Assembly: GCA_947561395.2 (NCBI GenBank)
Contig: OX387184.1
Coordinates: 7,688,001-7,752,000 of the forward strand
Reading direction: 5' to 3'
DNA from: Buxus sempervirens
Lineage: Eukaryota > Streptophyta > Magnoliopsida > Buxales > Buxaceae
DNA: 64,000 nucleotides
Under the pieces are notes generated by a model, which searched no databases, was not told where the DNA came from, and was given only the letters and a program-made list of their open reading frames with translations. Positions within the stretch are counted from its first letter, which is position 1. Every line of letters starts with the position of its first letter. Of the stretch, positions 1 through 64,000 are shown one piece after another. The position numbers were made by a program, and so were the translations under genes.

Positions 1-642
1 AATATTGAGTGGCAATAAGAGATAAACAGGAGATTTGTGAAGGCTGTAAATTCTCATCCATGGATTTCAAAAAAAAAAAAAAAATTTCTTTCGTAATTAT
101 GATTTAAACTTATAAACTCCATTTCTCCCATGATCCCTGAGATCCTGTGCACAAGGAATTTTTATATCTTTGTGTTATATATTCAGAATTATTGAAGGTC
201 TTCCGACCATCTTCACTTCCTCGATTTTAGTGTTATATATGCGAGAGGATCCTGAGACATGGAATCATTTCAGTTAACCAAAGCTTGTCTGAACTGAGAG
301 AGACAACTGAGACCGAGGGGCTCTTCCTTTCATGGCTTTGCCGACTAATGCTCGGAGCTAATTCAGTTGGAGCTTTCGACATTTTGGCTACGGTTGTGAC
401 ATCCGTGGACTGGAAAGGTTGTATTGAGTCTGCCATCTCGGAAATACTTCTTTTATATAAGATAGAAAATGATAAAGGCAATAAGTACAACTACGCAGGG
501 TATCATCTCATTGAAATCATAATGTTAAGAATATAATTAAATATATAAAGTTCACCCATCTTATTAACTTAAGTTTTTGGTGAGATATGTGTTATATATC
601 ATCAAACATTCAAGACAATATTATTTATCGTTATGTATATTA
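1..642. other. Intergenic DNA, no gene recognised
   Basis: AT-rich sequence with a short A-run near 67-83. Two overlapping open frames of about 84 codons, one on each strand, lie at 233-536. They resemble no family I know and I see no splice signals that would extend them, so I do not call a gene. Confidence 0.5.
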
Positions 643-762
643 ACTTATTTATTTATGGGTGTGACATAGGGGTGCTTATCAGGCCGGGCCCAGCACGGCA
701 TGGCTTATTTATTTATGGGTGTGACATTGGGGTGCTTGTCAGGCCGGGTCGGCACGGCCCAT
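643..762. repeat. 60-bp tandem duplication at the edge of a hAT relic
   Basis: The same roughly 60-bp block occurs twice back to back (643-702 and 703-762). Each copy has cttatttatttatgggtg, then gtgacat, then ggggtgctt and a GC-rich aggccggg stretch. A few substitutions separate the copies. The second half of each copy is the start of the hAT-like left end, so the duplication involves the transposon terminus and its flank. Confidence 0.8.
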
Positions 763-1267
763 GGCCTTAGCTGTGCCCTGATTCTAGGGCCCGTGGCCCG
801 TTAGGGCATGGCCCGCGTCAAGTGGGCTAGTTTGGTCGGGTCGCCTGGCACACAAATTTTTTACCCCAAAAAAATAGTTTTTTCCCCTTTTTTTACAATT
901 TTACCCCTCCAACCTAGTTGGGATAAATGAGTGCCAACTTATTTGGAATGTACTTATACTATAGTGATGCAGTATTATTTGTGCAAGTGTATTATGTATA
1001 AGTATGGTTGTATTTGAAAAGTTGTACATTTGTACTTATAATAATTAATTTATTTAAATTTTTTTAAACAAATTCTATCCCAATATGTGTAAAACATTTT
1101 TGTGAATAATAAACATATTTTTTCAGAATTTTTTACATTTTCTCCAATTTTTTTGCAAAAAAAGGACCCCAGCCCTAATCGTGCTTGGGTTTTTCTTGAC
1201 GGGCCAGGCACGGCACGGTCGGTCAAGGAAACGTGCCGTGCCCGAGCTAGTCCGTTTAGCAACCCTA
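667..1267. mobile_element. Non-autonomous hAT deletion derivative
   Basis: The right end (tccgtttagcaaccct, ending 1267) matches the right terminus of the complete hAT copy at 14900-21930. The left end (taggggtgct at 667) is a diverged version of that element's left terminus. The interior (about 905-1135, including atagtgatgcagtattattt) matches the subterminal 3' region of the same element at about 21,535-21,740. No transposase sequence remains. Subterminal DNA is rich in GGCCCGG/GCACGG motifs, as in the complete copy. The flanking 8-mers (gtgtgaca left, acgtgata right) match at only 5 of 8 positions, all three differences being transitions, so the target duplication is decayed or coincidental. 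Confidence 0.7.
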
Positions 1268-3000
1268 ACGTGATATCTCAAAAATTTTTATTTATCCTTG
1301 CATTTGATATAAAATGTTTTAGTATGAATATTGAGAATTTGGATGAAAAATCAACGAAGTCATAAAGATCTGGAGATTAATGAGTTGTCGATTGATCGAG
1401 AATTCGCCTGCGGAATGGCACTCTCACGAAAGCAAATTGGAAGTTCACCAATTAATTGAGGTCACAGCATCAATCGAGAATTCACCGATTAATTAGGAAG
1501 GATAATCAACAGACGTAATCAAGATCGTCATCCAGTATAGTACCTTACCTCTAGCAGTTAGCATCACAATCTTATTTACCTGAAAGGTATAATTAAACCT
1601 TTAAAAATTTGACTTTTCAATTTCCATTCAAAATTTTTACACGTTTTTAATGTTTCATACCAAAAGGATGCCAAAGTTACTGATGCAGAAGTCTTCAATT
1701 AAACCTATGAAAAACCCATAATACAAGAAATAATTAAAAATTACATTTTTTTTTCACTTGGGGAATAACAGTTTCTCCTTAGATATTGACTGAAGTGCAT
1801 GCATCATCCCTCTTATTTAATTTTTCAAAAACAAAAATCCATATAATATGGGAGTGGTTATCATATTAGAATTAAGTTGCTATCTCGATGAAATCTCTTA
1901 AATTTATTAATTAAAATTTCGTAATATTTTTTTGAGTGCTGATGTAAGAGTTTACGAACAAAAAAAAAAAAAAAAAAAAAAAAAATAATAATAATAATAA
2001 TAATAGCTAAAAAGAACGGCAATGCCCACGTAGGTAACGCTCTATGAGAGTCAGCATGACACAATAAAAGAACCTTGAGGTCATTTCGGTATAAAAGAAG
2101 TAATTAACTGTCAATTCCGGCTACAGCCCGCAACTACCATGCGACGGGAATTGCAATTTTATTACGTTCTCCGCCTTTCCCGCAGATGCTGTTTGTCTGT
2201 GCTTTTACCAGAAGAATAAGGGAAAATTGGTTTGAGTGATATTTTTTGAAATAATTCAGATTTAGTAGATCAATTGTGAAAATTAATGATGCTTTTTTAA
2301 AATAATTAAGAATTAGTATCATTTTAACATAATTAAGAATTAGTGATTCTTGGTCGGAAGAAAGGTTCTGTAAAGAGTAAAATGACACTGATTTATAATT
2401 ATTTCTAAAAAATTATCACTAATTATTAATTTCCAAGAATTAACCAACTGAATATAAATTATTTTGAAAAGATCGCTCAACACCGATTTCTCCGAAGAAT
2501 AAACCAATGAAATAAAATGCTTTAATCCAATTCCAGAAAAGCGAAAAGAGGAAAAGAGAATTCGTTTTCTGAACGAATCAAAATGCACACCTGGTAATTT
2601 GCTGGGCCAACGTCAGCTGACTTCTAGACCTTTTAGCTGCATTGACAACCAATTAAGAAAGTCAATAAATGCTCGTAAGCCAAGTAAAGGAGGGGCCAAC
2701 TCGCTCTCTTTTTAAATTCTTCAAGTGGTGTCGGTTTGATTAAGCGACTGGTCTATTACTTTTAGTAAACCTGCCATTAGTGCGCACCATCACTTTAGAT
2801 TTCTTCTTTGTTTCTTTCTTCGACCCAACTGTTCGCTTTGAATGAGTTGCTGCCTTTCTTGAACAAGTCTTCGCCCATGGCGTTTGCCCGCCGGCCTTCT
2901 CGGTTTTGAATAACTCCCTCCTCCTTGAAAATTTTTATCTTCTTTACAAAGATGCCCAGAAAGAATCTCTTAGATGCACAAGGAAACTGAGAAATAGGGG
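1268..3000. other. Intergenic DNA and likely promoter of the SPRY gene
   Basis: AT-rich, with short direct repeats such as aattaagaattagt near 2,306-2,345. No open frame has family resemblance. The last few hundred bases before 3001 should contain the promoter and 5' UTR of the downstream plus-strand gene. I cannot point to a convincing TATA box. Confidence 0.4.
1960..2005. repeat. Poly(A) plus (AAT)n microsatellite
   Basis: An A-run of about 25 bases runs directly into seven or more AAT units. It is a simple-sequence repeat and likely length-polymorphic. Confidence 0.95.
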
Positions 3001-4539
3001 ATGCAAGAATGGGTGAAGGTCTTAGCGGCGGCGGTGCCCGTCGCAGCTCTTTTGGTTCTTGTCGTCGTGGTTCACCGGCGGTGCTGCTCATGCAATGGCC
3101 GTAGGAGGGATTTTGTGGAGACTTCACAGGTGAGAAATGAGAGCCTACAATCTGGGATTGCGAGGCTTCATCTTGCCAGCGACGCCAAGAATCTGGCGAG
3201 TTTGAATCATCAACTTGAGGTAGAAAACAAGAGGAAGCCTAATTATTATGCAATTCGACGTGGGGTGTCGGCGAAACCTGTGTTTAATTGGGCTGATCAT
3301 CCTTGGCTAGTTTCGGAGGCCGTCGAGCATGGATGGTCAAGATTCGCCTTCACGGTCTACACCTCGTCTCCGTCAACGCGATCGGCGCTGCTTTTATGCG
3401 GGAGGGGAGACGAGGGAGGGGAGAGGGAGGCGGAGATCAGCTGGGAGGTGTTTCCTGGATCGGCGGATTTCATGCAGAAGGTGCGGCTCAATTCTGGGTT
3501 GAAGAAGATAAATTCAGGCACGTCTTCTTTGGGTGCTTCATGTGTGATTAAGACCGCTTTGCCTCTGCCAGGCCCTCCCTTAGGTGATTCCTCCTTCCCT
3601 CAAGAAGCGTATTTTGAGATTACAATCTTGTCTTGTCAGGGAGATGATCAATTAAACAAGGTCAAGCGGAGTTCAAACGATGGGGAACGAACTAAACTCA
3701 TCCAAGAGACTGCCGAATCGAAAGCAAATTCGGATTCGTTAATGCATGTCCCCAGCTGCAACGGCGACAAGAGATTTGGGGAGTCAAAGCTTATTGGGAG
3801 CCAAAAAGAAGGCAAAGGGGAAGCTGTGATGTTATCTCTAGGGCTTACTGGAGGAGGCTCTCTTCCTCTGAAACTTCCCGGATCCTATCCTGGCTCTATC
3901 GGTTTCAACTCCAATGGTTCTGTTTACCTCGACGGTAAGTCTTTTACGGTTCCAAGCAGTCTTTAAGTCTTTTCGTTACTTCAGATGAAACAGAGGTACC
4001 AACTCATGTCCCCAAATTGATCCTCTCTGTCAGGAACGAAGCTTGTGCTCGAAGCTGAAAAGGGAGAGTGGGGAAGAACGAATAAGGTGATCGGCTGCGG
4101 TTTTGATCCATACCAGAAGAAGGTATGCTTCACCGTTGATTCAGAATTGCTTCACGTAATCCATTGCAAATCGGAGGATTTTGGGAGCCCACTTTATCCA
4201 ACTCTGGCTGCGAATGTTGATGTTCTAGTTGTGATTAATTTCGGACAAAGTGCCTTCAAGTACGCACCGGCCAATTCACGGCGGACACCTAACCCATGCT
4301 TCATTGATGCTGTGAGCAATGCTCAAGCCGCTGTTCTGGGTTACGAAGATAGCAAAGAGCTCTTCTCAATGGGGAGAATCGATTCTCAGTGGCGAAACAG
4401 ATCAACAAACAACAAAAACAGCCACGGTAATGCTACCCCCGTCACAGGATCGGACGTGGATGCGGATTCTGAAGCAGACTTGTTTGAAATAGTCTTGGAT
4501 AGATATGGCAGATCCCCAAGCACAATACAGCAAAAATGA
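3001..4539 (+). CDS. Membrane-anchored SPRY-domain protein, two exons
   Basis: Exon 1 is 3001-3934 and exon 2 is 4034-4539. The intron has a clear donor (gacg|gtaagt) and acceptor (gtcag|gaacg) and splits a Gly codon (phase 1). The joined product is 479 aa. An N-terminal hydrophobic helix (about residues 7-24) followed by a basic, Cys-rich stretch (RRCCSCNGRRR) suggests a single-pass or anchored membrane protein with the rest cytosolic. The C-terminal two thirds resembles a plant SPRY (SPla/ryanodine receptor) domain, seen in VMLSLGLTGGG, GSIGFNSNGSVYLDG and the post-intron IGCGFDPYQKKVCFTVD and INFGQSAFKYAP. SPRY domains are protein-interaction modules; the partner cannot be read here. Plants have a small family with this same anchor-plus-SPRY layout. 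The frame is intact. The start is the first ATG, directly before the hydrophobic helix. The gene converges with the RNA-binding-protein gene. Confidence 0.88.
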
Positions 4540-5516
4540 TTTTTAAATTAACAGATTAGTTGTGATTCTGTGAATAGCATAGACGGTAGCCCAAAAAAAA
4601 AAAAAAAAACTGGACAGACAAATTCGAGTACATAATCATGGCGGTCTTTGAGAGAGAACAGTCGAATTGATCAAACTGCATATAAATATTAAACAATTGG
4701 TAGTTACATAGAGTGCCGTGACGTTGCTTCACAAGTTGAGGGATGAAACCCTCTTCCACTGTAAACGTTGACTTCTCCAATATTACAACTGTTAGAGATT
4801 TTCGTTTCTCCTCTGATGTTTCAGTTTCGATTGTTGTTCTTGCCTTTTTCTTTTTTACTCAAATACAACTCCCTGTCCACTTTCGTCTCCAACAAGCATA
4901 TACCTTGATATAGAATTTATCAATGTCGTGTCTTCTACATTTTCCATTCTTTATATGCAAGGCTTTTAACATTATCAACGTCTCAAAGGTTTAACATTTG
5001 CTTTTACTTTGAACAGGCACGACGATGAACAGGGTTGCTTACATACAAAACCAAGTCAGAAATTTGATACATTAAACACTCAGATCACAGAATGCGAGTA
5101 GAAAAAAAAAATACGCCCCAGAATCAACCATTGGAATAGACTACACTTGCAGCAACACTCATTTCTAGTCTCTTTATATCTGTCTGATGGGTAGTCTGCC
5201 AATGCATTTGCCAAGACCACATGAATGGCAGAGAAGCTGATGAAAAGCCATTACTTAAGCCCACCTAATAGCAGATTATTAGACATAAGATGCTTTAACT
5301 GATTTTTAAATGGAACATCTCTCTATCAGCTGCCAAATAATATAGGTTATGTGTATCGACTGCGGCAATAGCAACCAAATGACCATTCTTCTACCCTTGT
5401 TCTCTGCCAAACTATGTTGACTTCTTACGCAAACCCATTCGTGATTTTGCATATCTAGATTTTTTGTTAAATGAAAACCGTAATAAGGTACACAAATTAG
5501 CAGAATGTAGGAAGAA
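4540..5516. other. Convergent intergenic and 3' UTR region
   Basis: This is the space between two convergent genes (stops at 4537-4539 on + and 5517-5519 on -). It has an A-run near 4592-4609 and no coding signal. It presumably holds both 3' UTRs and polyadenylation sites; aataaa-like motifs are too common in this AT-rich DNA to assign. Confidence 0.5.
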
Positions 5517-8500
5517 TCAGCTACATTTTTCTTTTTCATATACGATACGATTATAAGTTTTAAAAGGATACTCCAACCGCATACCCTCCCCGTCTGTTGA
5601 GGAGTGGAGAATGGTGCCCTGTAAATGATTAAGGGCTCCAGTTGCACAGGCAACATCCTGCAAAACCAATAAACCGTTGCAGAGTTAAATGATGGGCTGC
5701 AGTTGGCAAAAGGCAACAAAATTATTACTGGACACTTTGGAGTCATCATGCCAGGGGTAAAAAAAATGCCAAATTTCAACCACAAACATGTTTCTTAATG
5801 CATACAATTCATAGAGCATGCAGTCATATACATGGGGGTTTTTTTTTAAGGAAATAAGTTACATTATTGCATAAAGAAATAATAAATAAGGAAATAAAAT
5901 ATGGCAAGGAAATATCATAAGTTACAGTTTTCTTTTATGAGGTAAAGTCTGGCTGCAGTAAAGGGCAAGGGAAAACCTGAAAGTCGACAAATGCAACTGG
6001 AGCTCCAAATTTATTCTGCATCTTCAATTTCAAAAATCCTGGGCATCTGGGCATGGACAAAGCAAATACAAGCAAGATATACTTAATTTGTGATAAATTA
6101 AATTCAAAAAGTACAAAATAGAACCAGTTGTTGTGAACCTTGAAAATACTTGAGTTAACTCTTCTTCTGAACAAGCTGGTCCCAGATTAGCCACAAAAAG
6201 TGTCGGACATGGATTAACATTTTGTGGTGCTGAAGAATTGTTCTGATGATATAGCTAAGAACTTTAGAATACAGAATTTGATGAATAAGTGTCCAAATGC
6301 ACTCAATTCCAGCAGAGGAAGTTTGGCAAAATATTGCAAGTAAAATTTTGGCATTACCACTAAAATTAATCAAAAATTAGCCCAAAGCACTAAGATTCAA
6401 TGAAAAGGTGGAATCCATATTCAGCAATTTTATAAGACATTAAAGACAACCCAATAATGAATGGGTAGGATTCAGGGCTTGGACAGTGATTCATGCAGGC
6501 TAATTTAGCTGTCAATATCATGAAATACTCTCTGATGGCATTCCTGCAGTATTTTCATCATACAATGTCTAATTCAGAGAGAAAGCAGTCCCTTTATTAG
6601 CCCTTATTTACATGAGAAGCAAATACTGTGTCACATTCAATAGATGTTTATTTGCTAGTCTAGTCTTTAGATCTGGTTGATGACAATGCCATGCCTTCAC
6701 ATTTAGAAAAAAATTGAAACATGCATTTGAAGTTCTCAAGACAGTTCATATAAAGGAAGATTACTGTGATTTAATAATAACAAATGATAAAGACTAAAGT
6801 TTATAGGCTTCTTTCTTTTCCTTGGGGAAAAATGAACTTTGGACGATTTCTCAACATAAGCATCATATAATGGAACATATTTGAAGGATTTGAGTGGAAC
6901 AACTTTGTTAATGGTTATTCCATGTTATATTTCTCCAGACTTGAAACAGCAGGAACCACAATCAAGAGATAGCCAGACAAAAGTTTTGCAAAGAGGAATG
7001 TGATTTCTTGTTACTTCTTAAAACGAAATGCAGAAGATGATTGTGGAATTAATAAGCAACTTTGTTTTAAAAACCAAATTAGGACAATACTTCTATTTCT
7101 AATTTTCAATTGTATAAAATCCTCTTTTTATCTTCATTAAACTGTTGAATTTTGGTGAAGAACATCTATTTAATATCTTCTTATCATAGTTTGTATATAA
7201 GATTGTCTTTCCTTAAATGGAGGACTTCCTAAGATGTGCTTTCCAGTAGCATGCAGAATTAATAGCCGTCATCCAATGTGTCTATCTATTCATTTCAAAG
7301 ATTTAAGACCGCTCGTATGAAGAACTACAAAAAATAAAGAATAATGTAGAACTGTTCACGTTGATTTATATAGAATTCTGTACAAACTGTTCAAACTGAT
7401 TCACAATGATATAGAGAAGGAGATAGGTTCAAAATGATCTAGAGCACCTTTACATGCATGGAATTTCAGGAAACCCACTTGGATGAGGGAAAAAAATTCA
7501 AAGGAATCAAGAAGATGGAATCTCTCCTACAAAAAAACCTAATAAGGTAACCAGGGTTTAAAGGTATTGGTATCCTTGGCCATATCAGTCAGCTCTGATA
7601 CCAATATGGATTGATCGATCTTGACTGGTTTGAGACTGGATCAGTTTGCAATGTGTTTATGAAACTAAGAGTTTGCTCATGTATAAGAGCAAGAGTATAA
7701 TTAGCTATATCAATCATAACAATGGAGACCAACCAATCTAGATAGTATCAGACTGGACCATTTTGAGACACAAGTATTGACAGATAGGTTTAATTTTATG
7801 TCTCCAAAAGGTCCAGTCTAATAAATGATACAGATTGATCGATCTGCATCAGTATTGAATGATACTCTAAACAATGAAGATAAGATTCCAGTACATTTTG
7901 AGCAATATCTTGACATGGAATAAAAAGGAAGGAGGGATAAAGATAATTGATTGCCTAGCCTCAATTTAGGTAACTGTTTATTTGGTTTGGTACTCACATT
8001 CTCAAATATCAATTCGGTTAGAAAGAATTTGAAGCTGCAGAATGTTGATCAATATTCACTTAATCTTATCCATCAGATATTTCATAACTCCAGACTTGCA
8101 AGATTCATTGTTTGGAAAAGTGAGATTAGGCTTTAGAATGAAATTCCTGCAAGGGGATAACCCGCATTATTAACTTGCACAAATGTTCAATACTGAAATT
8201 GCATTGTGAACTCCACCTGCATTTTGAAATATACAAAAATGACGACACCAGACCTACCATAATTTATGATGAGAACCAGAGTAACTAACCTGCCATTTCA
8301 TTTTTGCCTAAATTAGTTCTGAACATGCACTTGGGTTTCGATGTATATTCAATTAAAGACACCAAGTCACCTCCAAGTTACAGCAGAGTTCCTTGATCTC
8401 ATCTAATATGAGATTTACCCTCCAAAGTCCTTGGTCTGCATTTGGGCCTGTTAAGGGGATAAGGAAAAGGCCTTGGCGATATTTGATGTACTTGACAAAA

Positions 8501-11500
8501 TATCCAATTATTTCTTCAAGCATGACTGTATTTTCATATTTTTAATGGCAAGAGTGACCTTGAAATAACTTCCAATTAAACAGCTAGATCATTGTTGAAT
8601 ATCCAAGGAAACCTTATGCTGAGATGCTCAGACAAATTCTTTCTTTAACTTGCATGGGAGCAACACTATCCCAGCATCATTCAAGAGCCTTGTCAAAGCC
8701 TATGTTGCACAATTCTGAGAGGAAGTTTGAAGCACAAAATGTTTCACCTTTGAATTTTTAAATTATGGACCAAAGGATCTGGAACTCCAATTAGGAAGTT
8801 ATATCTTGTCACCTAGGTGCTACCACACACATGCAAAATAGTTGTCTTCAAAGATGAAAAAAAATATGGCCCATCCCAAACCAGTTAATCTCAGCAATAC
8901 AACTCTTGTTCTAGTCTCCCAATCTGTCAAAAAATGTTGTCTTCGAATTTTTCTGTCTGTTTGTCTATTTAAGTGAATTTTTGGTTGAAACCATCAAAGG
9001 CCATTTCAATCTTGTTCTCATCCTTGTGCTTCAATAAGCAGCCCCTCACACCTCTTCATAGTCTGCTTCCCACAGTCTTCGATATTGGCCTACTTTACTT
9101 TATCTCTATTTATGGAAAACTCTTCCTTTATGCACACTGGGGATACCATCATCTAAGAAAACATCACATGATCCCCTTTACACACTGGTAATTTATTCAG
9201 AGGGAGAACCTGGAGAGAAACCAAAGGAACATAGAGATGGAGGTAACATGTGTTTGTGAGAAAAGAGTAAGGGGTGGTAGGAAGAGAATAGGACTAAGGA
9301 CAGAGATAGAGAAATGGGAAGGAGAGAGTGAGAAAAAGAATGGTGAAATAAATGGCAAGATACAAATAAGAGAGATCCTAGGAGGGAGATGGGTTGTACC
9401 AAGTTGACTAATTGGCAAATTGTCCTTGTACTTCTTACTCATCCTTCTCCTCAATCAGTTAATGATCTTTTATTTTATTTCTTGATTAAATAAATAAGGA
9501 AATAGTGTTTAAGCTTATATGCTAATATAATTATTATTTTATAAGTAAAGGTAATATAAAAATTAATATCCAGTGCATTATCTAGGCAACCAATTGCCCA
9601 AACTTCAAAACCAAAAACCTATCAAACCACGAAGATGCATGGGCAACTAGAAAGCCACATTTGATAACTAAGGCAAGTACTTCAGGACAAAACTGGAGTG
9701 AAATAGAGATGTTCAAGAATGCATGAATTAAGGATAAATGGATAATAAATGAAAGTTGAGGAAATCAGCAAGACGGGAAAGGCAATATACACTTGGAAGA
9801 CAGAACAAAAGAGGAACATATGCAGCTAGGAGCTCGTTGCACTTCTGAAATGGGCTGGAAACAAAGTCAATAGTGAAATTTCTAAAAGATGGAGATAAAT
9901 AACCCAATATTTTTTATGCAAAGAACAAATTTTGACCAGTAAAATTCATAAATCATAACGTCAGGTTTAGGTCCTTGACCCTGCAATTTATTATAAACTT
10001 ACCTGGTTTTATGAAAATATTACCCGATTAATATGCTTTCAGGGCTATGGAAATTGATATCTTGATTGCCACAATGTGGTGAGGTATGAGAGTATTTACT
10101 GTTTTCGGCTTCTAAGAAAGACAGCAGATTTCTAATTTCATGAAATTAATAAAGACAAGGGAGATGATAGGAGGGGTAAATTAATATTAGTAAGTGAAAA
10201 CATTCATTTTGAGCATAACCCATGCAAGAAAAATAAACATTTCCTTGTAGGTGTACATCTAGTTTTCCAAATCAACAATCACAATTATCACATTTATGGC
10301 CAAAAAAAGAAAAATCAAATATAATATTATGGATATTAGAATTAAATCTATCACTACTCAAAAAAATTTCTCAGAGCAAAATGAGTAAGGTAAATGCAAA
10401 AGTAACTTCTACCACTATATTTGACTTCAAAACTGGATAACGATGGGAGGATGAACTCACCACTTTCGTACTTTCTGCATCATTCACAGCTCCGCCATCA
10501 AAGTTGGCACGACTGCAATCATGAAGAAAATGGTGAAATTAGCTAATTGATGTCAGAGACTTACAGGGCAAAATACTGTTCTCCAACTTCAGGAAGTAGC
10601 CACCCTAAGCTGCTTTACCAGGCTCTTGAGCTTCCAGTTACTGACTTTTAGAATGACATATATAGTGCTGATACTGATTTCTTGAATAAGGAATTACTAC
10701 AAATAAGAAACTGTGCTCAAGCAGTGCAGACAACCTTTGTGTAGATGGATAACCAATCATGTTGTAAGCAGTATTAACCATTCCAGGCAAGTGTACATTG
10801 CTGCCAACACCTGTTAGCGTCCAAGCGTGCCAAAAATGTGCAACATGAGATTGTAGAAAATGTGCTCCCCAGTGACTAAGGAACTAACTTTTACTACCAG
10901 AAAAGACAACATGCTGGGAAAGAAGTGAGTTTTGTAACAATTATAATTTCTTTTTTAAAAAAATAAGGCTTTTTATTTACTGAAACAACAAGATCAACCA
11001 AAATAAAACAAGCAAGATAGCAAATAAGGGAGAGGGGGTGACAGGGAGGAAGAGTCAATACAGAGCTAGAATGAGCAAAACAAACTTCATACAAGCTCTA
11101 AAATGTTCAGGGAAATCGTCTTACCAGAATCGGGAATGCCCCATGAAAACGCATCAGATCCTTTGACTTTTTTATCAGAAGAACCAGACCTTCCATCATC
11201 TGGTTATCATAATCAATAGTTCAGCCATAACTTCGTTGTCAGACCACAATTAGTAATAAAGCAACAGAAAATTGAATAAGTTTAAACCGTCAGTTATAGA
11301 CCTGTTCTTGAGCGTTTTGACCTGGAATTTGATTTTGCAAGATCAATATATAGAGTTGACTCCTTCTCAAGGTCAAATACCATGCCCTGCAAGGTGTAGA
11401 ATTAACAGCTTTTAGCAGAGGAAAATGAAGGTTGTCACAATCATAGCAGCAGCTTACTGCTTCCCTATCATGTTTTTTCATGTTTCATAGTTGAAGACCA

Positions 11501-13868
11501 GTCAACAATATCAACAAGCATGCAAAATATAATCCATCTGTTGCAAATGTCAAAATTTTATCAAAAGCTTCATCTGCCTTAACATCTGCCTTAACAGCTA
11601 ATAATATTTTCACTGATGAACCCAACGATTATGGTGTCAAGTATGGCTGTCAACTTCAATTGACAAAAGGCACAGGCCCAAGATGAAATATCAATGAGGG
11701 TCATCAAAGAAGTATCAGTAAATACTCTTTAACTTCCAACAACAACCCACAAACAAATATTGAAAGAGTGATGCTAGGATGCAGCACCATTGTACACATC
11801 TAACACAAATCATTTGACAGCACCGACCAGAGAGGTGGGAAGACAGACGGCTTCTTCAAAAGCTGTCAAAGAGAACTAACTAAAACTTCTATAATTTTAA
11901 CCAGTCACCATGTACAATGTTTTCATGCTTTAGTATGCATTTGCAATTATGCATGTCAAAATGTTCTTACATTCAACGCGTGCATTGCTACCATTGCTGA
12001 CTGCTGGTCTGAAAAAACAGCAAAAGCAAAAGCCTGTTACACCACAACAGTGAGTAAGTCTGCAGCCACTCAAATCATCATGATACATAAAAAAACATGT
12101 GCAAAACATAAAGCAACATAGAAGAAACAATCCATCACAAACTCAGTGGACAGTGGATAGCAGCGAATATTCTTACAATCAAGAATATTAGTCATGAAGC
12201 AGACTATCTGAATCCCATCACCATCATTCTTATCAAATATGATCATCAAATGAGCACAACATATCACTGGTTTCAATAAATTAGAAGCTTCTTTTTATTT
12301 ATTTATTTATTTTTTTAAGTTTGGATGCAAGAGATGCGAAGTCCTTGTTCTGGTTAAGAAAAATGGACATGCAACCAAATCTTTGACTCTTACAGAATAA
12401 AAGGATAAGGGAGGATCAATCAACAAAATGAAGCTTCGCAACATCTATTGTTTGAAGAATGCATGTTATACTAACAAATGGGAAGCCCCATGTACCCAGT
12501 GGGTATAAATTACAACCAACAGGATAGCCAAAGAAAGCTTTAAAGAAAGAGCCAAAGCTCAAGAGAGATCCTCCACCAAAACTGGGAAGACCCCTTGTAT
12601 CTTGGTGCTCAGTTGATAAGTAATTTTCTAGACTGACAAAACACACTCTGAAGCCCAGTAATCAGAACATTCAGTCACAGATGGAAGATATCTACAGTTA
12701 AATTCTACAACAAGGATGTCCAGAAATTCTACATGTTTCTAATAAATAACAGCTACTTTAAACAGTCATCTCAATGGGAGGAAAGCAGAGAACGAAGGCA
12801 TAAAATTGACAAATATGAGAATGCAATCTATGAGATATCAATCGGGCATTCAAGAACAAGGAAGTGCAATCTATGAGATAGGAATTGGGCATTCAAGAAA
12901 CCATGAGGAAACAAAACAAAGCAAAAGCAATTGCCAATGTATATCAACTATTCAAAATAATTGGTAATAATGTGCTGTCAAAACAGATCATTAGTAGCTG
13001 CCTACTTATGTTATCTCTTCAAGATAATTGATAATAATTTACATTCTTAAAGCCCTAATTGGATTAGTTAATAAATATACTGGAGCAATGAGATGCCAAA
13101 CATAGAGATGGTGCAGAACTGAGAGAATAATTAAGCAAAGGAAGAATCAACGAACAGTAGACTATGGTAAGTGGGTCTGAAGCGAGGATAGAGCAAATGG
13201 TGACACCAAAAAGCTCACTCCATTATTGCACGAAATCCGATACCCTAGCTTTTCTACACCCAATATTGCATCCATTTTCATCGATAAACCCTAGAAAAAC
13301 TAATCAAAGTTTTGAATTTTGAATAATCAGTTCAAGCGCAGAAAAATAGAAAGAACAGAAGAGAGGATTCTATTATTCTCCATATAATTCCATGCCGGTT
13401 ACAACCATATCAAAATTAATTTGACAAAAAAGCAATAAAATGGAACAATGGACAATGCACTAAAAGATAACCATATAATTTAAAATCAAATAAAACAAAA
13501 GGAGATATGAGAGAATCCGTTCCAACCCGGGAGCTCTGCGTGGGACTCCTGAACTGGAAAGATTGGTAGCCAGGGAACTCGCGGAAAAGATTGTAAATCT
13601 CGCGAGGCTTGACGTCTGCCGGCAGCCCTGCAATGAATAAGGTTCGGAGCTCGTCTTGAGCAGCTTGAAGAGAATGAGGCGCATATGAAGCGTAAGGGGG
13701 CGGCGGCTGGTGGGAGTAATGCTGAGGCATGTGCGGTTGTTGAGCCATTGGTGGCGGTGGTGCTGGTTGTGGAGGCACCGCCCCGAGGGCGGGCGGAGGC
13801 TGATAATAAGGGTAGTGAGGGTTGTAGAGACCCGCGGACGGAGGGTAATATGCGGCCATGTCGTCCAT
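5517..13868 (-). CDS. Two-RRM RNA-binding protein (RBPMS/scw1-like), nine exons
   Basis: I reconstructed nine coding exons on the minus strand: 13868-13527, 12033-11971, 11386-11302, 11199-11125, 10810-10735, 10512-10461, 6242-6139, 6046-5977 and 5657-5517. All junctions are GT-AG and phases match, giving 335 aa and a TGA at 5519-5517. A Pro/Tyr/Gln-rich N-terminus (residues 1-70) precedes RRM1 (about 72-160: RNP2 LFIAGL, RNP1 AFAFAVF split by intron 1). A Gly/Ser linker follows, containing LPGMVNTAYN. RRM2 (about 240-325) has RNP2 LFVANL and RNP1 GAPVAFVDF. Proteins of this layout in plants are single-stranded RNA binders, and some relatives act in nuclear speckles in splicing control; the exact RNA target cannot be inferred. 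I start at MDDMAAYY; an upstream in-frame ATG at 13928 would add 20 unlike residues. Intron 6 is unusually long (4.2 kb). Confidence 0.9.
6243..10460 (-). other. Large intron 6 of the RNA-binding-protein gene
   Basis: 4.2 kb lie between exons 6 and 7, bounded by gtgag and a cag acceptor on the minus strand. I see no open frame worth calling. A purine-rich (GGA/GAGA) tract occupies about 9195-9390 on the plus strand, so the transcript would carry a long pyrimidine-rich run there. About 7560-7870 holds repeated gatcgatc/ggtat-type motifs that look like an old dispersed repeat. Confidence 0.7.
7560..7870. repeat. Degenerate dispersed repeat in intron 6
   Basis: The palindromic word attgatcgatc recurs at about 7,611 and 7,832, surrounded by variants of ggtattggtatc, gataccaatat and gactgg. 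The pattern suggests a decayed short transposon with imperfect inverted halves, but I could not define its ends or a target duplication. Confidence 0.3.
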
Positions 13869-14162
13869 GACACTGAATACGACGGAGGCGAGCCCTAAGC
13901 AAGCGCAGGGAATCACCCACACCCACAATTGAAGAAATTCAAGAAAGGAAAATCAGCCTCCGAACCTGCAAACCTACTAGTACCACAATATGAATTTTTG
14001 CAATCGTGCCCCTATACCTTATCATATTTTCAATACTTCCGGGTGCCTTTGGTCGCCATATCTTTTTCTCTTTTTCTTTTTTTAGATATTTACAATTTGA
14101 CCCCTTGAATTTCCCACTAATCTCACCTTCCCCTTCTGATTTCTAAAGAGGAGTTAACCACC

Positions 14163-14475
14163 TTAAGTTTTCCATGTATAACAATCTCCCCCCTTTTAGA
14201 TGTTTGACAATAAAAATCACGACTAAGAAATTAAAATGTTAAATTATTTACATCTTAAATATAAAAAAACTTATTTAGGCCTCGAATATCAAAAATACCC
14301 TCAAGGCATATGTTAAGTTTTCCATGTATAACAATCTCCCCCCTTTTAGATATTTGACCATAAAAATTATAACTAAGAAATTCAAATGTTAGTTGATAAA
14401 TTTACCCTTATTATTTACATCTAAATGTAAAAAAACTTATTTAGGCCTTGAATACCAAAAATACCCTCAGGGCAT
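14163..14475. repeat. Imperfect tandem duplication of about 150-165 bp
   Basis: Copy 1 (14163-14312) and copy 2 (14313-14475) both begin ttaagttttccatgtataac and run through a C-rich ctcccccctttta word, a cttatttaggcc word and aaaataccctca. Copy 2 carries about 16 extra bases before ttatttacatct. Related wording (gaggttttagaatgagatta) recurs in a separate duplicated block near 55,435-55,530, so this is a dispersed family. Confidence 0.8.
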
Positions 14476-14891
14476 ATGTAATCTGAGTTTGGTATTTTCC
14501 CGTTTGAACCAATATCGTAGACATTAAACTAACCCATTAAAGGGTAGTCTTGGTATTTAATTTCAAATAATTAGAATGAAAATGGCAAAATTTCAATATA
14601 TTTTTTATGTCTTGCCATCTCATCAATATTGTTGAAATTTTAACAAATCTCTGGAAGTGAGAGATTGTTACAAACTGCAAACCTCAAGGTAGTAAACTAG
14701 TATTTCAAAAACCTCAAAGGAAAAGTGGATATTCTAAAACCTCAAGGTGGTAAACTGTAAATATCCCTTTTTTTATAAGGTCGTCGCCATATCTTATATT
14801 TTATAGCAAGTGGCACATGTAGTTAGATAATTCAAAGAGTGATAGACATGTAAATGTAAGGTGCATATATTTTATGCACCCACAACTTGTT

Positions 14892-14899
14892 GGTTCAAA
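14892..14899. repeat. Left 8-bp target-site duplication of the hAT element
   Basis: ggttcaaa here is repeated exactly at 21931-21938. Eight-bp duplications are the signature of hAT superfamily insertion. Confidence 0.95.
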
Positions 14900-15508
14900 T
14901 AGGGTTTGCTAATTGGGCCGTGCTGAGCCCATATTTCCCGAGTCTGATGGGCGTGCCAGCCCGCCAGGCATGAAACGGCTAGCCGTTTTTCCCCTCTTAA
15001 AGTGGTTTTTATCACTTTTTTGACTGTTTTACCCCCCAATAGCCATATAACAGCCATATTAGGGGGGTATGCTTGTAATTAACTGTAAATGACCATTTCC
15101 ACCCTTTTAACTGCCAAATAACAACCATATTTGAGGGTAGAGCTGGTAAAAAACCACTTTTGGTTTTCTATAAATAGGCATAACCCTTTCCACTCCAAAC
15201 TATACATCTTCTACAATCTCTTACTCTCTTCTACAATCTCCCTTACTCTCTTCATCTCTGTAGCTATCAAGAAATAGTTAAATTTTTTAAATTGCTCAAG
15301 CATAAAAAGGTGGGAAGTTGGACTTTAGAGGTTGAAGGCTTCAACTGCAAAGTTCAAGCTTCATTCTAAAGAGGTATTCTTCTGTTTAATTTTTTGATTT
15401 TAAAATTATTATAAATATTATATATAAGTAAGTTTCTCTTTCTACTTTTCTTATTATTTTAAAGCCTAGTATAGTGGGTGACTACTGTGCAACTAAGTGC
15501 ATCTCTAT

Positions 15509-15650
15509 GAAAGTTTTGTCACAAAGGACGAGATAATTGCCTAAGGAAACTGGGTTTTAAGCGGGACCATTTGTGACCACTCCAGTTACGTGGAAATTTT
15601 CTTGGTGCACTTTCACGTACATTTCCTCACTTTACTATAGGTAGTGTATC
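15509..15650 (+). repeat. Stretch inside the hAT shared with Ogre/Tat leaders
   Basis: The words aaggacgagataattgccta, gggaccat and tgaccactccagttac, plus the following cactttacta, are colinear with the post-PBS leader of element B (about 35,691-35,830) and less closely with element A (24,716-24,850). Similarity to B looks close to 80 percent by eye. It lies in the transposon's 5' untranslated part, before the transposase start. Either the hAT captured a retrotransposon fragment or a retroelement piece inserted into it long ago. Confidence 0.75.
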
Positions 15651-16501
15651 ACAAAAAATTTATTATTATATTATTTATTAAGAATTTTTTTTTCAAAATT
15701 TGATAATGGACCTTAGGCAGTCTATGTACTTTAACACTGAGGAAAGGGAGTTTCTTAGACCCTATTCTAACCCACCTTTTTTTGAGGCTTTTGATGAGAC
15801 CTAACCCCCGTATTGTGACCCTCCCATTCAAGATCATGAACCTGAGTTGCCTTCCCAAGAGATGGGATCATCTTCCCTACCACCTAGGAGCACCAAGAGG
15901 AGTAGAACCTCTGGTGTGTGGCTAAATTTTGGAATTCAAACTATATGGAGTGAAAAGAGGGCAGTTTGTAAGCACTGCAAAAAAAATTTTAGTTGCAAAG
16001 GTTCAAGTGGTACAGGGCACTTGCAATGGCATTTACAAAAGTGCCTTCCAAAACATGGCGAAATAGACCTTAGGCAAGCCCAAATTTCCAATAGTAGTGT
16101 TAATTTGGGTAATTTTGTTTTTAATCAAAAAGAAACTAGGCTTAAAATTGTAAAGTGGGTAATACAAGAAGAAATACCCTTTAGACTAATAGAAAGTAAA
16201 AGATTTAACCGTCTAATAACCAAATATCTATCACCAGGATATAAACCCTTCTTACGCTACACTTTAAGAAATGATGCTATAAGATTATATCAAACAATGA
16301 AAACCACATTAATAGAAACTTTTTCAAATAGTAGCTTTAAAGTGGCTTTGACCTCAGATATTTGGACAAGCAGACAAAACATAAGTTATTTAGCTATAAT
16401 TGCACATTTTATAGATGATGATTGGAGTATGGAAAAAAGAATACTAACTTTTGCATCACTAGATACTAGACATTTTGATCAGCTATAACAAATGCTATAG
16501 C

Positions 16502-16506
16502 ACATA
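16502..16506. repeat. Left 5-bp target duplication of the solo LTR
   Basis: acata here is repeated at 20171-20175, directly after the TG...CA-bounded insertion. Five-bp duplications are typical of LTR-retrotransposon integrase. Confidence 0.9.
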
Positions 16507-17121
16507 TGTAGCGCCCCAGATCTGGGTCTGCCCTATCACGGCACCAACCCGTCCCCGAGACCTACTTATGGGCCCAATAGAACCTGATTAACACAATTAA
16601 TCCTGGGTAATTACAAGTAATTATCAGAGTGCATGATTAAAGAAGCATGGAATAAAAATTTCCATATAATCGAACTATCATCTGTACTAAAATCTCCAAA
16701 CCATGATATATATGTGAACAAAATACAACTAAGGTAGCTAACCATTCACAATGTTCTCTCCAAATAACTATGACATGTACAAAAGATATCTCCCAAGAGT
16801 ATGAGTCCAAAAATAATATTTACATCTCATATACAATTCCCAAGACAAAATACATCATCATGAAAAGAACCCTACTATGGGTGGTAGCAGTCCTCTGGCC
16901 TGAACTAAAGCTCACCCTCTATATCTGCCCGGAACGTGGTTCACCAAGCGGACTGAAAACAAATCCGGTAAAACAAAACGCGTGAGACTTAAAGTCCTAG
17001 TAAGCAGCAAACATGCATGCAAAGAAACAATTTATGCAATTTTGTAACATCATGATAATATTCACAAGTATAAGATACCAAATGTAAACCAAAACATCTC
17101 AAACAGATATAAAGTGTAATT

Positions 17122-17240
17122 CCAAGTCAAATATCTCCATCGGGTAATTCGTGAAATCAAATCAACAATTCCAAGTCAAATGTCTCAATTGAGTAATTGA
17201 TAAAATCAAATCAACAATTCCAAGTCAAATGTCCAAATCA
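17122..17240. repeat. About 50-bp direct repeat in the solo LTR
   Basis: The word aattccaagtcaaat recurs at roughly 17,119, 17,167 and 17,216, followed by tct/tcc and a ggtaatt or gagtaatt segment and aatcaaatcaac. This gives about 2.3 copies of a 49-bp unit. Confidence 0.75.
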
Positions 17241-17261
17241 GATTAATAATCGCTGTCCAAG

Positions 17262-17486
17262 ATTAAGGCCAAGTGGAGTATTTCAACACCGCCGACGAAT
17301 CAAGGCCTAGTGGAGTACTTCTACACTGCCGACAGAATCAAGGCCAAGTGGAGTACTTCTACACTGCCGACGCATCAAAGCCAAGTGGAATACTTCTTCG
17401 CTGCCCGATGAATCAAGGCTAAGCGGAGTACTTCTACGCTGCCTGATGAATCAAGGCTAAGTGGAGTACTTCTACACTGCCCCGGT
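17262..17486. repeat. 37-38-bp minisatellite, six copies
   Basis: The core agtggagtacttctacactg recurs with starts at 17272, 17309, 17347, 17384, 17422 and 17460 (spacings 37, 38, 37, 38, 38). Spacers are variants of ccgacgaatcaaggcca. It lies near the downstream end of the minus-oriented LTR (U5 side). Confidence 0.92.
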
Positions 17487-18144
17487 TCATGAAATCCAAA
17501 ATCAATCAAAACGAATACCATGAAATCCTCAAAATACATTTTTGATGAGTGGGATAGTCTTAGGATTCCTAATAAGGTCACCCTACCAAAAATCAATGGA
17601 TTCTGAGATGAAAAGTTTTGGACCTCAAAAATATTGTAAGTCTGGATAAAAACGTTGATTTGGTGTAGAATTTTTCTAGAAAGATCTACAAGGAGTTTGG
17701 GGCTCACATTCTAATTGTAGTCTATTGGAGGGTATACAAATCATCTAGAATTTTCTAGGCTTCTGAATCACTCATTTGGATATCAAATTCAAAAAGTGGC
17801 ATTTTATGAAAATCGGGAAAACTGGAAAATTAGGCACAAACTGGAAAGTTGACTTTTTATTGGTTGGAAATTGGGCCTTGGGAGTATTTTAATTGGTTCC
17901 AAATGGGGGTAAAACCTTATTTACATGTAAAGACTTAAGTAAATGGAGCAATAAATACACAGGACATTTACTTGAATGTCTTTCATGTAATAAGGGTGCT
18001 ATGCGAGAAGCTTGGGTTGTTTGAGAAAGGGTTGGAGAGAAAAAGGATAAAGATTGTCAAAAACAGGGTCCACGATTAGGTCGTGGATTAATTGCCCAGG
18101 GGCGATTAGCTTTAGTGTTCGGGCATTGAGATTTAAAATAAAGG

Positions 18145-18235
18145 CAGCGCGCGCGCGTTAAGGATTGACGTTCGCGCGGTAAGGAAATAAACAAGGCAAC
18201 GCGCGCGCGCGGAAGGTTGACGTTCGCGCGTTGAG
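18145..18235. repeat. Duplicated CpG alternating tract
   Basis: Two near-copies of a unit contain gcgcgcgcgcg followed by ttgacgttcgcgcg. Alternating GC of this length can adopt Z-DNA. It stands out against the AT-rich surroundings and has kept its CpGs in a transposon that should be methylated. Confidence 0.85.
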
Positions 18236-18895
18236 GTTATGGATTAATCGCCCAGGCTAATCCTGATTTGCGATTAGGATAACAGAGACTTGTTTTTAGG
18301 GGTTTTAGCTCAGGATTAATCTCCAAATTTCAGGATTAATTGCAAGGTCGGGATTTTAAAATATTTTGACTATTTTCAACACAAAACTCATGTAAATCCT
18401 TTCTAACCTTTCCAACATCAAAATGAGTGATCACAAAACATCCTAACACACTTAAAAACTTCTTTTCAACAAAGATTCATCTCAAATCTACATGAACACA
18501 AATCAAACCCATGAAACCTCATTCAAGACACAAATCTCAAACCCTAATATGAAATATGATCAATAGAATTGGAAATCCATGGCAAATTAATAGAAAACGA
18601 ACCAAGAGTATTATACAATCAAAACCTACGAATTTTAGAAGCAAATAGCAACATGCACAATCATTTCTTCAAATAAATCAAACCCTAGAGAGAGAATACG
18701 AATTTTAATAATTCATTTTGTTTTGAAGGGTTTGCTACTTACTTGTTAATGGAGAAGCAAACGTCTCTCAAGCTCTTCTCTCCTTCTTCTTCCTCTTGAA
18801 GCTTCCAAGCAAGCTCCTACACTTTCTCTCTTATTCTATACGTCCAAGACAAGATGGAGTGTTCTAAAAATACTTAGAATTAAAATTAGGGCATC

Positions 18896-18903
18896 CTTTT
18901 ATA
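18896..18903 (-). promoter_or_regulatory. TATA box of the solo LTR
   Basis: tataaaag on the minus strand, in context gggcatataaaaggatgccc. About 130-150 bp downstream on that strand a purine-rich leader ends in a donor-like aacaagtaagt (about 18,745). This sets the LTR orientation. Confidence 0.6.
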
Positions 18904-18989
18904 TGCCCAAGTTTTGGGTCTTTCAAATCTGCCCCTAAACAAAGCTTTTATTCAACTAAACCCTAAAGTGTATCTAAGGCATACCAGGG

Positions 18990-19935
18990 GTACCTTAGTG
19001 TTATTCGAGTGAGGTACCTTGGTATTAAGTGGGGGTACCTTAGTGTTAAGTGGGGTGTTTGCCTTAGCCACTTTAAAGGCATGCTTTAGGAATGTTTGGG
19101 AGGTGTACCTCAGTTAACACAAAAGGGTAGCTCAGTTATATGAGGGGTACTTTAGTTATTTGAGGAGGTACCTTGATGTTTCAAGGGATTTACCTTAGTC
19201 ATTCTAAGGGGTAAACTCTAGATAAGCTTAGGGGGTGTACCTTAGTTATATCGAGGAGGGTACTTAACTATAAAAAGAGTGTACCTTAGTTATATAAGGG
19301 ATTATACTTTAGGCAAAACAATGGGGGGTTACCTTACTTATATAGGGGTTACTTTAGTTAGACAAAGGGGGTACTTTAGGTATACATGTGGGGTACCTTA
19401 GGCAAACACAAGAGGATACTTTAGATAAATACAGGGGTACCTTAAGCAAACACAAGAGGATATCTTAGGTAAACACAGGGGTACCTTAGGCAATTAAAGT
19501 AGGGTACCTTAGGGATACAAGTGGGGTATCTTAGGTATAATTGGGGGGTACTTTAAGTAACACTTGGGTGGTATCTTGGGTAATACTTGGGCGTACTTTA
19601 GGTATAATTTGGTGGTACTTTGGGCAATACTTGGGTATATTTTGGGCATACAATGAGGGTGCCTTAGGTAATATAAGAGGTACTTTAGTGGTAATTGGGA
19701 GGGTACCCTGGGTATACTTAAGAGTTACTCTAAGTGTTCTTAGCGGATACTTTAGGTACTTTTGAGAGGTACCTTGAGTACTCTTAGGAGTTACTTTAAG
19801 TATTCTTTGGAGTATTTTGGGGTATACATGGGTATACACTAGTGTTATTCGGGAGGGTATTGGGGTAAACTTTGGGGTACCATGGGTATACTTGGGAATT
19901 ACTCTAGGTACACATAAGTTTAATTTTTCAGAATT
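18990..19935. repeat. Degenerate GGGTACCTTAG minisatellite in LTR U3
   Basis: Nearly 1 kb consists of variants of ggggtaccttag followed by a variable 15-30-bp spacer, giving about 30 imperfect units. It lies upstream of the minus-strand TATA box, so in the U3 part of the LTR. The long Pro/Thr-rich open frame on the minus strand here is only the translation of the repeat. Confidence 0.85.
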
Positions 19936-21930
19936 TGATTTCCAATTCATTTAAGCTAATTGGAGAGTATCTTAGACAATTTGAATTGAGAAATAATATT
20001 AATTAAACTTACCTTAATAAACTTCATAAAGTTCAATTGATTTCTCTAAATCCTCAAAAATAATCCACATCTACCTCATCTTCATAACACAAGTACTTAA
20101 TTAGTCTAATAATCACACTTTAGATAATTAATCTTAATAATTAAGATATAATCCGAGTCGGGGTTTTACAACATAATATAAGAAAGTATAAAATACAAAA
20201 TAAAGTAATGGCCTTAGCACTTGATAATGCAAGTGCTAATAATGTTGCAATAGACATATTAAAACAACACTTAAATTTAAATGTAGATAGATGTTTATTT
20301 CATGTTAGATTTGCTTGTTACATCTTAAATTTAGTTGTGCAGGATGGTTTAAAAATTGTCCAATGTTATTTAACGAATATTAGAGATGCAGTAAGATTTT
20401 TAAAACAATCTAGTACAACTGCTAGAGAATTTAAAAATTATTGTGCAAGTTTAGGAAAGCAACCTAAAAAAATTACTTTAGAAGTTGAATATAGGTAGAA
20501 TTCAACATATTTAATGCTAGAAGCTGTACTAGAATCGAAACAAGAACTTACACTATTTTATAAAACAAAAGTGCCTCAAAGTGAACTAGAAGAACTTGAC
20601 TGGCAAATATCAGAAATTTTAAGAGATTTTTCAAAAGTTTTTTATGATGCAACAAGATTCTTATCAGGGGTTTATTACCCAACATCCCCAAATATTTTAA
20701 ATATACTATAACAAATAAGTATTTGCTTTAAACAATATAGAGACATGCTTGTTGCTAAGGATATTTGCCCTGCAATGGAATCTAAAATTTTAAAATATTG
20801 GCAAGAAATGCCCCATTTATATTGTTTAGCTAGTATAATGGATCCTAGGATTAAATTAGGAGTGAAAGATTTAATAGAAGGAATAAATGTAAATATGAGA
20901 TCTTCTTTTCAAATAGATATACGTAAAATAAGAAATATATTAGAAAGACTTTTTTCTGAATATGATACTAGAAGTAGCAGACATGGTCAGACTTAGACCT
21001 AAGAAGCACTACCAGATAATTCTCCCTAGAATTTTTTAAGTGGGAAAAGAAGGGGAAAACAACTAGCATCTGGTAGTAGGGGATCATATGAGTTAAAGAT
21101 TTATTTAGAAATCCCCTACTACTTTTACGTACTATAGGTGAGCATAGTTCTTTTAACATTTTGACATGGTGGAAGCAAAATCAGGTTAGTTATCCTATGC
21201 TTTTCACCATGGCACGTGATCTACTAACGGTTCCGGTATCCATAGTTACATTGGAATCAGCTTTTAGTGTAGGTGGACGAACGGTAGACGAATATAAGAG
21301 TAGATTAACGCCGGAGATGGTGCAAGTATGTGTCTATCTGACAGATTGGCTAAGGGCAGAACTGAGAGATCAGGAATACGCGGATAATCAACTTGCTAGA
21401 GACTTCGATGATTTGAATCTAACTTGATGAATTTAGTCTTCCAGATTAGTTTAAGTTTTATTATATTTTTTGTAATCAAAGTTTAGGAACTTTACTTTTT
21501 CTTTTTGTTTTTTAAACTGCAAATGAAAGATAGATGAGTGGGTGTCAAACTAGTTGGGATGTGCTCATACTATAGTGATGCAGTATTATTTATGCAAGTG
21601 TATTATGTATTGTTGTATTTGCAAAGTTATACTTGTACTTGTAATAATTAATTTATTTAAAATTTTTTGAGCAAAATCTATCCCAGTATGTGTAAGACAA
21701 TTTTATAAATAATAAACATATTTTTTAGAAATTTTTTTTTATAGTTTTTTACTATTTTTCCCTATTTTTTCTTTTTTTTGGCAAAAAAAACAACCACGCC
21801 TGCGGGCGGCCCGGCACGGCCCAGCCGTAGCCATGCCATGGGTTGGGTCGTGCCAGGGGTTTTGGAAAATGGGCCGGCCTGGCATGGCCTATTCTCTAGG
21901 CGGGCCGGGCCAGCCCGTTTAGCAACCCTA

Positions 21931-21938
21931 GGTTCAAA
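21931..21938. repeat. Right 8-bp target-site duplication of the hAT element
   Basis: ggttcaaa, identical to 14892-14899. Confidence 0.95.
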
Positions 21939-22068
21939 TACATGCAAACGAGCTAATGTCTTGCTAAATATCTCGTTATATGAGTCTTGAACTATCATTT
22001 TGATCTTATGGTAAGGCATTATTTGAGAATGTTTCGTTAAATGGTACCTGATTGAAATAAAAAGTAAG

Positions 22069-22073
22069 CTAGG
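22069..22073. repeat. Left 5-bp target duplication of element A
   Basis: ctagg here matches 51839-51843, immediately after the end of A's split 3' LTR, 29.8 kb away. Confidence 0.92.
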
Positions 22074-22662
22074 TGTTAGCACCTGATTTTTGCACCTCCA
22101 AAAATGCAGAAAATGAAATTTCAATTAAAAAGTCAAACCCTGAGGGGCCTGAAAATTGACTTTTTGATCCAAAGAAAATTGGCCATCAAACTTCCTTTCA
22201 TTGAAAAGAGCATTTCGACACGGTTCTAACACAACTGAGTTTGCCAGAATCGGGGTCCGGATGAGGAAGTTGTGAGTTGGTCAAACTTTTGGGGAAGCGA
22301 AAGTTGACTTTTTGCTCGACCCCAATTCAGCTGCCAAACTTAATCCCAGTGGATAGTGTGTTCCGAGCTGATTCCAACGACACCAAATTTGCTGAAATCG
22401 GACATCGGACGGAAAAGTTATGGGCAGTTGAAATTTCAAAGAAAGCTGCCCACGTGGCAAAACAGCAGCAAAAAGCAGAATAAATGAGTTAAATAAATCA
22501 AACAATCATTTAATAAACATATCTTTATTTTTTAATAATATTTTAATAAAAGAATCTCGTTTTTATAATAAAATAATCAAAAAATCGGATAAAAATCTTT
22601 AAATAAACCAAATTTAATAAAGCATTTGAAATCCAGCATTTTAAAAACGTGCTGGACCGTAT

Positions 22663-22860
22663 TTGAAGTACGGGCGAGGCATGCCCGTACTTCAACTACG
22701 GGCAAGCTTCTAGAAGAGGACGCGTGGCGGGACACGCGTCCCGTACGGAAGAATCTGCGATAATTGCAAATATTCGTTTTTCGCCCGTATTTGAATTACG
22801 GGCAAGGCACGCCCGTACTTAAAGTACGGGCAAGGCATGCCCGTAGTTCAAATACGGGCA
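22663..22860. repeat. Cluster of 21-bp CCCGTA...TACGGG palindromes in A's U3
   Basis: At least four short inverted repeats occur: near 22681-22701, at about 22782-22802, at 22811-22831 (gcccgtactt-a-aagtacgggc, nearly perfect) and at about 22839-22859. They are joined by aaggcatg or aaggcacg spacers and lie 15-200 bp upstream of the TATA box. The same array is in the 3' LTR (about 32,144-32,341). Confidence 0.85.
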
Positions 22861-22873
22861 CGAAAATTTTGCC

Positions 22874-22881
22874 TATAAATA
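22874..22881 (+). promoter_or_regulatory. TATA box of element A
   Basis: tataaata in the context gcctataaatagagaggcc, the likely U3 core promoter. The 3' LTR has the same site at about 32355. Confidence 0.7.
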
Positions 22882-24568
22882 GAGAGGCCACCCCCCTCAT
22901 TTGAAGAAGCCAGCCCCCTTAGCTGCTCCCCCTCTCCTTCCTTGGCATTTTTACGCCCAAGCCCTGCCTCTGCTCTGTCAACATCTATCCCAATGACCAA
23001 AATGCCCCTGTGCTGCCCAAAACTTGCCTAAATCTTGCTTTTTCACCCTTTTAGCATAGGAAACCCAGGGAACCCCTGTTCAAACCAATCCGAGAAATCC
23101 AACGGAGGTGCGGAAGCGCTGCCGAAATCATTCGGAAGAACTAACACGCATCAAGAATAGTCCAAAGGTTACACTGTAAGCATCTTTACAGTTTTAAGTA
23201 AATTTTAACTACTTTTGGCTATCTCCTAAAATTCTTATCTGTTTTGTTTTTATTATGTCACTTCTAACATCTTCTTTGATTGCTGTACATCACAAGAAAT
23301 CCATTCCCAAGTGATCATTTCCATGGTTAAGGAAAAGAGGATGATGATGGATTATCAAAGACGCTTTTAAGCAAGCTAATTAATCTATTTCATTTGCAGT
23401 CATGGAAAGAGTTTTGGAAACATGTGAATGCCTCTAATTCCCTGTAATTTCCCTCCCCCTTCCTTCTTGGCAATGGTCACGGATGGCTACAAAAGCAATA
23501 TGCCTTTATGAACATAAAAAAAAGGAAGAAGGACTTCAAATGGAGTAAATGCACTATAACAAAGATGCTGGAAACTTCAACCAAGGAAGTCGGACATCCC
23601 AAGAAGACCATGGAGTTGATCCCAAGCGAAGTCGGAGCAAAACGGCGAAATTGAGTAAAGACCGTATACACAGAGCGGTCCGGGTGTGCCCGTAATTAAT
23701 CCACGGGCTGGCTTGAACCGTGTTAAAATTACGGTTCAGCCCAGACCGTGAATTAAATACGGTCCAAACTGTAAATAACTTAAAAAATTAATTTTTCGGA
23801 CCCGGTTGGACCCAATCCGACCCATTTAAACTTGATCCGACTAATTGGGCTTTTTGGACTTTTCCAAGCCCATTTTGAGACTGTGGGCTTAAGTGGGCCC
23901 ACCAAGGCTTCTTGGGCCTTCCAATGGGGCCCATAGCCTGTCTGCCCAACCAAGGCCCATTTTGATAAATGGGTTAAAGGCCACTTGGTTAATTGCCCTT
24001 GGGCCAAATCCAAGCCCAATGGGCCCTAAAAAACCTCAATCCACTAACTTTGTAAATATAAATAAATCTTTAAACCAAATAGCCATAATCCAATAAGGGT
24101 TACCCAATAACCCAAATTGGGCCTTGGGCTTGACTTAAGCCCAATTTGGATCCCAATGGGCCTTCCAACAGGGCCCATATCAGACCCACTTCACTAACTT
24201 AATAAAAAGATAAAATCAAATAAAAGGGGACCCACACCATCAACGGTCCCCACCAGACCAAATAAGTGTGCATGTTGGCTTAGGAATTGGGTGAAAACTA
24301 AGTTGACTCAGACCAAGGAGACCCACGGGACCTGTCAATCGACGGGGCGGGCTAGGGTGTCTTCGGGCTTCCCTAGACGTAACCGAGAACTTGCTCAGAA
24401 CTCTAATAAGCCGCAGACCAGAATAATTAGGCCCGAATAGGTGCCCCTTTTGTGTCTGCCTGCACCTCTCAGGCAGTGGCGACTCCAAACCAAAAACAGT
24501 CCCGAGGCGAGCATCACATCAGCGTGCACCTCGTCGTGCGGCCCCGAAATCGGGGGGGTGCGCACAGC

Positions 24569-24588
24569 TTGGCGACTCTGCTGGGGAC
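24569..24588 (+). promoter_or_regulatory. Primer-binding site of element A
   Basis: ttggcgactctgctggggac begins two bases after the LTR end, starting with the TGG expected opposite a tRNA CCA tail. Element B has the identical site. I do not assign the tRNA from memory. Confidence 0.8.
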
Positions 24589-26410
24589 CTCTCAGCCCAA
24601 TTGGACCTTGGTTAGGAAATGAGTCAACATAGGGGGATATGAGCAAATTTAGGAAGTACTTTGTGTCCAACCTTAGTGAGGTATGGAACTCTTGCAATTA
24701 CGTGATATTGGGGGATCCTGTCAAACGGACATGATAATCGCCTAAGGTAAGTGGTTTTTAACAGGGACCAATGTGACCCGCCCACTTACCTGGGGATCCA
24801 CCCAGACATCGTATTGCATGTTGTTCTGTACTCTCACTATAAAAGTGACATTAAGGAACCCTTTATCAGCTCATCATCCGAGAATCACCCAAATAGACAC
24901 AGCACTTTGCTCCACTGCACACACAAGCACTTCACTACACCGTGAATGATCTTTTAACTGCATGGGGTGACATGCACGAGGGGGTCTGCATGAATGATCC
25001 ACTTTGAATGATTTGATGAAATGCTGCTCTTCTCCACCAAAACCTAGATCTTTCTAGCAGCCACCTTTCTCAAACGATGAACTTACTTTTGGGATGGTAT
25101 TAGCTCTACGCTCCCGTGGCTTGCCGGGGAAAGCAGGGTAAACCCATCTCCCCAGGTTTCTGGATTCCTTAGCGCCACTGGCTTCATGCTGTGGTACGCG
25201 AGGGTCTAGTACTTGGCTCAGACCCTTGCAGACAAATGTCTCGGGCTGGGTACCCTTTCCCCACCTATTGTTTCTGATAAACCAAGGCTTTGTGAATGCA
25301 GCATGGATATGGATGTGGATGTGAATACTGGAAAATAAAATCAATTTAAAATCCAAGAGTCCATCAGGGGCAGTCCCCCATTCTTTTGCATTAAATTGAG
25401 TAAACCCTAGATCTTGGGCTGCCTTAGCCCTAATTTAGGAAACCAACCAAATTTTGATCAGGGGAACCACCCCAGATCCAAGCATTGAGTCCCGTGAACC
25501 ATGGGCCTTAACCCATTGAGTCCGCAGGGAGCACTCTGAGTCCAGGACGGCCTTCTGAGCAGATGAAAGCCGGCCAGATCAAAAAATCAGATAGAAACAG
25601 GCCAGATCAGAGCAGGGGCAAAACCCTAGATCTAGGAATTTAGCCTACCTGCATTGAAGTAAATTTGTACCCTTCTTCTGGGTTCCCAAAAGCCCTTAAG
25701 ATGAAATTTTGCAGATTTTGATTATCATGTAATTTTCGCCCTTGATTGGCAAATTGTTAAATCTTTTGGTCTGACACCTGAAAGCAAAGGCAGATGAAAG
25801 AACAGACAAAAGAAGGCTGATCTGGACTCAGATGTGCTTCCATGTCTAGAAGTCGTGCCTCGAGGGGCACCAACCTTTTTAGGACTATGCACACACTTTT
25901 TAATTATTCAAAATGATAATGTTGGTTCTAATTTTGGGTACGCATCTTCATACATCAAGTGCACACACTTCAAGATCATCTACATAAGCATGCCTGATTA
26001 ACTCATTTCAAAAAACAAAAACAAAAACAAAAAAAAAAAAGAAAGAAAATTTTCAAAAATTTGAATTGCCTCTAAGTGTACATTAAATTTGCCTTAGGGT
26101 AAAAAAAAAATGGTTTCAATCCCCTGTGCTTAAACCAAGTTTCAATTGGCTGTGAAACAGCCCAACAAAAAAAAAACAAAAAAAAAAAAAAAGTCAAGGA
26201 AAAAGTCTGATTTTTGCCGATGGCCATCGGACCAAAAAAAAGAGAGTCAGCCAATTGGGAAATCAACTCCTGCAGTTTCCCAGATCCTGATGAAAATCAA
26301 TACTTTGTGTTCCTACCATCCTAAACCCCTTATCATTCTTTGGAATTCTCCAAACTGATCCATTTCCAAAATCAAAATCAGCTCCTGTGGTTTCCAAACC
26401 CAGAGATTAT
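24589..26410 (+). other. Leader of element A, non-coding
   Basis: Colinear with B's leader at several words (cggacatgataatcgcctaa, cctagatctttctagcagcc, gatggtattagc, ggggaaccaccccagatcca, cccattgagtccg). The order is conserved but only modestly similar between. No ORF1 is present. A-rich runs lie at about 26,010-26,050 and 26,160-26,195. Confidence 0.7.
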
Positions 26411-27125
26411 TTCCTTACCTCCGAAGTGGCGGTCAACCTCCGAAGTGGCGGTTGAGGGAAATCATTCTCAGAAATCTTCTTTCCTTACCTCCGGAGTGGC
26501 GGTCAACCTCCGAAGTGGCGGTTGAGGGAAACCATTTTCAGAAATCTTCTTTCCTTACCTCCGAAGTGGCGGTCAACCTCCGAAGTGGCGGTTGAGGGAA
26601 ACCATTTTCAAAAATCTCCTTTCCTTACCTCCGAAGTGGCGGTCAACCTCCGAAGTGGCGGTTGAAGGAAATCATTCTCAGAAATCTCCTTTCCTTACCT
26701 CCGAAGTGGCGGTCAACCTCCGAAGTGGCGGTTGAAGGAAACCTTTTCCAAGGATTATTTCCTTACCTCCGAAGTGGCGGTCAACCTCCGAAGTGGCGGT
26801 TGAAGGAAATAATTTCCAAGGATCTTCTCTCCCATTACCTCCGAAGTGGCAGTTAAAAGGGATCTTTCCTCCGAAGTGGAGGCTAACCTCCGAAGTAGTA
26901 GTCATTTTCCTTACCTCCGAAGTGGCGGTCAACCTCCGAAGTGGCGGTTGAAGGAAATCATTCTCAAAAATCTTCTTTCCTTACCTCCGAAGTGGCGGTC
27001 AACCTCCGAAGTGGCGGTTGAAGGAAATCATTTTCTTAATTCTTCTTTCCTTACCTCCGAAGTGGCGGTAAAAAGGAGATTATTCTCAGGGACTCTCCCC
27101 TTGTCTCCAAATAGCGGCTAAAAAG
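26411..27125 (+). repeat. 70-bp minisatellite upstream of A's gag, about ten copies
   Basis: Units start with ttccttacctccgaagtggc at 26411, 26481, 26551, 26621, 26691, 26759, then diverged units near 26831 and 26907, then 26977 and 27047, and fade out by about 27125. Each unit holds two copies of cctccgaagtggcgg, which folds as a short stem around gaagt with one mismatch. One variant (cctccgaagtggagg, about 26868) pairs perfectly. In element B this region is occupied by ORF1 and a different hairpin array. Confidence 0.95.
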
Positions 27126-27368
27126 AGATCAAATTATCCTCCTTGGTTGTTGAATAAAAGTTTCAAAACGAAAAAGAAAAAAAATCACCAATTAAGTGAA
27201 AATCAATCAAATCAAAAAGTCATGAATAATCTGCATTGGCATGCATCAACCAGCATTATGTTTTGATATAATATGAATTCTATATACTAATTATGTCTTT
27301 TTGTTGAAAAAGGTACCAAAATTGCGTATCGCAGCCCGTACCTCCTACGTTCAAGAAGAAAACTCCAA

Positions 27369-28949
27369 ATGGATCCTGCTGAAGGACTTGAACAAGCACT
27401 CCCACCACCTCCTCAGGAGCAAGAAAAGCTGGAAGACCATCCAGTAATCTCAGGACTTAACCAGCAGATGGCCCACATAACGGCCATGATGGCAAACATG
27501 ATGCAGCGAATGGAAAGGCTGCAAGTACCTCCCCAGTTTGCACAACCGCAGCAGCAGTTGCCGATACCTCCACAACAGCCGGTACCTCCCCAGGAGCCGC
27601 CAGTACCACCACCACAGCCATTGGCACCTCAACCACTGCCAGTAATGCCAGAACAGCCACCACTTGCCATTCCACAGATGAACTTGCATCCACCAGAGCA
27701 GCCAGTTCCTCAACCACTACCTGTCCAGCCGGAACAATTAAGGATTCCGGCACCCCCTGTTATTCCACAACAACAAGTGATGGGAATGGGGCATGAAATA
27801 GAAGATTGGTATCGGGCACAAGAATCGATGCAAGCCGATGTGCAGGCCTTAAAAGAACATGTACGGAATGCGAACCGAAGTTCTGTGCCAAAGGAAGCCT
27901 CACTGGATAGGCTAGGGTTCTTTCCTGATTTGCAACTTCCACCAAAGTTTAAATGTCCAGATCTCGTAAAATTTGATGGAAGTGGTGATCCATTGTTACA
28001 TCTCAGAGCGTACTATGGAGACATGTGCCAGTATGCGCATGATGAGAGGATCATGATCCAATTCTTCCAACGCTCACTGACGGGATCAGCACAGAAATGG
28101 TTCGCCAGTCTAGACAGGAGCCGAATCAGGACATGGGATGACTTGGCAAGTACTTTCCTTGAGCATTTCAAGTTTAATACTGAGGTCTTGCCCACTCGAA
28201 TGGAGCTACAAAAAATGACCAAGAAGAGTACTGAGTCCATCCGTGAGTATGCCAAGAGATGGCGAGAGATGGCTGCAATGGTTCAGCCACCCATGCTGGA
28301 AAAAGAAATGGTAACCCTGTTCATCTCAACATTGGGGCAACCATACTATACACTGCTGCTGGGACAGTTTGCTGCGAGTTTTGCAGACCTGGTGGTCGTG
28401 GCTGATAGGATAGAAGATGGAGTTAAGTCTGGTAGAGTTGCAGGATTTCCTGAGCAGAGAAGAGGTCCTGCTAGTGGGAGAGGTCCGGAAAAGAAGAAAG
28501 AGGACGAGAATGTTAACTACGTCCAGCAAAACAGACCTTACCACTTTTCAGCACCTAATAACCAGAACCCTGGACAAGAGACACAGGCTGCAAGAAGGCC
28601 TAGGTTGACCAGAGAGGAACACCAAGCAAGAATGACTAGAGTGTTCACTCCCCTCCCTTACTCAGTTGCAGAATTGCTGCCAACCTTGTTGAAAAAGGGA
28701 TATTTGCAGAAAAAGGATCCAACCCACCAGCCGACTAATAGTCACAATTACAATCCTAATGTGCGCTGCGAATATCACATGGGAGCTCCTGGTCATCATA
28801 CTAACTATTGCTGGGATTTGAGGCATGATATACAAGATTTGATCGACAATAAGCAAATTTCTGTTGATCCCCCAGCAACAACTCCTCCAGTAGGGGTCCA
28901 GACTAATCCTCTTCCAGACCATCAGGCATCTTCTAGCGGGACAAAGTGA
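27369..28949 (+). CDS. gag: Gag protein of element A
   Basis: An intact 526-aa Ty3/gypsy Gag. A Pro/Gln-rich N-terminus (residues 1-140) precedes the capsid-like Retrotrans_gag core (about 195-345, with FFQRSLTGSAQKWFASLDRS and REYAKRWREMA). A basic linker and a short knuckle follow, with spacing C467-x2-H470-x5-H476-x4-C481 (CEYHMGAPGHHTNYC) and WDLRHDIQDLIDN. This knuckle is usual for Tat-lineage Gag rather than the classic CCHC. It should form virus-like particles that package element RNA. The stop comes just where B continues into protease, so A makes Gag only. It is close to B's Gag along its length. Keeping a long intact frame in a pol-less element suggests that Gag matters for its own mobilisation. 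Confidence 0.93.
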   Translation: MDPAEGLEQALPPPPQEQEKLEDHPVISGLNQQMAHITAMMANMMQRMERLQVPPQFAQPQQQLPIPPQQPVPPQEPPVPPPQPLAPQPLPVMPEQPPLAIPQMNLHPPEQPVPQPLPVQPEQLRIPAPPVIPQQQVMGMGHEIEDWYRAQESMQADVQALKEHVRNANRSSVPKEASLDRLGFFPDLQLPPKFKCPDLVKFDGSGDPLLHLRAYYGDMCQYAHDERIMIQFFQRSLTGSAQKWFASLDRSRIRTWDDLASTFLEHFKFNTEVLPTRMELQKMTKKSTESIREYAKRWREMAAMVQPPMLEKEMVTLFISTLGQPYYTLLLGQFAASFADLVVVADRIEDGVKSGRVAGFPEQRRGPASGRGPEKKKEDENVNYVQQNRPYHFSAPNNQNPGQETQAARRPRLTREEHQARMTRVFTPLPYSVAELLPTLLKKGYLQKKDPTHQPTNSHNYNPNVRCEYHMGAPGHHTNYCWDLRHDIQDLIDNKQISVDPPATTPPVGVQTNPLPDHQASSSGTK

Positions 28950-31540
28950 GAGGTTAGGCAGGGCTGCAAGATGCAACATCCACTATAACCAGGATAAGTT
29001 TGAAATTTACCTTTTTGTTAATCTCTCCTGGTAATTAGTAATTCTGTAAATACTTTTTACTTCCATGCAAACTTTTTGAAAAAATATATACATAAAAATG
29101 AGAAAAGGAAAAAAAGAAAAAAATGCAAGTGTTTGGTCAGTGATGACATTGTTTTGAGACCATACCCTTTTGGCAGGACCATGATCATGGAAAAATGCCA
29201 AGTGGCTCAAAGGTGTTTTCAGCTGGGTGCAGGATACTGTCCCATGAGAACCTTGACTAAGCCAAAGGCAGTCCTTTCCTGATCTATACTTTGATTTTTC
29301 TCCCAAACACATCCTTGCATTGGGGCAGGATAACCCTGGAGAGAAAAAAGAGAGAAAATGTCTAAACCAGCTAAGGGCCAAAGCCGACTTGAGCAATCCT
29401 GTCTTTGAGAAAGGATGAGAGGCCATCCTTCATCCATCCTGAATTTTAAGAATCGCTAGTCAAACACTTTGAGCCTGATCGTATTATTCAAATACCTGTG
29501 TTGTGTCTAGCCACCCCACACTGGGGCAAAGCTGAAAAGGAAATAAAAAGGATGAATCTGATTCCTGAATGAGTTTGCATGAAATAATCCAATAAAGTTG
29601 TCACAACTTCTGTAAAATGATGAAAGGCCATTTTTGCTTCACGTCCCAAATTTCCAAAGTCATATCCTTAGTCAAATCCTTTGAGCCTAACATTCTTCTT
29701 TTCTAACCCATTGAGTCAAATACCCCAAATATGGTGCTTGACAAAGAAGAAAGAAAGAAGAAATGAGGCAAGTATGCTAAAGCAAATAAAAGAAAAGAAA
29801 AAATCAGAATGCACACTGGGGCATGCCAAGCAAATCAAAAAGCAAAAATCGGCCCCTAGGCAAAAGGAAAAATAAAGGAAAAAGCAAAAGGCCTCAAAAA
29901 GAAAAGAAAAGAAAGTGAAACGGACAGTGTCAAAGTCCAAGCAATCCAGAAAAAGGTAATACATGACTCAACCCATTTACAAAATAACTTTGAGCCGTAT
30001 TCCCTTTCTTTCATAAACTAAAACCACGGCCTTTGTTTCGTCCTATTAGAAAGTCCTTTCTGATTACAGAAGAAGTGACGATCAGATTTGTGCAAATTTG
30101 TGATGAAGGAATCTAAAGAGGAAGAATGAGCTTCGGCATGACACAAAATAAAACCTGAGAATGAAAAACTTTGAGCCTTGTCTCCTTTCATTTCTCAAAC
30201 TTATAACCAAGCCAACACTTCGTCCTAATTTCAAGACCTCTCTGATCTGAAGGGTATGATATGCAAGAAGTTGGCCAAGAACCCTCAAGCTGGAACAGAC
30301 ACTAACCCAGGAAAGGACCCTCAGTTGCCAAAAGTTCCCTCAAAAAGGAGAAAATGAGAGAAACCGAAACCTGGGAAAGGGGGGACATTCCTTGAAATAC
30401 CTCTCAGCTTTTAAACCCTTGCTGGCATAAGTCAAGAATTTCATGGGAATACGTGTCCAGCACACTGTCCCAAAACACTTCGAGCTAACAAGGCAAATCA
30501 CCGTGATCGCTGGTCTTGCCTTTTCTTTTAAGATCACTTGTAAAAAAAAAAAAAAAAAAAAAAAAATCTATTCTGCTGCTTATCTTCTTGATTTCAGATA
30601 CCTCACCGCTTTGTGAGATCTTTGCAGGTCATCAAGAAACGCCTTGAAGCCAGAGAAACAAACAAGACTGAAAAATGCCAAGTAGAAAGCCAAGGCAAGG
30701 ATCCCTCATCCCCACAGAATGCCCATACTCAGCAAAAGCTCCTAACCAAGTGAAAGAAGCAAAATGCGGTAGAGGTTCCCACCAATCCCCAGTGGAGTCA
30801 CTCCAAACCAGGAAACCTCCACCTTATCACAAGAAAAGTTGACAGAGGAACTCTTCCCCCAGCTGAGAAGGCCATGCCATGAAAAAAAAAGAGCGGTGAA
30901 GTTCTCAAGACTTGAAGAAGAGAACAGAATGAAGAAGTCCTTTTGTAATTTTTGATTTACCACTTTTGTAAATAGAATAGGTCAGGTGTGCAGGGTTCTC
31001 CGGATGACAAACAGTAGCAAGGCAGCCTCCTCCCGCCTCCTTCATTCCTGAACCACCATCATCAACCCTCATCCAGCCTCTAAGCTAAAAAAAAAAAAAA
31101 AAAAAAAAAACCAACTCTAAATCTGCTGAAGGATAAAAGAAGCCACAAATTGGAAATCACCTAAAAGCTTTAATGGAACAAACAAGAAAAAAAGAACATT
31201 TTTGAGCATCTTGCATCGATGCCGAAACAGGTTGGTGAGCTTAAGTCCAATCCCATCCCTTTTAAAAATTTAAATTGAAATCAAGAAACTGCTCCAAGAA
31301 ACCTGCGAAGTGTGGGTGAGCAAGCTTCGAGATCCAAGTAGAAACCAATCAGGGGTTGCTCCAGGAAGCCCGCGAAGTGTGGGTGAGCAAGCTCCTAAAA
31401 AACTTAGTGGAAACCGTTTCGTGTTTCCGCTGCTTTGAAAATCAAGAGGACTTGAGCTCGTTGATCATGTCGACCGAAGTGCAAGGTGCAAAAATAAGGT
31501 TCCTTTTCTTCTTTGTCGTTCATCCCCAAGGTGACTCCGG
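28950..31540 (+). other. 3' untranslated part of element A, no pol
   Basis: 2.6 kb without a coding signal, with A-runs at about 30541-30566 and 31087-31110. Scattered words are shared with B's 3' untranslated region (such as cgtccta followed by caagacctctctgat near 30,225). The last 100 bp (31452-31554) is almost the same as B's 49090-49197. The lysine-rich open frames here are products of base composition. Confidence 0.75.
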
Positions 31541-31554
31541 CAAAGAGGGGCAGC
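31541..31554 (+). promoter_or_regulatory. Polypurine tract of element A
   Basis: caaagaggggcagc lies immediately before the 3' LTR start (tgttag at 31555), where second-strand DNA synthesis is primed. B has the same sequence. Confidence 0.85.
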
Positions 31555-33454
31555 TGTTAGCACCTGATTTTTGCACCTCCAAAAATGCAGAAAATGAAAT
31601 TTCAATTAAAAAGTCAAACCCTGAGGGGCCTGAAAATTGACTTTTTGATCCAAAGAAAATTGGCCATCAAACTTCCTTTCATTGAAAAGAGCATTTCGAC
31701 ACGGTTCTAACACAACTGAGTTTGCCAGAATCGGGGTCCGGATGAGGAAGTTGTGAGTTGGTCAAACTTTTGGGGAAGCGAAAGTTGACTTTTTGCTCGA
31801 CCCCAATTCAGCTGCCAAACTTAATCCCAGTGGATAGTGTGTTCCGAGCTGATTCCAACGACACCAAATTTGTTGAAATCGGACATCGGACGGAAAAGTT
31901 ATGGGCAGTTGAAATTTCAAAGAAAGCTGCCCACGTGGCAAAACAGCAGCAAAAAGCAGAATAAATGAGTTAAATAAATCAAACAATCATTTAATAAACA
32001 TATCTTTATTTTTTAATAATATTTTAATAAAAGAATCTCGTTTTTATAATAAAATAATCAAAAAATCGGATAAAAATCTTTAAATAAACCAAATTTAATA
32101 AAGCATTTGAAATCCAGCATTTTAAAAACGTGCTGGACCGTATTTGAAGTACGGGCGAGGCATGCCCGTACTTCAACTACGGGCAAGCTTCTAGAAGAGG
32201 ACGCGTGGCGGGACACGCGTCCCGTACGGAAGAATCTGCGATAATTGCAAATATTCGTTTTTCGCCCGTATTTGAATTACGGGCAAGGCACGCCCGTACT
32301 TAAAGTACGGGCAAGGCATGCCCGTAGTTCAAATACGGGCAATAAAATTTTGCCTATAAATAGAGAGGCCACCCCCCTCATTTGAAGAAGCCAGCCCCCT
32401 TAGCTGCTCCCCCTCTCCTTCCTTGGCATTTTTACGCCCAAGCCCTGCCTCTGCTCTGTCAACATCTATCCCAATGACCAAAATGCCCCTGTGCTGCCCA
32501 AAACTTGCCTAAATCTTGCTTTTTCACCCTTTTAGCATAGGAAACCCAGGGAACCCCTGTTCAAACCAATCCGAGAAATCCAACGGAGGTGCGGAAGCGC
32601 TACCGAAATCATTCGGAAGAACTAACACGCATCAAGAATAGTCCAAAGGTTACACTGTAAGCATCTTTACAGTTTTAAGTAAATTTTAACTACTTTTGGC
32701 TATCTCCTAAAATTCTTATCTGTTTTGTTTTTATTATGTCACTTCTAACATCTTCTTTGATTGCTGTACATCACAAGAAATCCATTCCCAAGTGATCATT
32801 TCCATGGTTAAGGAAAAGAGGATGATGATGGATTATCAAAGACGCTTTTAAGCAAGCTAATTAATCTATTTCATTTGCAGTCATGGAAAGAGTTTTGGAA
32901 ACATGTGAATGCCTCTAATTCCCTGTAATTTCCCTCCCCCTTCCTTCTTGGCAATGGTCACGGATGGCTACAAAAGCAATATGCCTTTATGAACATAAAA
33001 AAAAGGAAGAAGGACTTCAAATGGAGTAAATGCACTATAACAAAGATGCTGGAAACTTCAACCAAGGAAGTCGGACATCCCAAGAAGACCATGGAGTTGA
33101 TCCCAAGCGAAGTCGGAGCAAAACGGCGAAATTGAGCAAAGACCGTATACACAGAGCGGTCCGGGTGTGCCCGTAATTAATCCACGGGCTGGCTTGAACC
33201 GTGTTAAAATTACGGTTCAGCCCAGACCGTGAATTAAATACGGTCCAAACTGTAAATAACTTAAAAAATTAATTTTTCGGACCCGGTTGGACCCAATCCG
33301 ACCCATTTAAACTTGATCCGACTAATTGGGCTTTTTGGACTTTTCCAAGCCCATTTTGAGACTGTGGGCTTAAGTGGGCCCACCAAGGCTTCTTGGGCCT
33401 TCCAATGGGGCCCATAGCCTGTCTGCCCAACCAAGGCCCATTTTGATAAATGGG
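31555..33454 (+). repeat. 3' LTR of element A, left piece
   Basis: 1,900 bp colinear without gaps with 22074-23973. It ends with atggg (33450-33454), the target duplication of element B. The remaining 603 bp resume at 51236. Confidence 0.97.
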
Positions 33455-33704
33455 TGTCAGCACCCCATTTTTGCACTATAAAATTGCCCAAGAAGCATAT
33501 CTTAAACTGGCATATATGTGGGCACGTAAATCGAGGTTTTTATAGTGGACCCATCTTTTTGAAATAACAAGCCCATAACAAAGAGAATTCTTAACCGATT
33601 CCGATGCACCGAACCGTGCTCAAATCGGATGTCAGACGGCTAAGTTATGAATAAAATAAATAAAGGGTAGTTTGGGGATTTTTACAAAACCGAAATTGGA
33701 TGCC

Positions 33705-33742
33705 ACATGGCAGCCACGTGTACACCATGGTGGCTGCCATGT
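33705..33742. promoter_or_regulatory. Perfect 13-bp-arm hairpin with G-box in B's U3
   Basis: Arms acatggcagccac (33705-33717) and gtggctgccatgt (33730-33742) are exact complements around a 12-bp loop. The left arm and loop together contain CACGTG (33715-33720), the plant G-box bound by bZIP and bHLH factors. It is about 480 bp before the TATA box and is repeated in the 3' LTR at 49448-49485. Confidence 0.75.
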
Positions 33743-34014
33743 AACCAATGACAAATTAAAATTTTGTGGGGTTGTTTTAGTAAATAATTAAGTTTCCTAA
33801 TGGGGTTTCTTATGCAAATAAATAACAAAGTTAATAAAAGATTAAGATTAAAAAAATAATAATAATAAAAATAAACAAAGAGAAATGAGTTGGACGAATT
33901 GGTCCAACTCATATTCTCTTGAGATATTGAAACTAAACCTAAAAAATATAAGCCTAATAAAAATGGGGGACAATATAGACTTTGACCAAACCTAAATGAA
34001 TGAAGGGTTTAAGA

Positions 34015-34200
34015 GAGGAATAGGAGTTAGGAGTTAGGAGTTAGGAGTTTAAGTGTTTAAGAGGAGAAGTTAAGAAAATGAGAGGTTTAAGAGAGGAAGA
34101 GGAGGAGTTAGGAGTTTAGGTGTTTAAGAGAGGAGTTAGGAGTTTAGGTGTTTAAGAAAGGAGTTAGGAGCTTAGGTGTTTAAAAGGAGAAGTTAAGAAG
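34015..34200 (+). repeat. GGAGTTAGGAGTTTA-type purine repeat in B's U3
   Basis: Many variants of aggagttaggagtttaggtg and tttaagagaggag run in tandem just upstream of the TATA box. One strand is nearly all purine with T. It is repeated in the 3' LTR at about 49758-49943. Confidence 0.85.
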
Positions 34201-34220
34201 TTGAATGGGTGAGAATCCTC

Positions 34221-34228
34221 TATAAAAG
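34221..34228 (+). promoter_or_regulatory. TATA box of element B
   Basis: tataaaag in context cctctataaaagggc, about 150 bp before the donor-like site at 34373/34374. The same site is in the 3' LTR at about 49964. Confidence 0.75.
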
Positions 34229-35489
34229 GGCTTGAAGTTGAGAGCAAAAGAGCAAGTAGGAAGAAGTGGAGAAAAGAAGAGGGACGTCTACTAGCAAGGA
34301 GGGAGAAAGGAAAACTGCTGTTCACGACACACCAAGGCTCCAAGACTTGATTTGAAGTGTCAATCCATAACAAGTGAGTCATTTGTTTAATACATTGTAT
34401 GAGACCTCTCTTTCATTACAATTTTTGAGATAAGATTACATGATTGATGAGAGACATGTATATATGTTTGATGGCTTTGGGTAATTTTATCATGTAAAAA
34501 AAAAAAAAAAGACAAAGATGTAAAGTTCTGAATTTTTTTCCTGCATTAGGTTTGCACCTGTTTTCCAGATAAACTAATTTTTTTCACCTTGTTCTAGTTT
34601 GATTCAATTCTGGAGTCCTTCATGAGATTTGTGGTATTTTTATTTTAGTTTAATCTAAAAATACGCTCGAGACCTTATACTATGAGTAGGTATTTTATTT
34701 TTAATTTTCTTTGGTTCAGATTTTCAATCGGAAATGTATAACCGTAACTTTTGGAGTTTCATATCTCTTAAATGAAAATGAATTTTTGAAAACTGCTATA
34801 GGTTATTTTAGTGTTTAAAGTCATGATTCTAAGGAATCAAATTTTGCACAATTTGGTTAAGAATTGAGGGAGATATGAATCTTTGAATGTGGATAGCGCA
34901 GTAATTCAGGTTGTTTCATTTTGTTTGTTTCCTTTGTAAATTAGTAATTAGGCCATGGTTAAAAGTAGTTCAGGTGGTCTCATTTTCTTACTTTGTAAAT
35001 TAGTAATTAGTTAATCTTGCATGATAAAAACAATAGAAAACAAAACAAAACAAAAAATAATAAATAATAAGAAAGGGAAAAAGCAAATGAAACAAGCATT
35101 GAAGCGATGATTCTTTCTTGTGGTTGAAAATTGTTTTAGCATGGTTTTGTTTTGTTCATATGGTTTTACTTTCAATGTAATTTTGTGGAGGCCATGTACA
35201 TATAGATTAATATTTGTTGTACGCTTAAAATGAAAAAAAATTAGAAAAGAAAAAAATAAAAATAATAAATAAGAGAGCTCATTAAATATCCAACTAATTT
35301 AAGGGAATCCATTTCGATGGGACAACCCAGGGTGTTCAAGGACTTCCCTAGGTTGTAATCGGGTCACTTAACCGGAATCACTGGTGCAGACCAAAAATCA
35401 ACAAGGTGTCTACTTGCACCATTTCAGGTAGTGGCGACTCTATAACAGATTGTAACGCGCTTTTTCCGCGCGCCCGAGGTGCGCACAGC

Positions 35490-35509
35490 TTGGCGACTCT
35501 GCTGGGGAC
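35490..35509 (+). promoter_or_regulatory. Primer-binding site of element B
   Basis: ttggcgactctgctggggac, identical to element A's site and also two bases after the LTR. Confidence 0.85.
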
Positions 35510-36908
35510 CGACCTAACCCGGTTTGATTAGTTGGATTATAATGGGTTTATTCTTTGCACATGTGCACACACTTGCACATACACGCACACTCTTTTTGTA
35601 CATATGCACACACTTGCACAAATGGGTCAAGGAAGATTTGCCTCCTTATTTAGTAAGTGTTGAATATACACAATAACATATTCTGGGGAGTTCTGTCATA
35701 AAGGACGAGATAATTGCCTAAGGAAATTGGTTTTTAAGTGGGACCACTGTGACCCCTCCAATTACCTGGGAACTCTCCCGGAACATTGTTTTGTGTACCA
35801 ATTCATCACTTTACTATATGAGACAGTGAAAATTCCTTCCCATGCACACATGTGCACTCACGCACACTGTGGTTTCTTTACATGCTTTGATATAAATTGT
35901 GTGGGGTGACACGCGCGAGGGAGCCCGTGTGGGTGATCCGATTGAATGATTACCTAAACCTAGATCTCTCTAGCAGCCACCCTTCTTTATCGTATAAACA
36001 AATTTTGGGATGGTATTAGCCTCACGCGCCCTTGGCTTGCCAGGGAAAGCGAGGTAAAACATCCCCCCAGGTATCTGGATTCCTATAGCGCCACTGGTTT
36101 CTTGCCGTGGTATGCGAGGGTCTAATACTTGGCTCAGACCCTTGTAGGCATTTGTCTCGGGCTGGGTACCCTTTTCCCACCTAATGCTCTGATACACCCT
36201 ACTATGTGAATGTGAATGTGAATGTGAATGTGAATGATGAATGAAGTCTAAAACCCATGAGTCCATCAGGGGCAACAACCCTTGCCTCTTTTTGTATCAA
36301 ATTGAGTAGACCCTAGATTCTGGGCTACCTCAGCCCTAAATTAGGGAGCTTACCTAAACTTTGATCAGGGGAACCACCCCAGATCCATGCATTGAGTCCG
36401 GAGAGCCGTGGGCCTCGACCCATTGAGTCCGTGGGAAGTATCTTGAGTCCGGATCAGTCTTTAAGCAGATGAAAGCAGGCCAGATCAGAACAAAGAAATT
36501 TGAACCCTAGATTTAGGCTTTTTTTTTTTATTTTTAACCTACCCTTTTTGAATCAAATGTATCCTTTCTTAGAGTTCTCAACAACCCTAAGATTGCATTA
36601 TTTTTTTTTTTAGCTTTTTGAACATCATGTAATTTTCGCCCTAGCTGGCAAGTTGTAAGTTTAACATTAGCGGATGAAAGAGCAGATGAAAGGATAAGGC
36701 TGGTCAGGACTTAGGTGTGCTTCCTTACACAAGTATGTCTAGGAGTCATGCCTTGACAGGCACCAACCCTTAGGATCACACACTTTGTGTGCATGGTTTC
36801 TTTTCTTGTTTAGAGACATGAAATATGGTGATGTCCCGTTCTTTTTTTTACTTGCTTTGATTTTACTGTTCATTACACTAATAGAGAACTTTCACGTTGA
36901 AATCCAAA
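35510..36908 (+). other. Leader of element B
   Basis: Long non-coding leader between PBS and ORF1. It includes the segment shared with the hAT (35,691-35,830), blocks shared with A's leader, and a short gtgaat repeat (36207-36238). T-rich runs lie at about 36,520 and 36,600. Confidence 0.7.
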
Positions 36909-38372
36909 ATGACTTGGAACACTAATTGGATAGTACAGTACATGGCATCGTCTTCGTCTTCTGAGAAAACCAAGTTCCCTAGGATAGAGAAGTGTGCCTG
37001 GGATACTCCTTGGATCCGATCTTGGACACGGCAGCTCCAGGGGGATGAGCAAATTAAGTGGGAGGCACAATACCACATGAGGCAAACCTTATCCCTATTG
37101 AATGTGCCAATCAATTGGAACATGATTCAGTCATCCTTGTTATTCTGGGATCCTCAATTTTCAGTTTTCCGATTTGGGACTATAGAGTTGACACCCACAA
37201 TTGAGGAGTTAGAATTACTCCTCAGGTTTCGTGATCGTGGAGAACCCGCCAGGCCAAACCTCAAAGACAGTTACAAGAATGAAGCTTGTACTTTCTTTGG
37301 CCTCTCGAGGGAAGAATTCCAGACTTTAGGAGGTGACAAATCATTCACGAGGGTCTCCAAGAAATTCCTCGCAGAAAAGATAAGGAACAAAAAGCAGGAA
37401 AGACCCCGTGTTTGGTTGGACACCTTCACCCTTGTGGTTCTGTCACAAATTTTTTTTCCAACTGGGGGAGACACCATTAATTTGGCCCTCATGGAAATTG
37501 TGGATCAACTCTCGGTTGGATACCGGATCATGCCACTGATACTTGTTCAACTCTATCATGCCTTAACCTTGTCCAAGAATGGAACCAGAAGGTTTCAAGG
37601 GTGCGCTCCCCTTCTTCATATATGGCTGAAAGACCATCTGATGGTGGCAGAACCCATTAGTGACAGATATGGGCTAGTCCGTGACAACGTCACATACATG
37701 GCCCGAAGAGAAATACATCCAGACTTACCTACTAGAGAGGAGTGGCTGAACTACTTTCTACACCTAGATGAGGATGTTGATATCAGGTGGTGGGGAACCT
37801 TCCATTTCACTTATACCCCCATTTTAGCCTTCAGAGATAGGAGATGCCTGGCCTTAATTGGCCTCACACATGCTGTACCGTACTATCCAATAAGAGTTTT
37901 GAGACAGTTTGGGAAACCGCAGGGAATTCCCCTTGAGGATGATGCGACTAATCTGACAGGCCCGCTTTCGAAGGAGTTGAGGAAACAGTTACTGATAGAG
38001 TGGAAGACTGTGCGCAAGCACGAGCATGATATATTCTCGAAACATAATATTCGAGAATATAAGCAAAAAATGGCTAGGGATTTTGGCCATGACGGCGTCC
38101 CACCTCTCCAGACTGGCATACCCAAGGACATTCCGGTTCCGCCCCCTGATATCTATGGAGATAGGGTGGCCGAACTGCAGGAGGCACACTCCCGTATCCA
38201 TTTAACCTACATTGAATCGGAGCGGGAGAGTAGGCAGGCCAATGAGGCCCTCCAGCATCAATTGAGTGGCGTGCGCAAGCACGCAGATGAGGACAGGCGT
38301 TTGCGGAATAAACTTCTGCGCGCCCTTAGGAGGCAGGATGTGTCCTCCTCTTATGATGACCCACCTAGTTAG
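36909..38372 (+). CDS. Ogre ORF1 protein (DUF7745-like)
   Basis: An intact 487-aa frame starting MTWNTNWIVQYMASS. An internal ATG at 36942 (MASSSS) is the other candidate start. It lies between the leader and gag, the place of the extra ORF1 that defines Ogre elements. Sequence features: an aromatic-rich globular body (WDPQFSVFRFGTIELTPTIE, then YGLVRDNVTYMARREIHPDL), which I place by recall with the DUF7745/plant-mobile-domain-like proteins found in such elements and in scattered host genes. A charged, likely coiled-coil C-terminus begins at about residue 420 (AELQEAHSRIHLTYIESERE). The function of ORF1 is unknown. Element A has no counterpart. No enzymatic motif is visible. Confidence 0.85.
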   Translation: MTWNTNWIVQYMASSSSSEKTKFPRIEKCAWDTPWIRSWTRQLQGDEQIKWEAQYHMRQTLSLLNVPINWNMIQSSLLFWDPQFSVFRFGTIELTPTIEELELLLRFRDRGEPARPNLKDSYKNEACTFFGLSREEFQTLGGDKSFTRVSKKFLAEKIRNKKQERPRVWLDTFTLVVLSQIFFPTGGDTINLALMEIVDQLSVGYRIMPLILVQLYHALTLSKNGTRRFQGCAPLLHIWLKDHLMVAEPISDRYGLVRDNVTYMARREIHPDLPTREEWLNYFLHLDEDVDIRWWGTFHFTYTPILAFRDRRCLALIGLTHAVPYYPIRVLRQFGKPQGIPLEDDATNLTGPLSKELRKQLLIEWKTVRKHEHDIFSKHNIREYKQKMARDFGHDGVPPLQTGIPKDIPVPPPDIYGDRVAELQEAHSRIHLTYIESERESRQANEALQHQLSGVRKHADEDRRLRNKLLRALRRQDVSSSYDDPPS

Positions 38373-38834
38373 ACATTGGCTAGGATGCTTTCGTTTTTGG
38401 ACCTAACTTTGATGTATTTTGAGCCATGTTTGTTTTTTTTGTGATATAATTTATGCATATGTTTTTATTTCAGTTTAATGCTTTAATTTTAATTTTGAAT
38501 GGAAATGAAGAAACAGAAATTAGTTTGCAGATGCTTGTTGTAAAGTTAATATTGCCTTTTGGTCCTAAGTGACTCTCTCTCTTTCCAGTTATACAAAATC
38601 ATGATTTCTGGTCATATTAGATCCCTTCCTTCAAATCCTACTCCTTAATTATCCTAATATTAATACTTATAGGCGTTTCTTAAAGCGCTCATGGATTGAA
38701 CTCAGATCACACCCGAATGCATTATTTACAAGATCACTCGGTTTTTGCCCTGGATCCAACGATCCAAATTGGTGGCGTTTGAAGGTGGCCCCATCAAGAC
38801 CAACCCTTCAAATGAGCCCGGAGGCGGCTATTTT

Positions 38835-39061
38835 TTAGCCCTTCCCCTATGGAGACATAAGTCCAAAAATGGTGGTGCCTGGTGACCGATTCTTAAATCG
38901 GAGACCAACTGGGTGAACCCGGGTATTTGCTTTCTAGCTTACCCCCTATGGAGACATAAGTCCAAAAATTGTGGCACTTGGCGACCGATTCTTAAATCGG
39001 AGACCAGCTGGGTGAGCCCGGGTGTTGTTTTTAGCTCACCCCCTGCGGAGACATAAGTCCA
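38835..39061 (+). repeat. 98-bp tandem repeat with a perfect hairpin in each unit
   Basis: The word ggagacataagtccaa starts at about 38851, 38950 and 39047 (spacings 99 and 97). Each full unit contains ccgattcttaaatcgg, a perfect 6-bp stem with a 4-base loop (38886-38901 and 38985-39000), then ctgggtgaacccgggt. Confidence 0.9.
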
Positions 39062-39119
39062 ATCCCGTGATATTTGAGTTCAATTCATTATAAGCAAGCT
39101 CCGGTTCATTAGGGCATGA

Positions 39120-39515
39120 GCCAAGAGGTTCTCTTTCCTTGTCGTAAGCGACTAAAATAGATCAAATTCTTTAGGTTCTCTTTCCTTGCTGACTTGACGC
39201 AGCTAAAACAGATCAATACCTTGGGTTCTCTTTCCCAGTCGTCCACCAGACGACTAAAACAGACCACTAGACATTGGGTTCTCTCTCCCAGTTGCCTTTG
39301 TGCAACTAAAATAGATCACTACCTTGGGTTCTCTTTCCTAGTTGTCCATAGACGACTAAGACAGACCAGTAGACATAGGGTTTTCTCTCCCAGTTGTCTT
39401 TGCGCAGCTAAAATAGATCATTTCTTTAGGTTTTCTCTCCCAATTGCCTTTGTGCAACTAAAAATGATACATTTTTATAGATTCCCCCTAAGTTGTTTCC
39501 ACACAGCTAAATCAA
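39120..39515 (+). repeat. 50-bp tandem array of covarying mini-hairpins, eight units
   Basis: Consensus: gggttctctttccc, then a stem-loop, then taaaatagatcactacctt. Stem pairs in order are gtcg/cgac, gctg/cagc, agtcgtc/gacgact, agttgc/gcaact, agttgtc/gacgact (one G:T), agttg/cagct (one G:T), a variant of agttgc/gcaact with one mismatch, and agttgt/acagct (one G:T). Loops vary freely. Units differ mostly in ways that keep pairing. It sits directly upstream of gag. Confidence 0.88.
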
Positions 39516-39544
39516 ATCACAAATTTTGATCTCGATTGACCATG

Positions 39545-39578
<34 letters not shown>

Positions 39579-39700
39579 ATAAAAATATGTATATATGATT
39601 AATTGCCAAAGAAATGCACTAACTTCTGCAAAATGATCAACAGGTATCCAAAATTGCTCCAAGAAGCCCATACAATCTTCGATCTCGCAAAAGACTGGAT

Positions 39701-42700
39701 ATGGATGCACAAGGAAATCAGACTCCGCCAGCTCAGTACCAAGCGGAATCTAGTGAAACCCAAGTGGTTAATGACCTAACCCAAAAAGTCGAAAACATGG
39801 CTATGGTTATTCAGTCCCTCATGGCAGAGATCAGGGATCTGAAACAAGTTCAATCAACTGTTCCGATCACTCAACAGCACCAACCACCACTCCCACCACG
39901 GGCAGAAGTGCCAGCAGTACTGCTTCCACCACAACCAGCACAACCTCTACCTATGGCACCGCCACATCCGCCACCGCAAGCTGTTCCATTCCCACCTCCT
40001 GTGGTAGATCTTGTCCACCCGATACAGCAGCAAGAACAATTCGCGCCTGTCCAACTGGGGCAGGATGAAGAAGACTGGTATAGAACGCAAGAAGCTCAAT
40101 TCGAGACCCGTCTGGCGGCCATGAAGGAAGATCTTTTAAAGCAGCTACAGCCAAACACTGTTCAGAGTGAGGCTACTCTGGAAAACCTTTGTTTTTTCTC
40201 AGATATACAACTCCCTACCAAGTTCAAATGTCCTGAGTTGCACCAGTTTAATGGAACTGGTTGTCCGCTAAACCACTTAAGGTCGTATTCAGGCGACATG
40301 TGCCAATACGCAAAAAATGAGAAAATCATGGTACAGTTCTTTCAGCGGTCTTTAACTGGGGCTGCTTATTCTTGGTTTTTGAGCTTAGACAAAGCCAAGA
40401 TAAAGACTTGGAATGACCTCGCTGCGGTGTTCATTCAGCAATATCGTTTGAACAGCCAGATGGTTCAAACAAGGGCAGAGCTGCAAAGGCTAGCAAAGAA
40501 GAGTCATGAGTCAGTTCGGGACTATGCTAAAAGATGGAAAGAGCTGGCAACACTAGTCCAGCCACCACTGTTAGAGCAAGAGATGACATCTTTGTTTATA
40601 GCATCACTTGGTCAACCTTTCTTCACTCTGTTACTGGGGCAGAGTTCTACAAGTTTTAATGACTTGATTCTAACAGCTGACAGAATTGAAGATGCAGTAA
40701 GGTCAGGGAAGATAGATAGCAGTGGACAGAATGCTACTCAGAGGAGACCAATGGCAAATCAGGGTAATAGAAGCCAGGGACAAGAGCAACCAAGGAGAAC
40801 TGAGGGGCAGGCAGTGAATTATGTACAGCCTACTCAACCTTATCACATTTCGCGAACAGCTCCACAGAATCAAGGGCAAGTGGCCGTACCATATCAGGGT
40901 CCACCGAGACGGACAAGAGAAGAAATGGAGGCAAGGTTTAAAAGAGTATTCACTCCACTTCCCTACACACCAGCTGAGTTATTACCCACACTACTGAAAG
41001 GAGGGTATTTGCGAATCAAGTCACCAAATCCTAGAACATTCATTGGCAAGAATTACAATCCTAATGAGAGATGTGAGTACCACTCAGGGGCACCAGGACA
41101 TGACACCAACCGATGTTGGGATCTGAGGCATGATATCCAAGACTTGATTGATCAGAAACGCCTTACAGTCGATCCTCCGGCACCGCCTCCAGTAACTCCA
41201 GCCACTGGTGTTGCAACCAACCCTTTGCCTAGTCATTCTCAAGCATCTACTAGTAAGACCGTCAATCATATAAGCACCAGTTGCAACACAATGCAATTTG
41301 ATCCATCAATTTTGATTGGACATCTCGGACAGACAGTGAGGGTTAACCTCCAAGCAGAAATTGAATGGCAAGAAGTAAATGTCATCGGAGGAGAAGATAG
41401 AACAGAATTCCCTCCACAATTCCCTCGAGTGCATCTACACCCCAATTCAGAATCTGAGTATCTTCTCCCATCACCCATTGATGATCCCACACCATCTAGC
41501 TATATCACGCCACCAGCTTATATCCCTACCAAAGCACCACTGATCAACCTCTTCTCTCTCAGGAACCCAGTAATACCTAACCCTACCATCATCCCAGTTG
41601 AGCCAGAAAGCCTGAATCTTTCCCAACTCACCTTAGATCCCCCATCATACCACACCGCTCCACTTGCCTATACCATTGATCCCGCTTTTTATGAACTTCC
41701 CCGCCTTTTTACTGAAACTGAAGTCAACCGGATCACCCGATCGGGTCGATATGTGAACACAGACCCTACACCTGCACCCGAGGAAGAGACAGAAGAAGAT
41801 AAAAGAAAGAAGGAGAAAGGGAAGGAAGTGGCAGTCGAGCAGTCATTTACCCAAAAGAGAAAGGGACGAGCATCTGATGATGAGATCACGGAATTGTATA
41901 ACAGCATACACGTGCCTGACTATGACATTGTTCAACAGTTGAACAAGGTCCCTGCACAGATCTCTATCATGCGACTACTCATGGACTCCCCAAAGCACAA
42001 GGATGTTTTAATGAAAGTTTTATCTGATGCCCATGTGCCGGAAACAACTGCACCTGAACAGTTGGAAGCTATAGTCTCTCAGATAATGGCACCAAAGGCT
42101 ATCTCCTTCTCAGATGATGATTTACCTCCTGATGGCCCTGATCATATCGAACCTCTTTACATCATGGTCAAATGCAATGACAAGGTAGTAAAAAGGGCAA
42201 TGATTGACAATGGCTCCGCTTTGAACATTTGCCCAATGAGGACTTTTTATGGATTGCAGCTTGACTCTTCCTTGATCAAGCCTAGTACACATAATGTCAG
42301 AGGTTTTGATAATGCCAAAAGAGATTCTGTTGGAGAGATTGTTATGACGATCATCATAGTAGAGAAGCCGTTTACCCTAGCCTTTGAACTGATGGATCTG
42401 AATTCCTCTTTCAACTTGTTGATTGGCCGACCTTGGCTTCATCATGCTGGGGCAGTACCCTCCACTCTTCATAGAATGATCCGATTCATTTCTGGCAATG
42501 AGTTAATCACGGTACATGCTGAGGACCACAGGGAATTTGAAAGACTAGGTGTTCCCTATGTTGATTATGAGTTGCCAACATCCTTGGCATTCCATGCTAC
42601 AGAACTAGTTAATGTGATTAATATCCCAGCATATGAAAGGGGAAGAAAATTCAAGAGAAGGAAGAGAGAATGCATGTTCGGAACTGTTGAATGTGCCGAC

Positions 42701-45367
42701 TGGGGACTTCGTGCAGGAGAAGGTCTGGGCCGTTACAAGCAAGGAATGAAGAAGGCCATTGAAGTGGCAGAAAAAATCACTGGATTTGGAGTTGGTTACA
42801 CCCCAGGACCACATGACTGTGCAAAACTTTTTAGGCGTCAGTCAGAGTTGAGGAGGGCAAAGGCAGAAGGCAGAGAACCAGAATGGCCTATTTACTTCTA
42901 TGAAGAGTTGTACAGAACATTTACTAATGACCGTTTGAAGGCACTCTGGTCCCTTGAGAATGTAGTTGCCCAAGGATGGGGTGATGACTTTCCACCTTCC
43001 CCAAAGAAAGATGAAGATAATCTGGAAGGAATAGCACAGATGTTTTGGAATGAATCAACTATCATGAATAAGCCAATTGCTGAATCCCCCACCGTGAACT
43101 TGCAGGACCCATTTGTTGACTGGTCCTCTTCAGACTTGATCAAGCTGCCAGAGCTAGGCCCAAAAGAAACATCTGCTGATGCTTTTCAACCGCTTGCTAT
43201 GCCATTTGAAGCTAAAGAACCACCCACTTTTCCTGCCATAGGTCTGGACACTCTGTTCACTAATGAGAGGGATCCTGAAATGCACATTTTCATGGTTGAG
43301 AAGAATCAAGAGAAAAAGAATGATGCAACAGTTGAGGAAGAAGCTTCAGCACCAATCAAGAATTGGAGCTCCATGCCTTTTGCAGTCAGCCGGGCTGACC
43401 TTTTTAAGGGAGTTTTTGATACTTCTTCTGACATTTCTGTTGTAACTGATTCTAAATTATTCAATGAGTACCTGACTGAGTTCTACTACTTGCATGTGTC
43501 TGATAGTAATAATAAATCTGAATCCAGTAATCTTAGTATCAATCTCGATGCAAACCCGGGCAAGCCGGAACTCGAGATAGATAATGAGACAAAAGTAATT
43601 GAACAAAAAGAAGAAGAAATAACAAGCCTTGGCTTTGAAAAACAAACTGAGCAGGCAAACTTAATAACAGAAAAACATGATCAAATATTAGATGTCGAGC
43701 ATGAAAAAGATCTTAATAGGTCAGATTGGAGCATAAGCTCACTGCAGAATAATGATTTAGACGTCATCTCTGATATAGACCAAGATAGGTCTTTAGAATA
43801 TGAGGACGACTATGAACCATTGGAGACCCCACCTGAAATCCAATCTGCTTTGGAAAGACATGAAAGGGGTCTCCAGGCCAACATTGAGGAAACTGAACCC
43901 ATTGATATAGGTGAACCAACACAACCCAAGATAGTTCAAATTGGTAAAAAGCTGTCTCAAACATTGAAGTTGCAAATAACTGAATTTTTAAAATCATATT
44001 CTGACGTGTTTGCTTGGTCGTACGAGGATATGCCCGGGTTAGATACGGACTTGGTTGTACATCGGTTACCCACAAAGTCTGAGGCCACTCCAGTGAAACA
44101 AAAACTCAGACGCATGAAGCCAGAATGGGCTCTGAAGATCAAAGAAGAGGTTACCAAACAGTTGAATGCAGGGTTCTTGCAAGTAACGGAATATCCTGAA
44201 TGGTTAGCTAACATTGTGCCAGTACCAAAGAAGGATGGAAAGGTCAGAATGTGTATTGACTATAGAGATTTGAACAAGGCAAGCCCAAAGGATGACTTCC
44301 CATTACCCCATATTGATGTTCTAGTGGATAACACTGCAACGCATTCAATGTTTTCATTTATGGATGGATTTTCTGGTTACAACCAGATAAGGATGGCATC
44401 AGAAGATATGGAAAAGACATCCTTTATCACACACTGGGGCACGTACTGCTACCAAGTGATGCCATTCGGACTAAAGAATGCAGGTGCAACCTATCAAAGG
44501 GCAATGACTCTGTTATTTCATGACATGATACACAAAGAAATGGAGGTGTATGTGGATGACATGATAGCAAAGTCAAAAGAATCAGAAAATCATCTAATAA
44601 ACCTTGGAAAAGTCTTTGATAGGCTCAGAAAGTTCAAGCTCAGAATCAATCCAAGCAAATGTGTGTTCGGAGTTACATCTGGAAAACTACTCGGTTTTAT
44701 TGTTGGAAAGCGGGGAATTGAAGTTGACCCTATCAAAGCAAAGGCAATTCTAGAAATGCCTCCACCATCAACAGAGAAGGAAGTAAGAGGGTTTCTTGGC
44801 AGGTTGCAATACATCAGTCGGTTCATTGCACAGATGACTCCCATATGTGAGCCAATATTTAAATTGCTGAGAAAAGATAACCCAGTGGTCTGGAATGAAG
44901 ATTGCCAAGAAGCTTTTGACAAAATCAAGATATATCTCATGAATCCGCCGACACTGATACCACCGGTGCCTGGGCGACCTTTGATCATGTACTTGACAGT
45001 CTCAGAAACAGCTATAGGATGTGTTCTAGGACAACACGATGAAACAGGAAGAAAAGAACAAGCAATCTACTACTTGAGTAAGAAATTCACTAATTATGAG
45101 TCGAAATATTCAGTGCTTGAAAAAACGTGTTGTGCCTTAGTCTGGGCAGCTCAAAAGCTTCGGCATTATTTGCTCAGTCATACAGTTCTGCTAATATCAA
45201 ATTTGGATCCGTTAAGATATATTTTTGAGAAGCCAATCTCAACTGGAAGGGTAGCAAGGTGGCAAGTCCTTTTATCTGAGTATGATATTGTCTATACGAC
45301 AAGGAAAGCGATAAAAGGACAAGCAGTAGCAGATCATTTGGCAGCACATCCTCTCCCAGATTACTAG
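39701..45367 (+). CDS. gag-pol: Gag-protease-reverse transcriptase-RNase H polyprotein of element B
   Basis: 1,888 codons in one frame, ending at TAG. Gag core is about residues 170-335, followed by the C458-H461-H467-C472 knuckle. A retropepsin-type protease site is at D836-N-G (MIDNGSALNICPM); DNG replaces the usual DSG/DTG, common in this lineage. A G-patch-like segment (GEGLGRYKQG, about 1006-1015), an acidic Ser/Glu-rich spacer (about 1250-1400) and reverse transcriptase follow. RT motifs include PVPKKDGKVRMCIDYRDLNK and the catalytic YVDD at 1617-1620. The RNase H (about 1720-1840) reads YLTVSETAIGCVL where active Ty3 enzymes have a catalytic Asp, so it is probably a non-catalytic tether, as described for dual-RNase-H Tat elements. 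No Ogre-style intron is needed. Confidence 0.95.
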   Translation: MDAQGNQTPPAQYQAESSETQVVNDLTQKVENMAMVIQSLMAEIRDLKQVQSTVPITQQHQPPLPPRAEVPAVLLPPQPAQPLPMAPPHPPPQAVPFPPPVVDLVHPIQQQEQFAPVQLGQDEEDWYRTQEAQFETRLAAMKEDLLKQLQPNTVQSEATLENLCFFSDIQLPTKFKCPELHQFNGTGCPLNHLRSYSGDMCQYAKNEKIMVQFFQRSLTGAAYSWFLSLDKAKIKTWNDLAAVFIQQYRLNSQMVQTRAELQRLAKKSHESVRDYAKRWKELATLVQPPLLEQEMTSLFIASLGQPFFTLLLGQSSTSFNDLILTADRIEDAVRSGKIDSSGQNATQRRPMANQGNRSQGQEQPRRTEGQAVNYVQPTQPYHISRTAPQNQGQVAVPYQGPPRRTREEMEARFKRVFTPLPYTPAELLPTLLKGGYLRIKSPNPRTFIGKNYNPNERCEYHSGAPGHDTNRCWDLRHDIQDLIDQKRLTVDPPAPPPVTPATGVATNPLPSHSQASTSKTVNHISTSCNTMQFDPSILIGHLGQTVRVNLQAEIEWQEVNVIGGEDRTEFPPQFPRVHLHPNSESEYLLPSPIDDPTPSSYITPPAYIPTKAPLINLFSLRNPVIPNPTIIPVEPESLNLSQLTLDPPSYHTAPLAYTIDPAFYELPRLFTETEVNRITRSGRYVNTDPTPAPEEETEEDKRKKEKGKEVAVEQSFTQKRKGRASDDEITELYNSIHVPDYDIVQQLNKVPAQISIMRLLMDSPKHKDVLMKVLSDAHVPETTAPEQLEAIVSQIMAPKAISFSDDDLPPDGPDHIEPLYIMVKCNDKVVKRAMIDNGSALNICPMRTFYGLQLDSSLIKPSTHNVRGFDNAKRDSVGEIVMTIIIVEKPFTLAFELMDLNSSFNLLIGRPWLHHAGAVPSTLHRMIRFISGNELITVHAEDHREFERLGVPYVDYELPTSLAFHATELVNVINIPAYERGRKFKRRKRECMFGTVECADWGLRAGEGLGRYKQGMKKAIEVAEKITGFGVGYTPGPHDCAKLFRRQSELRRAKAEGREPEWPIYFYEELYRTFTNDRLKALWSLENVVAQGWGDDFPPSPKKDEDNLEGIAQMFWNESTIMNKPIAESPTVNLQDPFVDWSSSDLIKLPELGPKETSADAFQPLAMPFEAKEPPTFPAIGLDTLFTNERDPEMHIFMVEKNQEKKNDATVEEEASAPIKNWSSMPFAVSRADLFKGVFDTSSDISVVTDSKLFNEYLTEFYYLHVSDSNNKSESSNLSINLDANPGKPELEIDNETKVIEQKEEEITSLGFEKQTEQANLITEKHDQILDVEHEKDLNRSDWSISSLQNNDLDVISDIDQDRSLEYEDDYEPLETPPEIQSALERHERGLQANIEETEPIDIGEPTQPKIVQIGKKLSQTLKLQITEFLKSYSDVFAWSYEDMPGLDTDLVVHRLPTKSEATPVKQKLRRMKPEWALKIKEEVTKQLNAGFLQVTEYPEWLANIVPVPKKDGKVRMCIDYRDLNKASPKDDFPLPHIDVLVDNTATHSMFSFMDGFSGYNQIRMASEDMEKTSFITHWGTYCYQVMPFGLKNAGATYQRAMTLLFHDMIHKEMEVYVDDMIAKSKESENHLINLGKVFDRLRKFKLRINPSKCVFGVTSGKLLGFIVGKRGIEVDPIKAKAILEMPPPSTEKEVRGFLGRLQYISRFIAQMTPICEPIFKLLRKDNPVVWNEDCQEAFDKIKIYLMNPPTLIPPVPGRPLIMYLTVSETAIGCVLGQHDETGRKEQAIYYLSKKFTNYESKYSVLEKTCCALVWAAQKLRHYLLSHTVLLISNLDPLRYIFEKPISTGRVARWQVLLSEYDIVYTTRKAIKGQAVADHLAAHPLPDY

Positions 45368-47170
45368 CCACTTCTGACTCACTTCCCAGATGAAGATGTG
45401 ATGTGTACGGAGTCGACGGAAGAAATGGATGAAACTAAGTGGAGAATGTTTTTTGATGGAGCGGTAAATGTTAATGGAAAGGGAATTGGGGCAGTGTTAG
45501 TCTCCCCAGATGGTGTTCATCACCCAGTAGCAGCAAAACTTCTATTTGACTGCACCAACAATATGGCGGAATACGAAGCGTGTGCGTTGGGTTTGCGAGC
45601 AGCAATCGAAATGCACATACAAAAGTTGGAGGTATTCGGAGACTCAAGTCTTATCATTTATCAAGTAATGGGAGATTGGAGGACCAGGGATGTAAAACTA
45701 GTGCCGTACCAAGAATTGATCAAAGAATTAGAGGAGCAGATTGAGAAAGTGACATTCAATTATATGCCACGAGACAATAATCAGTTCGCTGATGCCTTGG
45801 CAACTCTCGCCTCCATGGCAACTATCACAGACAATGCATTTGTGCAACCTCTAGAGATTGAAGTTCGCCATCTACCAGTTTACTGTTTTAGCATCGAGAG
45901 GAGTAAACCAGAGGATGAGCCGTGGTATGCAGACATTGAGAGGTATCTAAAGGACAGAACTTTGCCAGAAAGTGCCACGGCTGCAGAGAAGCGAACAATA
46001 CAGAGGCTCGCAGGACAGTATTTTCTCAGCGGAGGCAGAGTATATAAGAAGTCATTCAATGACTCACTGCTACTGTGTGTGAAAGAAGAAGAAGCACGAA
46101 ACTTGATCAATGAAGTGCACGGAGGTTTGTGCGGTGCACACATGAATGGCCACATGCTTGCAAGAAAGATCCTAAGGATGGGTTACTATTGGATGACGAT
46201 GGAAACAGATTGCTACACCCATGTCAGGAGATGCCACTTGTGCCAGATTTATGCAGACAACATCTATGCACCGCCAAACACACTGTACTCCATGGCGTCA
46301 CCTTGGCCATTTGCAATATGGGGAATTGATATGATAGGACAGATTCATCCGAAAGCTTCTAATGGACACAGATTCATCTTGGTTGCCATTGATTATTTTA
46401 CGAAGTGGGTAGAAGCCATGTCTTTTGTGGATGTGAAGAAGTCTCATGTGTTGAAGTTCATCAGAAACAACATCGTTTGCCGTTATGGCGTGCCAGAGGC
46501 TATCATCACTGATAATGCAAAGAATTTGAACAATAAAGACATGGACAAGATGTGTGAAGATCTAAGGATCAGACATTTGAATTCTACAGCTTACCGACCT
46601 AAGATGAATGGAGCAGTAGAGGCCGCTAACAAGAATCTGAAGAAGATACTGGAGAAAATGGCGGTTACCTACAGAGATTGGCATGAGAAGTTGCCTTATG
46701 CGCTGCACGCGTATCGAACATCAATCAGGACTTCAACTGGGGCAACTCCCTTCTCCCTTGTGTATGGAATGGAAGCTGTTCTCCCTATTGAAGTACAGAT
46801 TCCTTCACTAAGAATTCTGAAGGAAGCCGAGATAAACGATATTGAATGGGAACAATCCAGATTTGACCAACTTCAGCTGTTGGATGAGAAAAGGATAAAG
46901 GCATTATGCCATAGCCAACTCTATCAGCAGAGAGTGGCACGAGCCTATAATAAGAAAGTCAAGCCACGTCATTTCAAGGTGGGAGATCTAGTACTCAAAA
47001 GGATCTTTCCCCACCAAGAGGACAATAGAGGAAAATTCAAGCCAAATTACGAAGGACCATTCGTAGTTCATAAGGTTTTGTCCAGGGGAGCATTGATCTT
47101 ACAAGAGATGGACGGAGCCATTTTTCCTGAGCCAATAAATGCAGATGCAGTCAAGTTGTACTATGCTTGA
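45368..47170 (+). CDS. pol (3' part): Archaeal-type RNase H plus integrase of element B, downstream of TAG
   Basis: It stays in the same frame as the upstream polyprotein after TAG 45365-45367; the first in-frame ATG is 45401. A second RNase H has all four acidic residues: D at 45455 (FFDGAVN), E at 45569 (MAEYEA), D at 45641 (FGDSS) and D at 45791 (FADALA). This is the archaeal/plant-type RNase H gained by the Tat clade. Integrase follows with an HHCC finger (EVHGGLCGAH ... CHLCQ), catalytic D at 46328, D at 46511 and E at 46619 (D-D35-E), and a C-terminal DNA-binding part (PRHFKVGDLVLKRIFP). It ends YYA-stop. Without the TAG this would be one continuous pol. Translation in this copy needs readthrough or reinitiation, so the copy may be inactive. 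Confidence 0.93.
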   Translation, partial: PLLTHFPDEDVMCTESTEEMDETKWRMFFDGAVNVNGKGIGAVLVSPDGVHHPVAAKLLFDCTNNMAEYEACALGLRAAIEMHIQKLEVFGDSSLIIYQVMGDWRTRDVKLVPYQELIKELEEQIEKVTFNYMPRDNNQFADALATLASMATITDNAFVQPLEIEVRHLPVYCFSIERSKPEDEPWYADIERYLKDRTLPESATAAEKRTIQRLAGQYFLSGGRVYKKSFNDSLLLCVKEEEARNLINEVHGGLCGAHMNGHMLARKILRMGYYWMTMETDCYTHVRRCHLCQIYADNIYAPPNTLYSMASPWPFAIWGIDMIGQIHPKASNGHRFILVAIDYFTKWVEAMSFVDVKKSHVLKFIRNNIVCRYGVPEAIITDNAKNLNNKDMDKMCEDLRIRHLNSTAYRPKMNGAVEAANKNLKKILEKMAVTYRDWHEKLPYALHAYRTSIRTSTGATPFSLVYGMEAVLPIEVQIPSLRILKEAEINDIEWEQSRFDQLQLLDEKRIKALCHSQLYQQRVARAYNKKVKPRHFKVGDLVLKRIFPHQEDNRGKFKPNYEGPFVVHKVLSRGALILQEMDGAIFPEPINADAVKLYYA

Positions 47171-49183
47171 GATCATTCTAATTGAGAAATGAAGAGAGGC
47201 CATCTTTGACCTTTCCTTTAAATAGTAAATCCCTCCAATAAAACCCTAAAATTCTTTCACCCTAGTGAACCCCTTTTGAGCCTTAAATAAAGTTTCTTTC
47301 AACCCTGCACATGTGATCTACTCAGTAAACTGGGGCATTTCAAAAAAAAAAAAAAAAAAAAAAAGTTAGACCGAGGCAAAGTTTGCCTAGCAAAAGCAAA
47401 ACTGGGGCAAACATTGCCCAATAAAAAAAAAAAGGATGTAAGCCCCCAAAAGTAATAAAAGGGTAGATTACTGTTGAGAACCCAATTAATCAAGCCTTTT
47501 GAGCCATCTACTTTCTTTTCATAACTTGAAACCCTGCCTATGTTTCGTCCTATTCTCAAGACCTCTCAGATCCCAAAAAGAATGTTCTCAGCAAACTTCG
47601 GGTCTACACTTGTTGGTGATGACGGAACCCATGGCACTCAAAGAAACTAGACATGGCAAAAAAAAAAAAAAAAAAAAAAGGGTCGAAAAGAGCAAAAAGG
47701 AATAGAATTCTACTGAAAGAACAGCACAATGAGAACAAAGCAGAGCAGTAAATGAGTTTGACAAAGCCAAAATGGATTGAATAGAAGCTGAAGGGTTCGG
47801 ACTAGCGGAATGTGTCTGAGTCAAAGCTTCACTGGCCCGTGATGACAATGATACTGAAAATGCCAAGTATACCAAGTCCCGTTTGGCCCTTGGGACCGAT
47901 CTTTTAAGACTGAAAGCACGTGCACACACAGACACGTTTGCAATGCTTTGTTTACTTCAGCTTATACTTTTTTTGAACTTATTGTGCTATTAGCCTCAGT
48001 TGACAGGTTCATAACCCCAATGAAGGCCGCCCACTTCTGCAGTGGACCATGCTAAAAAAAATTAATAATAATAATAAAAAAAATAATAATAAAAATATAT
48101 TTTTTTTACTTCCTAATAAACAATGATTAATTGATCTTCTTTTTCTCAGGAGCAAATAGGCAAAGGGAAAGAGAAGCAAACAAGGGGAATCCGCCACAAA
48201 GAAGATGAGTACACTCAAAAGGACACACAAGCTTCTCATCCAAGACCCCACCAGAGAATGCCGAAAAAAAAAGCAAGAGAGGTGACACCTTCCTCTACAA
48301 ATGCCCAGTGGAGTTTCCTCGTCGAGAAGAGGTGATTACCCAACAGAAGAAGAGTACCAATTGAAGGGAGAGACATTGTCAGAACATGAGAACCTCAGAT
48401 AGGCGAAATAACAGCGCCATTCTACATAGAGACACACTGGATGAAACAGGATGACAGATGAGAAGGTTCTCATAAAATTCTCAAAAGAATTTTCCTTTAA
48501 AAGGGAGTTTTACAAATCCCAGTGGAGAATCATCAAGAACAATAAAGCTCAGGCAAGCTCAAGACCAAGAGGAGAAGACATGTTTTGAAGATTTAAAGGG
48601 CAGAGAAGGCCCTCATGTAATTTTCATTTTCCCACTTTTGTATCATAGGATTTGAACCAGGATTCGGATTTCCTCGGTGTGCTGGGCAGCAGTGACTCTT
48701 AGCCAAATAGAGTTAGGGGTAGTGCACCTACATGGGGGATAAAGAATTTCAAACTTAAAAAAAAAAAAAAGTAATAATAATAATAAAACAAAATAATAAA
48801 AAATAATAATAAAAAAATAAATAATAAAAAAAAGTGAATAAATCTGAAAAGATAAAAGAAGAAGTCAAAAGTCAATGGAATAAACAAGAAGAAAAGAGCA
48901 TTGTTGAAGCACTTTTGCATCAACGCCGAAACAAGTCGGTGAGTCTAAGTCCAATCCATCATTTTCAACTTAAACTAAAAAAGGGGAACAATTCCAAACG
49001 CCCAATGGCAAGGAAATTCCCCAGAACTTAGAAGTGAGCTAAAGCAACGCAGAGCTTGCACCGGCGCTTCCACATCTTTGAAAACATTAAAGGACTTGAC
49101 TCGTCGGTTATGTCGACAGAAATGCAAAATGCAAAAATAGGGTTCTTTTTATTCTTTGTCATTCATCACCTTGGTGACTCTGA
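47171..49183 (+). other. 3' untranslated region of element B
   Basis: 2 kb with A-runs (47342-47364, 47660-47679, 48762-48770) and AAT-type repeats near 48055-48115 and 48772-48830. Parts are colinear with A's 3' region (cgtcctattctcaagacctc near 47,546). The last 100 bp match A's closely. No coding signal. Confidence 0.75.
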
Positions 49184-49197
49184 CAAAGAGGGGCAGC
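49184..49197 (+). promoter_or_regulatory. Polypurine tract of element B
   Basis: caaagaggggcagc directly before the 3' LTR, identical to A's. Confidence 0.88.
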
Positions 49198-51230
49198 TGT
49201 CAGCACCCCATTTTTGCACTATAAAATTGCCCAAGAAGCATATCTTAAACTGGCATATATGTGGGCACGTAAATCGAGGTTTTTATAGTGGACCCATCTT
49301 TTTGAAATAACAAGCCCATAACAAAGAGAATTCTTAACCGATTCCGATGCACCGAACCGTGCTCAAATCGGATGTCAGACGGCTAAGTTATGAATAAAAT
49401 AAATAAAGGGTAGTTTGGGGATTTTTACAAAACCGAAATTGGATGCCACATGGCAGCCACGTGTACACCATGGTGGCTGCCATGTAACCAATGACAAATT
49501 AAAATTTTGTGGGGTTGTTTTAGTAAATAATTAAGTTTCCTAATGGGGTTTCTTATGCAAATAAATAACAAAGTTAATAAAAGATTAAGATTAAAAAAAT
49601 AATAATAATAAAAATAAACAAAGAGAAATGAGTTGGACGAATTGGTCCAACTCATATTCTCTTGAGATATTGAAACTAAACCTAAAAAATATAAGCCTAA
49701 TAAAAATGGGGGACAATATAGACTTTGACCAAACCTAAATGAATGAAGGGTTTAAGAGAGGAATAGGAGTTAGGAGTTAGGAGTTAGGAGTTTAAGTGTT
49801 TAAGAGGAGAAGTTAAGAAAATGAGAGGTTTAAGAGAGGAAGAGGAGGAGTTAGGAGTTTAGGTGTTTAAGAGAGGAGTTAGGAGTTTAGGTGTTTAAGA
49901 AAGGAGTTAGGAGCTTAGGTGTTTAAAAGGAGAAGTTAAGAAGTTGAATGGGTGAGAATCCTCTATAAAAGGGCTTGAAGTTGAGAGCAAAAGAGCAAGT
50001 AGGAAGAAGTGGAGAAAAGAAGAGGGACGTCTACTAGCAAGGAGGGAGAAAGGAAAACTGCTGTTCACGACACACCAAGGCTCCAAGACTTGATTTGAAG
50101 TGTCAATCCATAACAGGTGAGTCATTTGTTTAATACATTGTATGAGACCTCTCTTTCATTACAATTTTTGAGATAAGATTACATGATTGATGAGAGACAT
50201 GTATATATGTTTGATGGCTTTGGGTAATTTTATCATGTAAAAAAAAAAAAAAAGACAAAGATGTAAAGTTCTGAATTTTTTTCCTGCATTAGGTTTGCAC
50301 CTGTTTTCCAGATAAACTAATTTTTTTCACCTTGTTCTAGTTTGATTCAATTCTGGAGTCCTTCATGAGATTTGTGGTATTTTTATTTTAGTTTAATCTA
50401 AAAATACGCTCGAGACCTTATACTATGAGTAGGTATTTTATTTTTAATTTTCTTTGGTTCAGATTTTCAATCGGAAATGTATAACAGTAACTTTTGGAGT
50501 TTCATATCTCTTAAATGAAAATGAATTTTTGAAAACTGCTATAGGTTATTTTAGTGTTTAAAGTCATGATTCTAAGGAATCAAATTTTGCACAATTTGGT
50601 TAAGAATTGAGGGAGATATGAATCTTTGAATGTGGATAGCGCAGTAATTCAGGTTGTTTCATTTTGTTTGTTTCCTTTGTAAATTAGTAATTAGGCCATG
50701 GTTAAAAGTAGTTCAGGTGGTCTCATTTTCTTACTTTGTAAATTAGTAATTAGTTAATCTTGCATGATAAAAACAATAGAAAACAAAACAAAACAAAAAA
50801 TAATAAATAATAAGAAAGGGAAAAAGCAAATGAAACAAGCATTGAAGCGATGATTCTTTCTTGTGGTTGAAAATTGTTTTAGCATGGTTTTGTTTTGTTC
50901 ATATGGTTTTACTTTCAATGTAATTTTGTGGAGGCCATGTACATATAGATTAATATTTGTTGTACGCTTAAAATGAAAAAAAATTAGAAAAGAAAAAAAT
51001 AAAAATAATAAATAAGAGAGCTCATTAAATATCCAACTAATTTAAGGGAATCCATTTCGATGGGACAACCCAGGGTGTTCAAGGACTTCCCTAGGTTGTA
51101 ATCGGGTCACTTAACCGGAATCACTGGTGCAGACCAAAAATCAACAAGGTGTCTACTTGCACCATTTCAGGTAGTGGCGACTCTATAACAGATTGTAACG
51201 CGCTTTTTCCGCGCGCCCGAGGTGCGCACA
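49198..51230 (+). repeat. 3' LTR of element B (2,033 bp)
   Basis: Same length and, apart from two substitutions, the same sequence as 33455-35487. Followed by atggg (51231-51235), the second target duplication. Confidence 0.97.
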
Positions 51231-51235
51231 ATGGG

Positions 51236-51838
51236 TTAAAGGCCACTTGGTTAATTGCCCTTGGGCCAAATCCAAGCCCAATGGGCCCTAAAAAACCTCA
51301 ATCCACTAACTTTGTAAATATAAATAAATCTTTAAACCAAATAGCCATAATCCAATAAGGGTTACCCAATAACCCAAATTGGGCCTTGGGCTTGACTTAA
51401 GCCCAATTTGGATCCCAATGGGCCTTCCAACAGGGCCCATATCAGACCCACTTCACTAACTTAATAAAAAGATAAAATCAAATAAAAGGGGACCCACACC
51501 ATCAACGGTCCCCACCAGACCAAATAAGTGTGCATGTTGGCTTAGGAATTGGGTGAAAACTAAGTTGACTCAGACCAAGGAGACCCACGGGACCTGTCAA
51601 TCGACGGGGCGGGCTAGGGTGTCTTCGGGCTTCCCTAGACGTAACCGAGAACTTGCTCAGAACTCTAATAAGCCGCAGACTAGAATAATTAGGCCCGAAT
51701 AGGTGCCCCTTTTGTGTCTGCCTGCACCTCTCAGGCAGTGGCGACTCCAAACCAAAAACAGTCCCGAGGCGAGCATCACATCAGCGTGCACCTCGTCGTG
51801 CGGCCCCGAAATCGGGGGGGGGGGGGGGGGTGCGCACA
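51236..51838 (+). repeat. 3' LTR of element A, right piece
   Basis: It continues A's 3' LTR exactly where B interrupted it (matching 23974-24566). The 10-bp length difference comes from a run of 17 G here (51814-51830) against 7 in the 5' LTR. The end gtgcgcaca is followed by target duplication ctagg (51839-51843). Confidence 0.96.
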
Positions 51839-51843
51839 CTAGG

Positions 51844-53500
51844 GTTATCCACGGTATTCTTTATAATAATACAATACAATGATGCTCGGTTGTTGTAACA
51901 AAAAAGGAAGGCATTCTCAATTTAAAATCGATGGATGTGCAAGTACAGAAGATAGTGTAAGAGGGTAAAATTGGCTGTTCATATTCAAGATAGGGTGCTT
52001 CGAGCTACGTTTGCATTGATGATATGATCTTGACAAAACAACCTAAAAAGGGAATTAAATGTACAAGTCAAGTTATAGAGGAATGCCTTGAAATCAACAG
52101 GTTTTAGAATAGTTTGGACCAAGTATAATGAATATAACTTTAAAAACAATAATAACAGTTGTGAAGCTATGGGAAAAAAAAACGAAAACAATAAATTCAC
52201 AAAAACAACCAAGTTAAAATCAACTATCAACAAATTTTTATATTTTGGTTGCAATTTTACTATTGGCTTGCACATCATTGGTCCATATACCCTCCATACA
52301 ACTGGTTACTTTGTTGATATTATGCACACATACCAAAAAAACAGGTGGCATGAAGAAAATAATGTCTAAAAATTTATTATTAAATGTTGTTGTAGAAATT
52401 TTAGGGCTCTAAGGGCGTTAGAGCATATTCAAGTTTTCCAAATAAAGTCCAAATATAAATGCAAATAATTGGGAAACTAGTCACCAGTGCAAACAAAGTG
52501 AGATCAAGGAAAAAAGGGGACATTTAATAACATTTTTTTTTCTCCAAACTTCACTTGTTTCTCTATCAGGAGGACGAGCCTACGTCAGATGCTGCTATAT
52601 GTTTTCACTTTTCAGATGTCATTAGATGTGTAGCATTTGACGGCCTCTGTATTGTGAAAACACCTTCTACATTAAAAAGAAAGGGCATAATGCATGTGCT
52701 GCAGGTGCAACAGACAATTTCAAATCCTTTTTGTAGGACATGAAATCGGCTGGAGCCCATCGCTGGAGGTTGGTCCAACGGTGAGTGGGGTGGATGTGTC
52801 TGTGAATGATGCTGACGTGTACACCCCACTCACCATTGGACCAGCGTGGGGTTCCAAACGATGATGTGGTCTCGATTTGAACCAACGATTTTCAGCTGGT
52901 TTGAAAAATATTAAAAAATATTCAACTTTTTGCCGTGATGGCAGGTGGAAGGTCTTCTCAGCTGGCAAAAATATCCTCCTCCTCTTCTCAACTTCAGCCA
53001 GTTGTAACTTTTCAATGGATAAAATATCCTACTCCTCTTATCAGATCCAACCGGTTGTAACTTTTTTTCAAGGTTGAATTCCTGCTGCAACAACTGACAA
53101 AAATACTGTCATCACACCACAGGCACGATGGGGGCCTCTTGTGGAAGCATACACAAAATCAAAAGGAGCAAAGACATGCGACGGAACATTCCCAAACAGA
53201 AAGGGTTGAGAACATAAGATATTTTGTGATATCAAATTGACGGTACAAAAAGTACCGAGAAATTGCTGTTTAGATTAACTTAATCCAACGCAAAGTAAGC
53301 TTTTCTTCAATATCTGAAAACCAGTTAGCTTCTAATCATAAGGGACATGAAGAAACATAAAGGGTACGAAGGAGTTCTACTCAAGATAGCGCGGAGGCAA
53401 GACATCTAAACCAAAAAGCTACCTTCACAAATTTTTGCTATTATGGGCAAGAAGCAATCACGGGGCTTTTCCTCTCTATCTTAATATTTTCCCAGAGTTA
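51844..53500. other. Intergenic DNA right of element A
   Basis: No gene recognised. It contains the inverted repeat at 52772-52842. Short open frames around 52,088-52,970 have no family resemblance. Confidence 0.5.
52772..52842. repeat. 21-bp inverted repeat with 29-bp spacer
   Basis: ggtccaacggtgagtggggtg (52772-52792) is complementary to caccccactcaccattggacc (52822-52842) with one mismatch. It could be a small foldback element or a transcribed hairpin. I see no target duplication. Confidence 0.8.
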
Positions 53501-54066
53501 TTATCGGGCCATGCCGGGCCCTGAATATTGGGCCCGTTTAGGCACAGCCTGCTAGGCAGGTTTTTACCACTACTTTTTATAGTTTTATCCCCCAACTATC
53601 ATATAATAGCCATATTAGGGAGTATGTTTGTAATTGATTATAAATGATCATTTCCACCATTCCATGATTTGAATCTTGATGAATTTAGTCTTCCAGATTA
53701 GTCTAAGTTTTATTATATTTTTTTGTAATTAAAGTTTATAAACTTTACTTTCTCCTTTTTTTTTGAAACTGCAAATGAATTAAAGATAGTTGAGTGGGTG
53801 CCAACCTAGTTGTGATGTGTTCATACTATAGTGACGCAGTATTATTTGTGCAAGTGTATTATGTATTGTTGTATTTGCAAAGTTGTACTTGTATTTGTAA
53901 TAATTAATTAATTTAAATTTTTTTAAACAAATTATATCCTCGTATGTGTAAGACAATTTTGTGAATAATAAACAAATTTTTTTAGAAATTTTTTATTATT
54001 TTTTTACTATTTTTCTACTTTTTTTCAAAAAAATTTTTTGGCAAAAAATTACCCCGGACCGCGGGC
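53501..54066 (+). mobile_element. Second hAT deletion derivative, right end truncated
   Basis: The left half (53501-53666) matches the 5' subterminal region of the 14900-21930 hAT (gccatattaggg, then atgtttgtaatt). The right half (53667-54066) matches its 3' end from the last transposase codons (tgatttgaatct, tgatgaatttagtcttccag, atagtgacgcagtattattt). Everything between about 15,107 and 21,411 of the parent is missing. Similarity stops after ggcaaaaaatt, short of the terminal repeat. Confidence 0.85.
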
Positions 54067-54460
54067 AAATTCCTTCCCCAGGAAGTATGACTTATATATG
54101 GCATAATGCTACCCACCTCACATCACACATGGCGCAGCCGAACTTTATTCAATCGTCAAAATCATGATTCAAATCACCTCAAGTTTTATTCTAAATTTGC
54201 TTCTCTTGCCAACTGTCTTCTTTATTTGCAAAGCGACCCATGAGTTGCAGTCAAAGTGGAACTCTCTACGATCGTTAGTTAAAAAATCTTGATTCAAATC
54301 ACCTGCAGTTTTTCCTTCTAATTTTGCCTCTCCAGTAACCGTCAGATGCTTACGTGTCTAGCATCTCACGGTTTGTTAAATGTTAAATCTGTCTTCTTTA
54401 TAGACTTGAAGTCAAAGTTGGCTTCTACCACGGGCTTCAGATTTAAAGGGATAGCTTGGC
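54067..54460. other. Intergenic DNA, no gene recognised
   Basis: Contains a diverged direct repeat (tcttgattcaaatcacct near 54290 and catgattcaaatcacctcaag near 54163), each followed by a Phe/Leu-rich T-rich stretch. Nothing else is supported. Confidence 0.45.
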
Positions 54461-54774
54461 CAACCCGCATCCTCTCTTTTCAACGGTTCAACGGTCGTTT
54501 GAGTTCAAATGGTCATTCGAACGACCTCAACGCGACGCGTGTCTCCCCTTTAAACGAAAACGAAAACGCAAAAACTAACGGAACGATTACGTTAGTTTGC
54601 CGTTTTCGTTTTCAGCCGTGAGCCGTTGTTTTTTATTTTCGGCCGAACCAGTCTCAACCACTAGACCAAAGAACCAATCTCTACCTATTCAAACGAAGTC
54701 GACGAACGCCCAAATACCTGTTCGGACGAGCGCGAGAGGCAGAGGATTTTCAAAAAATCCTTCAACGTATACAA

Positions 54775-54945
54775 AACCACCTTCCTCTTCAACATTTGCA
54801 AGCTTCTTGGTTTATCTCGTTCCTCTCCAACGAACGAAGGGCACCAAACATCTTGGTTTACCTCCTTTCTCTCCAACGAACGAGAAACAACGTTTGCATC
54901 TTTCTTGGTTTACCTCCTTCCTCTCCAACGTTTGCATCTTTAACT
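54775..54945. repeat. Tandem repeat of about 55 bp near the left arm
   Basis: Three variants of cttggtttacctccttyctctccaacg with intervening aacgaa and gtttgcatct words. It lies just inside the long inverted repeat and underlies the short open frame here, which is not a gene. Confidence 0.7.
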
Positions 54946-54949
54946 GATT

Positions 54950-57060
54950 TGTAAGTGTTGACTTGATTAGTATCATTTCATTACCCTTGTTTTTTTGTAT
55001 GCAATATTCATGAAATGACTTATACATACATTTCTATGTTTCGAATTTTTCCACACCCATATATACATTATACATGAATTAAAGTCAGAGAAAAAAGGAA
55101 AAGAAAAGAGAACCACATATTTCCCCCAAGATGGACTTTTGTCCAAAGTGAGTCAGACTTACGGTTCTATGTTTTGTTTTGATTAGCTTTAAATGATATT
55201 TAATTGTTTGTGATTAATTTAAGGGATTGGGTTTGATATACATTAGGTGTAAAGATGTTTCAATAATCTGGTTTTTGGGAGGTAGGGCTAGAAATGAGCA
55301 AATCTTGAGTTCAATAATTAGATGATTGGATTATGAGATATCATATGTGAATAGATACAATTTTTTAATCTTTAGAGCAAATTATACTTACTTCCTTTTT
55401 GGTTTCTAAAAACTGCAAATACCTCCCCTAAGGACCTGAGGTTTTAGAATGAGATTAACCACTTTTGTCTCTAAAAACTGCAAATACCTCCCTTGAGGTT
55501 TTAGAATGAGATTAACCACTCTTGTCAGAGTTGTAAAATAATTTTAAAAAAAAGTGATAATTTTAACATTTTATCCCTCATTAATTTTTATTTAAAGTAA
55601 TAAATTTGAAAGTTAAGATCAAATCACTCATGATTAATTGTTAATTCTAATTGTGAAAATAATATCATCTTTCATTATCAAAAATCTTATTAAAAGTTTT
55701 GTACATAAAGAAGGATAAATTCCTTAAAAAAATCGAAGTTTAATAACATTAATTTAAAAAATAGAAGAGGAATATGCGGTTGATAACAAAATCAAAAGGG
55801 AAGATGGTGTTATCCCAAAAACCTCAAGCGGTACAATCAGTTGTTAGAAAAGGTTGGTAAATTTAAGACCCACAGGAAACAAGATGGACAAGGCCGAGAT
55901 TAGGCTCAAACATTTTTGCCAAGCCCCCTACACATCTCCTAGAGAGAAATGCAGAGAAAGCCCAACCTGCCAAGAACTTATATAAACCCAATTCGATATT
56001 AAATCCATTGGGCTAATGTGAGGCCTTTGAATCTCACATTTCATAGGAAGGAGAAACTTCAAGGTTCATATATACAAGCTTATGATTCCCTTAAGTAATA
56101 AAACCTTTTAAGGTAAAACCGAAAAACAAAACGTAAGACCAAGTAAGCCAAAGTCGACAATATCGTTGTTATTGAGATCAAAGACATTGCGGATAGTCGG
56201 AACCGAACCCTGATCGGAAATTTGGGACCCATTGCCTAGTTAATGTGGGCAGGCTCGGGTTAGTGGGTTGGCAAGTTATTGTACAAGGACTTGGAACCCT
56301 TAAGGGGGTGGATTGTGAGATTTAGAGTCCCATATTGCTTAGGAAGGAGAAGTTAAGGTCCATATATATAGGCTTGTAACTCTCACAAGCAACAAGGGCT
56401 TTCGGGATAAAACCTAGGAACAAAACTATGAGGTCCAATCGGCTAATTAAGTTGGTTTAGAAGTATGTTCTTAGGCGTGAAGTTTTTTCTTAGCTAAAGT
56501 TGCTACAACACAAAAAGCCCAAAAAATACACGTTCGTCTTGCATACTCATTATAAAACTGATGTGCGTCGTCTTCTGAATCAAACACCATCCCAATCTTT
56601 GGTAAATATGCTGTCTATATTGATTCTTGCAAACCATCAACATCCCTATCAATGGTGTCTTCAATGCCATCAATTGATCTAGATGACAACTCCTCCGCAC
56701 TATCCATTTCCGCTGTGTTTTCTGTTTACATATAAAACCCTCATTATTGTATAAGCAAATAACCAGACTTAAAATGAAAGATCATAAGAGGCTAGGTGTG
56801 TTTCGTCCTTCTTAAAACCAACAAATACAATGGATAAACAACATTCACGAAGTAATTAACATCCAAGATGATCAACCCATGGTACATTCAAATTGAACCA
56901 AAAAAAAACAATTAAATAAAATAAAGGTTTATTTAAAAGGAGAAGAAAATAAGCATTACTCAGACACGAGCACATGATCAAGCCACTAGTAATGAATAAT
57001 AATAACAAATGGACAATTACTAAACATCAAAAACTAACTTAACTAAATATATAAGCCTAA
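54950..57060. other. AT-rich interior, no gene recognised
   Basis: It includes a duplicated aggttttagaatgagattaa block (about 55,440-55,525). Two related segments at about 56,020-56,100 and 56,305-56,390 (tttcataggaaggagaaactt and ttgcttaggaaggagaagtt, each followed by catatat and gcttgta/gcttatga) look like diverged copies of one dispersed repeat. No coding signal. Confidence 0.5.
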
Positions 57061-58160
57061 GGGGGTGTTTGGTGGGCATTATAAAATCTGGATTATACTT
57101 GAATCTGATTACATAATCTAAAAGCCGTGTTTGGTTGGGATTTTAAGGTCGGATTCTACTATCCAATTGCATAATCAAGCTCATAATCACTATCTACTTT
57201 CTTGGTGATTATAGGGATTATGGACATTGGTGCTTAAATTTCCAAAATCTTTGTTTTTAGAGATTATGTATAATAAATTATATAAAACATATTATAATAA
57301 ATAATAACGTTAAAAGTATTATAATGTAATATATTATAATATTATAATATATTAATATATTAGTATATTATATTTAATATCATATTATTAATATTTCATA
57401 TTATATTAATATAATAAACATATTTCATAATCATAATATTATAATAAATTTAATATATTATTATAATATATGATAATATTTAATATATTAATATAATATT
57501 AATATATTAAAGTATAATAATATATTAATATATCCTACGCAATATAGTAATATTAATAATTCATATTATATTGATTTATTGCCATTAATAATATTATATT
57601 TATAATATTTTAATTATATTAATATAATATTATAATATATATACTATTTTACAATTTCATATTGTAATAAATTTCTTATACTAATATAATAAACATAAAT
57701 TATATTATTATAATATGATTTATATTATAATATAATATAATATTATAGAAGTGTGCAATTATTATAATTGTTACGTATATTATATAATATTATAATAGTA
57801 TTATATAATGTTACAATAATATTATTATAATACACATAATATAACATTATTATATGATATTATATATAATATTATTAATATATAAATTTGAATATTTAAG
57901 TAAAAAGATACATATTATATAATAATATATACAACTTTAAGTAAGACATTTATTTTTCTATATATATTATATTATATTATTTTTTATGCAATTTTTTATA
58001 CAAAACTTCAAATTTAATCTCAATAATCAATGTCAATCAAACATGATTTTTAGATTCTAGTTTACAAATCTAACTTCATAATCTTGCTTATCTAAATAGG
58101 ATTTTTAGATTCTTAAATCTTGGAAATATAATCTGGAATATAAAATCTAGGTTTACTAAC
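57061..58160. repeat. AT-rich MITE-like block (PIF/Harbinger-type end)
   Basis: The left end gggggtgtttggtgggcatt, followed by aaaatctggattata, resembles GGG-TGTTTGGT termini of PIF/Harbinger and hAT MITEs. A diverged complement (tataatctggaatataaaat) lies at 58,125-58,145. Between them, 57,240-58,000 is almost pure A/T built from TATTATAAT/TAATATAT words. The right terminus and target duplication are not clear. Confidence 0.5.
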
Positions 58161-59011
58161 AAAAAAAACAAAAAAACACAATGTCACTTGAAGATTACTT
58201 GATCGTGAAAAAGCAAATAATTCATTCCATGCATTTTCAAAAATTTTTAGACGTTCACCGTTCGCGCAACTCGATTCCGAAGCAACTCCTTCAAGCCGTT
58301 AGCTCCCGAAATTCGGGCAATTCCTCAAGATTTCAGGTACGAACTCCTTCACACAATTTAATCAACCTGAACGCAATGCACAATGTCGCACAGTTAAATT
58401 TAGATGAATTGCCAGGTCGATGGGAACCAAATGGGGAAGAAGAAGCACCTGAATCTACAGTCTCGCACAGTTAATCAACTTGAACGCAATCGGTGGGACA
58501 AATAAATTATTCGCTCCTCCAACGAACGTGAGGGGAAATCAACAAATTCCAATCGTCTGAGTGCAACAGCAAAAGGAAATGACAAAGGAGGGAGTTTTGA
58601 AAAAATTAATTCGTTTCGCCATTTCGCGGGCGCAATAGGAAGGAGAAAATCGACCGTGCAAACCACGGTCGACTTGCTCTTTGGTCTAATGGTTGATGGT
58701 TGAGACGGTCCACGTTTTCTTTGGTCTAATGGTTGAGACGGCCGTTTTCTTTGGTCTAATGGTTGAGACGGCCGAAAACGTTAGTTTTGGGTCACGTTTT
58801 CTTTTGAAAACTAACGGACTACCATCGTCAGTCCATTCCTCTCTTTTGAAAACTAACGGACACGCGTCGCGGCATGGTCGTTCGAACGACCGTCCGCAAG
58901 AGAGGATGCGGGTTGATTCACAGCTCCTGTCTCCGGCTTCTCATTCCTCTTCCTCGCTCCACGCCTCATTCGAACTTCACAACTCTTCGGTTTCTATTAG
59001 GAGTCTTCTTC
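58161..59011 (+). promoter_or_regulatory. Upstream region of the glycosyltransferase gene
   Basis: It holds the right arm of the long inverted repeat. This includes three tandem copies of ctttggtctaatggttgaga (about 58,679-58,775), duplicated cttttgaaaactaacgga words (58,801-58,860) and a perfect 16-bp palindrome ggtcgttcgaacgacc (58,876-58,891). A 97-codon open frame at 58181-58474 has no family resemblance. No clear TATA box is seen within the last 100 bp. Confidence 0.45.
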
Positions 59012-60472
59012 ATGGGTGCCGAATCTCAACACCTTCACGTTGTCTTCTTCCCACTCATGGCTTATGGTCACATGCTGCCAGTTGCGGACATAGCCAGATT
59101 GTTTGCTGCTCGGGGTGTCAAGGTTACCATAATCACTACTCCTGTTAACGCACCTGTCTTCTCTAAAGCTATTGATCCTGATACGCAATTGGGTGCTCAA
59201 ATCGCCATTCACATAATACAGTTTCCTTCTAAGGAAGCAGGCTTGCCAGAAGGATGCAAGAACGTGAATTTACTCACTTCTTCGGATATGGGTCCAAACT
59301 TCTTCAAAGCCATTGTCTTGCTCCGACAACCATTTGAGCAGTTTTTAGAAGAAAACCACGCTGACCTCGTCGTTTCCGACATGTTTCTGCCTTGGACAAA
59401 CGATGTTGCAGTCAAGTTCGGAATACCCAGACTGGTCTTCCACTGGACCGGTTTCTTCTCGTCTTGTGTCGAGGACAGCTTCAATCGTTACACACCCCAC
59501 AAGAAAGTTGCATCCGATACGGAACCCTTTACGGTGCCGGGCCTTCCAGACAAAATAGAGATGACCAGGTTGCAAATTGCCGACTATTTGAAAGAAGACG
59601 GAGAGAGCCCGTTCAAAAAGATTTTTGCTCAAGCGAGCGAGTCCAATGAGGGGAGCTTTGGAGTTCTCGTGAATAGTTTTTATGAGTTGGAGCCGGCTTA
59701 TGCGGAGCACTGCGTGAAGATCACGGGAAAGAAGGCTTGGCACATAGGTCCTGTTTCACTCTACAACAAGGACGTTTCAGATAAGACTCAGAGAGGAATG
59801 AATGCCTCAACAGACTGCCATGAATGCTTAAGTTGGCTCGATTCGAAGAAACCCAACTCGGTACTGTATATATGCTTTGGGAGTGCGTCTAGCTTCCCCA
59901 GTGCTCAGATGCGGGAGCTCGCAGTGGGTCTTGAGGCATCTGGACACCCATTTATTTGGGTAGTGAGAAAAGACGAGAAATCAGACGAGCAGTGGTTGCC
60001 GGAGGGGTTTGAGCAGAGGATGGAAGGGAGGGGATTGATAATAAGGGGTTGGGCCCCTCAGGTGCTCATTCTTGATCATCAAGCTATCGGAGGCTTCATG
60101 ACTCACTGTGGGTGGAACTCAACCCTGGAAGGTGTGAGTTACGGGGTACCCATGATCACATGGCCAATATTTGCAGAGCAATTCTACAACGAGAAACTTG
60201 TGATAGAGATACTGAGGATCGGAATAAAGGTGGGTGCTCCAAAATGGATTCTTTGGGCAATTAGGAAACAAGAAGAGAAAGTGTTGGTCAAGAGAGAGGC
60301 GATAGAGAAGGCAGTGAGTGAGGTAATGAACAATGGAGTAGAAGCAGAGCGGATGAGAAGTCGAGCACGAGAGCTTAGAGAGAAGGCAAAGCAGGCCGTT
60401 GAAGAGGGTGGCTCTTCTTATACCGATTTGAGTGCTTTAATAGACCAGCTCAAGATGTTCCGACAGCAATAA
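59012..60472 (+). CDS. UDP-glycosyltransferase, UGT73-like
   Basis: Intact single-exon gene, 486 aa, normal for plant family-1 UGTs. These cytosolic enzymes move sugar from UDP-sugar to small acceptors such as phenolics, flavonoids or terpenoids. The N-terminal acceptor domain has the catalytic H20 (FFPLMAYGHMLP) and its partner D123 (VVSDMFLPW). The C-terminal donor domain has a full 44-residue PSPG box at 347-390, starting WAPQVLILDHQAIGGF, with HCGWNS and ending AEQ. A terminal Gln preceded by Glu fits UDP-glucose use. Overall wording (SVLYICFGSASSFPSAQMRE, GSSYTDLSALI) places it with the UGT73 group, which includes scopoletin and flavonoid glucosyltransferases. The acceptor is not predictable. 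I start at MGAESQ because the family begins there; an in-frame ATG at 58874 adds 46 unlike residues. Confidence 0.95.
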   Translation: MGAESQHLHVVFFPLMAYGHMLPVADIARLFAARGVKVTIITTPVNAPVFSKAIDPDTQLGAQIAIHIIQFPSKEAGLPEGCKNVNLLTSSDMGPNFFKAIVLLRQPFEQFLEENHADLVVSDMFLPWTNDVAVKFGIPRLVFHWTGFFSSCVEDSFNRYTPHKKVASDTEPFTVPGLPDKIEMTRLQIADYLKEDGESPFKKIFAQASESNEGSFGVLVNSFYELEPAYAEHCVKITGKKAWHIGPVSLYNKDVSDKTQRGMNASTDCHECLSWLDSKKPNSVLYICFGSASSFPSAQMRELAVGLEASGHPFIWVVRKDEKSDEQWLPEGFEQRMEGRGLIIRGWAPQVLILDHQAIGGFMTHCGWNSTLEGVSYGVPMITWPIFAEQFYNEKLVIEILRIGIKVGAPKWILWAIRKQEEKVLVKREAIEKAVSEVMNNGVEAERMRSRARELREKAKQAVEEGGSSYTDLSALIDQLKMFRQQ

Positions 60473-60480
60473 AAGGACGA

Positions 60481-60668
60481 GTTAACTACCAATTGAAATC
60501 CCTGTGGATCCTTTATCTAGGATCCTCAACAAGATTGCGCCATGTGTCCCTTGAATGGTGTAAATGTAATTTTCTTAAATGCTTTAAGGAGCACATGGCA
60601 CAATCTTGTGTATGATCCACATAAGGAGTCTAGATAAAGGATCCACAGCATTTGAACTCGTTAACTAC
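60481..60668. mobile_element. 170-bp MITE in the UGT 3' UTR with 9-bp target duplication
   Basis: gttaactac at 60481-60489 and again at 60660-60668 flanks 60490-60659. Within it, ctgtggatcctttatctag near the left is complementary to ctagataaaggatccacag near the right, and acaagattgcgccatgtg pairs with cacatggcacaatcttgt, so the whole folds into a long hairpin. Nine-bp duplications suggest a Mutator-type MITE. It starts 17 bp after the UGT stop codon, so it is probably transcribed with that gene. Confidence 0.85.
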
Positions 60669-61068
60669 AGCAGCCGTTCCTTTCATTTCATTTCCAGTTT
60701 TTGTTTGTTTGTTTTCCCTTTTTCTCCATCATCAAAGCCCTCACTCAACTGTTAAAGTATCTTGACTGAGTTTCAACAGAAAGGATCAAATCTTCTTTTG
60801 TTCCTACACTATCTCAATCAGTTACACATTTCAAATTATCTTAATGTCCTGATCATTCTCCATGGTATGACTCATTGTTCTTTGATCCCTTGTATGAGGA
60901 GTAGACAGGTCCCTTCAATTTGAAGTGACTTATATCCTCCGTCCCTGCATATAAGACCAAACCCATTCTCAATGCCATGGCGTCTGCATAAGCAGAGAAT
61001 ATCCGCATCCCTGTAATCGATACTTAATAATGCCATCAATTGTAGTTTTTCCATTCTTTATCGATCCA
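60669..61068. other. Intergenic region between convergent genes
   Basis: Probable remaining 3' UTR of the UGT and of the minus-strand Transposase_24 gene. T-rich stretches near 60,700-60,730. No other feature seen. Confidence 0.5.
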
Positions 61069-62429
61069 TCAAAGTTTAACAATAGCAATTCCATTGGAGA
61101 GCCTACCAATTAACACTACTAACTGTTGGACATGCTCTTGCACTTGTTGCTGGATGTTCTCCTCCAACGATTTAACTTTCTCCCTCAAGGCAGCCATCTC
61201 TGGTGCATCACTGGATGGTCTAGAAGAGCTCGAGGAATGACCCCAAAGTTTTGTTGGTGTTGGGCCTAAACCATAGCCACGAACACGTCCATGCCTCTCT
61301 GGTCCCATGACATGAGAGTACACATCGTGTCGGCCTGTACTTTCTTGTGATCCCTCTGATTGTTGTCCCATCATCTCTTTCATTCGTTGCTAAATAAATA
61401 GAAAAGTATGCACTATGAGTTGGAAATCATTTTAATTATTTATAGAGAATGAATAAGATATCCAAACTTACTATTTTTTCTGCCGCAACACTATTGATAG
61501 GATTTCCATTTTTATGCACATGAGTATCAATGAAAAGTTCTGTTCGTGTAGGAGATGTCTGAGTGGAGCTCATTAATTTCTATAAAATCAACCAACTATT
61601 CAGAATTTACTCAATCATATTAATTAAGTATGGCTATTAAATTAAAACAAATACAATCACGTCACTTTGAATCCATACCTTCTCATGATACAACCTAGCA
61701 AAACTCTTAGTACCAGAAGTGTGGAGCAATTTTTGGTGTGACCGGTTATTTTTATTCAATTGACTTCGCTTCTGTATTATATAACCAATTTCTTTGTGAG
61801 AATGCAGTTAATATAACAAAATAAAATCTTACACATTACCTTAATTAACATGATTTAGTATCCATAATTAAAAAGATACCTGTCCTTCTCCAGAGTCCCA
61901 AAAATTAACTAGAGCCCGCCATTGGAACTTATCTACACTATGAGGGCATGCATTGTACTTCTCCTCATCAGTCATGCAAGCATCATAGTACTTTCGCTTG
62001 AGGGATGACTTGTAGTCTCTCCATTTTTTACTAAGTGACTTCATGAAGAAGCTCTTTAACGTAGCCGGAACATTAAATTTAAGCTGTACAATATTATTAA
62101 ATTTAAGGTTTAGTAAAGCATTATGAAAAAAAGCAATGATCAAGCTATAAAATAAAATTATAGCATTATAAATAGTTTACTTGTACTCTCATCCAAGCTT
62201 GTTCCTTTGAATTCTCATCGATATCTCGCCAACTCTGGTTACTCAAAGGCAACAAATGCCAATCCCTAGCGATAATACCACAATAGTTTGTAAATTTAGA
62301 TGTATTTGGGCCAACAAGCCCCCCTCTGCTATCAATTTCCACCGACATCTTTTGTCCTGGTGGCATTTTATAAACTTCAATGCATCGTGTAGGCCCTCGT
62401 CCCCTCCTCTGTCTAACTTGGTCATCCAT
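61069..62429 (-). CDS. Transposase_24 (En/Spm, CACTA-associated) protein, five exons
   Basis: Exons on the minus strand: 62429-62181, 62083-61880, 61771-61679, 61579-61472 and 61389-61069. All introns are GT-AG and phase 0, giving 324 aa with no stops. Wording such as RRGRGPTRCIEVYKMPPGQK and VGPNTSKFTNYCGIIARDWH, then FFMKSLSKKWRDYKSSLKRK, matches the plant Transposase_24 family carried by CACTA elements. A basic middle leads to a C-terminal helix likely to form a coiled coil (MAALREKVKSLEENIQQQVQ). Such proteins probably act with the TNP2-type transposase or bind element DNA. The first ATG is directly after an acceptor-like ttacag, so an upstream exon is possible. I see no CACTA termini, so it may be an element remnant or a host-kept gene. 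Confidence 0.82.
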
Positions 62430-62602
62430 CTGTAACATTCAACAATACTGTACATCTAGCATATGGTAATACGTTACAAAAACATAGGTTATCATTCAAT
62501 GAAAATGAACACCAACGAATACAATTATACGAAAGTAATGAATTGTTACTAGATGAATACAATGTTTCATATTACTTTAAACTAAAAACAAATACACAGA
62601 TG

Positions 62603-62752
62603 CTATTCAAGTTCCTCATCATCAATGTCAGTTTGGGTGTGATACTCCTCTTCTAAATGAAGAGGAGCATCAACAGTTATTGCAGGCACATCTTCTCTAA
62701 CCCAATAGGGCATATGAAGCAGAAACTCAGTTGGGTATAATAAGCATATATT
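62603..62752 (-). pseudogene. Possible C-terminal remnant of a CACTA transposase frame
   Basis: A 49-codon open stretch on the minus strand bounded by stops, reading LLYPTEFLLHMPYWVREDVP and then an acidic tail ending DIDDEELE-stop. It lies just upstream of the Transposase_24 gene on the same strand, the relation expected for a TNP2-type gene in CACTA elements. I recognise no diagnostic transposase motif, so this rests on position and the acidic end. It could also be an upstream exon of the next gene. Confidence 0.3.
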
Positions 62753-62755
62753 CTA

Positions 62756-64000
62756 GTCAATATTTTGTGAGAGAAGATTGAAAACTAGATGATGAAATTG
62801 CATATATTCTAATTCACCCGAAATTTTGTAGTGTTGCTATAATGATAACATGTTAGAGATCACTCAACCAGTTTAAGTTAATCAAAAATATCATTCAATT
62901 CTTAGCACATCTGGCCCTTCTGATCTCTACAGCAGGAGTCATAAATGAAAACAATGACAAAAGTCTACATATACTAAAAATCTAAGAAAAATAACTAACA
63001 AGGGAGCATGAAGACTTGCATCCCATTGAAATGACTACAACTGCCAGAATGATTTTGAACTTCTGATAGAGCATGAATTGAACTCTGCTAAATAACTAAA
63101 ACACGTAAAAATATTTAATGCACCAAAGTTAATAGATTCAGAATTGCAAGCTTGCTCTTACTCTGTGGAAATTGCTTGTAGTCTGGCAATTTATGGAATG
63201 CTTCCCTTATCTTGCTGTTTAGTTATGAGAAACTGCAGCAGTAAAACCAAAAACTGAATTTTTTATAACAAAATAGATACTGGAAACAATGAAATATATA
63301 CTCTATATCTACAAAAATAAGGACTGTTGTATATGTTTTATGTTCCAGGTTCCTGCAGATCAACTAAGAGCCAAGGAAAAGAAGTTCACAAATTCTCTAA
63401 GTATATGGTAATTAAATAAGAAAGATATATTACTTCTATCAATTGAACCTCCAGAATTTTTTCTGCAGAAGTATGGATGTTGGAGCCACCAACATCCATA
63501 CCGCAGAAGTAGAAACCTTTTGTGAGTATCAGCTGAAAACTGGAAAATTTATCAATAATACTGGGACTGTACGTCTAGGCAGCATCACTTATTCCTTGAT
63601 GTTTTTAAAAGTCTGCACAACTTATGTGGTTCAGAGATTTAAGAAGAAGACAGTTGTCAAAGGCATATATAGTACAGGGTAGCAGAGGTGAGAATGACAA
63701 ATCACAATACAAGATCCAATATTTGTATCTTTTTGAATTTGAATACTCCAACTCAATTCAGAGAGCATCAATAACATGTCAAAATTTTTCAGTATCAGAT
63801 TTGTGATAATACATTTTGAATTGCATGTTGTTAGTATCTCCAAATGGTTACATATGACAATATTTTTATGGAGTACTGATGTGAAATCAAGGGAACAGTA
63901 GCCATACCATATGCAGAACCAGGTATGTGGGTAACTGAGAACTTCTGATAAACTTCTTCAGCCAAATGAACTATCAGGATAATGGGTGTGCATCTTGTCA
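62756..64000. other. Intergenic DNA, no gene recognised
   Basis: AT-rich. The open frame at 63443-63682 covers the hairpin at 63461-63510 and resembles no family I know. It could be intronic or flanking sequence of a gene beyond the window. Confidence 0.45.
63472..63500. repeat. Perfect 12-bp hairpin with 5-base loop
   Basis: tatggatgttgg (63472-63483) and ccaacatccata (63489-63500) flank agcca. Pairing continues outward imperfectly (ttctgc with gcagaa), for a total stem of about 20 bp. Confidence 0.85.

Follow-up and report, generated by a model that had tools for sequence, protein, structure and literature searches.

A tandem array of covarying hairpins upstream of gag in an Ogre-like retrotransposon of Buxus sempervirens, a candidate structured RNA element

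In retroviruses, the packaging signal (psi) is located between the splice donor and gag, and is present only in unspliced RNA. How plant LTR retrotransposons select their genomic RNA for packaging is, to our knowledge, little understood. Tandem short hairpins with single-stranded linkers that gather protein occur in animal long noncoding RNAs, as the Xist A-repeat and the roX stem-loops. In retroelements, the RNA transport elements of IAP and MusD are structured export signals in full-length transcripts (PMC12786077), and BARE makes a spliced gag RNA (PMC3735527). Ogre/Tat elements carry tandem repeats in their 3' untranslated region, with a variable copy number (PMC7004042, PMC3305785).

Here, we describe a hairpin array in an LTR retrotransposon, element B, located in a window of 64,000 nucleotides of the Buxus sempervirens genome (contig OX387184.1, positions 7,688,001 to 7,752,000). 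Like the Ogre/Tat 3' repeats, as outlined in the sources above, the array is tandem, variable in copy number and carried by the same element lineage. However, those repeats are located 3' of pol, have no constant sequence or length, and are a source of satellites, whereas the element B array precedes gag, follows one unit plan and covaries. The likeness to psi is that the hairpins stand just 5' of gag, in a stretch that is arguably intronic and would be present in unspliced RNA only; the array differs from it in being a long tandem of one module with variable loops and only putative binding by Gag, with no splice donor identified. Tandem short hairpins with single-stranded linkers are shared with the Xist A-repeat and roX, although these belong to animal long noncoding RNAs and the likeness is one of description. 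This also holds for the IAP and MusD elements, which have structured RNA in full-length retroelement transcripts in common with element B, but are not described as repeats of one short hairpin in the accessible sections of PMC12786077. As in BARE, splicing would split the retrotransposon RNA into pools, but in element B the 3' splice site would coincide with the gag start, and the gag-pol of sibling copies is one frame by length. The accessible sections of the same 2025 review name no packaging signal of this kind, and a search of the full-text literature by title and opening of the abstract, with subscription journals mostly outside it, gave no description of a covarying hairpin array before gag. 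The family retains many well-preserved copies, and its array is a well-delimited RNA element with evolutionary support.

Element B is a Tat-lineage, Ogre-like LTR retrotransposon. Its repeat copies, taken as LTRs, are spaced 15,743 bp, and the leader contains a PBS-like TGGCGACTCTGCTGGGGACC. Matches to the plant mobile domain (PMD) and DUF7745 lie in 36897-38369, and the ATG position of this ORF1 is also found in four subfamily copies. Retrotrans_gag was matched in 39701-41500, the first ATG of gag being at 39701, and RVT_3, followed by Integrase_H2C2 and rve, in 45398-47170 of the polyprotein. The gag capsid together with an RNase H-like domain before the integrase places the element in the Tat lineage, and an extra ORF with a plant mobile domain upstream of gag is an Ogre feature, reported for 57% of Ogre elements (PMC6317226). 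Ogre elements are also described as having two polyprotein ORFs with an intron-like gap of ~274 bp between them (PMC6317226), whereas many siblings of element B have a single frame of 2512-2515 aa from gag, as judged by length and reading through stops inside the 240-aa gag match; therefore, we call element B Ogre-like only. The window frame 39623-47170 has the same length and reaches the integrase match.

Table 1. Coordinates of the array, the hairpins and the neighboring features in the window.
Feature	Position	Strand	Remarks
Element A hairpin array, 70-nt units	26410..27074	+	Unrelated to the array of element B, same place before gag; -18.7 to -20.5 kcal/mol per complete unit
Element A single unit	27090..27131	+	Similar to the terminal unit of element B; weak match (E 0.63), judged by eye
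ORF1 with plant mobile domain / DUF7745	36942..38372	+	
Element B array, eight ~50-nt units	39127..39515	+	TTCTCTYTCC, 5-7 bp stem with variable loop, CTAAAAYAGATC
Stem-loop unit 1	39140..39153	+	GTCG/CGAC; unit start 39127
Stem-loop unit 2	39187..39204	+	GCTG/CAGC; G.G mismatch in 17/40 copies; unit start 39174
Stem-loop unit 3	39237..39255	+	AGTCGTC/GACGACT; unit start 39224
Stem-loop unit 4	39290..39307	+	AGTTGC/GCAACT; unit start 39277
Stem-loop unit 5	39340..39357	+	AGTTGTC/GACGACT, one T.G; unit start 39327
Stem-loop unit 6	39392..39409	+	AGTTGT/GCAGCT, two T.G; unit start 39379
Stem-loop unit 7	39442..39459	+	AATTGC/GCAACT, one A.C; unit start 39429
Stem-loop unit 8 (divergent, terminal)	39491..39508	+	AGTTGT/ACAGCT; unit start 39480
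Branch-point-like CTAAC (putative function)	39619..39623	+	CTAAY in 22/22 sampled subfamily sequences, and in element A
AG of putative 3' splice site	39642..39643	+	CAG|GTATCC
Conserved coding stretch VSKIAPRSPYNLRSRKRLD	39644..39700	+	From AG|GT to first gag ATG; synonymous-looking changes between subfamilies and element A
gag and next part of polyprotein frame (Retrotrans_gag)	39701..45367	+	

The array lies between ORF1 and gag of element B and is detected by Tandem Repeats Finder. In each of its eight units an inverted repeat is found at the same place, with G.T wobbles (Table 1). The original prediction of eight 50-bp units between ORF1 and gag was thus correct in coordinates and stems, and its observation that the stem letters change from unit to unit with pairing kept was confirmed, also for units from the whole genome. 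Pairing in the window copy is imperfect, with an outermost T.T in units 1 and 2, an A.C in unit 7, and an A.G in unit 2. A covariance model, R1, matched 8 of 8 window units with E-values of 3e-13 to 1.6e-5, R1 having been built from an alignment (A1, see below) that includes one window unit and close relatives of it. An Rfam scan of 38380-39720 yielded three matches, all far below the gathering scores and none over the array. Just 3' of ORF1, GACTCTCTCTCTTTCCAG at 38571-38588 resembles another 3' splice site, a 99-bp tandem repeat with CCGATTCTTAAATCGG hairpins is located at 38844-39062, just 5' of the array, and the 3' end of the array adjoins an A-run (39547-39585), the length of which varies among similar copies.

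The search for sibling copies covered the 676 Mb genome containing the window. At the DNA level, the best 40 of 1295 candidates were scored, and all 40, window included, were 93-100% identical; four further short matches at 71-72% were extra units of the same copies. A search with a 240-aa gag piece, of which the best 150 of 9344 candidates were used, extended down to 82% identity. The regions fetched comprised the 39 DNA-search siblings and the upstream parts of 100 gag-search places (139 in total), and array-like sequence was present in 91 of these 100 (E 1e-3), in some with the array end only. The eight units of the window served to build a sequence-only profile, which matched 1257 units; 1242 of them passed a flanking-column requirement. 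These units were distributed over 131 of 140 sequences, with 1 to 23 in each and most commonly 8 or 10, counts that can be low since the fetched stretch of 1.7 kb may clip long arrays. The location before gag is retained across subfamilies. In the diverged ones the stems are rewritten to AGTTGC/GCAACT, AGTCGC/GCGACT, AGTTAC/GTAGCT, AGCCAC/GTGGCT, AACC/GGTT, AGCC/GGCT or AACTATC/GATAGTT (one of the parsings behind this list read 137 of 145 units), with the flanks TTCTCTYTCC and CTAAAAYAGATC unchanged. Column by column, 16 of the 21 flank positions carry at least 1.5 bits, the stem 0.65-1.81 and the loop 0.06-1.17 bits, and the pyrimidine tract and CUAAA are among the best-conserved parts of the unit. 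Some broken pairs are found at the level of a subfamily: besides the G.G of unit 2, these are an A.C in unit 7 (14/40 copies) and a C.A in unit 8 (35/40). In two copies (L121:763-1354 and L144:848-1329), two unit types alternate and form a higher-order repeat.

Covariation was measured in alignment A1, which consists of 101 units, one per distinct core present in at least two loci, selected with a stricter flank filter but no pairing filter, and which excludes 132 further cores, each seen once in diverged loci. RNAalifold, run without a given structure, recovered the same stem, with both-sided changes in all five of the pairs it predicted. For the 7-pair stem, 83.6% of the cells were paired compared to 77.0 +/- 0.7% after shuffling (0 of 500 shuffles as high), and 96 cells were changed on both sides compared to 46 +/- 6 (0 of 500). 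Both-sided changes occurred in 7 pairs versus 5.2 in shuffles (13 of 500 reached this), there were 14 further pair types versus 12.4 (23 of 500), and the covariation score was 0.412 versus 0.286, with the caveat that kin sequences can exceed a shuffle null even without structure. When the 3' arm was slid by 1-3 columns, pairing fell to 12-43%. For the five inner pairs, we also compared the data to simulations that preserve the tree of the units and the number of events in each column, 1000 in each of four settings. The number of both-changed cells was 86 compared to simulated means of 21-50 (reached in 0, 2, 46 and 7 per 1000), canonical pairing was 92.0% compared to 67-79% (5, 28, 0 and 0 per 1000), and the covariation score was 0.575 compared to 0.30-0.34 (2, 1, 4 and 1 per 1000), whereas for the number of pair types the tree null gave similar values (reached in 205-709 of 1000). 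Thus, covariation beyond the repeat phylogeny, which had been set as the test, was found on three of four measures. A pair-blind mutual-information test, with a similar tree null and 200 unit clusters, gave no significant column pair, either in the stem or elsewhere; this test took in decayed units and ignored which letters pair, and in view of its negative outcome we used pair-aware measures afterwards. The both-sided changes are transitions, compatible with G.U intermediates, and since units spread by duplication, the independent events are fewer than the cells. Comparison of the units shows that a hairpin of 5-7 bp is kept in each by two-sided and G.U-tolerated changes, with the loop free to vary.

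Mutations seen in a single copy were assumed to be mostly younger than the insertion, and those shared by several copies to have passed through transposition. Among the 37 closest copies, left after dropping three near-identical ones, stem variants kept pairing in 13 of 23 shared cases compared to 5 of 24 private ones. Counted over the whole set as single steps from the commoner core, pairing was kept in 26 of 43 shared versus 40 of 107 private cases (Fisher p 0.008), and the difference held with a threshold of 3 (15/22 versus 34/90, p 0.010) or 4 (9/12 versus 31/82, p 0.017). Since inherited mutations spare the pairing more often than private ones do, decayed retrotransposon copies can be used as a built-in neutral control for RNA structure. 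Where the gag-pol frame measures at least 2500 aa, 94.3% of 936 inner stem cells pair (20 loci, 198 units), compared to 88.9% of 1142 cells in copies with at least two stops in the gag piece (233 units, from the 24 of 31 decayed loci that have units; p 1e-5). Three of the 20 long-frame loci carry a stop in the gag piece (L062, L128 and L130), and without them the value is 93.8% of 763 cells (17 loci, 163 units; p 2e-4 versus decayed). Routinely broken stems in sibling copies, which would speak against a kept structure, were looked for in this way and not encountered, although single subfamilies do fix single broken pairs. In diverged long-frame copies 95.4% of the cells are paired (8 loci, 87 units), or 94.4% when stop carriers are omitted (6 loci, 62 units). 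Copies with one stop and a shorter frame, which belong to neither group, have 91.8% of 809 cells paired.

The balance of G.T and A.C also informs on the strand, since the two would be equal by DNA symmetry alone. At the lineage level the stems contain 46 G.U and 20 A.C, compared to 31 and 34 among private steps from Watson-Crick pairs (p 0.008). Diverged long-frame copies have 67 G.U versus 10 A.C, or 46 versus 8 without stop carriers. Shared C>T and G>A changes, counted per site without the same three near-identical copies, are similar in the upstream flank (0.278 and 0.266), and uneven in some small regions (0.100 and 0.250 in the gag start, 0.184 and 0.129 in the non-stem part of the array). 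Folding energy failed to separate the strands (sense -4.73, antisense -4.59 kcal/mol). As G.U exceeds A.C, and only at the lineage level, the asymmetry favors selection on the sense-strand RNA.

Between the array and the gag ATG, a branch-point-like CTAAY sits 20-23 nt 5' of an exon-like start, and the array is found about 60-150 nt upstream of this site and of AG|GT. The AG|GT was present in 20 of 22 sampled sequences, the exceptions being L059 (AG|CT) and L118 (AA|GT), and its phase varies between subfamilies. The peptide read from AG|GT is conserved, VSKIAPRSPYNLRSRKRLDM in the window and TKIAFRSPYLLRSRKRLEM, VPKIAFRSPYLLRSRRRLDM or TKIAYRSPYLLRSRRKLQM elsewhere, with, by eye, many synonymous-looking changes, and an ATG is first reached at its end; the search expression for this peptide fitted 113 of 141 sequences, element A included, and missed 28. 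Because gag coding is conserved from AG|GT before the first ATG, gag may start on an exon further 5', which would make the array intronic. The leader candidates examined supplied neither a 5' splice site nor a first exon. One candidate exon, ATGGGTCAAGG at about 35624, was absent from three other aligned leaders, and another, ATGGTATTAGCC with GGTAAA at about 36054, gave, by eye, the correct reading frame in only two of the four subfamilies. A search for spliced retrocopies with two junction patterns and up to 3 mismatches found no place, and when 13 array-poor copies were compared to the window, 9 aligned at the gag end and none began at the exon start 39644.

A second retrotransposon in the window, element A, has a gag that is 48% identical to that of element B, and in both, gag coding seems to begin at AG|GT, before the first ATG. 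Pyrimidine tracts precede the hairpins of its array too. Its copies were judged by eye to be too alike for a covariation test of that array. No ORF of at least 150 aa is present between its first repeat copy (22071) and gag, where a decayed ORF1 could still exist. Tandem repeats of 28 bp with the palindrome GCCCGTACTTAAAATACGGGC are located at 22782-22860 and 32263-32342, one set in each copy of a repeat spaced 9,481 bp, which is presumably the LTR of element A.

We tentatively favor a reading in which the array is a structured sense-strand RNA element that marks unspliced genomic RNA for Gag binding, packaging and/or export; the conserved RNA hairpins near gag are as expected of a retroviral-type packaging signal. 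In RNA, the conserved flanks are the pyrimidine tract and CUAAAAYAGAUC, and the stem would clamp the two into one binding module. A row of such modules, mostly 5-23, could then bind a protein multivalently, for which Gag of the element itself and a host protein that recognizes pyrimidine tracts are the candidates. With a branch-point-like site and AG|GT between the array and gag coding, the array would be spliced out of the gag mRNA and retained only in the genomic RNA, which would thereby be marked for packaging and/or export. The broader proposal, that the array is a cis-acting packaging or export signal in an intron of the gag mRNA and that in element A an unrelated array arose at the corresponding position to serve the same purpose, is possible but rather doubtful.

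The main rival, which we rank second after packaging or export and regard as unlikely, is splicing control. The array would then act within the intron, close to the gag 3' splice site, as a silencer or decoy region, and the tracts UUCUCUYUCCC beside the hairpins would recruit PTB-like or U2AF-like factors that determine how much RNA stays unspliced relative to spliced. This would agree with the high conservation of tract and CUAAA in every unit, with the short distance to the branch-point-like site and AG|GT, and with the tracts in element A. However, the AG after the tract is kept in only 64 of 101 units (24 have TG, 7 AA and 6 GG), which does not fit plain 3' splice sites, and a row of tandem 3' splice sites was therefore rejected, and the leader candidates and junction patterns tried yielded no splice donor. 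It is more improbable that the hairpins and tracts act in translation, as an internal entry or shunt element for gag downstream of ORF1. The position of the array between the two frames fits such a role, but the array of element A, in the corresponding position, is not preceded by any ORF of at least 150 aa (barring a decayed ORF1), and gag seems to start at AG|GT before any ATG, for which reasons the role loses ground. Moreover, ACCATGG just 3' of the array, considered as gag start or exon, is not conserved; its position reads ACG in L123, L126 and L128, and is missing in L130, L132 and L144. The original prediction had named translation of gag among the roles for which the array might be under selection as RNA; this suggestion has weakened, whereas selection for RNA structure itself is supported by the shuffles, the tree null, the contrasts between private and shared mutations and between better-preserved and decayed copies, and the excess of G.U over A.C. 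Its other two suggestions, packaging and splicing control, stay as candidates, to which we add export of the unspliced RNA.

The remaining explanations are less credible still. Palindromic repeats might be kept symmetrical, without any RNA function, when reverse transcriptase slips or switches template (quasi-palindrome correction). In its favor, Tat/Ogre elements often carry tandem repeats, as far as the sources cited above describe them, alternating unit types occur and the both-sided changes are transitions. Yet such correction would not lead to more G.U than A.C on the sense strand, let alone at the lineage level only, and the flanks outside the palindrome are more conserved than the palindrome itself; we consider it highly improbable, slightly ahead of the next two. 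Both strands fold alike, as would suit palindromes acting in DNA, as sites for a DNA-binding protein or as cruciforms, but a DNA-binding site would fix the half-site letters, which vary freely, and G.U is tolerated more than A.C, making this very improbable. The same very low probability applies to hairpins acting as small-RNA traps or transcript stability elements: the hairpins are real by comparison, but the conserved flanks would be left unexplained, and Dicer needs stems longer than 5-7 bp.

Two observations concern the leader of element B. In one copy, L113, the fetched stretch has no ORF1 and no array, but the leader and the 99-bp repeats are retained. The leader block 35895-36210, between PBS and ORF1, is non-coding by eye and strongly conserved in the window and three diverged subfamily copies, and is another candidate cis-acting region.
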